A DNA stretch of 49,468 nucleotides. Origin: Paracoccaceae bacterium (GTDB lineage Bacteria; Pseudomonadota; Alphaproteobacteria; Rhodobacterales; Rhodobacteraceae). Positions within the stretch are counted from its first letter, which is position 1. Each line of letters opens with the position of its first letter. The notes beneath the pieces are model-generated. The model saw only the letters and a program-made list of their open reading frames with translations, searched no databases and was not told the origin of the DNA. The translations under genes and the position numbers were made by a program. This document shows, piece by piece, positions 1 through 49,468 of this stretch. The DNA lies in NCBI GenBank assembly GCA_019634215.1, contig JAHQVS010000214.1, positions 1-49,468 of the forward strand, given 5' to 3'.

Positions 1-1
1 G

Positions 2-751
2 CTTGCGATGTTCGCGCTTGGCTTCACCCCGCAATACGCGGCCTGCCTGGCGATCCTGGTCGCTGTCCTCGCTCTGTTCGTCGACGGCAAGCGCGGCGTC
101 GATCTTCGCCAAGGCGTCTCCCGCCTCGCCGCCGCCTGCCTCACCGCTGGACGCCAGATCGCTATGATCGGCTCGATCATTCTCTGCGCCTCGATCGTGA
201 TCGGCGTGCTCGGCATCACCGGCCTCGGCGTCAAGCTAACCTCACTGATCGTCTCCGGCGCGGGCGGTTTGCTGTGGCCCTCGCTGCTGCTGACGGCGCT
301 GGCTTGCCTGCTGCTCGGCATGGAGGTGCCGACCACCGCCGCCTATGTCATCTGCGTCTCGGTCGCGGGGCCAGCGCTGATCGAACTCGGCCTTGAGCCG
401 TTGCAAGCCCATCTGTTTGTGTTCTGGTTCGCGCTGCTCTCCACCATCACCCCGCCGGTCTGCGGCGCGGTGTTTATCGCTGCAGGGATGGTCGGGGAGA
501 ATTGGTTGCGGGTCGCAGTCAGCGCCATGGCGCTGGGTGTCGGCCTCTACATCATCCCGCTTGGCATGATCGCCAACCCGGACCTGATCGCCCTTAAAAC
601 CACCCCAGGCGCCGCCCTGATGGCGGGCGCTCAAATGGCGATCGGCCTCGCCGCCGTGTCCTTCGCCCTGATCGCCAAAGCACCGCTCCCCCTACGGATC
701 GCAGCCATGCTCTTCGGCGCCGCCGTCATCTTCGCCAGGGAGTTCTGGTAA
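2..751 (+). CDS. TRAP transporter fused permease, C-terminal part (partial)
   Basis: This is the 3' end of a gene that begins before the window; the frame is open to the left edge. The visible 249 residues are almost entirely hydrophobic, with about seven membrane-spanning stretches. They match the DctM-like large permease domain of TRAP transporters, including a conserved TPPVCGA segment near residue 155, counted from the first ATG in view. TRAP systems move organic acids across the inner membrane using a Na+ gradient and a periplasmic binding protein. The binding protein and the remainder of the permease must lie upstream, so the substrate cannot be inferred. The hydrophobic tail after the DctM core suggests the fused 4TM/12TM type. 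Confidence 0.85.
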   Translation, partial: LAMFALGFTPQYAACLAILVAVLALFVDGKRGVDLRQGVSRLAAACLTAGRQIAMIGSIILCASIVIGVLGITGLGVKLTSLIVSGAGGLLWPSLLLTALACLLLGMEVPTTAAYVICVSVAGPALIELGLEPLQAHLFVFWFALLSTITPPVCGAVFIAAGMVGENWLRVAVSAMALGVGLYIIPLGMIANPDLIALKTTPGAALMAGAQMAIGLAAVSFALIAKAPLPLRIAAMLFGAAVIFAREFW

Positions 752-860
752 ATGGGTTCTCTTTGACGATAACCCATGCGTTCAGACGCCACGCAAAGCC
801 GCCTCGCATAAGCTCGGGTGTGTTGTCGTGTGGATGCGCTTCACGTATCGAGCGCCGGTT

Positions 861-2384
861 CTAATCCAGCTTGATGCCCAGCCGATCCCACTTCGCATCA
901 ACGGCGGCCTTGGTCTCGGTGTCCATGTCCAGCACCTCGCCCCATTCCCGATCCGTCTCGCCTGGCCATTTGTCAGTGGCGTCGAGGCCAATCTTCGAGC
1001 CGAGCCCGGAGACCGGGGAGGCGAAGTCGAGATAATCGATTGGGGTGTTCTCCACCGTCAGCATGTCCCGCACCGGGTCCATCTTGGTTGTGATCGCCCA
1101 CCAGACATCGTTCCAATCCCGCGCGTTGACGCCCTCATCCACCACGATCACCCATTTGGTGTACATGAACTGGCGCAGGTAACTCCACGCCCCCATCATC
1201 ACCCGCTTGGCGTGACCGGCGTAGGCTTTCTTCATCGAGATCACCGCGATCCGGTAGGAACAGCCCTCCGGCGGCAGCCAAAAATCAACGATCTCCGGGA
1301 ATTGCTGCTGCAGCAGTGGAATGAACACCTCATTCAGCGCCTCGCCGAGAATCGACGGCTCATCCGGCGGGCGCCCGGTATAGGTGGAGAGATAAATCGG
1401 ATCAGGCCGCATTGTCATCGCGGTGACGGTGAACACCGGGAACGGCTCCACCGAGTTGTAATAGCCGGTATGGTCGCCATACGGCCCCTCATCGGCGTAC
1501 TCCTCCAGCGACACCTCGCCTTCCAGCACAATCTCCGCCTGCGCTGGCACCTTCAGCGGTTGGCTGACGCAATCAACCAGCTCCGCCGGCCGCCCCCGCA
1601 AGATTCCCGCAAAATGATACTCGGAAAAATTATCCGGCACCGGCGTCACCGCCGCTAGGATCGTGCCTGGATCAGCCCCCAACACCGCCGCTGCTGGCAG
1701 CGGTTCGGTCTTCTCCCGCTTCCAACGCGCATGCTGCTGCGCCCCGCCGCGATGCTTCAGCCAGCGCATGATCAGCTTGTTCTTGCCAAGCTTCTGCATC
1801 CGGTAAATGCCAAGATTGAAGCCGTCCTCCTTCTTGCCAGACGGCCCCTTGGTCACGATCAGCGGCCAGGTGATCAGCGGCCCGGCCTCATTCGGCCAGC
1901 AAGTCTGGATCGGCAGTCGGTCTAGATCCACCTCGTCCCCGCGCAACACCACTTCCTGGCATGGCGCTTTACCGCCAAGCAGCCCGCCGACCGTCTTCGG
2001 CCGCATCTGCAACACCGTCTTCGCCAGCGGCAGCAGCCCCAGTGCTTCCTTCAACCCCTCCGGCGGCTCTGGCTGACGCAGAAACGCCATTAGCTTGCCG
2101 ACCTCGCGCAGGTCCATCGCAGTGCGGCGCTCCTTGCCGTCGAGCGTCACCCCTCGCGCGACCCGTTCGACCGTGCCGAACAGATTGACCAGCACCGGCA
2201 TGTCAGCCTTGCGCCCATCCTCATGGGTCACATTCTCAAACAACAGCGCCGGACCGCCCGCCTCCAGCGTGCGGCGGTGGATTTCAGTGATCTCTCTGTC
2301 CATCGAGACCGGCTCGGAAATCCGAACCAACTGGCCGTCGGCTTCCAGCCGGTCGAGAAAATCGCGCAGAGAGCTGTAGGGCAT
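861..2384 (-). CDS. ubiD: 4-hydroxy-3-polyprenylbenzoate decarboxylase UbiD
   Basis: A 507-residue UbiD, close to the E. coli enzyme in length and in signature stretches: [65 protein letters not shown] and [19 protein letters not shown]. UbiD removes the carboxyl group of the polyprenylated hydroxybenzoate ring in ubiquinone synthesis. It needs prenylated FMN made by UbiX, which is not in the window. I chose the ATG at 2384 (MPYSSLRDF) over one 24 nt upstream because UbiD proteins begin near this motif. The gene converges on the TRAP permease gene and stands alone. The strong match to the E. coli sequence favours the ubiquinone enzyme over other UbiD-family decarboxylases. Confidence 0.93.
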
Positions 2385-2585
2385 GGGCGTTCCGGATGAG
2401 GGGCGCATAGACGCCGTGGCGGGCTAGGATTTAAGCACGGCCTCCGATCCTACCGCCCTCTGACGGAAGACGTGCTGCGCTTGGTTCTCTATATTGGGTG
2501 CGCCCATAAGAATAGCCATTATTTGTTCCCTATAGTTCAGGTGCTTAGGGAGAGTCGGGCGGGTTTTAGGTGAGGAGGATCAGAA

Positions 2586-3026
2586 ATGAGCAATCAGACA
2601 AAGCGCTCCGGCGTTGCAGGCGTGCTCGCCCTGTCGATGGCGGCCGCAGCCTTGTTTTCTGCGGCGGACGCTATCGCCTGTAGCTGTGCGTTCACCAACC
2701 AAACTCCGGAGCAGATCGTGGCCGAGGGGGAAGTGATCGCGCTGGGCGAGGTGCGGGGCGTCTCAATGGGCCGTGCTGATCTGGTGGTCTATGAGTTCGC
2801 CGTAAAGCACGCGGTCAACGCCGATTTGTCGCCGGTGATTGAGGTTATGACCAGCGCCTCCTCAGCCGCTTGCGGCGCGCCGTTGGGCGAGGTCGGCGGC
2901 CCTGATGTGGTGGTTTGGCTGAGCGGATCGGCGGCGAAAGGCTATCGTGTCAACCTCTGCACCCAGGCCGCGATCTCACAACAGGAGTCGGCTTGGCGCA
3001 CTTTGCTAAAGGCTGGGTCGAATTAA
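2586..3026 (+). CDS. Secreted TIMP/NTR-like small protein
   Basis: A 146-residue protein with a clear signal peptide: basic N-terminus, hydrophobic core, and a signal peptidase I site AIA before Cys-Ser-Cys at about residues 32-34. Cleavage there would leave a mature protein starting CSC, followed by strands resembling the NTR/TIMP fold (EGEVIALGEV, then LVVYEFAVKHAV). In animal TIMPs the N-terminal Cys-x-Cys chelates the zinc of metalloproteases. Two more cysteines (in AACGAP and NLCTQ) could pair with the first two. The ribosome site GGTGAGGAGG is strong. The gene stands alone. The family assignment rests on the N-terminal pattern and is tentative; the target and role are unknown. Confidence 0.6.
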   Translation: MSNQTKRSGVAGVLALSMAAAALFSAADAIACSCAFTNQTPEQIVAEGEVIALGEVRGVSMGRADLVVYEFAVKHAVNADLSPVIEVMTSASSAACGAPLGEVGGPDVVVWLSGSAAKGYRVNLCTQAAISQQESAWRTLLKAGSN

Positions 3027-3098
3027 GCAGAGCCTGAAAAAGGCGAAAGGCGACGCCCTACCCGTCCCTTGACGTTGTTTTCGGCTTCCACAGCGTGT

Positions 3099-3120
3099 GG
3101 GCGAGGCCTGAGCCTCGCCC
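3099..3120. terminator. Perfect 9-bp hairpin after the TIMP-like gene
   Basis: GGGCGAGGC (3099-3107) and GCCTCGCCC (3112-3120) form a perfect stem with a 4-nt loop, 73 nt past the stop codon of the preceding gene. No strong T-run follows, so it may be a Rho-assisted terminator or only a structured 3' end. Confidence 0.45.
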
Positions 3121-3311
3121 AAGATGATTCTATTGTACTCGTTGACGCATGTGCTACTGCGGATGAGGGCCGCCAAGCCAAACGCTGGCGCTTGGGAGCG
3201 CAATGTCACTGAGATAAAACGCGAATTGGGGATTTTGGCGGAGAATTGAAGTCTAGATATGTTTCGTGCGCCCTGATGTACCGAGCATTTTCTAGTGATT
3301 GGAGACAGGCC

Positions 3312-4928
3312 ATGCGGAAGGCCCTGTTGCGAAGTGTCGGCGTGCGTCTGTCGGTTGCGGCGATAGTCGGCGTAGCCGCGGTAAACCTCACCTCTTGCGG
3401 CAAAACCGCGACTGTATTTGAGGACTTACAGCTCCTCGATCCCGCTCAAAGGCAGCCAACACCTGAACCGGCGTCGAGCACGGCGCCGCCCGAGCCTTCG
3501 CCAACGGAACCGCCTGAAATCGCGGCCTTGGAGCCATCTGATGCTGCAGATTCAGAGGCGGATGGGTTTGAGAACATTTCTCTTTTCGACTTTCTCAAAG
3601 AAAAACTCGCCCTTGATCTAGCGCCCGGTGGGGAGCTGTCTGCGGCCCCTAACCCAGAACAGCCCGAGGGTTTGAAGAGGGAGCGGGCTGTTTCTGCAGT
3701 GGCGGGGCCGCCTGAAGCTGAAAACTCAGAGGCGGATGTTTTTGAGGAGATTTCGCTTTTCGATTTTTTCAGAGAAAAGCTCGCCCTTGATCCAGCGCCC
3801 ATTGAGGAGCCGTCCGAAACCCTGAGCCCAGAGCCACCCGAGGATGTGAAAGTGGCGGAAGCGGCGGACGCAGCGCAGCCACCAGAGATCTTGAGTGAGG
3901 CGACAGCAGCACCTTCGACGAAGGAGCAGCCAGCTGACGCGGCTGTTGAGCTGCCGGAAGCTTTGAGCCCAGAACAATCCGAGGATTTGGGGGATGAGCG
4001 GGTTGATGTGGTGAGTGTGGAGCAGCCCGATATTGTGAGTGCGGATCTGTCCGAGGCTTCCAGCGCCGAGCTGTCTCAGACGTCAAACGATCCGCGCTCT
4101 GGGGCGGAGCTGCGCACCGCGTCATTAGGGGCGTCGCCGTCTCGCCCGCGCCCTCTTGGAAGGACACAACCGCCTTCGCCTGCTCCAGTACAGGGACAGC
4201 CGGAGCCGATCCAGAATCAGGCGGATCAGGTGCAGATTATTCTGGACGAGCAGCTGCGGTATGACGGTGGCCTGTTCCAGCCAGGGAATTGTGCGGCACC
4301 GACCGAAAACGCGTTTTGGGCGATGATCGGTGGTGAGCGATTCGCTATCCCCATGGATACGATGGCCGGCGTGCGGCCGCTCTCAGCCGACTCCTTCCTC
4401 AGCCGAAATTCCGCTGCGCCCGTCGCTGGCGTCATCGCCAACGATCTGAACTCAGGCTCGGGATGTCCTGGAAACGCTCCCAAAATCTCTCAAGCTTGGC
4501 TGACAGAAGGCTCTCTGGGGGAGCAATCGCTGTTGGGCGTGCGCATTCAGGTCGCGCCGCAGCCCGATCACGCCGAGCGCCTTCAACGCGACGTCACACG
4601 GCTGCAGAGCCATCCCAGCTGCGACGTCAATGGCGACGTACGAAGCTGCCTCAGCCAAGAGCGCTCCTCGCAAGGCGTGAAGCAGCTGTTCTATATCACC
4701 CGCCAGCTTGACTCCGTCGGCGGTGACGACGGCCCGCCGATATTCATCCGCTGCGAGGAGCCAGGCGAATCCGCCTGCGAAATCTATCATCCGCTGTCGT
4801 CGATGGCCCGATTGGTGGCGTTCGTTTCGTTCAACGGGGAATATCTGCCGGCGGAGGGCGCGGAGCTTGCGCCGCTGGTGGCTGAGTTACAGCGGATCGA
4901 GGTTCAGATCATGTCCTGGCGGCGCTAA
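3312..4928 (+). CDS. Putative lipoprotein with acidic Pro/Glu-rich linker and duplicated module
   Basis: A 538-residue protein of unknown function. I start it at ATG 3312, preceded by GGAGACAGG, rather than at the upstream in-frame ATG at 3246, because this places a lipoprotein signal at the N-terminus: RKALLRS, a hydrophobic core, then the lipobox LTSC with Cys29. Residues about 35-310 are rich in Pro, Glu, Ala and Ser and are probably disordered. Within them a module around ISLFDF occurs twice about 58 residues apart. The last roughly 230 residues look globular and carry several cysteines (GNCAAP, GCPGNAP, PSCDVN, RSCLSQ, RCEEP, SACEIY). No known family was recognised. A surface- or periplasm-facing lipoprotein is inferred. 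Confidence 0.7.
   Translation: MRKALLRSVGVRLSVAAIVGVAAVNLTSCGKTATVFEDLQLLDPAQRQPTPEPASSTAPPEPSPTEPPEIAALEPSDAADSEADGFENISLFDFLKEKLALDLAPGGELSAAPNPEQPEGLKRERAVSAVAGPPEAENSEADVFEEISLFDFFREKLALDPAPIEEPSETLSPEPPEDVKVAEAADAAQPPEILSEATAAPSTKEQPADAAVELPEALSPEQSEDLGDERVDVVSVEQPDIVSADLSEASSAELSQTSNDPRSGAELRTASLGASPSRPRPLGRTQPPSPAPVQGQPEPIQNQADQVQIILDEQLRYDGGLFQPGNCAAPTENAFWAMIGGERFAIPMDTMAGVRPLSADSFLSRNSAAPVAGVIANDLNSGSGCPGNAPKISQAWLTEGSLGEQSLLGVRIQVAPQPDHAERLQRDVTRLQSHPSCDVNGDVRSCLSQERSSQGVKQLFYITRQLDSVGGDDGPPIFIRCEEPGESACEIYHPLSSMARLVAFVSFNGEYLPAEGAELAPLVAELQRIEVQIMSWRR
3552..3800 (+). repeat. Two copies of a 25-residue module, 174 bp apart
   Basis: Copies at 3552-3626 and 3726-3800 encode SEAD-G/V-FE-N/E-ISLFDF-L/F-K/R-EKLALD-L/P-AP. 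About 19 of 25 residues are identical, inside otherwise low-complexity sequence. Each copy is predicted to be an amphipathic helix flanked by disorder, as expected of a short binding motif. Confidence 0.7.
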
Positions 4929-4935
4929 CTGCCGC

Positions 4936-5433
4936 TCACCCCATGACATCCTCATCACTCTCGCCGGTGCGGATGCGGGTCACCCCCCGGACAGGTGAGA
5001 CAAAGATCGTTCCGTCGCCGACCTTGCCAGTGCGGGCCTCGGCGATGATAGCGTCCACCACCTCTTGCTCCATCGCGGCGGCGGCGACCACGTCGATGCG
5101 CAGTTTAGGGGTCTCCTTCACATCATATTCCGCGCCGCGATAGATCTCGGTCTTGCCGCGTTGGCGGCCAAATCCGCGCACCTCGGTCACTGTCAGGCCA
5201 GCGATGCCGATCTCTGAGAGAGCGTCGCGCACCGCCTCATAGCGGCTGGGACGAATAATTGCGGTGATTTGTCGCATCGGATGCGCCTCCTCATGCTCCA
5301 TGCCAATCTGAACCAGCCGACGGATCGCCTCCGAACGCGACGGCAGATCCGGTTGAGTTCGACGCCAAGAGTCAACTAACTCATTGAATTGCTTGGATGC
5401 GACCAGTTGGATTCGTTGATCAAGTTTTTCCAT
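4936..5433 (-). CDS. RHH DNA-binding domain fused to PII nitrogen regulator
   Basis: A single 165-codon frame encodes two domains. Residues about 5-48 resemble a ribbon-helix-helix DNA-binding fold: strand RIQLVAS, helix FNELVDSWRRTQ, then LPSRSEAIRRLVQIGM, a motif common in RHH repressors. Residues 53-165 form a full PII protein starting MRQITAIIRP. It has the T-loop GRQRGKTEIYRGAEYDV with Tyr51 (PII numbering) in the uridylylation position, Gln39 and Lys58, and ends with GDGTIFVSPV and RIRTGE. PII trimers bind ATP/ADP and 2-oxoglutarate and report nitrogen status. The usual Lys90 is Thr, and FLPK after the T-loop is ETPK. No amtB or glnA is adjacent. The ATG at 5433 has only a weak ribosome site, while the internal ATG at 5277 has a strong one. 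A 2-oxoglutarate/energy-responsive regulator is inferred. Confidence 0.88.
   Translation of the reverse strand: MEKLDQRIQLVASKQFNELVDSWRRTQPDLPSRSEAIRRLVQIGMEHEEAHPMRQITAIIRPSRYEAVRDALSEIGIAGLTVTEVRGFGRQRGKTEIYRGAEYDVKETPKLRIDVVAAAAMEQEVVDAIIAEARTGKVGDGTIFVSPVRGVTRIRTGESDEDVMG
5278..5291 (-). promoter_or_regulatory. Internal Shine-Dalgarno before the PII-only start
   Basis: On the minus strand AGGAGG (5291-5286) is followed by an 8-nt spacer and ATG (5277-5275), the first codon of the PII domain (MRQITAIIRP). Spacing and sequence are near ideal and better than at the full-length start. The codons involved also encode Glu-Glu-Ala-His-Pro, so coincidence is possible. Use of this site would yield a 113-residue PII without the DNA-binding domain. 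Confidence 0.6.
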
Positions 5434-5514
5434 TCCCGCTCACGCTGCTCCCAACCATGCCGTCTGATCCTGCTCAGAGGGTCTAGCCTGCGCAGGCGAC
5501 CTCTGTCGATGTTT

Positions 5515-5550
5515 GTGCACTTTAGCAAATTTAGCCACTTGCCAAACTTA
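5515..5550. repeat. Tandem imperfect repeat in the RHH-PII/DUF4278 intergenic region
   Basis: Read on the minus strand, units TAAGTTTGGCAAGTGGC (5550-5534) and TAAATTTGCTAAAGTGCAC (5533-5515) lie head to tail and match at most positions allowing a two-base gap. A TATAAT hexamer on the minus strand (5568-5563) lies just upstream, which would place the repeats around the start of the RHH-PII transcript. RHH repressors commonly bind tandem half-sites in this way, so autoregulation by the RHH domain is a reasonable inference. No convincing -35 element was found. Confidence 0.4.
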
Positions 5551-5631
5551 CACACAATACACATTATAAGACTCATCAGAGACACGGCGGCACAGGGATC
5601 ATCGCCCCGCCGCCAGGCTTAGGAGGATGCC

Positions 5632-5859
5632 ATGACTACTTTAGTGTATCGGGGTGTGCGCTACAGCCGCGAAGATCTTGGCTCGGAGACCGCCGGAGAG
5701 GCGACGACCTTGCGCTATCGCGGGTTTGAATATGATCCGCGTGAAGCCTGGTTGGCGGCGCGGCCAATCTTCAGCCGTCCGGCGACACGGGTTTATCGCG
5801 GCGTGAGCGACAGCGACGATGGCCCAGGCGGGAATGCTTTCGCTGCGGTGGCCGTGTGA
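5632..5859 (+). CDS. DUF4278-type small protein with three YRG motifs
   Basis: A 75-residue protein with an excellent ribosome site (AGGAGG, 5 nt before ATG). It contains three repeats of the DUF4278 pattern: LVYRGVRY (residues 4-11), LRYRGFEYDPRE (27-38) and RVYRGVSD (53-60). The middle copy shares Y-R-G-x-E-Y-D with the T-loop of the PII protein encoded divergently 198 bp away. There is no signal peptide or membrane segment, so it should be cytoplasmic. DUF4278 has no settled function; from memory, a cyanobacterial PII-binding small protein (PirA) has been linked to this kind of sequence, which I cannot verify here. A partner or modulator of the neighbouring PII is inferred. Confidence 0.75.
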   Translation: MTTLVYRGVRYSREDLGSETAGEATTLRYRGFEYDPREAWLAARPIFSRPATRVYRGVSDSDDGPGGNAFAAVAV

Positions 5860-5952
5860 TTCCGATGTTCGGCGAGTGAAACTCACCGAGTATAGGCAAG
5901 AGCGACCACGCGCCCGAGTTTAGGTTCGGTCAATCTGTGTGGCGTTAAAATG

Positions 5953-6019
5953 CATGGGCTCATGCTTGCGTGAACCCATGTAAGACTCTGAAGCTTCAGG
6001 ATTTTTCTTAGTTTTTTTT
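5953..6019 (+). terminator. Hairpins and T-rich tract after the DUF4278 gene
   Basis: CATGGGCTCA (5953-5962) and TGAACCCATG (5971-5980) form a stem with one mismatch and an 8-nt loop. The palindrome CTGAAGCTTCAG (5988-5999) and a T-rich tract (6002-6019) follow. A second small stem (5869-5877 with 5881-5889) lies directly after the stop codon. The end of the T-tract overlaps the last codons of the convergent HNH gene. Confidence 0.55.
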
Positions 6020-6335
6020 ACCGCCGCTTTTTACGCTTGCGGTGATTGCCGACGCTGCGGCTATGGAAATATGGGTCTTTGCCGGCCACCCATTCCAGGA
6101 ACGCGGCCAATTGCGGATGTGCGCGCAGCGCCTCGACAGTGTTGAACCGCCGGGCCAACTCCGCCTCGGTCAATACGCTGTGGATCTCATTGTGGCAGAT
6201 CGAGTGCAGCAGCACTGTCGGCCCGGAGCTGCCGCCTTTCAGCTTGGGAATTAGGTGATGCAGGCTCTGTTTTGCGTCCGGTGGGATCGGCCGGTTGCAC
6301 AGCGGGCAAATCGGCGCGTGGGGCGTGCCGTTCAC
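6018..6335 (-). CDS. Small HNH endonuclease-like protein
   Basis: A 105-residue protein beginning at GTG 6335. Its start overlaps the stop of the upstream membrane-protein gene in the sequence GTGA, implying translational coupling. It has a Cys pair (CPLC near residues 10-13) that may bind zinc, the HHLIPKLKGG segment, and LHSICHNEIHSVLTE, together giving an HNH nuclease pattern (His-His...Asn...His). The C-terminus is very basic (RKRKKRR), suitable for nucleic acid contact. Small standalone HNH proteins of this kind are common in Alphaproteobacteria and their biological role is mostly unknown. Longer upstream starts would run far into the neighbouring gene. Confidence 0.8.
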   Translation of the reverse strand: MNGTPHAPICPLCNRPIPPDAKQSLHHLIPKLKGGSSGPTVLLHSICHNEIHSVLTEAELARRFNTVEALRAHPQLAAFLEWVAGKDPYFHSRSVGNHRKRKKRR

Positions 6336-6784
6336 TGCGCCGCCTGTCGTTGAAAACCGGCGCGCCAGAGCCATCGGGCCAACAGCGCCGCTCCGGCCCC
6401 GACCAACGCCACGGGCGCGACCGACTTCGCCGCCTCCTCGACAATAAGCGAGATCATGCGCGCCAGCCCGGCCTCGACCGACACGCATTCCACGCTCAGC
6501 CCATCACCGACGCAGGCTTCGCCAAAGCCGACGAAAAAACCGATCACCGGGAAGCACAACAGCGCCGTCGCCGCGCCTCTCGCGGCGGTGAGGGTCGCTC
6601 CCCGCCGCCCTGCCAAAGCGCCGCCCACCAAAGCGCCGCCGATCAGTAGTCCGCATCCCAGGAACACAATCAGCAGGGGCGGGAAATGCTTCCATAAAAA
6701 CCACCCGGGCGCCGCCGCCGCCAGCGCCATGACCACCCCGGCGCACAGTCTCGGGGCGAGTTGGGGGCTGTTTTCATGCATCAT
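6332..6784 (-). CDS. Hypothetical four-helix membrane protein
   Basis: A 150-residue protein starting at ATG 6784 (MMHENSPQ). It has four likely membrane spans: LCAGVVMALAAAAPGWFLW, LLIVFLGCGLLIGGALVGGAL, GAATALLCFPVIGFFVGFG and a C-terminal APVALVGAGAALLARWLW. It is coupled to the HNH gene downstream through a 4-bp overlap and is divergent from the metallophosphatase gene, with only 61 bp between starts. I do not recognise the family. The pairing of a membrane protein with an HNH protein is noted without assigning a function. Confidence 0.6.
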   Translation of the reverse strand: MMHENSPQLAPRLCAGVVMALAAAAPGWFLWKHFPPLLIVFLGCGLLIGGALVGGALAGRRGATLTAARGAATALLCFPVIGFFVGFGEACVGDGLSVECVSVEAGLARMISLIVEEAAKSVAPVALVGAGAALLARWLWRAGFQRQAAQ

Positions 6785-6845
6785 CTTGGACAAAGGCCCT
6801 TCGCGTTCTCGTAATTTGGTGCTGGCGTTGCATATAGCTTGCGTC

Positions 6846-7385
6846 ATGACGATTTTCTTCACCGCCGACACGCATTTCGGCCATTCTGCAATTATCAAGC
6901 TCGCCGAGCGCCCTTATCGCTCTCTTCAGGAGATGGATGAGACGTTGACCGAGAATTGGAACGCCGTGGTCGGGCCGGAGGACACGGTCTACCATCTTGG
7001 CGATTTCGCCTTCAAAGGCTCCAAGGCGGCGACCAAATATCTCGCGCCCTTGAACGGCGAGATCATCTTGCTGCGCGGCAACCACGACACCGAGAACACC
7101 GCGAAATTAGAGCGCTGGACGCAGGCGGCCGACTTGATCGAGCTTCGGCAGGACAAAACCGATCTGGTGCTCTGCCATTATCCGCTTCTGGAGTGGGCTG
7201 GCGCCTTTCGCGGCGCGGTGCATTTGCATGGGCACACCCATGGGCGGATCGCGCCCAATCGCCAGCGCTGCGACGTCGGGGTAGATGTGTGGGATTATCG
7301 ACCGGTCACCTTACGGGAGATTCTCTCTCGTTTAGAGAGCGCCGCCCCCTATCACCCCACTGATTTTTATCAGGAAACAGGTTGA
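6846..7385 (+). CDS. Metallophosphatase family protein
   Basis: A 179-residue calcineurin-like phosphoesterase. The start at ATG 6846 puts the first metal-binding motif at the N-terminus: FTADTHFGH (D-x-H), then YHLGDFAF (GD), LRGNHD (GNH), a His in LCHYPL, and LHGHTHG (GHxH). All metal ligands of the fold are present. The length matches small YfcE-like or nucleotide-phosphoesterase types. The substrate cannot be told from sequence. The in-frame extension upstream to 6456 is antisense to the membrane-protein gene and was not used. Confidence 0.88.
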   Translation: MTIFFTADTHFGHSAIIKLAERPYRSLQEMDETLTENWNAVVGPEDTVYHLGDFAFKGSKAATKYLAPLNGEIILLRGNHDTENTAKLERWTQAADLIELRQDKTDLVLCHYPLLEWAGAFRGAVHLHGHTHGRIAPNRQRCDVGVDVWDYRPVTLREILSRLESAAPYHPTDFYQETG

Positions 7386-7390
7386 CCGCG

Positions 7391-7822
7391 TTACAGGTCG
7401 ATGGGGTGCTCGTGGAACAAATGCGCTGCGATGGTCCGATGGTGTGGGCGGTCTCGGTGCTCCCACAGATAGACGCCTTGCCAAGTGCCCAACATCAAGC
7501 GCCCGGCTTGCACCGGAATCGTCAAGTGCACGCCCGACAACACGGTCCGGATATGTGCCGGCATATCGTCCGGCCCCTCCATCGTGTGCGCATAATCAAT
7601 ATCTCGCGGGGCCAGCCGGTCGAAGGCGTGACCCAGATCGTCTAAGACCTCTGGGCTCACATTCTCTTGGATTGTTAGGCTGGCCGACGTGTGCTGACAC
7701 AGCAGCGTCAACAACCCGTCCCCGCTTGCGCTCTCGGCCACCCACGCCGCGATGGGGTCGGTGATTAGGGTGAGGCCGGGTCCCCCGGTTCTCACCTCAA
7801 ATTGGCCGATCCGTTGTTCCAC
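7391..7822 (-). CDS. YjbQ family protein (UPF0047)
   Basis: A 143-residue protein with the YjbQ/UPF0047 signatures: CQHTSASLTIQEN near residue 42, then the metal-binding His residues in DYAHTMEGPDDMPAHI, LTIPVQAGRL and LGTWQGVYLWEHRD. Members have weak thiamine-phosphate synthase activity in E. coli, but the physiological role is unsettled. It converges tail to tail with the metallophosphatase gene (5 bp apart) and lies just downstream of mlaC, with only 15 bp between, so it may be co-transcribed with mlaC. Confidence 0.92.
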   Translation of the reverse strand: MEQRIGQFEVRTGGPGLTLITDPIAAWVAESASGDGLLTLLCQHTSASLTIQENVSPEVLDDLGHAFDRLAPRDIDYAHTMEGPDDMPAHIRTVLSGVHLTIPVQAGRLMLGTWQGVYLWEHRDRPHHRTIAAHLFHEHPIDL

Positions 7823-7837
7823 TGAGGGCCGCCTGTG

Positions 7838-8440
7838 CTAGGCGCCTTCAAGCGTACTGATAAACGCGTCGAAATCGCCACCTTTGCTGTCGAGCAGGTT
7901 GGTGAGAATCTCCCGCTCTGTCGCCAGCAGCGACAGGCTGGCGGCCTTGATGTCGACGATCTTAAGCGCGCCACCAAAATCCTTCAACCGCCAGACTACC
8001 TCGAACGCGTCTCCCCCCTGCCGAGCGACCTGGGTTTCGACATACACGCCCTTTTGGGTTTCCGTGGTGCGGACATAGGAGAGTTGCTCGCCGGTGTAGT
8101 CACGGAAGCGAGCGACATAGTTTTTAGCCAGATAGTTGCGGAACGCGATGTCATACCGTTCTTGCTGGGCTGACGACATCGACCGCCAGGGAGCACCGAG
8201 CGCGGTGCGGGCGATCGCCGACATCTCGCTGGTCTCCTCCATCAGGCTAAGGAACTTACTCTCCTTCTGGGCGCGTGACGCGTCGGATTGGATCAGGGCG
8301 ACCAATCGCGCCGCCGTGTCCATCACCAACGTACGGGCGGGCTCATTGTCATTGGCCAATACCGGTGCGGTGGCGAGCGGGGCCGCAAGCGAAGCGGCGG
8401 CGAGAATGGCGACGAAACGGCGTCTGCTGAAGAGGATCAC
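7838..8440 (-). CDS. mlaC: MlaC/Ttg2D phospholipid-binding protein
   Basis: A 200-residue periplasmic protein of the MlaC family, which shuttles phospholipids between the outer-membrane MlaA complex and the inner-membrane MlaFEDB ABC transporter. I start it at GTG 8440, where GAGGAG lies 7 nt upstream and the product begins directly with a signal peptide (RRR, then VAILAAASLAAPLATAPVLA). A longer frame to 8539 would add an unlikely leader. Family features include the helical MSSAQQERYDIAFRNYL and FRDYTGEQLSYVR. Downstream of mlaA on the same strand with 289 nt between. The transporter subunits are not in the window. Confidence 0.9.
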   Translation of the reverse strand: MILFSRRRFVAILAAASLAAPLATAPVLANDNEPARTLVMDTAARLVALIQSDASRAQKESKFLSLMEETSEMSAIARTALGAPWRSMSSAQQERYDIAFRNYLAKNYVARFRDYTGEQLSYVRTTETQKGVYVETQVARQGGDAFEVVWRLKDFGGALKIVDIKAASLSLLATEREILTNLLDSKGGDFDAFISTLEGA

Positions 8441-8675
8441 GGTTAGACTCCTCGTTAATGAACAGGTCTCAGGTAATGCTCTAAATCGGTTTGGAATAGG
8501 CGCTATCGAGTCAGCTTTAGGTAAAAAGATGGAAAACATTGCGGCCTAGCCACCAAATCTCACATGGAAATTGGCTTGTTTGTGGCCTTAAGCACGTCGC
8601 TTACCTGGGTGACATCCAGCAACAAGCCAGTTGAGAACAAGCTTTGCGCCGCAGTATCGCTCTGCTTGTTGGGAA

Positions 8676-8711
8676 GCGGTTCCATCTAATTTATCAATAG
8701 GTTGGAACCGC
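8676..8711 (-). terminator. 9-bp inverted repeat between mlaA and mlaC
   Basis: GCGGTTCCA (8676-8684) and TGGAACCGC (8703-8711) form a perfect stem with an 18-nt loop, starting 19 nt past the mlaA stop codon. There is no T-run, so partial termination or mRNA processing between the two genes is possible. The rest of the gap (8441-8675) shows only scattered ACAAGC repeats and no gene. Confidence 0.4.
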
Positions 8712-8729
8712 CAAATACGTGATGAAACG

Positions 8730-9476
8730 TTATTGTGCAGGCTCGATGTCTAGATCACCTTCGCCATTAAGATCTGCTGGTGGCAGGCCTTGCAGCTGTC
8801 GCGCCCGTGCGCGGCGGCTTTGGAGATAAAAAGTGCGCGCGGTCAAATAACTGTCAGGGCTTTCATAAAGCGCATTGTCGATTGCGCTTCTGTTGGCTTG
8901 GCGCGTGTCCGCAATCCGCAATCCGGTTTCGGTGGCGCCAACGATTGGCCCGCCGACATATGTGGTCGGTGCGAACGCGATATCGACGACCCGGCCAACG
9001 GTGTCGCGTACAGTGGTGGGTCCGAGCAATGGAATCTCGTAGTAAATGCCCTCCGCCGCGCCATAGGTCGCGAGCGTGAGGCCGAAATCAGCGTCTTGTT
9101 TGTTCACGCCGACATCTGTCGCCGGATCAAGCAAGCCGCCTGCGCCGACCAAAGTGTTGATGCCGAAGCGCGCGAATGTCAGCGCCGCCGGCTCCCACCT
9201 GCCCGAGAGCAGATTGTTCGCGAAATCACGCGGCAGCTCCAGGTGGTTAAGGGCGTTCGCCACTAGAAACTGCACCAACTCCGGCGTCACGGTGTCGTAG
9301 GCGTCGCTGGCGGGGCGGATCGCGTAGCGGTCGACGCCCTTATTGAACTCGTGAATGTCGCGATTTAGGTTTTCGTAGGGGTCGTTTACGCCAGAGGTTG
9401 GCGTTGAGGCGCAACCAACCGCCAAAACTAAAAAAATCGCCGAGCCGAGCGCCTTAACTGCGTTCGAGATCTGCAT
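8730..9476 (-). CDS. mlaA: MlaA/VacJ outer-membrane lipoprotein
   Basis: A 248-residue MlaA-family protein. The start at ATG 9476 gives a lipoprotein signal with lipobox VGC (AIFLVLAVGCAST, Cys near residue 22). Family motifs follow: DPYENLNRDIHEFN, the membrane ring region FANNLLSGRWEPA, RFGINTLVGAGGLLDPA, DFGLTLATYGA, and YYEIPLLGPTTVRDTVG. MlaA removes mislaid phospholipid from the outer leaflet of the outer membrane and passes it to MlaC, encoded downstream. The longer in-frame start at 9545 would put 23 residues before the signal and is unlikely. Confidence 0.93.
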   Translation of the reverse strand: MQISNAVKALGSAIFLVLAVGCASTPTSGVNDPYENLNRDIHEFNKGVDRYAIRPASDAYDTVTPELVQFLVANALNHLELPRDFANNLLSGRWEPAALTFARFGINTLVGAGGLLDPATDVGVNKQDADFGLTLATYGAAEGIYYEIPLLGPTTVRDTVGRVVDIAFAPTTYVGGPIVGATETGLRIADTRQANRSAIDNALYESPDSYLTARTFYLQSRRARARQLQGLPPADLNGEGDLDIEPAQ

Positions 9477-9822
9477 CGACGGCCCTTTCAAAACAAATGC
9501 ACACATGGTTGCCGGGACCCTAGGAGGCCATATGCATGAAAGCAAACGGGGGTGAAGATCCGGTGATCAGGACCGCCCCGCTGAGGCGCCCATGACACGT
9601 ATCAAGGCGTAAACCTCATGCCTTCGTCGCATATTGCGCTCATTCCTTACAATTGCGACGGTCTGAAGGTTGCGTGATTAAAATTTAAACGCTTCCTTGT
9701 CTCAAATGTTTTAAGAGCAATGACTACTTAGAATGTCGTCGGACGCTTGACGAGCAATGGCTTGTGGCGTGGAGGGGCCGCGCGGACGCACCCATCCGAG
9801 CGGATAAGTTGTGGGGATCGTG
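9477..9822. other. Intergenic region between divergent mlaA and secretion operon
   Basis: This 346-bp stretch should hold the divergent promoters of mlaA and the type I secretion genes. It contains an AT-rich patch (ATTAAAATTTAAA near 9679) and several weak candidate hexamers. I see no convincing gene, palindrome or repeat. Confidence 0.5.
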
Positions 9823-11634
9823 ATGGAGATGGATAAACAGCAGCTGCGAGCTGGTCGCGCCGAGCTGCGAGAGGCGCTGCGATCCGCGAAATATTTGTTT
9901 GTGGCGGTGGCTATCTTCAGCTTTTTCGTCAACCTGCTGATGCTGACCGGTCCGCTGTTCATGCTTCAGGTGTATGACCGGGTGCTGTCTTCGCGGAGCC
10001 TGCCGACCTTGGTGACTCTGTTTCTGCTGGTCGCCGGCCTGTTTTTGGCGATGGGTTTGCTGGACTATATTCGCGCTCGGGTTCTGGCGCGCGCAGGCGC
10101 ACGTTTTCAGAGTTTGCTCGACACTCGGGTGTTCGTCGCCACCCTGCATCGCTCGATTTCTCCTGCCGACCGCGCGCGGCCCGCGATGGGCTTACGTGAT
10201 CTGGAGTCTATCCAGCGCGTGTTGTCCGGCCCGGCGCCATTCGCCTTTTTCGACGCCCCTTGGGTGCCGATTTATATCGGCGCGATATTCCTGTTCCATC
10301 CATGGCTAGGCTATCTCTCGGTCGCCGGCGCCTTGGTGTTGGTCGCCTTGACCATGCTCAACGAGATGGTGTCGCGGGAGCCGCAGAAAAAAGCCGTGGA
10401 AGCCCAAGCTTTGGCGGAGACGTTCGAGCAAAGCGCCCGGCGCGAAGCGGAGACGGTGCGCGGCCTCGGCATGCGTGACGCCGCCACCGCCAAGTGGCGC
10501 GAGCGCCGTGACGCCGCCTTGCATGCGCAGATGCTCGCCAGCGACCGAACCGGCGGTTTCGCGGCCGGCTCGAAAACGCTGCGCTTCTTCTTACAGTCGG
10601 CCATGCTCGCACTCGGCGCGGCGCTGGTGATATATGGCGAGGTCACACCGGGCGTGATGATCGCCGCCTCGATCCTGCTGGGCCGTGCGTTGGCGCCAAT
10701 CGAGCAGGCGATTGGCCAATGGTCTTCGCTGCAGCGGGCCGCTCAGGGCTGGCGTCAGTTGATTGAGCTGCTGGCGCGCACCCCGGCGCCGCCCCAGCGT
10801 CTGCCGCTGCCTAAGCCGCAAGGCCGGATGGTCGCCCGCAGCCTCAGCGCGGCTCCTCCAGGCGAGCGCACACCGATACTGCGCAATCTCTCCTTCATGG
10901 TCTCGCCTGGCGAGGCGCTGGGCGTCATCGGCCCGAGCGGCGCCGGCAAGTCGACACTGGCGCGGGTGGTGGCTGGGATCTGGCCCGCCATGGCGGGCGA
11001 GTTGAGGTTGGACGGCGCGACTCTCGACCAATGGGATTCTGACGCCCTGGGCAAATCCATCGGCTATTTGCCGCAGGATGTTGCCCTGTTGGATGGCTCC
11101 GTCGCAGAGAATATCGCGCGTTTGAATCCGAACGCAGACCCGCGCGCGGTGATTGACGCGGCGCAGCGGGCCGGGGCGCATGAGATTGTTCTGGGCTTGC
11201 CGAAAGGGTATGATACGCCCATCGGTGTCGGAGGCGCTCAGGTGTCCGGCGGCCAGAGGCAGCGCGTCGCTCTCGCGCGGGCGCTCTTCGGTGATCCCGC
11301 CTTGGTTGTTCTGGATGAACCTAACGCAAACCTCGACTCCGAAGGCGAGCAGGCCTTGTTGAACGCGATCAAGGATCTGAAGGATCGGGGCCGTTCAATA
11401 ATTATTATTGCGCACCGTCCCAGCGCGATCGCGGCATGCGACAAGATTCTGATGTTGGATCAAGGGCAACAGCGCGCCTTTGGCCCGAAGGACGAAGTCT
11501 TGAAGCAAACAACTCGTAATTATCCGCAGTTGGTGCGTGGCAAGGAGCCCGGTCGTGAGAACGAGGCGGACGACCCGCGCTCTCTGTCGTTGAGTGGGAA
11601 TATTTCGGCTGGCGGCGATGGCGGCGCCAGCTAG
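9823..11634 (+). CDS. Type I secretion ABC transporter (PrtD-like permease/ATPase)
   Basis: A 603-residue inner-membrane exporter of the PrtD/AprD type. The N-terminal half is a six-helix membrane domain beginning FVAVAIFSFFVNLLMLTGPLFMLQVYDRV cut by loops. The C-terminal half is an ATPase with Walker A GPSGAGKST near residue 370, signature VSGGQRQR near 474, Walker B LVVLDEP and switch His in IIAHRPS. It would form the energy-coupling part of a channel with the adaptor encoded next and a TolC-type outer-membrane protein. It lacks the N-terminal C39-like domain of HlyB. ATG 9823 is preferred, though GTG 9811 in the same frame is possible. No substrate gene with RTX repeats is visible. Confidence 0.92.
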   Translation: MEMDKQQLRAGRAELREALRSAKYLFVAVAIFSFFVNLLMLTGPLFMLQVYDRVLSSRSLPTLVTLFLLVAGLFLAMGLLDYIRARVLARAGARFQSLLDTRVFVATLHRSISPADRARPAMGLRDLESIQRVLSGPAPFAFFDAPWVPIYIGAIFLFHPWLGYLSVAGALVLVALTMLNEMVSREPQKKAVEAQALAETFEQSARREAETVRGLGMRDAATAKWRERRDAALHAQMLASDRTGGFAAGSKTLRFFLQSAMLALGAALVIYGEVTPGVMIAASILLGRALAPIEQAIGQWSSLQRAAQGWRQLIELLARTPAPPQRLPLPKPQGRMVARSLSAAPPGERTPILRNLSFMVSPGEALGVIGPSGAGKSTLARVVAGIWPAMAGELRLDGATLDQWDSDALGKSIGYLPQDVALLDGSVAENIARLNPNADPRAVIDAAQRAGAHEIVLGLPKGYDTPIGVGGAQVSGGQRQRVALARALFGDPALVVLDEPNANLDSEGEQALLNAIKDLKDRGRSIIIIAHRPSAIAACDKILMLDQGQQRAFGPKDEVLKQTTRNYPQLVRGKEPGRENEADDPRSLSLSGNISAGGDGGAS

Positions 11635-11669
11635 TGATGACTCCAAATTTATAAGAAACGGAGGGCGTG

Positions 11670-13046
11670 ATGTCTCTTCAACTTGGTAAGCAGGGCGCTC
11701 AGCAGGCGCCGTCCGCGCAGCTTGGCGGGGGCGGCGGCCCGAAGAAAAAGTCTTGGACGGCGCGGCGCTATCTTTATCCTGGACTGGCCATCACCCTAGG
11801 ATTGTTTCTGGGGGTCGGCGTCTGGTCAGCCTACGCTCAGATCGCTGGAGCGGTGATCGCCAGCGCCGAGTTGAGGGTACAGAACAAACGGCAGACCGTG
11901 AAGCATCTGGAAGGCGGCGTGGTCAAAGAGATCATGGTGCGCGACGGCGAGTTTGTCACCGCCGGCGACATCCTGATGCGCCTTGACAGCACCTCGGTCG
12001 CCTCCAATCTGGAAATCGTCGAATCACAGCTGGACGAGCTGATGGCGCGCCGTGTGCGCCTGGAGGCCGAGAGTCTGGAGACGGGCTCGATGGAGCCGGG
12101 CGAAGATGTGCAAGAGCGCGCCGCGCGTCGCCCGCAGGCGGACCGAATGCTTCAGGGCCAGATGTCGCTGTTCGACGCACGACGCCAGACCTTGAAGCAG
12201 CAGCTCCAACAGTTAGAGGGGCGGATTGGTCAGACTAAGGATGAGATTATCGGCGGTGAAGTGCAGATTTCGGCCTTGGATCGCCAGTTGGAGCTGATCC
12301 GGGAGGAACTGACATTAAACCGCTCATTGTTGAAGCGCGGTCTGATTGAGAAATCTCGCGTCACGGCTTTGGATCGCGAGGAAGCGCGTTTAGATGGTCA
12401 GCGGGGCGCTCTAGTCAGCCAGATTGCTCAGTCAAGGGGGCGGATTTCAGAGGTGGAAATCCGAATGCTTGAGCTGCGCTCGACACGGCGCGAGGAGGCT
12501 ATCACCCAGCTCCGGGACATGACGGCTCAGATCGCGGAACTCAGTGAGCGTCGCACCTCCCTAGCTGAATCTTTGTCTCGTATGGAAATTCGCGCTCCGG
12601 ACAATGGCATCGTGCTCGACATGACGGTCAACACCGTGGGTGGTGTGGTCTCTCCAGCCGAGCCGTTGCTCTATCTGGTGCCGACCGAGGCGCCGCTGGT
12701 GGTTGAAGCCAGAATTGAGACCTTCGCGCGCGACGAGGTCTACTCTGATCAACCCGCGACGGTGCTCTTCCCAGGCTTCAACCAACGCACCACGCCGGAA
12801 CTCATCGGCAAGGTGGGCAAGGTCGGCGCTGATAGGCTGGAGGATCAGCGTACAGGCATGCCGTATTACGTCGTTGAGATTGACGTTCCGGAAGCGGAAT
12901 GGAAACGATTGCGCGAAGCTATCGGCACGGAGTTGGCGCCGGGCATGCCGGCAGAGGCGCACATCCAAACCGGAGAGCGGTCGGCGGCGAGCTATTTCCT
13001 TAAGCCACTGATGGACAACTTCCGCCGGGCTTGGATCGAAGCCTAA
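11670..13046 (+). CDS. HlyD family type I secretion periplasmic adaptor
   Basis: A 458-residue membrane-fusion protein of the HlyD/PrtE family. A cytoplasmic tail of about 30 residues is followed by one membrane span (LYPGLAITLGLFLGVGVWSAY). A lipoyl half-motif comes next (KHLEGGVVKEIMVRDGEFV), then a long coiled-coil hairpin of about 190 residues, the second half-motif (EIRAPDNGIVLDMTV) and beta-barrel segments. It links the ABC exporter to an outer-membrane TolC-type channel. It lies 35 bp after the exporter gene with GGAGGG ahead of GTG-ATG; the ATG at 11670 is preferred. No tolC homolog lies nearby. Confidence 0.92.
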   Translation: MSLQLGKQGAQQAPSAQLGGGGGPKKKSWTARRYLYPGLAITLGLFLGVGVWSAYAQIAGAVIASAELRVQNKRQTVKHLEGGVVKEIMVRDGEFVTAGDILMRLDSTSVASNLEIVESQLDELMARRVRLEAESLETGSMEPGEDVQERAARRPQADRMLQGQMSLFDARRQTLKQQLQQLEGRIGQTKDEIIGGEVQISALDRQLELIREELTLNRSLLKRGLIEKSRVTALDREEARLDGQRGALVSQIAQSRGRISEVEIRMLELRSTRREEAITQLRDMTAQIAELSERRTSLAESLSRMEIRAPDNGIVLDMTVNTVGGVVSPAEPLLYLVPTEAPLVVEARIETFARDEVYSDQPATVLFPGFNQRTTPELIGKVGKVGADRLEDQRTGMPYYVVEIDVPEAEWKRLREAIGTELAPGMPAEAHIQTGERSAASYFLKPLMDNFRRAWIEA

Positions 13047-13071
13047 ACCGAGACGGCGATAAGGCGTTCTT

Positions 13072-13102
13072 GAGCGATCAGCTGTAGCCAAGTTGATCGC
13101 TC
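13072..13102 (+). terminator. Hairpin after the secretion operon
   Basis: GAGCGATCA (13072-13080) and TGATCGCTC (13094-13102) form a perfect 9-bp stem with a 13-nt loop, 25 nt past the adaptor stop codon. The T-run is weak. The following 230 nt contain a small TCCTG-TCAT-CAGGA hairpin near 13240 and no gene. Confidence 0.55.
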
Positions 13103-13332
13103 CTATTCATGGCGGATGTACAGTCGTTTGGGACTATTCTCGTTACTGCTGCACCGAAGGCGGACACCCTTTTATTGAATTGGGCGTTTCACTGCCCTGT
13201 GTGAGCTTTTTCATTGATGTTTCGTAATTTTTAGCGGCGTCCTGTCATCAGGACCTGTGTTTAGACCGGGGTATCTCAATTCAGGGATTATCTCGCCGCC
13301 GAGCAGGCGAGCGATGTGGCAAGGTGAGACGC

Positions 13333-15702
13333 ATGACAGGCATGGTTTTCTGCGCGTCGTCGCCAATTTCATCCCCAAACAAGAGCGCTGAGGCGCCTCA
13401 TTGGGACCACGTGCGCCTGCTGACGCTTGCTCTCGCCGCCCTCCTTTTCACCCTTCTCGCCACGCCTACTGCTTGGGCGCAGTTTGTGCCTGGGGCATCT
13501 TCCGCAGAGGCGCAGGCCACTGAGGTTGCGCCAGCGGCTTTGCCCGAGGACTTGAAGCCTGAGGATGTCGACGCCCTGTTGGCGCGTTTGACCGATGCGG
13601 ACATCCGGGCGTTGCTGCGCGACGAGTTGGCCCGCCGGGCTGAGGCGCAGGCGGAGGAGGCGGCGACGGAAGAGCCGCTCTCGCTGCGGGACCGCGTCGG
13701 TGAGACGCTTGAACTCATCAGCAGCCGGGTGAAGCGCTGGATCAAGGCGATCGCCAACATTGGCGACCGAGAGGAACAGGTGGCGGCGCGATTGGCCATG
13801 GGCAGCGGCGGCCCGGAGGGGGTGTTGTTGTCCGCTGTTGCGCTGCTTTTGGCCGCAGCGCTGGCTGCGGCGGTGTCACACCGACTCACGGACGCTTGGC
13901 GACGATGGTTGCTGGACACCGACGGCCGCAGTTATTGGGACCGGGTCTTGCGGGCTGTGGCGATGACGTTTGTGGAGCTTATTCCTGTTATCGCCTTCAG
14001 CATCGCAATTTGGCTGGTGACGCCGTTGCTCGGCGGATTGTTGGGGCCGCTGCACGGCGGCGGGGTCAGTTATGTTTGGATCTTCCAGACAGGCGTCGCT
14101 TACGGCTGGATGATGATCATTCTCTCGCGGCGTGTGAATGCGCCCGGCGCCCCGCAACTGCGCCTAGCGGATGCGCGCGATGAAGACATCGCCGACATAC
14201 ATCAAATGTCTTGTTACGGCACGCTGGTGGGCGTCGGCGGTTGGTTGATCGCGGGGCTGTTTCCCGCCCTTGGTTACGGCTTCGCCCCGGCGATGTTGTT
14301 GGTGGCGCTGGCGGGCACTTTGCTGGTGGCGATTGTGCTAATCGGCTTGCTGCGCAACCTCCGCGCCATGCGCGAAGGTTTGGCGAGTTTTCATACCGGC
14401 AGAGAGCAGGTGGAGGAACCTTCCACTCTTGGGGCGATGTTCACCAACGCCGCACCCTGGGCGATGGTGGGGTATTTAACACTGGCCTATCTCTATTGGC
14501 TGGAACGCTGGGTCGAGACCGGACAGCTCTACATCATTGGCCCGTTGGGCACCTTGCTGGTGTGGCTATTGGCGCCGGTCGCCGTCCGACTTGGTGATGA
14601 GACTATCGCCGAAGCGATGTCGGCGCGATCTGAAACCGCGCAACGCTTCCGTCCAGTATTGGCCGGCGCATGGCGTGTGCTGTTGTTGTTCGCCTCAGCA
14701 ATATTCATCGCCCGTCTCTGGGGCGTGCCGTTGCATGAGTTTGTGAAGGGCGAGGACGCCCCGGCGTGGATTGGCGCCGCCTTCGACATCGCGATCACGC
14801 TGCTGATTGGCCAGTTGATTTGGCGCTTGATTCAGGCGGCGCTGTACCAGGAAAAACATGTGGCCGGTGGGGAGGATATCGAGGAACTGACCGAGGAGGC
14901 CGCCACCGCAAACCGGTTGAAGACCTTGCTGCCGCTGTTGCGCAATCTGATGCTGATGGTGCTGTCCGTGGTGGTGGTGATGATCGTGCTATCCTCGCTG
15001 GGGGTCGACATCGGGCCGTTGCTTGCCTCCGCCGGGATCATCGGCATCGCCATCGGCTTTGGCGCCCAGACTCTGGTGCGGGACATTTTCTCCGGGATGT
15101 TCTTCCTGATCGACGACGCGTTTCGTGTGGGCGAATATATTGAATTGGAAGGGGATTTACGCGGTGAGGTTGAGGCGATCTCGATCCGCTCGCTGCAGCT
15201 TCGCCACCATCGCGGCGCGATCCTCACCATCCCCTTCGGAGAGTTGAAGAACGTCACCAACCACAGCCGAGATTGGGTCATCTACAAGATGAGTTTTCGC
15301 CTGGAGCCTGAAACTGACCCGGCGATGATCAAGAAAGTCGTCAAACGCATCGGCACGGAGCTGATGGAGGACCCGGAACATGGGCACAAGTTCTTTGAGC
15401 CGTTGAAAAGCCAGGGCGTGTTTATGATCGATGAGGACAGCGCCCTGGTGATCCGGGTGAAGTTCAAGGCCAAGCCGCGCACCCAGTTTATCCTGCGCCG
15501 GGAGGTGTATCACCGCCTGCGCGCCGCCTTCGCCGAGAATGACATCCGCTTCGCCCGGCGTAAGGTCGAGGTGGTTTCCCCTGGGGTGGAGGAGCCGGAC
15601 GGCGCGGCGGCGGTTGGTCTCGCCGCTCTCGGTGCGTCTGCAGCGCTGGCGACGGAGGAGAACACGCCGTCAACACTGGCTGGTGCGGGTGACGCTCAGT
15701 AG
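13333..15702 (+). CDS. MscS-type mechanosensitive ion channel, large form
   Basis: A 789-residue channel protein. It has a signal peptide (LALAALLFTLLATPTAWAQ), a periplasmic helical region, about ten membrane spans, and a C-terminal MscS core. The pore-lining TM3 is seen as LLASAGIIGIAIGFGAQTLVRDIFSGMFFLIDD, broken here by the usual kink, followed by the beta domain (VGEYIELEGDLRGEVEAISIRS and IPFGELKNVTNHSRDW). Such channels open under membrane tension to release solutes in osmotic downshock. The start at ATG 13333 has GGTGAG upstream; GTG 13324 and ATG 13342 are alternatives. Transcribed alone, convergent with the antiporter gene downstream. Confidence 0.88.
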   Translation: MTGMVFCASSPISSPNKSAEAPHWDHVRLLTLALAALLFTLLATPTAWAQFVPGASSAEAQATEVAPAALPEDLKPEDVDALLARLTDADIRALLRDELARRAEAQAEEAATEEPLSLRDRVGETLELISSRVKRWIKAIANIGDREEQVAARLAMGSGGPEGVLLSAVALLLAAALAAAVSHRLTDAWRRWLLDTDGRSYWDRVLRAVAMTFVELIPVIAFSIAIWLVTPLLGGLLGPLHGGGVSYVWIFQTGVAYGWMMIILSRRVNAPGAPQLRLADARDEDIADIHQMSCYGTLVGVGGWLIAGLFPALGYGFAPAMLLVALAGTLLVAIVLIGLLRNLRAMREGLASFHTGREQVEEPSTLGAMFTNAAPWAMVGYLTLAYLYWLERWVETGQLYIIGPLGTLLVWLLAPVAVRLGDETIAEAMSARSETAQRFRPVLAGAWRVLLLFASAIFIARLWGVPLHEFVKGEDAPAWIGAAFDIAITLLIGQLIWRLIQAALYQEKHVAGGEDIEELTEEAATANRLKTLLPLLRNLMLMVLSVVVVMIVLSSLGVDIGPLLASAGIIGIAIGFGAQTLVRDIFSGMFFLIDDAFRVGEYIELEGDLRGEVEAISIRSLQLRHHRGAILTIPFGELKNVTNHSRDWVIYKMSFRLEPETDPAMIKKVVKRIGTELMEDPEHGHKFFEPLKSQGVFMIDEDSALVIRVKFKAKPRTQFILRREVYHRLRAAFAENDIRFARRKVEVVSPGVEEPDGAAAVGLAALGASAALATEENTPSTLAGAGDAQ

Positions 15703-15716
15703 CCAAGGATCTTTGA

Positions 15717-17477
15717 TTACCTCTCTTTCTCCAAAGAGAACCCTTCGCGCAGCCGCCGCAACCCTTCGCGAGCGCCGTATTCCGCTTGTAGGCGCAGCAA
15801 TTGTTGGTCTCGACGGCGGAATTCCGCGACCAGATCTTCTATCACCGCGCCGTCGCCAAACTCCTCCAACGCTTTCTTGGCCAGGGCGATCGCTGATTCA
15901 AAACTTTCGCGCTCGACGATGTCGGCGCCGGCCTTCTCCAGCTCTAGCATGGTGAAGCGGTCATAGGTCGAGGCGTAGATTTTGACGCCTGGGAAGCGGC
16001 TGCGGATACGCTCAACCGCCTGCCGCGCGCCGTCGCGATCGTCAATGCACAGGAAGATCGCCTTCGCGTCGGCGGCGCCGGCGTTTGCCAGGGTGTCGAG
16101 GCGGCGGGCGTCGCCGAAGAACACCTCCGAGCCGAAACTGTCCGCGACCTGGATGCGGCGGGGGTTGTTGTCGATCAGGGTGACGTCATAGCCCCTGAGG
16201 CGCAGGATACGGCCGATCACCTGCCCGAACCGGCCGAAACCGGCGATGAGGATCGGCGATTTCGGCGCTTCCTTGACGTTGCGCAGCGGCTGGGCTTCCT
16301 CATTCTCCTCGGTGCGGGTGGCGATCCAGCGGGTGGCGGCGAGCATCATCACTGGCGTCGCCGCCATTGAGAGCGTGACGATCGCCGCCAGCAGCGAGGC
16401 GCTGCCGGGGTCCATCACGGCGCTGGCGCTGGCGACAGTGAAGATCACGAAGCCGAATTCGCCGCCCTGGCTGAGCACCGCCGCGATTCGCATCGCGTCA
16501 CGCTCCTTCGAGCCCGCGCCGCGCGCCAGGGCGAACAGAATCGCCGTCTTCGCCGCAATCAAGCACAGCACGGCCGCCAACACGGCGATGGCGTTGTCGA
16601 TCACCAAGCCGATGTCGACGCTCATGCCGACGGCGATAAAGAACAACCCCATCAGCAGCCCGCGGAACGGTTCGATATCGGTCTCCAATTGATGGCGGAA
16701 CTCGGTGTCCGCCAGCAGCACACCGGCGATAAACGCGCCCATCGCCATTGAGAGCCCGGCGGCGTCCATCGCCAACGCTGAAGCGATCACCACCAACAGC
16801 GCGGCGGCGGTGAACACCTCATCGGCTTTGGTGAGGGCGATCATGTGAAAGAGCGGCTTCAGCCCGTAGCGCCCCGCCAGCACCACCGCCCCGATGGCTC
16901 CGACCGCCTTGAGCATCGCCAACCAGGTGGGATCATGGGATTCACCGGCGGCGGGGGCGATGAAGGCGATCAAGGCCAGGATCGGCACGATCGCGAGATC
17001 TTGGAACAGCAGGATCGCAAAGGCGCGGTCGCCGTATGGGGTGGCGAGATCGCCGCGTTCGCGCAGGATCTGGATCGCGAAGGCGGTTGAGGACAGCGCG
17101 AGGCCAGCCCCCGCCGCGATCGACGCACGCCAATCGAAGCCGAGCATCCAAGCGGCGGCGAAGATCACAATACCCGTAACGGCCACTTGGCACAGGCCGA
17201 GACCGAAAATCTCCATCCGTAATCGCCACAATCGTTCGGGTTTCAGTTCGAGCCCGATCACGAACAGCAGCAGCACCACGCCGAACTCCGACGCGTGCAA
17301 GGCGGTTTCCGCTTCCGGAATAAACCCAAGCGCATGCGGCCCGATCAACGCCCCGGCGGCCAAGTAGCCCAGCACGGACCCGAGCTTCATCCGCTTAAAC
17401 AGCGGTACGGCGACCACCCCGGCCCCGAGATAGATCGCCGCCGCCTGCAGAAACTCGTTCTCGCCCATGCCCGCCAT
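15717..17477 (-). CDS. CPA2-family monovalent cation:proton antiporter with RCK domain
   Basis: A 586-residue KefB/KefC-like transporter. The N-terminal 380 residues form 12-13 membrane helices with the CPA2 segments LGYLAAGALIGPHALG and LALSSTAFAIQIL. The C-terminal third is an RCK/TrkA-N nucleotide-binding domain (IAGFGRFGQVIGRILR near residue 410). A charged coiled C-terminal tail follows. Members exchange K+ or Na+ for H+ and are gated by nucleotides or glutathione adducts. No KefF/KefG ancillary oxidoreductase gene is adjacent, so glutathione control is uncertain. Confidence 0.9.
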   Translation of the reverse strand: MAGMGENEFLQAAAIYLGAGVVAVPLFKRMKLGSVLGYLAAGALIGPHALGFIPEAETALHASEFGVVLLLFVIGLELKPERLWRLRMEIFGLGLCQVAVTGIVIFAAAWMLGFDWRASIAAGAGLALSSTAFAIQILRERGDLATPYGDRAFAILLFQDLAIVPILALIAFIAPAAGESHDPTWLAMLKAVGAIGAVVLAGRYGLKPLFHMIALTKADEVFTAAALLVVIASALAMDAAGLSMAMGAFIAGVLLADTEFRHQLETDIEPFRGLLMGLFFIAVGMSVDIGLVIDNAIAVLAAVLCLIAAKTAILFALARGAGSKERDAMRIAAVLSQGGEFGFVIFTVASASAVMDPGSASLLAAIVTLSMAATPVMMLAATRWIATRTEENEEAQPLRNVKEAPKSPILIAGFGRFGQVIGRILRLRGYDVTLIDNNPRRIQVADSFGSEVFFGDARRLDTLANAGAADAKAIFLCIDDRDGARQAVERIRSRFPGVKIYASTYDRFTMLELEKAGADIVERESFESAIALAKKALEEFGDGAVIEDLVAEFRRRDQQLLRLQAEYGAREGLRRLREGFSLEKER

Positions 17478-17602
17478 TCACACTTCCTCCTATCACCATG
17501 CTCGTCGTAGTTTCGGGGAAAGCTGGGGCGAAAATCCAGCGACGTATCGCGCAAACAGCGATTGACGTTACGACATTTGGTCATCCTAGCGGCGAGGTCG
17601 GT

Positions 17603-17932
17603 GTGATTGGGGAATATGAAGGCATCGCGGCGGTGTTCGCGCTGGTGTTGGCGGCGGTGTCGGCGGCGCTGCCAGTGAGCGGATGGCGCGGCCGGTTGGC
17701 GCATGGGCTGTTCACGCTGGTGGTCGTTGTGGTGGTGGCGATGATTGCGCGCGAGGTGGCGCGCAATGAGTCGCGGGCGTCAGCCTCGATCGAGGGACCG
17801 GCGGCGGGCGAGCCGCTGTACCGTGCGGCGCCGTCCGAGGCGATGGCGCCGCCGTCAGAGGACGAGGCCGCGCCTTTGCCTGACCCGATCCGCGCGCCAG
17901 AGACCGCGCCGCTGCCCTCGCGATCCGGGTAG
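17603..17932 (+). CDS. Hypothetical small membrane protein
   Basis: A 109-residue protein read from GTG 17603, with GAGG just upstream. Two hydrophobic stretches (GIAAVFALVLAAVSAALPV and GLFTLVVVVVVAMIAREV) precede a C-terminal half rich in Pro, Ala, Ser and Glu that is probably disordered. No family recognised. It sits 5 bp before the EamA transporter gene, so the two are probably transcribed together. A longer frame back to 17498 would add an unconvincing leader. Existence as a gene is moderately supported by the tight spacing and coding-like composition. Confidence 0.5.
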   Translation: MIGEYEGIAAVFALVLAAVSAALPVSGWRGRLAHGLFTLVVVVVVAMIAREVARNESRASASIEGPAAGEPLYRAAPSEAMAPPSEDEAAPLPDPIRAPETAPLPSRSG

Positions 17933-17937
17933 TCTCC

Positions 17938-18831
17938 GTGGAGCTTTGGGTTGTGATCACACTGTGCGCGGCGTTCCTCCAGAATGCGCGCTCGTCGTTT
18001 CAGAAGGCGTTGAAGGGGCGGGTGGGGCCGATCGGAGCGGTGTTCTCGCGCTTCGGCTTCGGGCTGCCCTTCGCGCTGATCTGGCTGACGGTGGTGTCAT
18101 TTGCTGTCGAGCCGCCGCCGGGTCCGATATGGGGCGTCACCTGGACTTTTGGGTTTTACACCGTTCTCGGCGCGCTCTCGCAGATCGCGGCCACCGTCGC
18201 ACTGCTGGCCAGCTTCAACTACGCCAATTTCGCCGTTGGCACCGCCTTTTCCAAAACCGAACCTGTTCAGGCGGCGCTGCTCGGGGCGCTGCTGCTCGGC
18301 GAGGTGCCGACGCTGATGGTGGTCGCCGCGATCGCGGTTGGGGTGCTGGGGGTGTTGGTGGCGACGTTGCAGCCGGAGGGGCGGCTCAACGCCAAGGCGG
18401 CGGCCTGGGGCCTAGGGTCGGCGGCGCTGTTCGGGATCTCGGCGGTGTCGTTCCGCGCCGCTTCATTGGGGCTCGACGATGGCGGAGTCTGGATCAGGGC
18501 CGCGACCACCCTATCGGCGGCGACTCTGCTACAAGCCGTATTGATGGGCGCTTGGATGGCGTGGCGGACGCCGGACGAGCTGCGCCGCACCCTCGCCGCC
18601 TGGGCGCCGGGGGCGGGGGCCGGCGCGGCGGGGGCGTTCGCCTCGGCCTGCTGGTTCACCGCGATGACGCTGGAGCCGGTCGCGCATGTGCGGGCGCTAG
18701 GGCAGGTGGAGATTATCTTTACCTTCGCGGCCTCGATTTTCGTGTTTGGCGAGCGGCCCGCGCGGCGGGAAGTGATTGGGGTGGGGCTGATGATATTGGG
18801 TGTGGCGATGCTGTTGTTGGCGACCGCGTAG
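17938..18831 (+). CDS. EamA (DMT) family transporter
   Basis: A 297-residue membrane protein of ten predicted helices, made of two EamA repeats as in drug/metabolite exporters. The first helix is ELWVVITLCAAFLQNARSSFQKALKG. Recognisable repeat features are NFAVGTAFSKTEPVQAALLGALLLGE in repeat one and RALGQVEIIFTFAASIFVFGE in repeat two, each split here by loops. It starts at GTG 17938. The transported compound cannot be predicted. Downstream gene starts 40 bp later on the same strand. Confidence 0.88.
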   Translation: MELWVVITLCAAFLQNARSSFQKALKGRVGPIGAVFSRFGFGLPFALIWLTVVSFAVEPPPGPIWGVTWTFGFYTVLGALSQIAATVALLASFNYANFAVGTAFSKTEPVQAALLGALLLGEVPTLMVVAAIAVGVLGVLVATLQPEGRLNAKAAAWGLGSAALFGISAVSFRAASLGLDDGGVWIRAATTLSAATLLQAVLMGAWMAWRTPDELRRTLAAWAPGAGAGAAGAFASACWFTAMTLEPVAHVRALGQVEIIFTFAASIFVFGERPARREVIGVGLMILGVAMLLLATA

Positions 18832-18871
18832 CGGTTTACCATCTTTCCGGCGACGCGAGGGAGGAACGCGC

Positions 18872-19840
18872 ATGGCCGATAGCATCCCGTTGGGGCCGGT
18901 GGGCGGGCCAAGCTGGCTGGACATGCTCGGGCAGGAGATCCGCTGGCTGATTTGGCAAGCGGCGCCGGAATGGCTGCAGCCGATGTTGCGGGGCGCGGGG
19001 CGGGATGCCATCACGCCCGTTGCCGATCCGGCGGAGGCCGGGCGCAAACTGTTCGATCAGGACGCCACCCAGCGCGATGTCGCCCAGGCGGTGGACCGGG
19101 TGGTGGCGGAGACGGCGTCGAAGCAGGATGTTTCCGGCCTGGGTGCGCGGCTTGATCATATCCAGGCGATACTAGAGGCGCAGAACCGCGAGGCCGGGCT
19201 GGCGCCGAAATCCGAGGCGGAGCAGCGGTCGGACGCGGGTGCTTTGGCCGCCTTCTTCGCGCCGGACCCTGAGGCGGCGGCGCGGGTGGAGCAGGCGATC
19301 GCCGGGAATGACCGCCCCCACGCCGTCGCGCTGATGAAACAACAGCTTGCGGGGCGGGAGGCGGAGGTCAACGCCCAACTTGCCGAACAATACCGCGCCA
19401 TCGGCCTCGGCGCGCGCGGGGCGGATACGGCGGAGGCGGCCGCCTATGAAGAGGCGCATCGCCTGCAGCCGGAGGATTTCTGGACCTGCGTCGAACTCGC
19501 CCGTCTGTGTGATGAGGCGGGGCGTCTTCGCGAGGCGATGGAAGTGGCGCGGTCGGCGCAGCTCGTTGCGAAGGGGGAGCGGGAGCTGTCACCGGCGCGG
19601 GAGCGGTATGAGGCGGGGTTGGCGGTTTCGGAGCGTCTGGCGGCGTTGAACCCGGGGAGCGCTGAGGCGCAGCGGGATTTGATTGTGTCTTTTGCGAAGC
19701 TTGGCGGAACTTTTCCGGGGGAGGGATGGTGGGCCAAAGGGCTCAAGATCGGCAAACGCCTCGCCGCTGAGGGGCGTTTGGCCCCGGCGGACGCTTGGAT
19801 GGTTGATGATCTGCGAAAGCGAGCCGCCGAAGACGGTTAA
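18872..19840 (+). CDS. Hypothetical protein with TPR-like helical repeats
   Basis: A 322-residue, probably cytoplasmic protein started at ATG 18872, with GGGAGG 8 nt upstream. The N-terminal part is amphipathic (WLDMLGQEIRWLIWQAAPEWL) and may touch the membrane. The middle and C-terminal parts are helical with a tetratricopeptide-like flavour (EEAHRLQPEDFWTCVELARLCDEAGRLREA and ERLAALNPGSAEAQRDLI, in pieces). TPR-like proteins act as scaffolds; no partner can be named. It lies downstream of the EamA gene and upstream of carB, separated from the latter by 202 bp. Confidence 0.7.
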   Translation: MADSIPLGPVGGPSWLDMLGQEIRWLIWQAAPEWLQPMLRGAGRDAITPVADPAEAGRKLFDQDATQRDVAQAVDRVVAETASKQDVSGLGARLDHIQAILEAQNREAGLAPKSEAEQRSDAGALAAFFAPDPEAAARVEQAIAGNDRPHAVALMKQQLAGREAEVNAQLAEQYRAIGLGARGADTAEAAAYEEAHRLQPEDFWTCVELARLCDEAGRLREAMEVARSAQLVAKGERELSPARERYEAGLAVSERLAALNPGSAEAQRDLIVSFAKLGGTFPGEGWWAKGLKIGKRLAAEGRLAPADAWMVDDLRKRAAEDG

Positions 19841-19898
19841 CCCCGCCCGCCGCACCTCTCCCCCAAAGAATCCGCCCATTTTTCGGGCGCCCTGCGCC

Positions 19899-20008
19899 TT
19901 GCGCCGCCGTCTTAAACCCGTATAACCCTCGCCAATTTGCCGACACGATGGTCGTCGCGGACGGGCGCTCGCATGCGCGCCGTCGCCTCTGCGCGCCCTT
20001 TGGCGCGC
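19899..20008 (+). promoter_or_regulatory. Candidate carB promoter and leader hairpin
   Basis: TTGCGC (19899-19904) and TATAAC (19921-19926) are spaced by 16 nt and could form a sigma-70 promoter. A stable hairpin, GCGCGCC (19991-19997) with GGCGCGC (20002-20008) and loop CTTT, lies 34 nt before the carB start codon and inside the predicted leader. Both are weak predictions. Confidence 0.3.
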
Positions 20009-20042
20009 GCCGACGACCCCCGTTCATACAGAGGATGCGGCC

Positions 20043-23351
<3,309 letters not shown>

Positions 23352-23377
23352 CTAGCTGTTCTCGTGTGGCGTGATCC

Positions 23378-23412
23378 GGGCCCGATCTTCGGGCCCAATT
23401 GCGTTCGTTTTT
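23378..23412 (+). terminator. carB terminator
   Basis: GGGCCCGA (23378-23385) and TCGGGCCC (23389-23396) form an 8-bp stem with a 3-nt loop, followed by AATTGCGTTCGTTTTT. This is a good intrinsic terminator candidate 26 nt after the carB stop. Confidence 0.7.
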
Positions 23413-23503
23413 CACGCGACAGGTTGATCAACTCGCGTCGACGTCGAAGCTGAAGTCGAGGCTTGCGCCTAGGCCAAGTTAGGCGGGCGCGGAGGAGCGC
23501 TTT

Positions 23504-23977
23504 ATGGATAAGATCCCAATGACCGCCCAGGGCTATGCGAAGCTGGAGGTGGAGTTGAAGCAGCTGAAGTCGGAGGAGCGTCCTGCGGTGATCAAGGCGA
23601 TCGCCGAGGCGCGGGAACACGGCGACCTCTCGGAAAACGCGGAGTATCATTCCGCGCGCGAGAAACAGAGCTTCATTGAGGGTCGAATCATGGAGCTGGA
23701 GGGGATGATTTCGCGCGCTGACGTGATTGATCCCCTGAAGCTGAACGGCGAGAAGATCAAGTTCGGCGCCACGGTGCAGTTGATGGACGAAGACACTGAG
23801 GAAGAGAAGACCTTCCAAATCGTGGGCGAAGTCGAAGCTGACATCGAAGCCGGTCGCCTCAACGTCAATTCACCGCTGGCGCGCGCTTTGATTGGCAAGG
23901 AGGAGGGCGACAGCGTCGAGGTGATGACTCCTGGAGGCGGCCGTTCCTACGAAGTGATGTCGGTGAAGTTCGTCTGA
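23504..23977 (+). CDS. greA: Transcription elongation factor GreA
   Basis: A 157-residue GreA. The N-terminal coiled-coil hairpin contains the acidic tip [13 protein letters not shown], which reaches into the RNA polymerase secondary channel to stimulate cleavage of backtracked RNA. The C-terminal domain has [20 protein letters not shown]. Length and motifs are canonical. The ribosome site GGAGGAGCGCTTT precedes ATG 23504. The carB-greA order is frequent in Alphaproteobacteria. Confidence 0.97.
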
Positions 23978-23985
23978 CGTGTCAT

Positions 23986-24006
23986 CAGGGGCGCTGGCCG
24001 CCCCTG
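23986..24006 (+). terminator. greA terminator
   Basis: CAGGGGCG (23986-23993) and CGCCCCTG (23999-24006) form an 8-bp stem with a 5-nt loop 9 nt after the greA stop, followed by GTTTGAGCTCGTTT. Confidence 0.65.
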
Positions 24007-24337
24007 GTTTGAGCTCGTTTCGATGAAACATCGGCGTTTTGGCGGGCGTGCTCTAAGTTTTTGTGGTTTTCACAATCTCTCAGCCTCTGAGCGTGCCTGC
24101 TTCCCCACGGCCCAAGCTGGGCTGAAAGCTCACGCTGTTCTGACCTAGAGCTTGGCGTTTTAACTTGTTAAAGCTGCTTTGGCGTAGCAAAAGCCTGATC
24201 CCTGAGTGGTGGCGGCTCGTCTGGAGCGAATTTTACAATCGCATCGCGGAAAATTTGCGTTTCGGACTGGCGGCGTCGCAAAGAGAGAGATTTTCAACGG
24301 TCGCCGTCGGGCCGGCCAAGATTATGGGGTCCGCAAT
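24007..24337. other. Intergenic region after greA
   Basis: About 330 bp with no gene I can support. It contains several T-runs and an AT-rich stretch (GTTTTAACTTGTTAAAGC near 24158, a TTTTAACTTGTTAAA inverted repeat), which may be promoter or operator sequence for the next gene. The next gene's frame stays open back to 24206, but the extra 44 residues look non-coding. Confidence 0.4.
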
Positions 24338-26098
24338 ATGAGCCAGATCTCCAGCGCCGGAGCCGCGCGCAGCGCTATGCCAGGCCCTTTTGACGACCCC
24401 CCCGGATTTCCTGAACGCGGCGCGCGGCGCCGGAGCGACAGCACGGCGGCGAATCCGTTCGACGCCCAGGATTTCATGAATGAACCCTCCCTCGAACTGG
24501 ATAAGAAGCCAGGACGGCGCGGCAAGGCGCGGGATGAGGCGGCCGATGTGGCGAGTGGGGACGACAGTTTAGTGGAAGACGAAGAAGCATTCTTCGAAGC
24601 TGACGCGAACGAAAAGGGCGAGGCTGGCGCGCGCGAGGGCGCCTCCAGCTTCGGCTCGATTTGGCGGTGGGCGCTGCTGGCCAGCTTCTTGTGGGTTTCG
24701 GCGGTGATCGCGTTTTATCTGGGCGCCTATCGGGTGTCCCTGATCGGCGGCGGGCCGCTCTCCAATGATCTGGCCAGCATAGATCAGTATGTTTGGGTGA
24801 TGGCGGCGGGAGTCGCGTTCGGCCCGCTTGCGCTGATTGGGATGGCGGCGATCGTCACCCGCCAAGCGATGGCGCTGCGGCGAGAGACGCTGTTTCTTCA
24901 GGAAGCGGTCGATCGGTTGTCTGAGCGGATGTCCTCCACACCAGCGCCGGGGCAGGACCAAGGGGGCATCGCCTTCACCAGTGGGCAGGACGCCCAAGCG
25001 TTGAAGCGCGAGGCTGAAGAGGCCGTTTCTGCCTTGAAGGCGGTTGAGGAGAGTTTCATCTCGGCCCAAGGGCGCGCCCGGTCGGCCCGCGAAGCGGCTG
25101 AGGTGGACAGCTACGCAGTCAAGCAGCTCTTGCAAGATGGGGAACAGGCTCCAGGCGGCGCGAATCGCGAAGCACAGTTGGCGGAGCTGGCGGCGATGGT
25201 CGCCAACGCGTTGGCGGCTTCTGGCGTTGCAGCCGCCCCAACGCCGCCGCCGGGGGTGTCCGTTGTGACGCCGTCTGCCCCCAGGTCAGCCCCTCCGTCA
25301 GCCCCTCCGTCAGCCCCTCCACCGCCGCCCTTTGGCGGGCGGGAGGAGGCTCCGCGTGAGCCCTCCGGCCGGGCCGGGATCGAGCGCGGCTTCCAGGAGG
25401 CGGAGCAGACATTGAAGGATCTGGGCGGTTCGCCGCCTCCAATACCCGAGGCTCCGAGTGAAGCCGCCGCTGGCTTGGATGCCGTTCCCGCAGCGAAGAA
25501 GGCGATCGAAGAGCTGAGCCAACGCGGTGGTGGGGCGCGGGATGAGGGCGCCTCTGAGCCTGGCGCGCGCGGCGACAGCACAGGCGGCATCTCTCACGCG
25601 CCGGGCGCTGAGGGTGATTCCGATGGCGTCGATTGGGGAAAATTCGTCAAGGCGGCGAATTTTCCGGACAGCGAGGACGATCGAGAGACTTTGGATGCGC
25701 TCTACGCCGTGCTCTCCGATCGCGACGCCGCCGGTTTGTTGCAAGCGGCGGAAGACACACTCTCAGGCCTCGCCGATATTGGTTTGTTCATGGAGGACAT
25801 GGTTCCCCACCATGCCCCGGCTGAGGTGTGGCGGCGATATATTGTCGACAACGACGCGGCCGAGGCGATGGAGCTGGGCGGCGTACGTGACGCACATGCG
25901 ATTGAGGACGTGATCGCGGCCTTGAACGACAAGGCCGATTTCGCCAGCACCAGCGATAAATTCCTGAAGCGCTACGAGGATATTGTGGGGCGTATGTTCA
26001 ATGAGGGCCAAGAGGCGGAGTTGGTGGTTCAACTCGCCGACAGTCGTAGCGGCCGCGCCTATATGTTGTTAGGGCGCTCCTCGGGACGGTTTGGCTAA
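24338..26098 (+). CDS. Large membrane protein with coiled coil and Pro-rich linkers
   Basis: A 586-residue protein of unknown function. Layout from ATG 24338: a disordered acidic N-terminus to about residue 100; two membrane helices (WRWALLASFLWVSAVIAFYLGAY and VWVMAAGVAFGPLALIGMAAIV, with the usual breaks); a heptad-rich coiled coil at about 175-260; a Pro/Ala/Gly/Glu-rich linker at about 290-440 containing a triple SAPP repeat; and a compact helical C-terminal domain (WGKFVKAANFPDSEDDRETLDALYAVL onward). The architecture suggests an envelope-anchored scaffold whose C-terminal domain acts in the cytoplasm. The stop is 2 bp before the next gene, so the two are probably co-transcribed. An upstream in-frame start at 24206 is possible. 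Confidence 0.65.
   Translation: MSQISSAGAARSAMPGPFDDPPGFPERGARRRSDSTAANPFDAQDFMNEPSLELDKKPGRRGKARDEAADVASGDDSLVEDEEAFFEADANEKGEAGAREGASSFGSIWRWALLASFLWVSAVIAFYLGAYRVSLIGGGPLSNDLASIDQYVWVMAAGVAFGPLALIGMAAIVTRQAMALRRETLFLQEAVDRLSERMSSTPAPGQDQGGIAFTSGQDAQALKREAEEAVSALKAVEESFISAQGRARSAREAAEVDSYAVKQLLQDGEQAPGGANREAQLAELAAMVANALAASGVAAAPTPPPGVSVVTPSAPRSAPPSAPPSAPPPPPFGGREEAPREPSGRAGIERGFQEAEQTLKDLGGSPPPIPEAPSEAAAGLDAVPAAKKAIEELSQRGGGARDEGASEPGARGDSTGGISHAPGAEGDSDGVDWGKFVKAANFPDSEDDRETLDALYAVLSDRDAAGLLQAAEDTLSGLADIGLFMEDMVPHHAPAEVWRRYIVDNDAAEAMELGGVRDAHAIEDVIAALNDKADFASTSDKFLKRYEDIVGRMFNEGQEAELVVQLADSRSGRAYMLLGRSSGRFG
25285..25320 (+). repeat. Three exact 12-bp tandem repeats in coding sequence
   Basis: GTCAGCCCCTCC occurs three times head to tail (25285, 25297, 25309) and encodes a repeated Ser-Ala-Pro-Pro in a disordered linker. 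Exact copies suggest recent slippage, and copy number may vary between strains without breaking the frame. Confidence 0.9.
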
Positions 26099-26100
26099 TC

Positions 26101-27108
26101 ATGCCGCTGAGTGTTGGAATCGAAAAATGGCCGTTGGCGACGCCGTTCGCCATTGCACGCGGGGTCAAGACCGAGGCTGTGACCGTGGTCGTCCGAGTGT
26201 CGGACGGCAAGAATGTCGGCTTGGGAGAATGCACGCCTTACGCCCGCTATGGTGAGACGCCAGAGCAGGTGCGCGAGGCGCTGTGGAACCTGAATCCGAT
26301 GTTTGGTCGCGAAGAGATGACCGCCGAGAGTCCAGCGGCGCTGCGCAGTAAAATCGCCGCCGTTTTGCCCGCGGGCGCCGCCCGCAATGCGGTCGATTGC
26401 GCGTTGTGGGATCTGGAGGCCAAGCAAACTGGCCGATCGGCTGCAGAGTTGACGGGGCTGAACCCGCCGCCGGAGATAATCACCGCCGTCACATTGGGCA
26501 TCGACAGCCCGAAAGCCATGGCCGCCGCCGCCAAGACAGCCGCCGCACCGTTGTTGAAGGTGAAGCTCGGGGCCGGTCAGGTCGCCGACGAAACCGCTCG
26601 CCTTCACGCCATCCGCGCCGCCGCGCCAGAATCAAAGCTGATCATTGACGCTAATGAAGGATGGTCGGCGGAGAGTCTCACTGCCTTGGACCCTGTTTGC
26701 GTTGAGGTTGGGGCGTTGTTTATTGAACAGCCGCTTCCTTCTGATCAGGATGCGGCGCTGAGCGATCTGTCCTTGCAAACCCCGCTCTGCGCCGATGAAA
26801 GCTGCCACACCGTTGAGGATCTGCCGCGCCTCAAAGGGCGCTATCAGGTGGTGAATGTTAAACTCGACAAAACCGGCGGTTTGTCTGGGGCGATCGCTCT
26901 CCGCACCGCCGCCCTGTCCGAGGGTTTTGACGTTATGGTGGGTTGCATGCTCGCCGGATCTCTGGCGATGGCGCCGGCTTATCTTTTAACCGAAAGCGCA
27001 TTGGCGGTGGATTTGGACGGCCCTCTCTGGCTGAAGCAGGACCGTGAGCCGCCGATGAAATTTGTCGGCGCCCGTATGTTCCCGCCGTCATCGGGATTAT
27101 GGGGCTGA
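26101..27108 (+). CDS. dgcA: DgcA-like N-acetyl-D-Glu racemase / dipeptide epimerase (enolase superfamily)
   Basis: A 335-residue enolase-superfamily enzyme. The catalytic layout is complete: the K-x-K pair in LLKVKLGAG near residue 158, metal ligands in LIIDANEGWS, FIEQPLP and CADESCH, and the second base Lys in VNVKLDKTGG. This is the L-Ala-D/L-Glu epimerase family; alphaproteobacterial members are often annotated DgcA, an N-acetyl-D-glutamate racemase acting with DgcN. No dgcN is visible here, so epimerisation of cell-wall dipeptides is an equal possibility. Starts 2 bp after the preceding stop and overlaps the 3' end of zur by 12 bp on the other strand. Confidence 0.85.
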   Translation: MPLSVGIEKWPLATPFAIARGVKTEAVTVVVRVSDGKNVGLGECTPYARYGETPEQVREALWNLNPMFGREEMTAESPAALRSKIAAVLPAGAARNAVDCALWDLEAKQTGRSAAELTGLNPPPEIITAVTLGIDSPKAMAAAAKTAAAPLLKVKLGAGQVADETARLHAIRAAAPESKLIIDANEGWSAESLTALDPVCVEVGALFIEQPLPSDQDAALSDLSLQTPLCADESCHTVEDLPRLKGRYQVVNVKLDKTGGLSGAIALRTAALSEGFDVMVGCMLAGSLAMAPAYLLTESALAVDLDGPLWLKQDREPPMKFVGARMFPPSSGLWG

Positions 27109-27639
27109 GCCCGCCTTGCCGCCGGATTCAGGCTCGGCGCATTTTCGACATTGCCCTTCAATCTCGATCGCGGTGTCCTTTAGGCCGAAATTCACCTGAG
27201 ACGCCGCCTCGGCGAGGGCTTGGGTGAGCGAGGGATCGCGCAACTCGCCGACCGCGCCGCAATCCGAGCAAATCAGGAATAGGGGCGAATGCGCCTCTTG
27301 CGGGTGGGCGCAGCCCAGATAGGCGTTCTGGGTCGACAATTTATGCACAAAGCCCAGCTCAATCAGGAATTCCAGCGCGCGGTACACGCTTGGCGGCTGA
27401 GAGCCGAGCTTCTCCGCCTTTAACCGATCCAACAGCTCATAGGCGCCGACGGCGCGGTGGCTCTCCCACAGCAGCTCCAACACCCGCCGCCGTACCGGCG
27501 TTAACCGTGCGCCTTGGGCGGCGCACACCGCTTCCGCGGCCCGCATCGCGTCGGCGGCGCAGGCGTGATGGTCATGCGGTTCAAACGCTGATGCGGCCTC
27601 GCTGGCGGTGAAAGTGGGGCGTGAAGACGCGTCGACCAT
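27097..27639 (-). CDS. zur: Fur-family regulator, Zur type
   Basis: A 180-residue Fur-superfamily repressor. A His-rich leader (EPHDHHACAAD) precedes the winged helix (RLTPVRRRVLELLWESHRAVGAYELLDRL in pieces, QPPSVYRALEFL recognition helix). The dimerisation domain has CAHPQEAHSPLFLICSDCGAVGEL and a final CRKC, giving the two Cys-x-x-Cys structural zinc pairs. The pattern matches Zur, which represses zinc-uptake genes when zinc is replete. The znu genes are not in the window. Its last codons overlap the dgcA-like gene. The region upstream (27640-27769) shows no clear gene. Confidence 0.85.
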   Translation of the reverse strand: MVDASSRPTFTASEAASAFEPHDHHACAADAMRAAEAVCAAQGARLTPVRRRVLELLWESHRAVGAYELLDRLKAEKLGSQPPSVYRALEFLIELGFVHKLSTQNAYLGCAHPQEAHSPLFLICSDCGAVGELRDPSLTQALAEAASQVNFGLKDTAIEIEGQCRKCAEPESGGKAGSAP

Positions 27640-27769
27640 CGCTCGTCCGTGTCATGGCTGGGGCTTCGTCAACAGGTAGCGAGGCATTTGACGCGGAACA
27701 AGCGCCGACATGCGGTGTGATGGCCTGTAGCTTACCACAGAGCGATGGCCATGGGCCCCACACAATGGC

Positions 27770-28087
27770 CTAGTGCAACGGCAACTCCTGCGCTGTGCGG
27801 ATCTCCAGCGGGCGCAGCAATTGGGCGTGGGCGACCCGCACCAAGTAGATCGGCCGATCCAACTCCTGCTCCCAAAAGACAAGGTATTCATCCAATTTTG
27901 GAAAGCGCGGCGCTAGATCATACTCTCGCTAGTTGAAGCTTTTCAGCAGTCGGTGCGCCTTCGGCAAATGGTAGATGATCTCGGCGGCGGCCAGGCGGAA
28001 TCCCAGCAGTTGCGCCTGGAAATCGGGGTCGATGTTGCGGCCCCCAGCGGCTTTAGCCCTGGAGCGGGTCTCGTCGTTTTGGGTCAT
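27770..28087 (-). pseudogene. usg: usg gene interrupted by an in-frame amber codon
   Basis: Reading the minus strand from ATG 28087 (GGAG 8 nt upstream) gives MTQNDETRSR, then DFQAQLLGFRLAAAEIIYHL. After SFN there is a TAG at codon 53 (27931-27929), and the frame continues as REYDLAPRFPKLDEYLVFWE, RPIYLVRVAHAQLLRPLEIR and a normal TAG at 27770. This is the Usg family, small alphaproteobacterial proteins first seen upstream of Caulobacter trp genes. Homologs have a Trp where the TAG stands, consistent with a single TGG-to-TAG change. Everything after the stop remains well conserved, so the change is recent, a sequencing error, or read through. No trp gene is adjacent. Confidence 0.82.
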
Positions 28088-28239
28088 TTGGCGCTCCGAG
28101 TCGCGCTCTTCACGGGGCGCGGATCAGGGTATGCGCGGGCTGGCGCCTTTCGTCTGGTCGGTGACACAAGCTGTCACGGTTCTTAAAAGATTTCATGATA
28201 TCAGAGGTTTGAGAAGCGCTAGATATCTACACTGCGATA

Positions 28240-28261
28240 TTTGACGCGGCCGCGCGTCAAA
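28240..28261. promoter_or_regulatory. 9-bp inverted repeat upstream of the photolyase operon
   Basis: TTTGACGCG (28240-28248) and CGCGTCAAA (28253-28261) are perfect inverted arms around GCCG. The site lies about 23 bp upstream of the ECF-like promoter and could be an operator or a terminator for leftward transcription. A smaller inverted repeat, GTGACA and TGTCAC, lies near 28161-28177. Confidence 0.4.
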
Positions 28262-28283
28262 TCTTCCCGGTTGCGTGATTTAG

Positions 28284-28311
28284 TGATCCATATCGGAAAC
28301 AAAGACGTAAC
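28284..28311 (+). promoter_or_regulatory. ECF sigma (RpoE/ChrR-type) promoter-like site before photolyase
   Basis: TGATCC (28284-28289), a 16-nt spacer, then CGTAAC (28306-28311), 81 bp before the photolyase start. The same pattern with the same spacing precedes the ChrR-like gene on the other strand. From memory this resembles promoters recognised by the R. sphaeroides singlet-oxygen sigma factor RpoE. Confidence 0.55.
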
Positions 28312-28392
28312 CAACTCAACGCGCATAAATGGTGTTCGCAGGCGCGAGTGGCGGTTCCAGAGAGAGCTGGGGCAGGTGGAAGGGCGACTGCG

Positions 28393-29871
28393 ATGGCGCA
28401 AATCGGGGCAACAGTGGTGTGGCTGCGGCGTGATTTGCGCTTGGCCGATCATCCCGCCCTTAGCGCCGCAGCGGCGCGCGGCGGCCCGGTGATTCCGCTG
28501 TTCGTCTGGGATGAGACGATGGCCGCCGGCTACGGCGCCGCCCCACAATGGCGGCTTTCACGAAGCTTGGCCTCCCTGACGCATGAGATGGCTCAGATGG
28601 GCGCCCGGTTGATCTTGCGGAGTGGCCCGGCGCTAGAGACGTTGCGAGCGGTGATCGCAGAGAGCGGGGCCGATGCGGTATTTTGGTCCCGGCTCTATGA
28701 CGCGCCGTCGATTGAGCGGGATAAGGTGGTTAAGGCGTCCCTGCGCACCGACGGCGTCACGGCGGAGAGCTTTGAGGGGGCGCTATTGTTCGAGCCGTTT
28801 CGGGTTCGGACCAAGACCGGTGATTTTTACAAGGTCTACACCCCGTTTTGGCGCGCCTGCCGGGCGCTAGAGTCCCCGCCCGCGCCGCTGCCGACGCCGG
28901 GTCGGCTTCCCCCGCCCGTGCAACAGCCAGATAGCTTGTCGTTAGCGGATCTCGCCTTGGAAACCCCGATGAACCGGGGCGCCGGGACGCTCACACGCCA
29001 TGTCGCTATCGGTGAGGAGGCGGCGCGAGTGAGGTTGGACGCGTTTTTGGATCAGGGTGTCGCCGACTATGGTGGTGAACGGGATCGGCTGGACCGGGAC
29101 GGAACGTCTCGATTGTCGGCGCATCTTGCGGTTGGGGAGATCTCCCCCCGCCAGATCTGGCATGCCGCCGAAGCAAAAACCGCCGCAACGCCAGAGGCCG
29201 AGGCTGGGGCCGAGGTGTTTTTGAAGGAAATCGTGTGGCGTGAATTCGCCGCCCATCTCAGCTATCACACCCCGCGTTTGTTGACGGATAATTGGCGCCC
29301 TCAATGGGACGCCTTTCCCTGGCGTGACGACAACGCCGATGCCGAAGCGTGGCGGCGCGGGCGGACCGGCGTGCCGGTGATCGACGCCGCGATGCGGGAG
29401 CTGTACGTCACCGGGACCATGCACAACCGCGCCCGGATGTTGGTGGCGAGCTATCTCACGAAGAATCTGCTCACCCATTGGCGCGTCGGCGAGGCGTGGT
29501 TTCGCGATTGCCTTGTCGATTGGGACCCCGCCTCCAACGCCATGGGCTGGCAATGGGCCGCTGGCTCTGGACCCGACGCCGCGCCCTATTTCCGGATATT
29601 TAATCCTGAGACCCAGGCGGCGAAATTCGATCCCGATGGCAGTTATGTCCGCTGTTGGTTACCGGAGGCGCGCGGCGCGGGGTCGTTGCTCGGCCAAGCG
29701 GACGCGGCGAATCCGCCCAGGGGTCTAGACTTTTTCGACGCATGCCCCCGCATTTGGGACCTGTCGCCGGATGATCCGTATCCTGAACCCGCACATGGTC
29801 TAGCGGAGGGGCGGGCGCGGGCCCTCGACGCCTATGCGTCGCTGCCGAAAGCAAATGCGCCGGTAGCCTAA
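28393..29871 (+). CDS. phrB: Deoxyribodipyrimidine photo-lyase
   Basis: A 492-residue class I photolyase that uses FAD and blue light to split UV-induced pyrimidine dimers. The N-terminal antenna domain begins VVWLRRDLRLADHPAL. The C-terminal FAD domain contains RLSAHLAVGEISPRQIW, FLKEIVWREFAAHL, TGTMHNRARMLVASYLTKNL and the class I CPD signature SNAMGWQWAAGSGPDAAPYF, with the FNP loop after it. I chose ATG 28393 because the product then starts as the family does. It heads a run of same-direction genes (FAD oxidoreductase 28 bp later, DUF1365, CFA-type methyltransferase), an arrangement tied to light and singlet-oxygen stress. Confidence 0.95.
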   Translation: MAQIGATVVWLRRDLRLADHPALSAAAARGGPVIPLFVWDETMAAGYGAAPQWRLSRSLASLTHEMAQMGARLILRSGPALETLRAVIAESGADAVFWSRLYDAPSIERDKVVKASLRTDGVTAESFEGALLFEPFRVRTKTGDFYKVYTPFWRACRALESPPAPLPTPGRLPPPVQQPDSLSLADLALETPMNRGAGTLTRHVAIGEEAARVRLDAFLDQGVADYGGERDRLDRDGTSRLSAHLAVGEISPRQIWHAAEAKTAATPEAEAGAEVFLKEIVWREFAAHLSYHTPRLLTDNWRPQWDAFPWRDDNADAEAWRRGRTGVPVIDAAMRELYVTGTMHNRARMLVASYLTKNLLTHWRVGEAWFRDCLVDWDPASNAMGWQWAAGSGPDAAPYFRIFNPETQAAKFDPDGSYVRCWLPEARGAGSLLGQADAANPPRGLDFFDACPRIWDLSPDDPYPEPAHGLAEGRARALDAYASLPKANAPVA

Positions 29872-29899
29872 GGGCCGGCCCAGAAAGGATTTACACCAT

Positions 29900-31213
29900 A
29901 TGAAAGTTGCGGTGATCGGTTCTGGAGCCGCCGGATTAGGGGCGGCCTTGGCGTTGTCGGAACGTCATGACGTCCGCTTGTTTGAGAAGGACGCCCGTTT
30001 CGGCGGTCACGCCAACACCGTCGAGGTGGAGTATGATGGCGTGCGCCTTCCGGTCGACACCGGCTTTATCGTCTTTAACGAGAAGAATTATCCGAACCTG
30101 ACCGCAATGTTCGAGGCGCTCGGCGTCGCCAGCGAAGAGTCGGACATGTCCTTTGGCGTGTCCCTCGATGACGGACGGTTGGAATACGCGTGCGACAATC
30201 TCGACAAGGTGTTCGCCCAGCGTTGGCGCGCGTTCGACCCGAGCTATTGGCGCTGTTTCATGGACATCATGCGCTTTAACCGCGAGGCGCCGCGCGCCTT
30301 GGCGGCGGGGGAGCTGGATGGTCTGTCGCTGGCGGAGTGGTTGGAGAGCCGCCGTTTCTGCAAAATGATGCGGGAGAATTTCGTGCTGGCGATGGGGGCG
30401 GCGATTTGGTCGACCCCGGCCCATCGGATGGCGCAGTTCCCGGCCCGGTCTTTCGTGCAATTCTTCGTAAATCACGAGTTGCTGAATGGCCTTGGCCCGG
30501 CGATCCAATGGCGAACAGTCTCAGGCGGGTCACGCGAATATGTGCGCCGTGCGATCGATCAGCTCGGAGAGCGGGCGCGAGCAGGCGCTGGCGCGGTGTC
30601 AGTGGCGCGGCGGCTTGACGGCCGCGTTGTGGTGACTTTCGAAGATGGATCGGAGGAGCATTATGATCACGTGGTGCTGGCGACGCATCCAGATCAGTCG
30701 CTGGCTCTGATGGCTGACGCTGATGCAGAGGAGCGCGCCCTGCTCGGCGCGATCCGTTATGCTGACAATGTTGCTGTTCTGCACCGCGACCCTGGTCTGA
30801 TGCCGCGCCGGCGTAAGGTTTGGTCAAGCTGGAGCGTGTTGGCGGAAAGTGGCGCGGATGCGCGGCCAAGCACGCTGACCTATTGGATGAACCGGTTGCA
30901 GAATCTCGACCCAGCGCGGCCGTTGTTCGTGAGCCTTAATCCGCCGCGTGATCCAGAGCCTGAGTTAACCTTCGCCCGCTTTAATTACGCGCATCCGCTC
31001 TTCGACCAAGCCGCTTTCGATGCTCAGGCTGGGATGGATCAGGTGCAAGGGCGTGGCGGTATTTGGCATGCCGGGGCTTGGTTGGGTTGGGGATTCCATG
31101 AGGATGCGTTGAAGGCTGGCTTAAGGGTGGCCGCTGCGCTGGGGGCGCGGCCGACATGGGCTGTTGATATCGGCCAGCCCTTAACCGCGCCAATGGCGAT
31201 TGCGGCTGAGTGA
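29900..31213 (+). CDS. FAD-dependent amine-oxidase-like oxidoreductase
   Basis: A 437-residue flavoprotein. The dinucleotide-binding motif IGSGAAGLGAALAL is at the N-terminus, followed by ERHDVRLFEKDARFGGHANTVEV in pieces and PVDTGFIVFNEKNYPNL, typical of the amine oxidase-like proteins found next to DUF1365 and CFA-type genes. It is probably an oxidase or desaturase acting on membrane fatty acyl chains in the same pathway as the methyltransferase, but the reaction is not proven by sequence. AAGGA precedes the ATG. It ends 7 bp before the DUF1365 gene. Confidence 0.9.
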   Translation: MKVAVIGSGAAGLGAALALSERHDVRLFEKDARFGGHANTVEVEYDGVRLPVDTGFIVFNEKNYPNLTAMFEALGVASEESDMSFGVSLDDGRLEYACDNLDKVFAQRWRAFDPSYWRCFMDIMRFNREAPRALAAGELDGLSLAEWLESRRFCKMMRENFVLAMGAAIWSTPAHRMAQFPARSFVQFFVNHELLNGLGPAIQWRTVSGGSREYVRRAIDQLGERARAGAGAVSVARRLDGRVVVTFEDGSEEHYDHVVLATHPDQSLALMADADAEERALLGAIRYADNVAVLHRDPGLMPRRRKVWSSWSVLAESGADARPSTLTYWMNRLQNLDPARPLFVSLNPPRDPEPELTFARFNYAHPLFDQAAFDAQAGMDQVQGRGGIWHAGAWLGWGFHEDALKAGLRVAAALGARPTWAVDIGQPLTAPMAIAAE

Positions 31214-31220
31214 TCGGCGG

Positions 31221-32066
31221 ATGAGCGCCTCTCCCCCCATGGCGGCGTTTGCCCCCAGGATCTTCACCGGTTCGGTGATGCATCTGCGGCTGCGCCCCAA
31301 GCGGCATCAGTTCCGTTACGGCGTGTTTGCGATTTGGCTTGATGTCGACCGCTTGGCGGAGACCCTAGACCCGCTTCGCTGGTTTGGGCGTGAGCGTTTC
31401 AACCTGTTCGGCTTTCGCTTACGCGACCATGGCCCAAGAGACGGCTCCGGCCTGCGCCCCTGGGTGGAGGCGCGGCTTCGCTCAGAGGGGACGTTGGGGC
31501 CAACGGATGCGCCGCCGGCGCGGATCATGCTGCTGAGCTTTCCACGCGTGCTCGGCTATGTGTTCAACCCACTGTCGGTTTATTATTGCTATGATGCTGA
31601 TGGGGCCCTGCGCTGGCTGATCTATGAAGTGAAAAACACCTTCGGCGACCAACACCCCTATCCCCTGGCTATTGAAACCGACCCTGACGGCTTGTCTCGC
31701 CATGACCAAGCCAAGGAGTTTTTTGTGTCGCCGTTTATCGACATGGAGAAAACCTATCGTTTCACCATCGCCCCGCCCGGAGACCGGCTCTCAATCCGGA
31801 TCAAGGAGGCCGACGCCGAGGGTGAATATCTGATCGCTTGCTGGAATGGCGCCGCCGAGCCTTTAAGCGATGCGATGTTATGGCGGCGTTTTTTGTCGCA
31901 TCCGTTGGTCACTCTGAAGGTGATGGCCGGCATCCATTGGGAGGCCGTGCGGTTGGCGCTGAAGGGCGTTCGGTTTCTGGGTCATCCCGGCGACGAAAAT
32001 ATCGTGGTGAAACCCGACAGGGGGGAGCTGCTCTCGGCGAGCGGTAAAATCAATCTAGATAAGTAA
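31221..32066 (+). CDS. DUF1365 domain-containing protein
   Basis: A 281-residue DUF1365 protein. Family marks include GSVMHLRLRPKRHQFRYGVF, LLSFPRVLGYVFNPLSVYYC, LIYEVKNTFGDQHPY and KEFFVSPFIDMEKTYRF. Members are almost always encoded beside a CFA-like methyltransferase and an FAD oxidoreductase, as here, and are thought to act on modified membrane fatty acids; their chemistry is not settled. I chose ATG 31221 over 31200, which would overlap the preceding gene by 14 bp, although the upstream start is not excluded. Confidence 0.9.
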   Translation: MSASPPMAAFAPRIFTGSVMHLRLRPKRHQFRYGVFAIWLDVDRLAETLDPLRWFGRERFNLFGFRLRDHGPRDGSGLRPWVEARLRSEGTLGPTDAPPARIMLLSFPRVLGYVFNPLSVYYCYDADGALRWLIYEVKNTFGDQHPYPLAIETDPDGLSRHDQAKEFFVSPFIDMEKTYRFTIAPPGDRLSIRIKEADAEGEYLIACWNGAAEPLSDAMLWRRFLSHPLVTLKVMAGIHWEAVRLALKGVRFLGHPGDENIVVKPDRGELLSASGKINLDK

Positions 32067-32202
32067 AGCGGGAGCCACCCGTCTGAAACGGAAAACGGAG
32101 CGTATCAAGCCGCTCGCACGTCGTAATCGCTGGCGATGACGTCCAGCTTAGCGCGAAAGCGAGCCTTCAGGATGCGACGGTTTGGGCGATAAGGAACTGC
32201 AA

Positions 32203-33534
32203 GTGACGGAAGTAGTGAAAGCGCCAAGCGTGTTGAGGGATAGCGGGGAAGGCGCCCCGTTTGATTTTGCCGATGACTTGGCTGACGGCGAAGTGATGTC
32301 TTCCAGCGATGGCGAGGTTGTTTTCACGAGCGTTGACGGCGCGCGTCGGCTGCCGCGTTGGTTCTCGCTGATGTTCTCAATGCTGAAGAATTTTGAGATC
32401 GGCGCGGTCGAGTTCCAACTTCCCGACGGACGGGTGTTCCGCGCCCAGGGGGCCAAGCCCGGCCCGGTTGGCCGCTGCGTGGTGCATAACCCGCGCCTGT
32501 TCGGCCGGGTGCTGCGTCATGGCGAGATGGGGTTCGCCGAGGGGTATATTGACGGCTGGTGGACTTCGCCGGACCTCTTGGCGTTTCTCGACGTTGCGAT
32601 GCTGAATAACGAGAACGTCGCACGCGGTTTCGACGGCTCTCTGGCGTTAAGGCTGCTCAATCGCTTTCGCCACTGGTTGAACCGCAACACCCGGGAGCAG
32701 GCGCGCAAGAACATCGAGGCGCATTACGATCTGGGCAATGAATTTTACCAGCTTTGGCTCGACGACACCATGACCTACTCATCGGCGCTCTTTGGCGATC
32801 GCGCCAGAGCCGCGTGCGAGCCGATGGAGTGGGCGCAGCGGCGCAAATACGCTGCGATTTGCGACAAGCTTGCTCTGAAGCCTGGCGATCATGTGTTGGA
32901 GATTGGTTGCGGGTGGGGCGGCTTCGCGGAATACGCCGCCGGAGAGCGTGGATTGCGCGTCACTGGCTTAACCTTGTCACCCTCCCAGCTTGAGTTCGCT
33001 CAAACTCGATTGATACATGCGGGACTGGCTGAACGTGTGGATCTGGAGCTGCGCGACTATCGCGACGAACGCGGCGAGTATGACGGCGTGGCCTCGATTG
33101 AGATGTTCGAGGCGGTTGGGGAGCAGTGGTGGCCGACCTATTTCGGCGCGGTGCGGGACCGGCTCAAGCCCGGCGGGGTCGCAAGCCTACAGGTGATCAC
33201 CGTCGCCGATCATCTGTTTGAGGATTATCGGCGGGGGATGGACTTCATCCAAAAATACATCTTCCCCGGCGGAATGCTGCCTTCACCGTCTAAGCTGCGC
33301 GAGCAGGCTGATCTGGCGGGGCTGGAATGGGCCGGGTCGATGGAGTTTGGCCCTGATTACTCAACCACCTTGCGCCGCTGGCACGCCAGCTTCAACGCCG
33401 CTTGGAGCGAAATCGAGCCTCTCGGCTTCGACGATCGTTTCCGCCGGATGTGGAATTTTTACCTTGCGATCTGCGCCGCCTGCTTCCGGGCCGGCACCAC
33501 GGATGTGACGCAAGTGGCGCTGCGGCGAAACTGA
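32203..33534 (+). CDS. Cyclopropane-fatty-acyl-phospholipid synthase family methyltransferase
   Basis: A 443-residue SAM-dependent methyltransferase. I start it at GTG 32203, which has AAGGA 7 nt upstream; a TTG at 32182 is the alternative. The core has the CFA marks: NIEAHYDLGNEFYQLWLDD, MTYSSALF, the SAM motif VLEIGCGWGGFAEYAA, GLTLSPSQLEFAQ, EMFEAVGEQWWPTYF and FIQKYIFPGGMLPS. CFA enzymes methylate double bonds of membrane lipids. In this gene context it could equally be the methyltransferase that starts furan fatty acid synthesis (UfaM type, from memory). The gap of 136 bp from DUF1365 holds no clear promoter. Confidence 0.92.
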   Translation: MTEVVKAPSVLRDSGEGAPFDFADDLADGEVMSSSDGEVVFTSVDGARRLPRWFSLMFSMLKNFEIGAVEFQLPDGRVFRAQGAKPGPVGRCVVHNPRLFGRVLRHGEMGFAEGYIDGWWTSPDLLAFLDVAMLNNENVARGFDGSLALRLLNRFRHWLNRNTREQARKNIEAHYDLGNEFYQLWLDDTMTYSSALFGDRARAACEPMEWAQRRKYAAICDKLALKPGDHVLEIGCGWGGFAEYAAGERGLRVTGLTLSPSQLEFAQTRLIHAGLAERVDLELRDYRDERGEYDGVASIEMFEAVGEQWWPTYFGAVRDRLKPGGVASLQVITVADHLFEDYRRGMDFIQKYIFPGGMLPSPSKLREQADLAGLEWAGSMEFGPDYSTTLRRWHASFNAAWSEIEPLGFDDRFRRMWNFYLAICAACFRAGTTDVTQVALRRN

Positions 33535-33544
33535 CGCAGGCCCC

Positions 33545-33604
33545 GCCCCTCGCACTCACGCTGCGCCGGACCTAAGTGACAGGTGACGCGAGAGTGTGAG
33601 GGGC
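33545..33604 (+). promoter_or_regulatory. Long stem that covers the ribosome site of the next gene
   Basis: GCCCCTCGCACTC (33545-33557) pairs with GAGTGTGAGGGGC (33592-33604) over 13 continuous base pairs, one of them G-U. The right arm contains the GAGGGG ribosome site of the gene starting at ATG 33606. It begins 11 nt after the methyltransferase stop, so it may serve as terminator, translational lock, or both. The loop is 34 nt. Confidence 0.55.
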
Positions 33605-33605
33605 G

Positions 33606-33953
33606 ATGGAACTGACCTCGACCACCCAACCCGAGACAGCCCGGCGGCGGCCTGAGCCTAGCGTGGCCCCCGTCATGATGGGCGCGTGCGGTGTACCCGC
33701 TGCTTGCGTCGTCGCGTTCATCTTTGACCACGCGATAGTGACGCTTGTTATCGCTGTTGGTTGCGCAGCGCTAGCGGCGGCGCTAATCGCTGCGCTCGTG
33801 GTCAAGTGGTTCTTACAAAACACCAATTTCACTTGGTCTCAGGCTGCGATTTCTGGGGCAATCACCTGTTTTAGATCGTTTCCAGTGAACGCTTTCATTG
33901 GGGGCGCTGTCGAAGTCAGTGAGGGAGGGAGTGCGGACGGATGGTTGAGATAA
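33606..33953 (+). CDS. Small membrane protein, paralog 1 (truncated)
   Basis: A 115-residue hypothetical protein with two or three membrane helices (AACVVAFIFDHAIVTLVIAVG and ALAAALIAALVVKWFL). The stretch AALIAALVVKWFLQNTNFTW aligns with GVIAWGLMGWAIENTRFGW of the next gene. It therefore looks like a shorter paralog that lacks the C-terminal part. The predicted ribosome site is buried in a long stem. It overlaps the next gene by 13 bp. No database family was recognised. Confidence 0.55.
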   Translation: MELTSTTQPETARRRPEPSVAPVMMGACGVPAACVVAFIFDHAIVTLVIAVGCAALAAALIAALVVKWFLQNTNFTWSQAAISGAITCFRSFPVNAFIGGAVEVSEGGSADGWLR

Positions 33954-34444
33954 TCGCCGCCAGTCAAGCGCCGCCGCCAGTACGCCGGGCTTTGTCGCGC
34001 TCAACCGCCACCTTGGTGATGGCGCTGCTGGGCGGCGTCGCGGCGGGGCTGGTGAACGCCACCAACGGCGGAAGGCTGTCATGGCCAGACGCGGAAGCGC
34101 TGGCGATTTTGGCCCCTTGCGGCGCCTTCGCTGCCGGGGTGATCGCCTGGGGGCTGATGGGCTGGGCGATCGAAAACACCCGCTTCGGCTGGGGCGTGGC
34201 CATGATCTTTGGCGTCTTGACGGCGTTGCTATCCTACGTGCCCTTCGGTGTTTTATTTGGGGCGCTCATGGCGATTCTGGAGGCGTGGGATGGACGCATT
34301 GAGTCGGGCGCCCTCCGCTTCGGCGTGATCTTCGCCTTCTTTTCAATGGTGGCGGGACCCATCTGGACTGGGCATATCGTCCTGCCGCTTGGAGCGTTGG
34401 GCGGGCTGATCTGTCGCGCGTTGTCAAGTCGAGTTGAGGAATAA
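33941..34444 (+). CDS. Small membrane protein, paralog 2
   Basis: A 167-residue protein with about four membrane helices: ATLVMALLGGVAAGLVNAT, LAPCGAFAAGVIAWGLMGWAI, a third around MIFGVLTALLSYVPFGVLFG, and IFAFFSMVAGPIWTGHIVLP. It ends with GALGGLICRALS. It is a clear paralog of the gene that follows (shared GWAI-x-x-T-x-FGWGVA and GGLICRALS). Unknown function; the position within the photolyase/CFA island hints at a membrane role in the same stress response. Confidence 0.7.
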   Translation: MVEIIAASQAPPPVRRALSRSTATLVMALLGGVAAGLVNATNGGRLSWPDAEALAILAPCGAFAAGVIAWGLMGWAIENTRFGWGVAMIFGVLTALLSYVPFGVLFGALMAILEAWDGRIESGALRFGVIFAFFSMVAGPIWTGHIVLPLGALGGLICRALSSRVEE

Positions 34445-34451
34445 AGCGCTG

Positions 34452-34982
34452 ATGGCCGAGGCGGTCTCAACATCTCAGCCGCCGCCCCGCCGCCGCCTTT
34501 CTCGCTGGGTGGCGGCGCCACTGATGGCCCTCATGGGCGCTGTCGCGGCGGCGATGGTGATCGCATTGGATACTGGCGGGATTCGATGGCGCGATGATCT
34601 GGAGCAATTAATGCTATTCGGCCTCAGCGGCGCGTTTGGCGCGGGTCTGAGCGCATGGTTGGTGATGGGCTGGGCGATCGCGCGCACAGAGTTCGGCTGG
34701 GGCGTGGCTTTGGTCGTCGGCGCAGTGACGGCGCTGTTGTCTTATCCGATGTTCGGCTTGGCGCTCAGCCTAGTGTTCATGTTCGACGTTGAAGTCTGGC
34801 ATCGTGGATTTATCGAACCGCTCGCTGAAGCCGCCGGTTTGGTGGCGGCGGCGAGCATTGTTGGGCCGGTGTTTAGCGGACATGTCACGCTGCCGATGGG
34901 GGCTGTGGGTGGGCTGATCTGCCGGGCGTTATCTAAACCGGAGGAGACGCCGCATGAGTGGGATGTCGCGGCCTCGACCTGA
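34452..34982 (+). CDS. Small membrane protein, paralog 3
   Basis: A 176-residue paralog of the preceding gene with the same four-helix plan: WVAAPLMALMGAVAAAMVIA, GAFGAGLSAWLVMGWAIA, the TEFGWGVALVVGAVTALLSY segment, and VGPVFSGHVTLPMGAVGGLI ending in CRALS. The start at ATG 34452 is 7 bp after the previous stop. The acidic loop between helices three and four differs from paralog 2. Function unknown. Confidence 0.72.
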   Translation: MAEAVSTSQPPPRRRLSRWVAAPLMALMGAVAAAMVIALDTGGIRWRDDLEQLMLFGLSGAFGAGLSAWLVMGWAIARTEFGWGVALVVGAVTALLSYPMFGLALSLVFMFDVEVWHRGFIEPLAEAAGLVAAASIVGPVFSGHVTLPMGAVGGLICRALSKPEETPHEWDVAAST

Positions 34983-35062
34983 ATTTCCCCGCCTTCACCG
35001 GCACGGTGCTTTTGGCGCGGGCGATCACAAGCGCTGCATTCGACCCGCGACGTGCCGTCTAG

Positions 35063-35368
35063 AGTGGTGTTGGCGCCGCCTTCACGTCCTGGTTAGCGTT
35101 GGGAGCCGGTCTTTGCATGCTGCTCGTGGCAGATTTGTTGTTGGATTGGGCGTCGGGTACTCTCAATCCAATGGGTGCACGCCTAGAAGGCTCAGATGAG
35201 AACCTGGGGTCACGGAAGGTCGAAGCGGCGATAATGTCGCTTTTAACGCAGTTGATCATAGCGCCGTTTCTTGCATCCTTTGGCGCATTTGGGGGATGGG
35301 GGTGTTCCCTGCTGGTGGCCCCCATTGCGCCGCCGCAAAGTGATCCGCCAGTTCCAATCGGTGCGTAA
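35063..35368 (+). pseudogene. Degenerate fourth paralog
   Basis: After an in-frame TAG (35060-35062) the frame reads SGVGAAFTSWLALGAGLCML, a helix resembling GAFGAGLSAWL of paralogs 2 and 3, and ends with GAFGGWGCSLLVAPI, resembling the shared GALGGLICRALS. The middle part is poorly conserved and no good start codon is present apart from TTG 35099. It looks like a decayed copy, though a short 89-residue product from TTG 35099 cannot be excluded. Confidence 0.35.
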
Positions 35369-35375
35369 CGCTCGC

Positions 35376-36734
35376 ATGACCTCAGAAACCATCGCCTCGC
35401 CAACGGGCGCAGCTCGATCAGGCCGCGTTGGATCGCTCGCTCTTGCAGCCTACGCCGCGCCCAATTTCGCCTTCGCGGCGTTGTATTTTCCGGTGTTCGT
35501 CTATCTTGCGCCGTTCTACGCGCTGGAGCGGGGCGTGCCGCTGGAGACGCTGGGGCTGATTCTGCTGACGGCCCGGCTGTTGGACGCCTTCACTGATCCG
35601 GCGATGGGCGCGCTCTCGGATCGTTGGGAGACGCGGTTTGGGCGTCGCAAGATTTGGTTGGTCGCCGCGACGCCGTTGGTGTGCCTGTCGGTGTGGATGG
35701 CGATGGTCCCGCCGGAGGAGGTGCGAGGCCCCGAAGCTTGGCCCTATGTCGCGGTATGGCTGACCGCCTTGACCCTCAGTTGGACCGTCGCCCTCACCCC
35801 CTATTTCGCTTGGGGCGGTGAGATCGCCACCGACTATGCTGGCCGGGCTCGGGCGACGGCCTGGCGAGAGAGCGCGATGCTGATCGGCACCCTTGGCGCG
35901 GCGGCGGCCTACCAACAGGCGGGCGGCGGTGGCGCGGGGTTGGAGGCGATCGCGAGCTTGGTGGTGATCGCAACGCCTGTGTTGGTGCTGATTGCGCTGA
36001 TTGGTGCGCCGGAGCCGCGCAACCGCTCCCGACGACGCGTCTCGTTTGCTGAGGGGTTGGCGGCGCTGAGGGGCAATGCGCCGTTTCGGCGGCTCCTGGC
36101 TGCCTATGTGCTGAACGGTGCTGCGAACGCGCTCCCGGCCTCGTTGTTTCTGTTCTACGCCACTGGGGTGCTGGAGGCGGGCAATGCTGAGGCGGGCGCG
36201 CTGTTGGCGCTATATTTCCTGATCGCCGTCCTGTCAGCCCCGCTGTGGAGCTGGGCGGCGGCGCGCTATTCCAAGCACCGGCCTTGGTGCCTGTCGATGC
36301 TCTACAACTGTGCGGTGTTTGTCTTTGTGCCGTTCCTGGGCGCGGGGGATGTGTGGGCGTTCGCCGTCATTTGCGCGCTGACCGGTCTCGCTTTCGGCGC
36401 CGACATCGTGCTGCCGCCAGCGATGCAGGCTGATGTGGTCGATGTCGACACCGCCGAGAGCGGCGAGCAGCGGACGGGGCTGTATTTCGCGATTTGGTCG
36501 GTGGCGACCAAGGTCTCCTCCGCGCTGGCTGCAGGGGTGGCGCTGTGGGCGCTGGGCGCTTCCGGATTCCAGGAAACTGGCGACAATAATACGGAGGCGC
36601 TCTGGACCCTCACGCTGCTCTACGCCGCCGCGCCTATCGTATTGAAACTCGCGGCGGTGGCGATTGTCTGGCGGTTTCCCTTGACGCGAGATGTTCAAGA
36701 GGCTTTGCGGCGGAGGATCGAGGCTGCTGGCTAA
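35376..36734 (+). CDS. MFS transporter, GPH (sugar:cation symporter) type
   Basis: A 452-residue protein with 12 membrane helices of the glycoside-pentoside-hexuronide:cation symporter family. The signature RLLDAFTDPAMGALSDR, followed by RFGRRKIWL, is intact, and LTGLAFGADIVLPPAMQADVVD lies in the second half. GPH proteins next to CFA/DUF1365/SDR genes form a distinct group whose substrate is not a sugar by context; it may be a lipid-related compound. ATG 35376 is chosen by family N-terminus. Its stop overlaps the convergent SDR gene by 4 bp. Confidence 0.88.
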   Translation: MTSETIASPTGAARSGRVGSLALAAYAAPNFAFAALYFPVFVYLAPFYALERGVPLETLGLILLTARLLDAFTDPAMGALSDRWETRFGRRKIWLVAATPLVCLSVWMAMVPPEEVRGPEAWPYVAVWLTALTLSWTVALTPYFAWGGEIATDYAGRARATAWRESAMLIGTLGAAAAYQQAGGGGAGLEAIASLVVIATPVLVLIALIGAPEPRNRSRRRVSFAEGLAALRGNAPFRRLLAAYVLNGAANALPASLFLFYATGVLEAGNAEAGALLALYFLIAVLSAPLWSWAAARYSKHRPWCLSMLYNCAVFVFVPFLGAGDVWAFAVICALTGLAFGADIVLPPAMQADVVDVDTAESGEQRTGLYFAIWSVATKVSSALAAGVALWALGASGFQETGDNNTEALWTLTLLYAAAPIVLKLAAVAIVWRFPLTRDVQEALRRRIEAAG

Positions 36735-37516
36735 GCCTCGACGCTGTCCCACCCCGTTAGTTTGCGCATTACCCAAAGGTAACTGCGGTGGCGCAGCAGA
36801 CCCAGCGTTTTCAGGATCATCACGAACGGAGTAGGAAACGCGATCTCGAAGCCGGGGCGCTTAAGACCCCGGACCATATGGTCGGCGGCCTGGTCGGTCT
36901 TCATTAGGAACGGCATCTCAAAGTCGTTCACCGCCGTCGCCTCCGTCTCTACAAACCCTGGATTGATTACACAGATGCGCAGCCCCTTGGGCGCGAGATC
37001 GTAAGCGAGGCACTCCGCCATTGAGATCAGCGCCGCCTTGGTGGCGCTATAGGGCGCGGCGCGGGGAAGGCCTCGATATCCGGCCACCGAGGCCACCAGC
37101 GCCACACAGCCGCGTTGTTGCCGGAACAGCGTCTTCAGCACCGGGTCGAGCCCGTTGGCGACTCCAGTCAGGTTGACGTCGAAGGTTTTGGCGGCGTCTT
37201 CCGCCGAGAATTCCTGCGCCCGCATCGGAATGTAGATGCCAGCGTTCAGAATGGTGAGCGCCAGCGGCTGTTGTTCCGTTATCTCAGCCACGATCCGCCG
37301 CATCGCGCCGGGGTCGGTGACGTCGCCGGGGGCGGGGCGGATGTTGGGGTGCTCTGCCGCCAACGTCTCCAGCTTCTCGGCGGAGCGCGCGGTGGTGTAG
37401 ACGGTCCAGCCTTCCGCCGCCAACTTCAGAGCGACGGCGCGGCCAATGCCGGCGCTCGCTCCGGTCACCCAGGCGGCGCCATGCTCAGGCTCTGGAATAT
37501 ACTGAAAACCGCTCAA
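36731..37516 (-). CDS. SDR family NAD(P)-dependent oxidoreductase
   Basis: A 261-residue short-chain dehydrogenase. The cofactor motif is TGASAGIGRAVA near residue 19, NAG is present (LTILNAGIYIP), and the catalytic Ser and Tyr-x-x-x-Lys are in VASVAGYRGLPRAAPYSATKAAL. The C-terminus is longer and hydrophobic (VMILKTLGLLRHRSYLWVM), suggesting membrane contact. It belongs by neighbourhood to the photolyase/CFA island. Substrate not known. Confidence 0.92.
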   Translation of the reverse strand: MSGFQYIPEPEHGAAWVTGASAGIGRAVALKLAAEGWTVYTTARSAEKLETLAAEHPNIRPAPGDVTDPGAMRRIVAEITEQQPLALTILNAGIYIPMRAQEFSAEDAAKTFDVNLTGVANGLDPVLKTLFRQQRGCVALVASVAGYRGLPRAAPYSATKAALISMAECLAYDLAPKGLRICVINPGFVETEATAVNDFEMPFLMKTDQAADHMVRGLKRPGFEIAFPTPFVMILKTLGLLRHRSYLWVMRKLTGWDSVEA

Positions 37517-37612
37517 AAGCGCACCCCTTCGATCTGTGCTGTTAGAAGGGAAACGCGCTGGCGACGAGCTTGGTTCACCGTTGGCGCGCCAGAGCCGCGC
37601 TCAAGGCCGAGT

Positions 37613-38260
37613 TTACAGAAGGGCGAGAAATTTCGGCCCGGATTCAACCTCTTCATAGGTGATTTCCTCACCTTTGCCGTCGAAGCGCGAGCCGCGCCAT
37701 TCGTTCTGATCGTCGTAGAACAGATCGATCGCCGCCTCGCCAGTGACGCTCCAGCGGCTCAGGCCCGCCTCTTCGCCGGCTTTTTGAATGTTCACGTCAA
37801 GCGGCGTGCCGCTCTGAGTGCTGAACCAGACTGGCGCTTCCAGGGCGCGATGGTTCCAGTAGCTTGTCGGTGCTGCCTCCAGGCTGAGATCGCCTGTGTA
37901 GCCAGCGGCGTCGATTTCGAAGCTGCTGTCGCCCCGCGTCAGCCGGACATAGGCTTTATCGCCATCATCATCGGTGTCGCTGGTCAGCGTGTGCAGCGCG
38001 CCGGCGACCCATTCCTCACTGTTGCGGTGAGTGTAGCGATAGGCGGTGATGCCCAAAATCTTCACCGCGAGATCCACCTTGACTTTGACGGTAAGACGGT
38101 CGCCGGCGGCGGTGGCCTCCACGCTGTGACGGCCCACCTCCGATCCGCCCCTGTACACTTTAAACAGCCGTTTGCGACCAACCGCGAATGCTGAGTTGGG
38201 AATCAATAAAGTGCTAGCCGCGCCGGCGAGAACCGTGCGTCGAGATAGATATGTGGGCAT
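37613..38260 (-). CDS. DUF6134 family exported protein
   Basis: A 215-residue protein with a twin-arginine-like signal (SRRTVLAGAASTLLIPNSAFA). The mature part is mostly beta strand: LFKVYRGGSEVGRHSVEAT, YRYTHRNSEEWVAG, then ASPTSYWNH-like APTSYWNHRALE and a terminal GPKFLALL. It matches DUF6134, a periplasmic family often found with CFA/DUF1365-type stress genes. It lies 10 bp after the ChrR-like gene and is surely co-transcribed with it. Function unknown; lipid binding is a guess from context. Confidence 0.82.
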   Translation of the reverse strand: MPTYLSRRTVLAGAASTLLIPNSAFAVGRKRLFKVYRGGSEVGRHSVEATAAGDRLTVKVKVDLAVKILGITAYRYTHRNSEEWVAGALHTLTSDTDDDGDKAYVRLTRGDSSFEIDAAGYTGDLSLEAAPTSYWNHRALEAPVWFSTQSGTPLDVNIQKAGEEAGLSRWSVTGEAAIDLFYDDQNEWRGSRFDGKGEEITYEEVESGPKFLALL

Positions 38261-38270
38261 GTATCGTCCG

Positions 38271-38924
38271 TTATTCAGCGAATAGGTTCAAAGCGCGCCC
38301 AAACCGACCAGTGAATCGGAGCGCGCCGTTATTTACCACCAAGCATATACAAATGTCGTCGCCCATTATTTCAGGGGTGTGATCATGCTCAGGGCCTGCG
38401 ATCGATAGGTCACCAGTACGCAGCACCGTGTCGCCGTCTTGCAACGCGCCGGAAAGCAGCAAGGTGGCTTCGTCACCTTCATGGGTATGCTTGGGAATTT
38501 TAGCCCCAGGGCGCGCTTTTAGAAGGCTGACGCGCTCATGTTGATACCCATCAAACACATACTCATGAATGCCCGGCAGCCGGAAACGCCAGGGGGGCGT
38601 TGGTGTGTCGCCAAGCGCACGCTGGATCGGACGCGGCAAGGCGATGTCGTCACCGTCACGCGCACAAGGCGGCTGCGACGTCAGGCGCGGAGCCAAGGGC
38701 TCAGGTTCGTCCAGCCGCGCTAAAAGCGCTTCAAAATTCATCGGCGCAACGTCTGTGGTGGCCTCCTCCGCGAGCATCGCGCCACCAATGCTCTCGGCCG
38801 TCGCCACGAGGCCGCGCGCTTGCGGCGACAGCGTCAAATGCGTGGCGCACAGCAGGGACAGCCCCGGAGATGTGGTGCCGGCGGCGTAGGCGGATAAGAG
38901 GTCATCTTGCGTGATCGACGTCAT
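38271..38924 (-). CDS. ChrR-like cupin protein lacking the zinc cysteines
   Basis: A 217-residue protein with the two-part layout of ChrR, the zinc anti-sigma factor that holds RpoE until singlet oxygen appears. The N-terminal part reads LLSAYAAGTTSP then LLCATHLTLSPQARGL. ChrR has His-x3-Cys-x2-Cys at this place, and here it is His29-x3-Ser33-x2-Ala36. The early His ligand is also absent. The C-terminal cupin keeps its metal site (His146, His148, Glu152, His182). There is no sigma factor gene next to it. It has its own ECF-like promoter and an operon with DUF6134. It may be a ChrR paralog with a changed role. ATG 38924 was chosen over TTG 38942. Confidence 0.8.
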   Translation of the reverse strand: MTSITQDDLLSAYAAGTTSPGLSLLCATHLTLSPQARGLVATAESIGGAMLAEEATTDVAPMNFEALLARLDEPEPLAPRLTSQPPCARDGDDIALPRPIQRALGDTPTPPWRFRLPGIHEYVFDGYQHERVSLLKARPGAKIPKHTHEGDEATLLLSGALQDGDTVLRTGDLSIAGPEHDHTPEIMGDDICICLVVNNGALRFTGRFGRALNLFAE

Positions 38925-38957
38925 CGTCGTTAACAACTCCAACTGGATCCCGACATT

Positions 38958-38985
38958 GATACGCGGGCATTCTCTCTCTGGATCA
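38958..38985 (-). promoter_or_regulatory. ECF sigma (RpoE/ChrR-type) promoter-like site before the ChrR-like gene
   Basis: On the minus strand TGATCC (38985-38980), 16 nt, then CGTATC (38963-38958), about 33 bp upstream of the start codon. It matches the site ahead of the photolyase gene in both hexamers, except for one base, and exactly in spacing. Confidence 0.6.
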
Positions 38986-39150
38986 ATTTTGGTTGTAGGT
39001 GAAAACTATGCTTTGGCAGGGGGTCAATCCAGCCAGCGGGTTTTTGCTTGGGAGAGTGCCGGCTTACAGCATCTCACGCTGGACCTTGACGCTTGGGTCG
39101 GGCAAGGGGAGCGCGACTCCCTCGCCTGAAGGCTCCAAGGAATTCTTCGC

Positions 39151-40338
39151 ATGTCGACGCTCGCCCCCTCCGCCCTGGCGTTAGCGCCGGATGACTTGGA
39201 TAACTCACTGTTTTTCTATGGAACTTTAAGGGACCTGGACCTGCTCGCTCTGGTGACCGGCCGGGAGTCGCTTGCCGGGGTGAGGTTAACGCCAGCCAAG
39301 GCGCGCGGATTTCGGGTTGAGCGTGTCGCCGGTGAGAGCTTCCCCATGGCGTTTGGGGATACTTTGCCAGAGGCGGCGGCGGTGGGACTTTTGGTCGCAG
39401 GTTTGAATACAGAAGAACGCGAGCGCATCGCATTCTTTGAAGATGGCGATTATGCGCTTTCGCCGGTGATGGTTGAGACGTTGGATTCGCCCCCCCGCCA
39501 AGTGGCGGCGGCGATGTTTCAACCCACCCAGCGTTTACGGGAGTCCGGCGAGCCTTGGGATCTCGACGCCTGGGTGAAACATGACAAAGCCCTGGCGTTG
39601 GCCTGCGCGCGGCGTCAGCTGCGCTATTTCGGCGAAGTCGCGCAGCCCTTGGTCGAGACATGGTGGCCGGACATCAAGGTAGCCGCCGAGCGTGAACTGG
39701 GTTCGCCTGGGGTGGCCGTCAACTCAGGGATGACCCGCGACGACGTCCAGGAACTGGCGCGGAGGGAGCCCTATCAGGCGTTTTTCCGGGTCACGGAGAT
39801 GGAGGTCTCTCATCGGGGCTTTCGGGGCGGCGTCAGCGCGCCGGTTGAGCGCGCCGCGTTTCGCATCGGTCCGGTCACCACGGTGCTGCCCTACGACCCT
39901 TGTCGCGACGAGGTGGTGTTGATTGAGCAATGGCGTGCAGGCCCTTGGGTGAATAATGATCTGCGCCCCTGGTCGCTGGAGATAATCGCTGGGCGTATCG
40001 AGCCTGGCGAGAACCCGGAGGCCACTGCCCGCCGTGAAGCGGTCGAGGAGGCCGGCGCGCATCTGCGCCGGTTGGAGGAGATCGGGCGCTTCTACGCCTC
40101 TCCTGGCGCGACGGACGAATATATTCATGCCTACGCCGCCGAGGCGGATCTCACGGAGGTTGACGGCGTGCATGGGCTCGCCGCCGAACATGAAGATATT
40201 CGCGTCGTCAAACTGTCCTACTGGAAGGCGATGGAGGCGTTGGCGCGCGGTGAGCTTACGGCGGCCCCAGCGGCGCTGTCGCTGCTCTGGTTGGCGCGGC
40301 ATCGTGATCGGCTTCGGGTGGATTGGCGTCAGGTCTGA
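39151..40338 (+). CDS. Gamma-glutamylcyclotransferase-like / NUDIX hydrolase fusion
   Basis: A 395-residue two-domain protein. Residues about 20-125 are GGCT/AIG2-like, with FFYGTLRD at the start and a candidate catalytic Glu in FFEDGDY (Glu97). Residues about 205-380 are a NUDIX hydrolase of the ADP-ribose pyrophosphatase kind, with the full Nudix box from Gly281 (GRIEPGENPEATARREAVEE then AGA). NUDIX enzymes of this group split ADP-ribose or similar nucleotides. The GGCT domain may instead cleave a gamma-glutamyl amine. The fusion is seen in other Alphaproteobacteria. Divergent from the ChrR-like gene. Confidence 0.87.
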   Translation: MSTLAPSALALAPDDLDNSLFFYGTLRDLDLLALVTGRESLAGVRLTPAKARGFRVERVAGESFPMAFGDTLPEAAAVGLLVAGLNTEERERIAFFEDGDYALSPVMVETLDSPPRQVAAAMFQPTQRLRESGEPWDLDAWVKHDKALALACARRQLRYFGEVAQPLVETWWPDIKVAAERELGSPGVAVNSGMTRDDVQELARREPYQAFFRVTEMEVSHRGFRGGVSAPVERAAFRIGPVTTVLPYDPCRDEVVLIEQWRAGPWVNNDLRPWSLEIIAGRIEPGENPEATARREAVEEAGAHLRRLEEIGRFYASPGATDEYIHAYAAEADLTEVDGVHGLAAEHEDIRVVKLSYWKAMEALARGELTAAPAALSLLWLARHRDRLRVDWRQV

Positions 40339-40515
40339 GCCGCCAAGCCCATTGCCGGGCGTTTCGCAATACGAGCCATGGGGTGACGCCGCTTGCGCGA
40401 GCGCTTACCTGTCGGCTAACTCGCCGGTTGCGCGGCGTTCGTCTCAGTACATAACGTGCGCGCTTTTGGCCGACTCAAGCTGGAAAGCGACGATGCGGCA
40501 GGGAGGAGAGAGAGA

Positions 40516-41556
40516 ATGAAGGTTTATAAAGATATGCCGGCGGCGGTTGGCCAGACGCCGTTAATCAAGCTGCGCAAGGCTTCTGAGCTGACCGGCTGCG
40601 AAATTCTTGGCAAGGCGGAATTTCTAAACCCTGGTCAATCGGTCAAGGACCGGGCCGCCCTCTCCATTATTCGCGACGCAGAGCATCGGGGAGCGCTTCG
40701 CCCTGGCGGGCTGATCGTCGAGGGCACCGCAGGCAACACCGGCATCGGCCTCGCCTTGGTCGGCCGCGCCTTGGGGTATGATACTGTCATCGTTATTCCT
40801 GACACTCAGAGTCAGGAGAAAAAAGATATGATCCGCCTTGCTGGCGCTCAGCTGGTGGAGGTGCCGGCGGTTCCGTACAAAAATCCAAATAATTACGTAA
40901 AATATTCCGCCCGGCTGGCGGAAAAGCTGAATGCGACCGCGCCGAACGGCGCGATCTGGGCCAACCAGTTTGACAATGTCGCCAACCGTCAGGCGCATAT
41001 CGACACCACCGCGCCAGAGATCTGGGAGCAGACCAATGGCCGCGTCGACGGCTTCATCTGCGCTTGCGGATCGGGCGGCACTCTGGCCGGTGTCGCCGCC
41101 GGGCTGCGGGAGAGGTCAAGCGCCGTGAAAATCGGCCTCGCCGATCCCGACGGCGCGGCGCTGTACCATTATTACGCCCATGGCGCGCTGAAATCTGAGG
41201 GCTCCTCGATCGCCGAGGGCATCGGCCAGGGCCGGATCACTTCGAATCTGGAAGGGTTGGAGGTGGATTTCGCCTACAACGTTCCGGACAGCGAAGCGCT
41301 GCCGGTCGTGTTTGATTTGCTGAAGGATGAGGGCTTGGTGATGGGGCTCTCCACCGGCGTCAACGTCGCTGGGGCTATTCGTTTGGCGCAGGAGCTTGGC
41401 CCTGGCCACAGAATCGTAACCATCCTCTGCGACTACGGCACGCGCTACAGCTCAAAGCTGTTCAACCCCGATTTCCTGCGGGAGAAAGGCTTGAGCTTCC
41501 CCGATTGGCTGGAGGCGACGCCGACGCCAATGCCGTCGGTGTTCGAGGACATATGA
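40516..41556 (+). CDS. cysK: Cysteine synthase A
   Basis: A 346-residue PLP enzyme making cysteine from O-acetylserine and sulfide. The PLP-Lys lies in NPGQSVKDRAAL, the substrate loop is EGTAGNTGIGLA (Ala where many have Ser), and the phosphate-binding loop is CGSGGTLAGV. The start at ATG 40516 follows GGGAGGAGAG. It belongs to the CysK subgroup with a longer insert (NNYVKYSARL) common in Alphaproteobacteria. Its stop overlaps the start of the next gene (ATGA), so the two are coupled. Confidence 0.93.
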   Translation: MKVYKDMPAAVGQTPLIKLRKASELTGCEILGKAEFLNPGQSVKDRAALSIIRDAEHRGALRPGGLIVEGTAGNTGIGLALVGRALGYDTVIVIPDTQSQEKKDMIRLAGAQLVEVPAVPYKNPNNYVKYSARLAEKLNATAPNGAIWANQFDNVANRQAHIDTTAPEIWEQTNGRVDGFICACGSGGTLAGVAAGLRERSSAVKIGLADPDGAALYHYYAHGALKSEGSSIAEGIGQGRITSNLEGLEVDFAYNVPDSEALPVVFDLLKDEGLVMGLSTGVNVAGAIRLAQELGPGHRIVTILCDYGTRYSSKLFNPDFLREKGLSFPDWLEATPTPMPSVFEDI

Positions 41557-44123
41557 CGTCATCCCGCACCGCGCGGTCCATCATCGCCGCGTTGTTCACA
41601 GTTTTCTCCTTAACCCTGTTGTTGACCTTTGGTGGGCCAGCGGCGGCGCAGATCGTGGAGAGCGCGCCGCCCCCGGTCTCGCAGCAGCTTGAGACGCTCG
41701 ACGCCAAGGCGGCCTTTGCCGAGAAAATGCTCGAATCTGAGCAGATCGAGGCCAAGGCGATGGAGGATCTGCGCCAAACCATGAGCGATCAGCGGGCTAT
41801 CGCCCGCGCTCTAGTTGAGCAACTTCGCGGCGAGTTGGAGCCGCTACAAGCTCAGGAGCAGGCGCTTGGTCCGCCGCCTGCCGAAGGCGAGACCGAGGCG
41901 CCGGACGTCGCCCTATCGAGGGCCGAGCTTAAAAAGCGCTTCGAGGCGGTGGAGGGGCGCTTTAAGCGCGCTGAGTTGGCGGAGGCGCGCGCCGACAGCC
42001 TATTGAGCACAATGGCCAAGCGGCAGCGCGCCGCCTTTTCAAACGAGCTGTTTTCGCGCGGACCAACGGCGATTGATTTGGCGACCTGGACCGGCGCTTT
42101 GGCGCAAACGCCTGGATTGGCCCAGGCGTTCGTCGCCGGCGCATGGGAGGCGGCCGTGCGGCTGGGGTGGGCGCTGTCTGTGGTGCTGGCCTTCGCCGTC
42201 GCCGGTCTCGCCTTTGCATTGTATTTCAAGCCTCGCAGCATCATCGGACAGGCGGTGGACTATCTGGTGGCCCGCATCGAGGAGACGCGCGCGCCGTCAG
42301 TGACTATTCTGCTTGGCGTCGGCCTATTTTTGGTCCGGGTCGCACCACTCGCCGCGATCATGTTCTTTGTTGCGGAGACCATGAAGAGCGCCGGCGCTTT
42401 GTCCCTTGCGGGGCGGGTTTTGGCTGATCGGTTGGTGGAGGGCGTGTTGATCGTCCTCGTCGCCTCTGCGGCCGCGCGCATCTTCTTTGCGCCTCGTCTG
42501 CCGTCACAGCGGGTGATAGCGCTCGATGATCAGGCCGCGACTTGGGCTTGGGCGCGGGTGACCACCCTCGCCGCGCTGATTTGCGGGGGCAGAGCTGTTC
42601 TGGACACGGCGACGGCGGTGGGCGGCGGCGGAGAGTTTCTGACGGTGGTCAATCTCTCGGTCGCGCTTGCTTCTGCGCCGATCATCCACGCCTTAACACG
42701 CACGCTCTGCGCGCCCGCTCAGACGGGGCAACGAGACTCTGAGCTGACATTGGATCAAACATCGACTGACGATGTTGATCAGGATGGCCCGGAAGGGGGG
42801 CCGCTGGCGGCGCTCGCCGGCCTTGCCCGCATGATCGGCCTCGCATTGGCGATCGCGATCCCGACGGCTGCGGTGCTCGGCTACTACGCCTTGTCGCGCT
42901 TTATGCTGGAGCGGGCGGCGATGACGGTGGCGCTATTGATGGCGCTGGGCCTCGCCTTTGTGATCGTAAAGCGCATCTTGCGTGGCCCGGTGGCGCTGGA
43001 GGTCGACGCAGAGGGTCAAATCTCCTCAGAGGCGAAGAAGCGGCCCGGACTGGGTCTCGCCCCAGCGATCACGGTGCTGCTATTGGCGATGGTGGCGGCC
43101 CCGCTTCTGGCGGCGATTTGGGGCGCTTCGGCCACCGACTTGCGTGTGATCGCCGTAGATTTGCTCGATGGCGTCGAGATCGGCGACTCGAATTACTCCC
43201 TGGTCGACCTGTTCGCGGCCTTGGCTGTTCTCGTCGCCGGGGTGTGGGTCACACGATTGGTCCAGCGATTGTTCCGGGTCAATGTGTTGCCGAACACCAC
43301 GTTGGACCGGGGCGTGCAGTCCTCGCTGACCACGGGTCTCGGCTATATTGGCTTCTCGCTGACGGCGCTGTTGGCGGTGTCGGCGGCGGGGTTGGATCTG
43401 TCGAATCTGGCGCTGGTCGCTGGCGCGCTGTCGATCGGGATCGGCTTCGGCTTACAGAATGTCGTCAACAACTTCGTCTCGGGTCTGATCTTGTTGATCG
43501 AGCGTCCGATTAAGATTGGCGATTGGATCGTGGTCGGCGGCTACCAGGGCTATGTCCGCCGCATCAATGTCCGATCCACAGAGATAGAGACCTTCGACCG
43601 CTCCAGCGTGATCGTGCCAAACTCTGAGCTGATCTCCGGCACCGTCACCAACTGGACTCATAAGAATTCGGTGGGGCGGGTGATTACGGCGGTCGGGGTG
43701 AGCTATGACGCTGATTCCGAAAAGGTCGCGCAGATCCTACGCGAGATTGCCACCGCGCACCCGTTAGCGCTGCGCTACCCGGCGCCATTCGTCTATTTCG
43801 CGGGATTTGGCGACAGTGCGCTGGACTTTGAGTTGCGGGTGATGATCCGGGATGTGAACTCCATGCTCTCGGTGCGCTCGGAGCTGAACCACGCCATCCA
43901 CAAGCGCTTTCGCGAGGAGGGCATCGAGATCCCGTTCCCACAGCGCGATCTTAATATTCGCTCCGGCTTGGACAGCGCGCTGCAAGCCTTGGCTCAGCCC
44001 TCGCCGCCAAAGTCATCGCGCAGACCTCACAGCGGCTCTCAACCTCATATCAGAGTTCAGAGCGGTGAGCGTGATATCGAGGTGGTGGAGGCTGTTGACG
44101 GCGGTGAGGGCGACGGGCGTTAA
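41553..44123 (+). CDS. DUF3772-containing MscS-type mechanosensitive channel
   Basis: An 856-residue channel: a signal peptide (IIAALFTVFSLTLLLTFGGPAAAQ in pieces), a periplasmic coiled-coil DUF3772 domain (residues about 35-165), about ten membrane spans, and the MscS core with pore helix LVAGALSIGIGFGLQNVVNNF and beta domain IKIGDWIVVGGYQGYVRRIN and IVPNSELISGTVTNW. The C-terminal tail is long and polar. It is coupled to cysK through a 4-bp overlap, a pairing seen in other Alphaproteobacteria. The likely role is in osmotic release. Confidence 0.92.
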   Translation: MTSSRTARSIIAALFTVFSLTLLLTFGGPAAAQIVESAPPPVSQQLETLDAKAAFAEKMLESEQIEAKAMEDLRQTMSDQRAIARALVEQLRGELEPLQAQEQALGPPPAEGETEAPDVALSRAELKKRFEAVEGRFKRAELAEARADSLLSTMAKRQRAAFSNELFSRGPTAIDLATWTGALAQTPGLAQAFVAGAWEAAVRLGWALSVVLAFAVAGLAFALYFKPRSIIGQAVDYLVARIEETRAPSVTILLGVGLFLVRVAPLAAIMFFVAETMKSAGALSLAGRVLADRLVEGVLIVLVASAAARIFFAPRLPSQRVIALDDQAATWAWARVTTLAALICGGRAVLDTATAVGGGGEFLTVVNLSVALASAPIIHALTRTLCAPAQTGQRDSELTLDQTSTDDVDQDGPEGGPLAALAGLARMIGLALAIAIPTAAVLGYYALSRFMLERAAMTVALLMALGLAFVIVKRILRGPVALEVDAEGQISSEAKKRPGLGLAPAITVLLLAMVAAPLLAAIWGASATDLRVIAVDLLDGVEIGDSNYSLVDLFAALAVLVAGVWVTRLVQRLFRVNVLPNTTLDRGVQSSLTTGLGYIGFSLTALLAVSAAGLDLSNLALVAGALSIGIGFGLQNVVNNFVSGLILLIERPIKIGDWIVVGGYQGYVRRINVRSTEIETFDRSSVIVPNSELISGTVTNWTHKNSVGRVITAVGVSYDADSEKVAQILREIATAHPLALRYPAPFVYFAGFGDSALDFELRVMIRDVNSMLSVRSELNHAIHKRFREEGIEIPFPQRDLNIRSGLDSALQALAQPSPPKSSRRPHSGSQPHIRVQSGERDIEVVEAVDGGEGDGR

Positions 44124-44153
44124 CTGCTTCACCCCGTAGACCAGGAGAACCCC

Positions 44154-44885
44154 ATGGCCGACGCCGTCACCGATCCGCTGTTTGTTGAAGACGCTTATGC
44201 GCGCTCTTGCGCCGCCAAAGTCGTTGGCGTCAGCGACACCGGGGCAATCCAGCTCGATCGCACGGTGTTCTACGCCGCTGGCGGCGGCCAGCCGGGGGAT
44301 ATCGGCGAATTGCGTTGGGACGGCGGAGCTTGCCGCATCGGCGCGACGGTGAAGGGCGAGGCCCCGGGGGCGATCCTCCATATACCCGCCGAGGGCGAAA
44401 CCCCGCCGCCAGAAGGCGTTGACGTCGAGGCGACGCTCACTTGGGAGATGCGGTTCAAGCATATGCGCATGCACACCGCTCTGCATCTACTGTCGGTGGT
44501 GCTGCCTCTGCCTGTGACCGGCGGGCAAATCGGCGCTGAGAAAGGCCGACTTGATTTCGATATGCCGGAAGCGCCGGAGGATAAGGCGGCGCTGGAGGCG
44601 CGTCTCAACGCCTTGATCGCCGAAGATCATCCGGTGTCATTCGAGTGGATTACGGACGCTGAGATGGAGGCCAATCCTGGCTTGGTGAAAACCATGGCGG
44701 TGAAGCCGCCGATGGGCCAGGGCCGAGTGCGTCTGGTGCGGATCGGGGCCGGGGAGACGCCCGTCGACCTGCAACCCTGTGGCGGCACCCATGTGAGCAG
44801 CACCGCCGAAATCGGCTCCGTCGCAATCGGCAAGGTTGAGAAGAAGGGCAAACAGAATCGTCGTGTGAACCTGCTATTCGCCTGA
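44154..44885 (+). CDS. Alanyl-tRNA editing protein AlaX
   Basis: A 243-residue free-standing editing domain related to AlaRS. The zinc-binding catalytic motifs are intact: HTALH near residue 105 and CGGTH near 208, with FYAAGGGQPGDIG in the N-terminal domain. AlaX removes serine or glycine mischarged onto tRNA-Ala. The length fits the AlaX-M class. It follows the channel gene by 30 bp with AGGAGA before ATG, likely in the cysK operon. Confidence 0.93.
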   Translation: MADAVTDPLFVEDAYARSCAAKVVGVSDTGAIQLDRTVFYAAGGGQPGDIGELRWDGGACRIGATVKGEAPGAILHIPAEGETPPPEGVDVEATLTWEMRFKHMRMHTALHLLSVVLPLPVTGGQIGAEKGRLDFDMPEAPEDKAALEARLNALIAEDHPVSFEWITDAEMEANPGLVKTMAVKPPMGQGRVRLVRIGAGETPVDLQPCGGTHVSSTAEIGSVAIGKVEKKGKQNRRVNLLFA

Positions 44886-44972
44886 GTCCGGTGGCTCAGG
44901 CTGTCACGCTGGCGTCACTTCGGCGCGCTAACTAGGCGCTTTAATCCTCATAGCGTCCGCAGGAGCCGCGTG

Positions 44973-46046
44973 ATGTTCATCCGCCCGCAAATCTTCGCCG
45001 CGATCCTAATCGCCATCTCATCTGGCGCTCAGGCAGAGGAGCTGACCTTGATTGGCGAGTTCACCTTGCCGACTGGGTTGAAGATCGAGGGCGTCGAGCT
45101 CGGAGGTCTGTCAGCGATTGATTACGATCCGGCTCAGGATCAGTTTTACGCCCTCTCCGACGACCGTGCTCAACGCGGTCCCGCTCGGGTGTACCCGCTC
45201 AAACTGGAAATGACTGAGGCGGGAATTGCCGGAGCCGACATCTCCGCGCCAGTGGTGCTGACAGACGCCGACGGCCAACCCTACGCGCCGAAATCTGTCG
45301 ATCCCGAAGGCTTTAGGCTAATCCCTGGCGGTGCTTACTGGTCGAGCGAGAGCGGCGAGGATGGGGCGCCCTTTGTGGTGAAGATGGCGCGCGACGGCCG
45401 CACTGCGCCGCTCGTGTTTGAGATTCCCGATTATCACCGTCCTGGCGCCGGGATGGGCGCCCGCAACAACAAAGCCTTCGAGGCTCTGGCCGTCGACGAG
45501 GAGGGCCGGGTGATCGTTGGCCTGGAGAACGCGCTGGTCCAGGATGGTCCTGTGGCCAGCCTTGAAGCGGGTTCGCCAGCGCGGGTGCTGCTGTTTCCTG
45601 CCCCCGACGCTTCGGCGGCACGGGTCGCGCCATTTGCGGAATATGTCTACCCAGTAGACCCGATCGCGGCGGCGCCTGTCCCTGCTGGTGAATTCGCTGA
45701 CAATGGGTTGGTGGAGTTGCTGGCGCGGCCTGAGGGCGGCTTCTATGCGTTGGAGCGCTCCTTCTCTGCCGGTGTTGGCACAACTATCAAGCTGTTTACC
45801 GGGAGTTTCGAAGGGGCGAGCGATGTGCTGGGCGTGGAGAGTCTTAAGAGCGCGTCCTATACGCCAATCACAAAGCGGTTAATCCTGACGCTTCAGTCCG
45901 GCGGCGTGACCAATCATGTCGACAATCTGGAGGGAATCACTTTTGGCCCGGCCATCAACGGTCAACGCACATTGGTTCTGATTTCTGATAATAATTTCAA
46001 TCCTCGGGGGCAGCTGACTCAGATCATAGCGTTCAAGGTTTTTTAA
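44973..46046 (+). CDS. Phytase-like esterase family secreted protein
   Basis: A 357-residue protein with a signal peptide (IFAAILIAISSGAQA). It matches the family annotated as esterase-like activity of phytase: beta-propeller segments GGLSAIDYDPAQDQFYALSDDR, then VDPEGFRLIPGG, NKAFEALAVDEEGRV, YALERSFSAGVGTTIKLF and NLEGITFGP. It should act in the periplasm on a phosphate or carboxyl ester of unknown identity. ATG 44973 follows AGGAG by 7 nt; GTG 44970 is an alternative. Confidence 0.85.
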   Translation: MFIRPQIFAAILIAISSGAQAEELTLIGEFTLPTGLKIEGVELGGLSAIDYDPAQDQFYALSDDRAQRGPARVYPLKLEMTEAGIAGADISAPVVLTDADGQPYAPKSVDPEGFRLIPGGAYWSSESGEDGAPFVVKMARDGRTAPLVFEIPDYHRPGAGMGARNNKAFEALAVDEEGRVIVGLENALVQDGPVASLEAGSPARVLLFPAPDASAARVAPFAEYVYPVDPIAAAPVPAGEFADNGLVELLARPEGGFYALERSFSAGVGTTIKLFTGSFEGASDVLGVESLKSASYTPITKRLILTLQSGGVTNHVDNLEGITFGPAINGQRTLVLISDNNFNPRGQLTQIIAFKVF

Positions 46047-46223
46047 TAGTATTACTATTGTGTTTGATGGGTTGATTTTTGAAACTTTACAAACGCCCAA
46101 AGCAACTTGAGCGTCATCATCTTGCAAAGATTCCAGCAAGGCGCCCGCGTCGATTGCATCCGGAGTTTAGTCTCGTAAGCGTGGTGACCCACAGCGGGAG
46201 AGATGACGTCAACGGAGAATAAC

Positions 46224-47090
46224 ATGATGGCGACTGCGAAAGCGATCGAGGGGGGCACTTTGGTGTCCGCGAAATGGCTGCAGGATCACCTCGCCGCGCC
46301 GGATGTTCGAGTGCTGGATGGATCTTGGCATCTCCCCACTACTGGACGAGACGCGAAGGCGGAGTTTCTTGAGCGGCATATCCCTGGATCGGCGTTTTTT
46401 GATATTGACGATATCTCAAACGAGCATTCCGCACTGCCGCATATGTTTCCGCCGATGGAGAAATTCGTCTCGCGCATTCGCAAACTCGGCGTTGGCGACG
46501 GCCATCGGATCATCGTGTACGACACTGCCGGTCTGCATTCGGCGGCGCGCGTGTGGCTGATGTTTCGCTATTTCGGTCATAAGGACATCGCCGTGCTCGA
46601 CGGCGGCCTGCCGGCTTGGCTGGAGGCGGGCTATCAGGTGGAGGATATGCCCGCCACACCGCGTGAGCGCCACTTCACGCCGCGCATCCAGTCCATGCTG
46701 GTTAAGGACGTCACCCAGGTGTCGGCGGCTTTAAAGTTGGAGACGGCCCAATTGGTCGACGCGCGCTCTCCTGGTCGTTTTCGAGGGGAAGAACCCGAGC
46801 CACGCCCAGGCTTGCAAGCCGGTCATATGCCGGGAGCGATCAATGTGCATTATCAGTCTCTGCTTCGGGACAATGGCGCGATGAAGTCAGCCGAAGAGCT
46901 TCGCGCGGTGTTCCAGGCGGCGGATGTAGATCTCTCGAAACCGATCATCACCAGCTGCGGCTCTGGCGTGTCGGCGGCGATTGTGAATCTGGCCTTGGAG
47001 CGCCTCGGCCACCGCGATCACAGCATGTATGACGGCTCTTGGGCCGAGTGGGGCTCTAGCCCGATGCTGGCTGTCGCGATGGGGAGCTGA
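46224..47090 (+). CDS. sseA: 3-mercaptopyruvate sulfurtransferase
   Basis: A 288-residue sulfurtransferase with two rhodanese domains. The N-terminal inactive domain has VLDGSWHLP and LERHIPGSAFFDIDDIS. The C-terminal domain has the active loop CGSGVSA, the form typical of mercaptopyruvate sulfurtransferases. It moves sulfur from 3-mercaptopyruvate to thiols or cyanide. ATG 46224 has GGAG 7 nt upstream, better placed than ATG 46203. Placement near cysK fits sulfur metabolism. Confidence 0.92.
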   Translation: MMATAKAIEGGTLVSAKWLQDHLAAPDVRVLDGSWHLPTTGRDAKAEFLERHIPGSAFFDIDDISNEHSALPHMFPPMEKFVSRIRKLGVGDGHRIIVYDTAGLHSAARVWLMFRYFGHKDIAVLDGGLPAWLEAGYQVEDMPATPRERHFTPRIQSMLVKDVTQVSAALKLETAQLVDARSPGRFRGEEPEPRPGLQAGHMPGAINVHYQSLLRDNGAMKSAEELRAVFQAADVDLSKPIITSCGSGVSAAIVNLALERLGHRDHSMYDGSWAEWGSSPMLAVAMGS

Positions 47091-47095
47091 TCACC

Positions 47096-47656
47096 ATGCC
47101 ATCCGGCGAGGAGGGCGCTCTTGACGGGGTGATGGAGTACACCGTCACGTTTCTGGAAATGACGGCGCCACCCGCCACTTCGGCGCCGCCGCCGCTTTCC
47201 GAGGGAGGGTTGGCGCTGATGCGGGCGGAAAAGCCGCCGGTGCACTATTTTCTCTATCTCTACCGCACCGTTGGCGCCGACTACCAGTGGGAGGACATGC
47301 TGAAATGGTCCGAAGAGGAACTGACGGCGTTCGTCCAGCATGAAAAGGTGGAGTTATTCACCCTCCATCATCGCGGCGCCCCAGCGGGATTTTTTCAACT
47401 CGATTTTCGGGAAGATGGCGTCTGCGATTTGGCCTATTTTGGCCTAATGCCGCAGGCGGTTGGCCGTGGTTGGGGACGTTGGCTGCTGTCTCAAGCCATA
47501 CAGGAAGCTTGGGCGCCGTCGCGGGCGCCGGGCATTCAGGCGATGACTGTAAACACCTGCACTCTGGACCATCCATCGGCTTTGAGGATGTATCAACGCG
47601 GAGGTTTCGAGCCTGCGCGCCGAGAGACCCGTCAAAGGGTGCGTCATCCATTCTAA
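47096..47656 (+). CDS. GNAT family N-acetyltransferase
   Basis: A 186-residue acetyltransferase. The acetyl-CoA loop lies in LMPQAVGRGWGRWLLSQAI near residue 125, followed by MTVNTCTLDHPSALRMYQRG and FEPAR, the usual end of the GNAT fold. The N-terminal 40 residues are less conserved. It follows sseA by 5 bp and is likely co-transcribed. The acetyl acceptor is unknown. Confidence 0.88.
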   Translation: MPSGEEGALDGVMEYTVTFLEMTAPPATSAPPPLSEGGLALMRAEKPPVHYFLYLYRTVGADYQWEDMLKWSEEELTAFVQHEKVELFTLHHRGAPAGFFQLDFREDGVCDLAYFGLMPQAVGRGWGRWLLSQAIQEAWAPSRAPGIQAMTVNTCTLDHPSALRMYQRGGFEPARRETRQRVRHPF

Positions 47657-47906
47657 CCTGTCTCGATGATGCGGTTGCAGCGCTTGCATTTCGGTATGAT
47701 TCTGGCTTTGGGAGGGCGCGTTGCGGGAGGCGACGCGCTCTAAACCTAGAGTCTGACGGCTCCGGTCTACATCCCGACGGGCTTTCTCCCGAACATATTA
47801 CCGCATGTTGTGCCGCTTCCTCTCCAGGCCACAAATTTTCGCATGTCCACCCTATATTTAGACTTGCAAGCGTCACAAATTCCCTTCTACTTGTAGCCAT
47901 GTTCAG

Positions 47907-47944
47907 GGCCGCTTCTACAGCATGTTGTGTTGGCGGAAGCGGCC
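47907..47944 (+). repeat. Strong hairpin upstream of nrdJ
   Basis: GGCCGCTTC (47907-47915) and GAAGCGGCC (47936-47944) are perfect 9-bp arms around a 20-nt loop that contains one copy of GCATGTTGTG. It ends 22 bp before the weak NrdR box. It may be an operator or part of a leader RNA. Confidence 0.5.
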
Positions 47945-47965
47945 TGACAGCGGGAAACTGACCAC

Positions 47966-48027
47966 AAACAATATGTGGGTTGGATCCGGCGCTGAGCCGC
48001 GCTCAACGCCGGCACAATATATTGCGC
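47966..48027 (+). promoter_or_regulatory. NrdR boxes upstream of nrdJ
   Basis: The core CAATATATTG (48015-48024), within GCACAATATATTGCGC, is a perfect palindrome and matches the NrdR box consensus. A weaker partner, CAATATGTGG (47969-47978), starts 46 bp upstream. NrdR represses ribonucleotide reductase genes when dATP is high, and paired boxes are its usual target. Confidence 0.7.
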
Positions 48028-48079
48028 TGCTGACTACGTCGCGGCGGCTGGACGAAACAAAAAGAATGGGGCGAGACCA

Positions 48080-49468
48080 ATGAGAATCGAGCGGCGTTTC
48101 ACCAAGGCGGACGCGAAGCCTTACGCATCGATCGAGTTCCGTAAGGCGACGAGTGAGATTCGCAACCCCAATGGCGAGCGGGTGTTCGCCCTGGAGGGTT
48201 TCGATGTCCCAGCGTCTTGGAGCCAAGTGGCTTGCGACGTGCTGGCGCAGAAATATTTCCGCAAGGCGGGCATTCCGGCGCGGCTGCGGCCTGTTCCTGA
48301 AAAAGATGTGCCGGAATGGCTATGGCGGTCGGTCGCGGATGAAAAAGCGTTGGCCAAGCTGCCTGAGGAGGAGCGTTTCGGCGGCGAGACCAGCGCTCAG
48401 CAAGTGTTCGACCGGCTCGCCGGAGCTTGGACCTATTGGGGCTGGAAGGGCGGCTATTATTCCACGGAGGCGGACGCTCGCGCCTATTGCGACGAAATGC
48501 GGGTGATGCTGGCGCTGCAAATGGCGGCGCCGAACTCGCCGCAATGGTTCAACACCGGCCTGCATTGGGCCTATGGCATCGATGGGCCGAGCCAGGGCCA
48601 TTTCTACGTCGATGAGAAAACCGGCAAGATGCGCCGTTCGAAGTCGGCCTATGAGCGCCCGCAACCGCACGCCTGCTTCATCCAGTCGGTGCAGGATGAT
48701 TTGGTAAATGACGGCGGCATCATGGATCTCTGGATTCGCGAGGCGCGTCTGTTCCAATACGGCTCTGGCACCGGCGCTAATTTCTCTTCGGTGCGGGCCG
48801 AGACTGAGCCTCTGTCTGGCGGTGGGCGGTCCTCAGGCCTGATGTCATTTCTAAAGATCGGCGACCGCGCTGCGGGAGCGATCAAATCCGGCGGCACCAC
48901 CCGGCGGGCGGCCAAAATGGTGATCGTCGATGTCGACCATCCTGACATCGAGAAATTCATCGAGTGGAAGGTACTGGAAGAACAGAAGGTCTCCGCCCTG
49001 GTTGCTGGCTCCAAATTGCATGAGCGACTGCTGAACGAGATTCTGACGGCGGCGATTCACAGCGACCTGGGCCCGGAGGCCAAATTTGACCCGAAGAAGA
49101 ACGGACCTCTGAAGGCTGCGATCAAAACCGCGCGCCGCCATGAGATCCCGGAGAACTACATCCGGCGGGTGATGCAGTATGGTCGGCAGGGCTACACCCG
49201 CATTGATTTCCCAGTCTACAATGCTGACTGGGATTCCGAAGCCTACCTCACTGTTTCCGGTCAGAACTCCAACAATTCGGTGCGAGTCACCGACGCCTTC
49301 CTGAAAGCGGTCGGGGAAGATGGCGACTGGGTGCTGAATCGCCGCACTGACGGCCTACCAGCGCGCACGGTGAAGGCGCGGGACTTGTGGGAGCAGATCG
49401 GTCACGCCGCCTGGGCCTGCGCCGATCCGGGCTTGCAGTACCATGACACCATCAATGACTGGCACACC
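48080..49468 (+). CDS. nrdJ: Vitamin B12-dependent ribonucleotide reductase, N-terminal part (partial)
   Basis: The first 463 codons of a class II ribonucleotide reductase; the gene runs off the right edge. It starts at ATG 48080 (MRIERRFTKADAKPYASIEF). The frame contains AAPNSPQWFNTGLHWAYGI, HACFIQSVQDDLV with a likely active-site Cys, FQYGSGTGANFSSVRAETE, KSGGTTRRAAKMVIVD and GQNSNNSVRVTDAF, all typical of NrdJ from Alphaproteobacteria. It reduces ribonucleotides using adenosylcobalamin, so it works with or without oxygen. The predicted NrdR box 53 bp upstream fits the role. Confidence 0.95.
   Translation, partial: MRIERRFTKADAKPYASIEFRKATSEIRNPNGERVFALEGFDVPASWSQVACDVLAQKYFRKAGIPARLRPVPEKDVPEWLWRSVADEKALAKLPEEERFGGETSAQQVFDRLAGAWTYWGWKGGYYSTEADARAYCDEMRVMLALQMAAPNSPQWFNTGLHWAYGIDGPSQGHFYVDEKTGKMRRSKSAYERPQPHACFIQSVQDDLVNDGGIMDLWIREARLFQYGSGTGANFSSVRAETEPLSGGGRSSGLMSFLKIGDRAAGAIKSGGTTRRAAKMVIVDVDHPDIEKFIEWKVLEEQKVSALVAGSKLHERLLNEILTAAIHSDLGPEAKFDPKKNGPLKAAIKTARRHEIPENYIRRVMQYGRQGYTRIDFPVYNADWDSEAYLTVSGQNSNNSVRVTDAFLKAVGEDGDWVLNRRTDGLPARTVKARDLWEQIGHAAWACADPGLQYHDTINDWHT

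Follow-up and report, generated by a model that had tools for sequence, protein, structure and literature searches.

A gene joining an RHH-type N-terminus to a PII domain, with a candidate operator and a DUF4278 partner, in Alphaproteobacteria

The locus and its fusion protein

The stretch of DNA analysed here (the window; 49,468 nucleotides of a contig from a Paracoccaceae bacterium) carries on its minus strand a gene of 165 codons (4936..5433), a single unbroken frame that runs from an ATG at 5433 to a stop codon ending at 4936. Its delineation rests on the open frame and on the conservation of full-length relatives. As read from its sequence, the gene is a fusion, with an RHH-type N-terminus (residues 1-52) and a complete PII domain (residues 53-163) in one protein. 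A DUF4278 gene of 75 codons, the presumed target, lies divergently on the plus strand (5632..5859). The region between both genes (5434-5631), which a first-pass annotation of this DNA had proposed for binding assays, contains a conserved candidate operator (5539-5554). Two further genes frame this arrangement. Between the fusion and a UbiD gene, there is a frame of 560 residues (3246-4928, plus strand) that contains repeats rich in proline and glutamate and matches no Pfam family above cut-off; in a related contig (L034), a UbiD-like gene directly follows the fusion. Beyond DUF4278, an HNH-type gene (6018-6488, minus strand; PF01844 just above cut-off) is found in all three loci of the window's family (f1).

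The PII domain (4960..5277, minus strand) was recognised by profile, by solved relatives and by fold. PF00543 spans residues 53-158 (profile positions 1-102) and scores 91.2 bits where the cut-off is 25, a PII protein is the top-scoring solved relative and matches across residues 53-163 (E 2.1e-36), and residues 53-149 of the structural model superimpose on 4co4_A with a Z of 14.4 and an rmsd of 1.9 over 79 aligned residues. When numbered by alignment with solved PII proteins, the T-loop (PII residues 37-55) falls at 5113..5169 on the same strand, with Tyr51 at 5125-5127. The full PII domain with T-loop and Tyr51, as reported by the first-pass annotation, was thus confirmed by PF00543, solved relatives and alignment. 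Among the distinct fusion proteins (n = 24), Gln39, Tyr51, Lys58, Gly87, Gly89, Arg101 and Arg103 are invariant (24/24). Lys90, which we take to be an ATP contact, is kept in 21 of them and replaced by Thr, Thr and Val in three Neomegalonema-type proteins, the window protein having Thr. All these PII residues have roles in ligand binding or modification. At least one further PII was detected in 14 of the 17 fusion genomes checked; in the remaining three, G580 (96% complete), G587 (70%) and G588 (79%), the fusion was the only PII found. A long-branched second PII is common to two Neomegalonema-type genomes, the window's own (L002, on G000:C114) and G016 (L096).

The assignment of the N-terminal domain (5278..5433, minus strand; residues 1-52) to the RHH type draws on weak matches to NikR and phrog_4738, on alignment with stand-alone relatives, on helices in a model and on selection. 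No Pfam model exceeded its cut-off for this part of the window protein: RHH_1 gave 12.3 bits (E 0.17) with a cut-off of 20.5, and the isolated 52 residues matched no Pfam family. The RHH part of NikR aligns weakly and in register (residues 6-51 vs 1-45, E 0.037), and phrog_4738, a phage family named 'transcriptional repressor', matches residues 30-50 (E 0.001). Among 23 aligned relatives of the N-terminus, 16 matched RHH_1 at E up to 0.1, and one stand-alone relative passed its cut-off (23.3 vs 20.5 bits). The RHH motif claimed in the first-pass annotation can be upheld, as far as profiles allow, through these relatives and phrog_4738, while the window protein taken alone stays below the RHH_1 cut-off.

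Structure prediction contributed little to this assignment. Helices are predicted at residues 14-25 and 33-49, and the full-length AlphaFold model (single chain, mean pLDDT 75) has both of them, followed by PII from residue 53, without the expected RHH strand. When modelled alone, the N-terminus formed three helices, with the strand region helical, and fold matches were obtained only at E above 8, none of them credible. The strand may be missing because the ribbon needs two chains; the model is still no evidence for an RHH fold. R7 and Q9 are presumed to sit in the DNA-reading strand that is absent from the model. A sequence profile search with the N-terminus found no solved RHH structures, and a fold search with the full-length model returned PII proteins as the whole of the matches listed.

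The one-frame fusion claimed for 4936-5433 was confirmed, the same joint frame being kept in relatives; chance read-through or a frameshift is ruled out by this conserved frame together with selection on the N-terminal codons. In nine pairs of fusion genes, pN in the RHH codons was 0.026-0.157 vs a pS of 0.415-0.813 (pN/pS about 0.05-0.31), and the non-synonymous proportion was lower in RHH than in PII codons in seven of the nine. By this codon comparison, purifying selection acts on the first 52 codons of the fusion. Because of this selection, translation cannot start only at 5277, which would have refuted the fusion as first described, and initiation at the first ATG (5433) appears well supported. 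An extra internal start at 5277, giving a second, PII-only product, is not excluded.

Distribution and ancestry of the fusion

The N-terminus was present in 36 genomes, which represent three or more alphaproteobacterial families, in 35 of them within long open frames, and PII lay in the same frame in every frame read (three of f1, 16 of family f10, 13 of the 14 of family f49, and contigs L036 and L037). A survey of homologs thus recovered the architecture first described for the window, and the possibility that homologs always lack the N-terminal 50 residues, which would have counted against it, did not materialise.

Among the matches listed for 198 genomes drawn from f1 there were three full fusions: that of the window's own genome, that of G193 (81% identical) and that of G016 (71%), the latter two on Neomegalonema MAG contigs (L034 and L035, respectively). 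Further MAGs with the fusion are L036 ('bacterium RI_213', 68%) and L037 (Hyphomonadaceae, 62%). Family f49 contained it in 14 of 18 genomes, including all six high-quality ones (6/6). In f10, strong matches (E 5e-28 or better) occurred in 17 of 40 genomes, all within one genus of 27 genomes, and four other genomes gave weak matches only (E 1e-6 to 8e-4). In one f10 genome (G966) the frame is just 80 residues long and a further piece is found on a different contig, perhaps as the result of a contig break. Across the class, the N-terminal profile matched in 33 of 385 genomes, and in six of these the frame was fused; both figures are lower bounds, since some first-look candidates were left unscored. 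At the level of the phylum (398 genomes), the only full fusion among the matches listed was that of the window's own genome (295 bits, the next match having 171).

In a tree of 11 representative fusions and 27 ordinary PIIs, a branch with a support of 99/97, recovered in 100% of 200 bootstrap trees, separated all fusions from the ordinary PIIs. One fusion (FUS_L006) was long-branched and of odd composition. Because the tree is unrooted, a single origin is allowed by it and not proven.

A plasmid or phage cassette was also considered and rejected. A tblastn search with the whole protein matched 100 plasmid records, and none of the 25 matches listed began before query residue 15. The two kinds reaching deepest into the N-terminus (Bradyrhizobium H2 and Sinorhizobium H11) are annotated PII genes of 112-113 codons, and because these start near PII residue 1, the apparent extension is non-coding DNA. 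When searched by itself, the N-terminus gave no match among the 50,697 phage records.

The DUF4278 neighbour and the candidate operator

The divergent gene was identified by PF14105 (27.5 bits, cut-off 25.3) and as a conserved neighbour. Its 75 residues match DUF4278 and no other Pfam family at E up to 1, and a second region after this domain, as in IF17, the glutamine synthetase inactivating factor, is lacking. A DUF4278-type gene divergently adjoins the fusion in all 20 fusion genomes of f10 and f1; 16 f10 and three f1 loci were read in detail, and G966 was placed by coordinates. Within f10, DUF4278 was present in 17/17 fusion genomes vs 0/23 others (p 1.1e-11), although this p ignores kinship and related genomes are not independent. 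All 17 f10 partners passed the PF14105 cut-off, those of G193 (21.5 bits) and G016 (23.6) falling below it. Class-wide, DUF4278 was found at E up to 0.01 in eight of 385 genomes, in four above cut-off; three of these eight belong to the sample's six fusion genomes (Fisher p 1.2e-4), and the other five have no fusion. In f49, a weakly scored DUF4278 gene is adjacent to the fusion, on the same strand, in three of 14 fusion genomes, and G542 of this family has a still weaker match (E 0.07) with an internal stop. No DUF4278 was found in the genomes of L036 and L037. The surroundings of the fusion in these two consist of a divergent response-regulator-like gene and, convergently, a small membrane protein and an MscS-like channel (all named by eye).

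In PMC11288750, DUF4278 is taken as the mark of gifB. A glutamine riboswitch beside DUF4278 was looked for and rejected, as no Rfam family reached its gathering score in the window, L034 or L035; in L068, only one tRNA did.

The intergenic regions have TGTGTAAGTTTNNCAA in common. In the window, this candidate operator, which we call box 1, reads TGTGTAAGTTTGGCAA (5539..5554, minus strand); it was delimited by a pattern scan of 26 genomes and an intergenic alignment, without binding data. Its core forms part of a nine-base direct repeat, TGTGTATTG-TGTGTAAG (5547..5563, minus strand), read from the sequence and matched by repeats in other loci. By eye, a sigma-70-like promoter (TTGCCA, 17 bases, CATTAT; 5539..5567, plus strand) was predicted for the DUF4278 gene; in the window box 1 spans its -35 and spacer, and the other 18 loci share this arrangement. 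In many f10 loci, the corresponding promoter, likewise recognised by eye, reads TTGACA-AACTTACACATCTTACT-CATATT, box 1 filling the spacer. For the fusion gene, a possible promoter (TCGACA, 17 bases, CTAGAC; 5481..5509, minus strand) was placed tentatively by eye; it aligns with TTGGACA-type stretches of f10.

The scan, performed with up to one mismatch, comprised 14 of the 17 f10 fusion genomes, the three of f1, seven f10 genomes without fusion, and the genomes of L036 and L037. Box 1 was located between both genes in 17/17 scanned genomes that have both, 15 of them having it exactly and two (G958 and G970) at one mismatch. Outside the locus, exact copies were absent from all 26 genomes, including the seven fusion-free ones of f10. 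Copies with one mismatch occurred elsewhere four times (once in a fusion-free f10 genome) vs nine times for a reversed control pattern, and they look like chance for this reason. A wider regulon was rejected on both counts.

In f10, 12 of the 15 distinct intergenic regions (all but L182, L191 and L192) contain a further box in inverted orientation, TTACACA or ATACACA; it always starts 34 bases after box 1 and adjoins the fusion's own predicted promoter. The three f1 loci have no second box in the intergenic alignment. L036 and L037, where DUF4278 is lacking, have one TGTGTAA each upstream of the fusion, and in f49 neither TGTGTAA nor TTACACA was present in any of the nine upstream regions viewed. 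A different conserved stretch upstream in f49 may, as judged by eye, belong to a divergent tRNA-Gly. In L069, L070 and L072 of this family (genomes of ~1.4 Mb), a divergent tRNA-Gly precedes the fusion and a thioredoxin-like gene follows it, accompanied in L069 and L070 by a LON-N-terminus-like gene (assignments by eye); these three loci lack box 1.

Related N-termini also exist without PII. The N-terminal profile found relatives on 16 IMG/VR contigs (L127-L142), 14 of them proteins of 50-63 residues (L139 has 240 and L142 has 42). Together with phrog_4738, these stand-alone phage-type RHH repressors are 38-60% identical to the window's N-terminus where sequences were aligned; unlike the fusion, they are mostly short and have no PII. 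After exclusion of the near-duplicates L128 and L137, the TTACACA or TGTGTAA box was shared by five of 14 relatives, with 10 boxes within 200 bases upstream, the other nine having none; shuffled sequences yielded a mean of 0.7, and none of 2000 shuffles as many. Boxes were present in 5/5 relatives with R-x-[QH]-x-V as their residues 7-11 vs 0/8 others with a readable strand (p 7.8e-4), though this grouping was chosen after the data had been seen and leaves out L142. The fusions read the same motif at 7-11, with Q. Upstream of the prophage-type gene L127 (the same gene as L043), CTTACACATATAACACAT comes close to the fusion loci. L141, which has Gly at the R-x-[QH]-x-V strand position, has TTACGTAA-like stretches upstream. 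A specificity code, linking the strand residue to the type of upstream box in L127-L142, is possible. The simplest reading of these comparisons is that a phage-type repressor domain was fused to PII along with its operator preference.

Proposed regulatory role and alternative readings

Few signal proteins are as widespread as PII, whose known outputs run via contact with other proteins. Where transcription is concerned, PII is known to act on separate transcription factors or adaptors, as in PII-PipX-NtcA and GlnK-TnrA. The fusion would have in common with these that PII status controls transcription, but sensor and DNA-binding domain are here one polypeptide. With GlnB and GlnK (PF00543) it shares a complete PII domain in which the T-loop, Tyr51 and almost every ligand residue are present, and it adds the N-terminal RHH-type domain, an operator candidate of its own and the DUF4278 partner. 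NikR, whose sensor domain has a ferredoxin-like fold, likewise has an N-terminal RHH followed by a ferredoxin-like sensor, and the N-termini align in register. However, the sensor of the fusion is PII and not a nickel-binding domain: the NikR match was confined to its first 45-49 positions, and its nickel-binding C-terminal domain was not found. The parts are of known kinds, and the combination with operator and partner is new. The earlier remark that no described equivalent was known was borne out in that no description of an RHH-PII fusion was found in open-access titles and abstracts among the matches listed, subscription papers being mostly outside this scope. The RHH passage of PMC7354497 concerns an enzyme.

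The conserved fusion, its branch separation from ordinary PII, the operator candidate and the partner gene are established at the level of sequence. From them we consider it likely that the fusion is a one-component nitrogen-/energy-responsive transcription regulator, composed of a phage-type RHH repressor and PII, which controls DUF4278 and perhaps itself. According to this proposal, the phage-repressor-type RHH domain would bind TGTGTAAG (TTACACA) boxes, and the PII domain would sense 2-oxoglutarate, ATP/ADP and possibly uridylylation at Tyr51. Protein bound at box 1 would block the divergent DUF4278 promoter, because box 1 lies between its predicted -35 and -10. The position of the second box near the fusion's predicted promoter in f10 suggests autoregulation. 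Ligand binding by PII may alter how the RHH domains are spaced or paired and in this way switch repression, so that the ligand state of PII, perhaps with uridylylation, would release or strengthen binding; the direction cannot be read from sequence. The DNA-binding interpretation put forward in the first-pass annotation gains support from the conserved candidate operator and neighbour gene, DNA binding itself being inferred, as are repression, ligand control and the assembly of the protein.

RHH proteins work as dimers and PII proteins as trimers, so the fusion combines parts of two-fold and three-fold symmetry. Both symmetries would be satisfied if three RHH dimers linked a pair of PII trimers, or if the fusion entered mixed trimers together with ordinary PII. 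A more far-reaching version, for which we see the chances as even, holds that the protein is the founding example of a DNA-binding PII: a switch from 2-oxoglutarate/ATP/ADP to repression in one polypeptide, acting at one genome-unique operator as bridged (or mixed) trimers, and forming a closed nitrogen-feedback cassette with DUF4278 after capture of a phage repressor domain. Counting against the proposed one-component regulator are the score of the window protein below the RHH_1 cut-off, the failure of profiles to find a solved RHH structure and of the models to show the strand or a credible RHH fold, the absence of box 1 in the nine f49 upstream regions viewed, the patchy presence of DUF4278 in f49 and its absence beside the fusions of L036 and L037, the loss of Lys90 in the window protein, the three fusion genomes in which no other PII was found, the kinship of the genomes and the lack of any experiment.

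One alternative is that the RHH part serves merely for autoregulation or as a DNA anchor, repressing the gene pair independently of ligand or tethering PII to DNA, while the PII part still works by contact with other proteins. The stand-alone RHH relatives seem to work without a sensor, and the loss of Lys90 in Neomegalonema-type fusions may weaken ATP sensing there. However, apart from Lys90 the ligand and T-loop residues show no variation in 24/24 and the PII codons are also under selection, which argues that sensing has been kept, and we regard this role as unlikely, though not to be dismissed. It is rather improbable that box 1 belongs to another regulator or is merely a strong promoter, with the N-terminus of the fusion serving otherwise, for example in oligomerisation. 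Box 1 does overlap a predicted promoter, which may be conserved for its own sake, and the RHH assignment is weak for the window protein alone; yet conservation extends beyond the hexamers into the spacer, exact box 1 is present in 0/7 scanned fusion-free f10 genomes, and the same box recurs at phage-type loci with related N-termini. That the main product begins at Met53 (5277) as an ordinary PII, the longer form being minor, can hardly be maintained: GAGGAG directly precedes the Met53 codon in the window, with similar stretches in L034-L037, but this purine stretch doubles as codons for Glu residues, and the 52 upstream codons are under purifying selection in the nine pairs and conserved across 36 genomes.

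If the proposed one-component regulator is real, the ligand logic of PII could be read in a simple DNA-binding assay, with one operator and one neighbouring target. It would also suggest how a metabolic sensor can gain its own promoter from a phage-type repressor.

The fusion also provides an entry point to DUF4278, a small domain linked to nitrogen whose function is unclear. Compared with the cyanobacterial nitrogen control by DUF4278/IF17 (gifB), the window's partner has DUF4278 only, and a nitrogen role for this protein is inferred. Beyond DUF4278, four f10 loci (L182, L186, L187 and L188) contain a gene of 473-514 codons which we take to be homospermidine-synthase-like; this neighbour is perhaps a link to polyamine metabolism.
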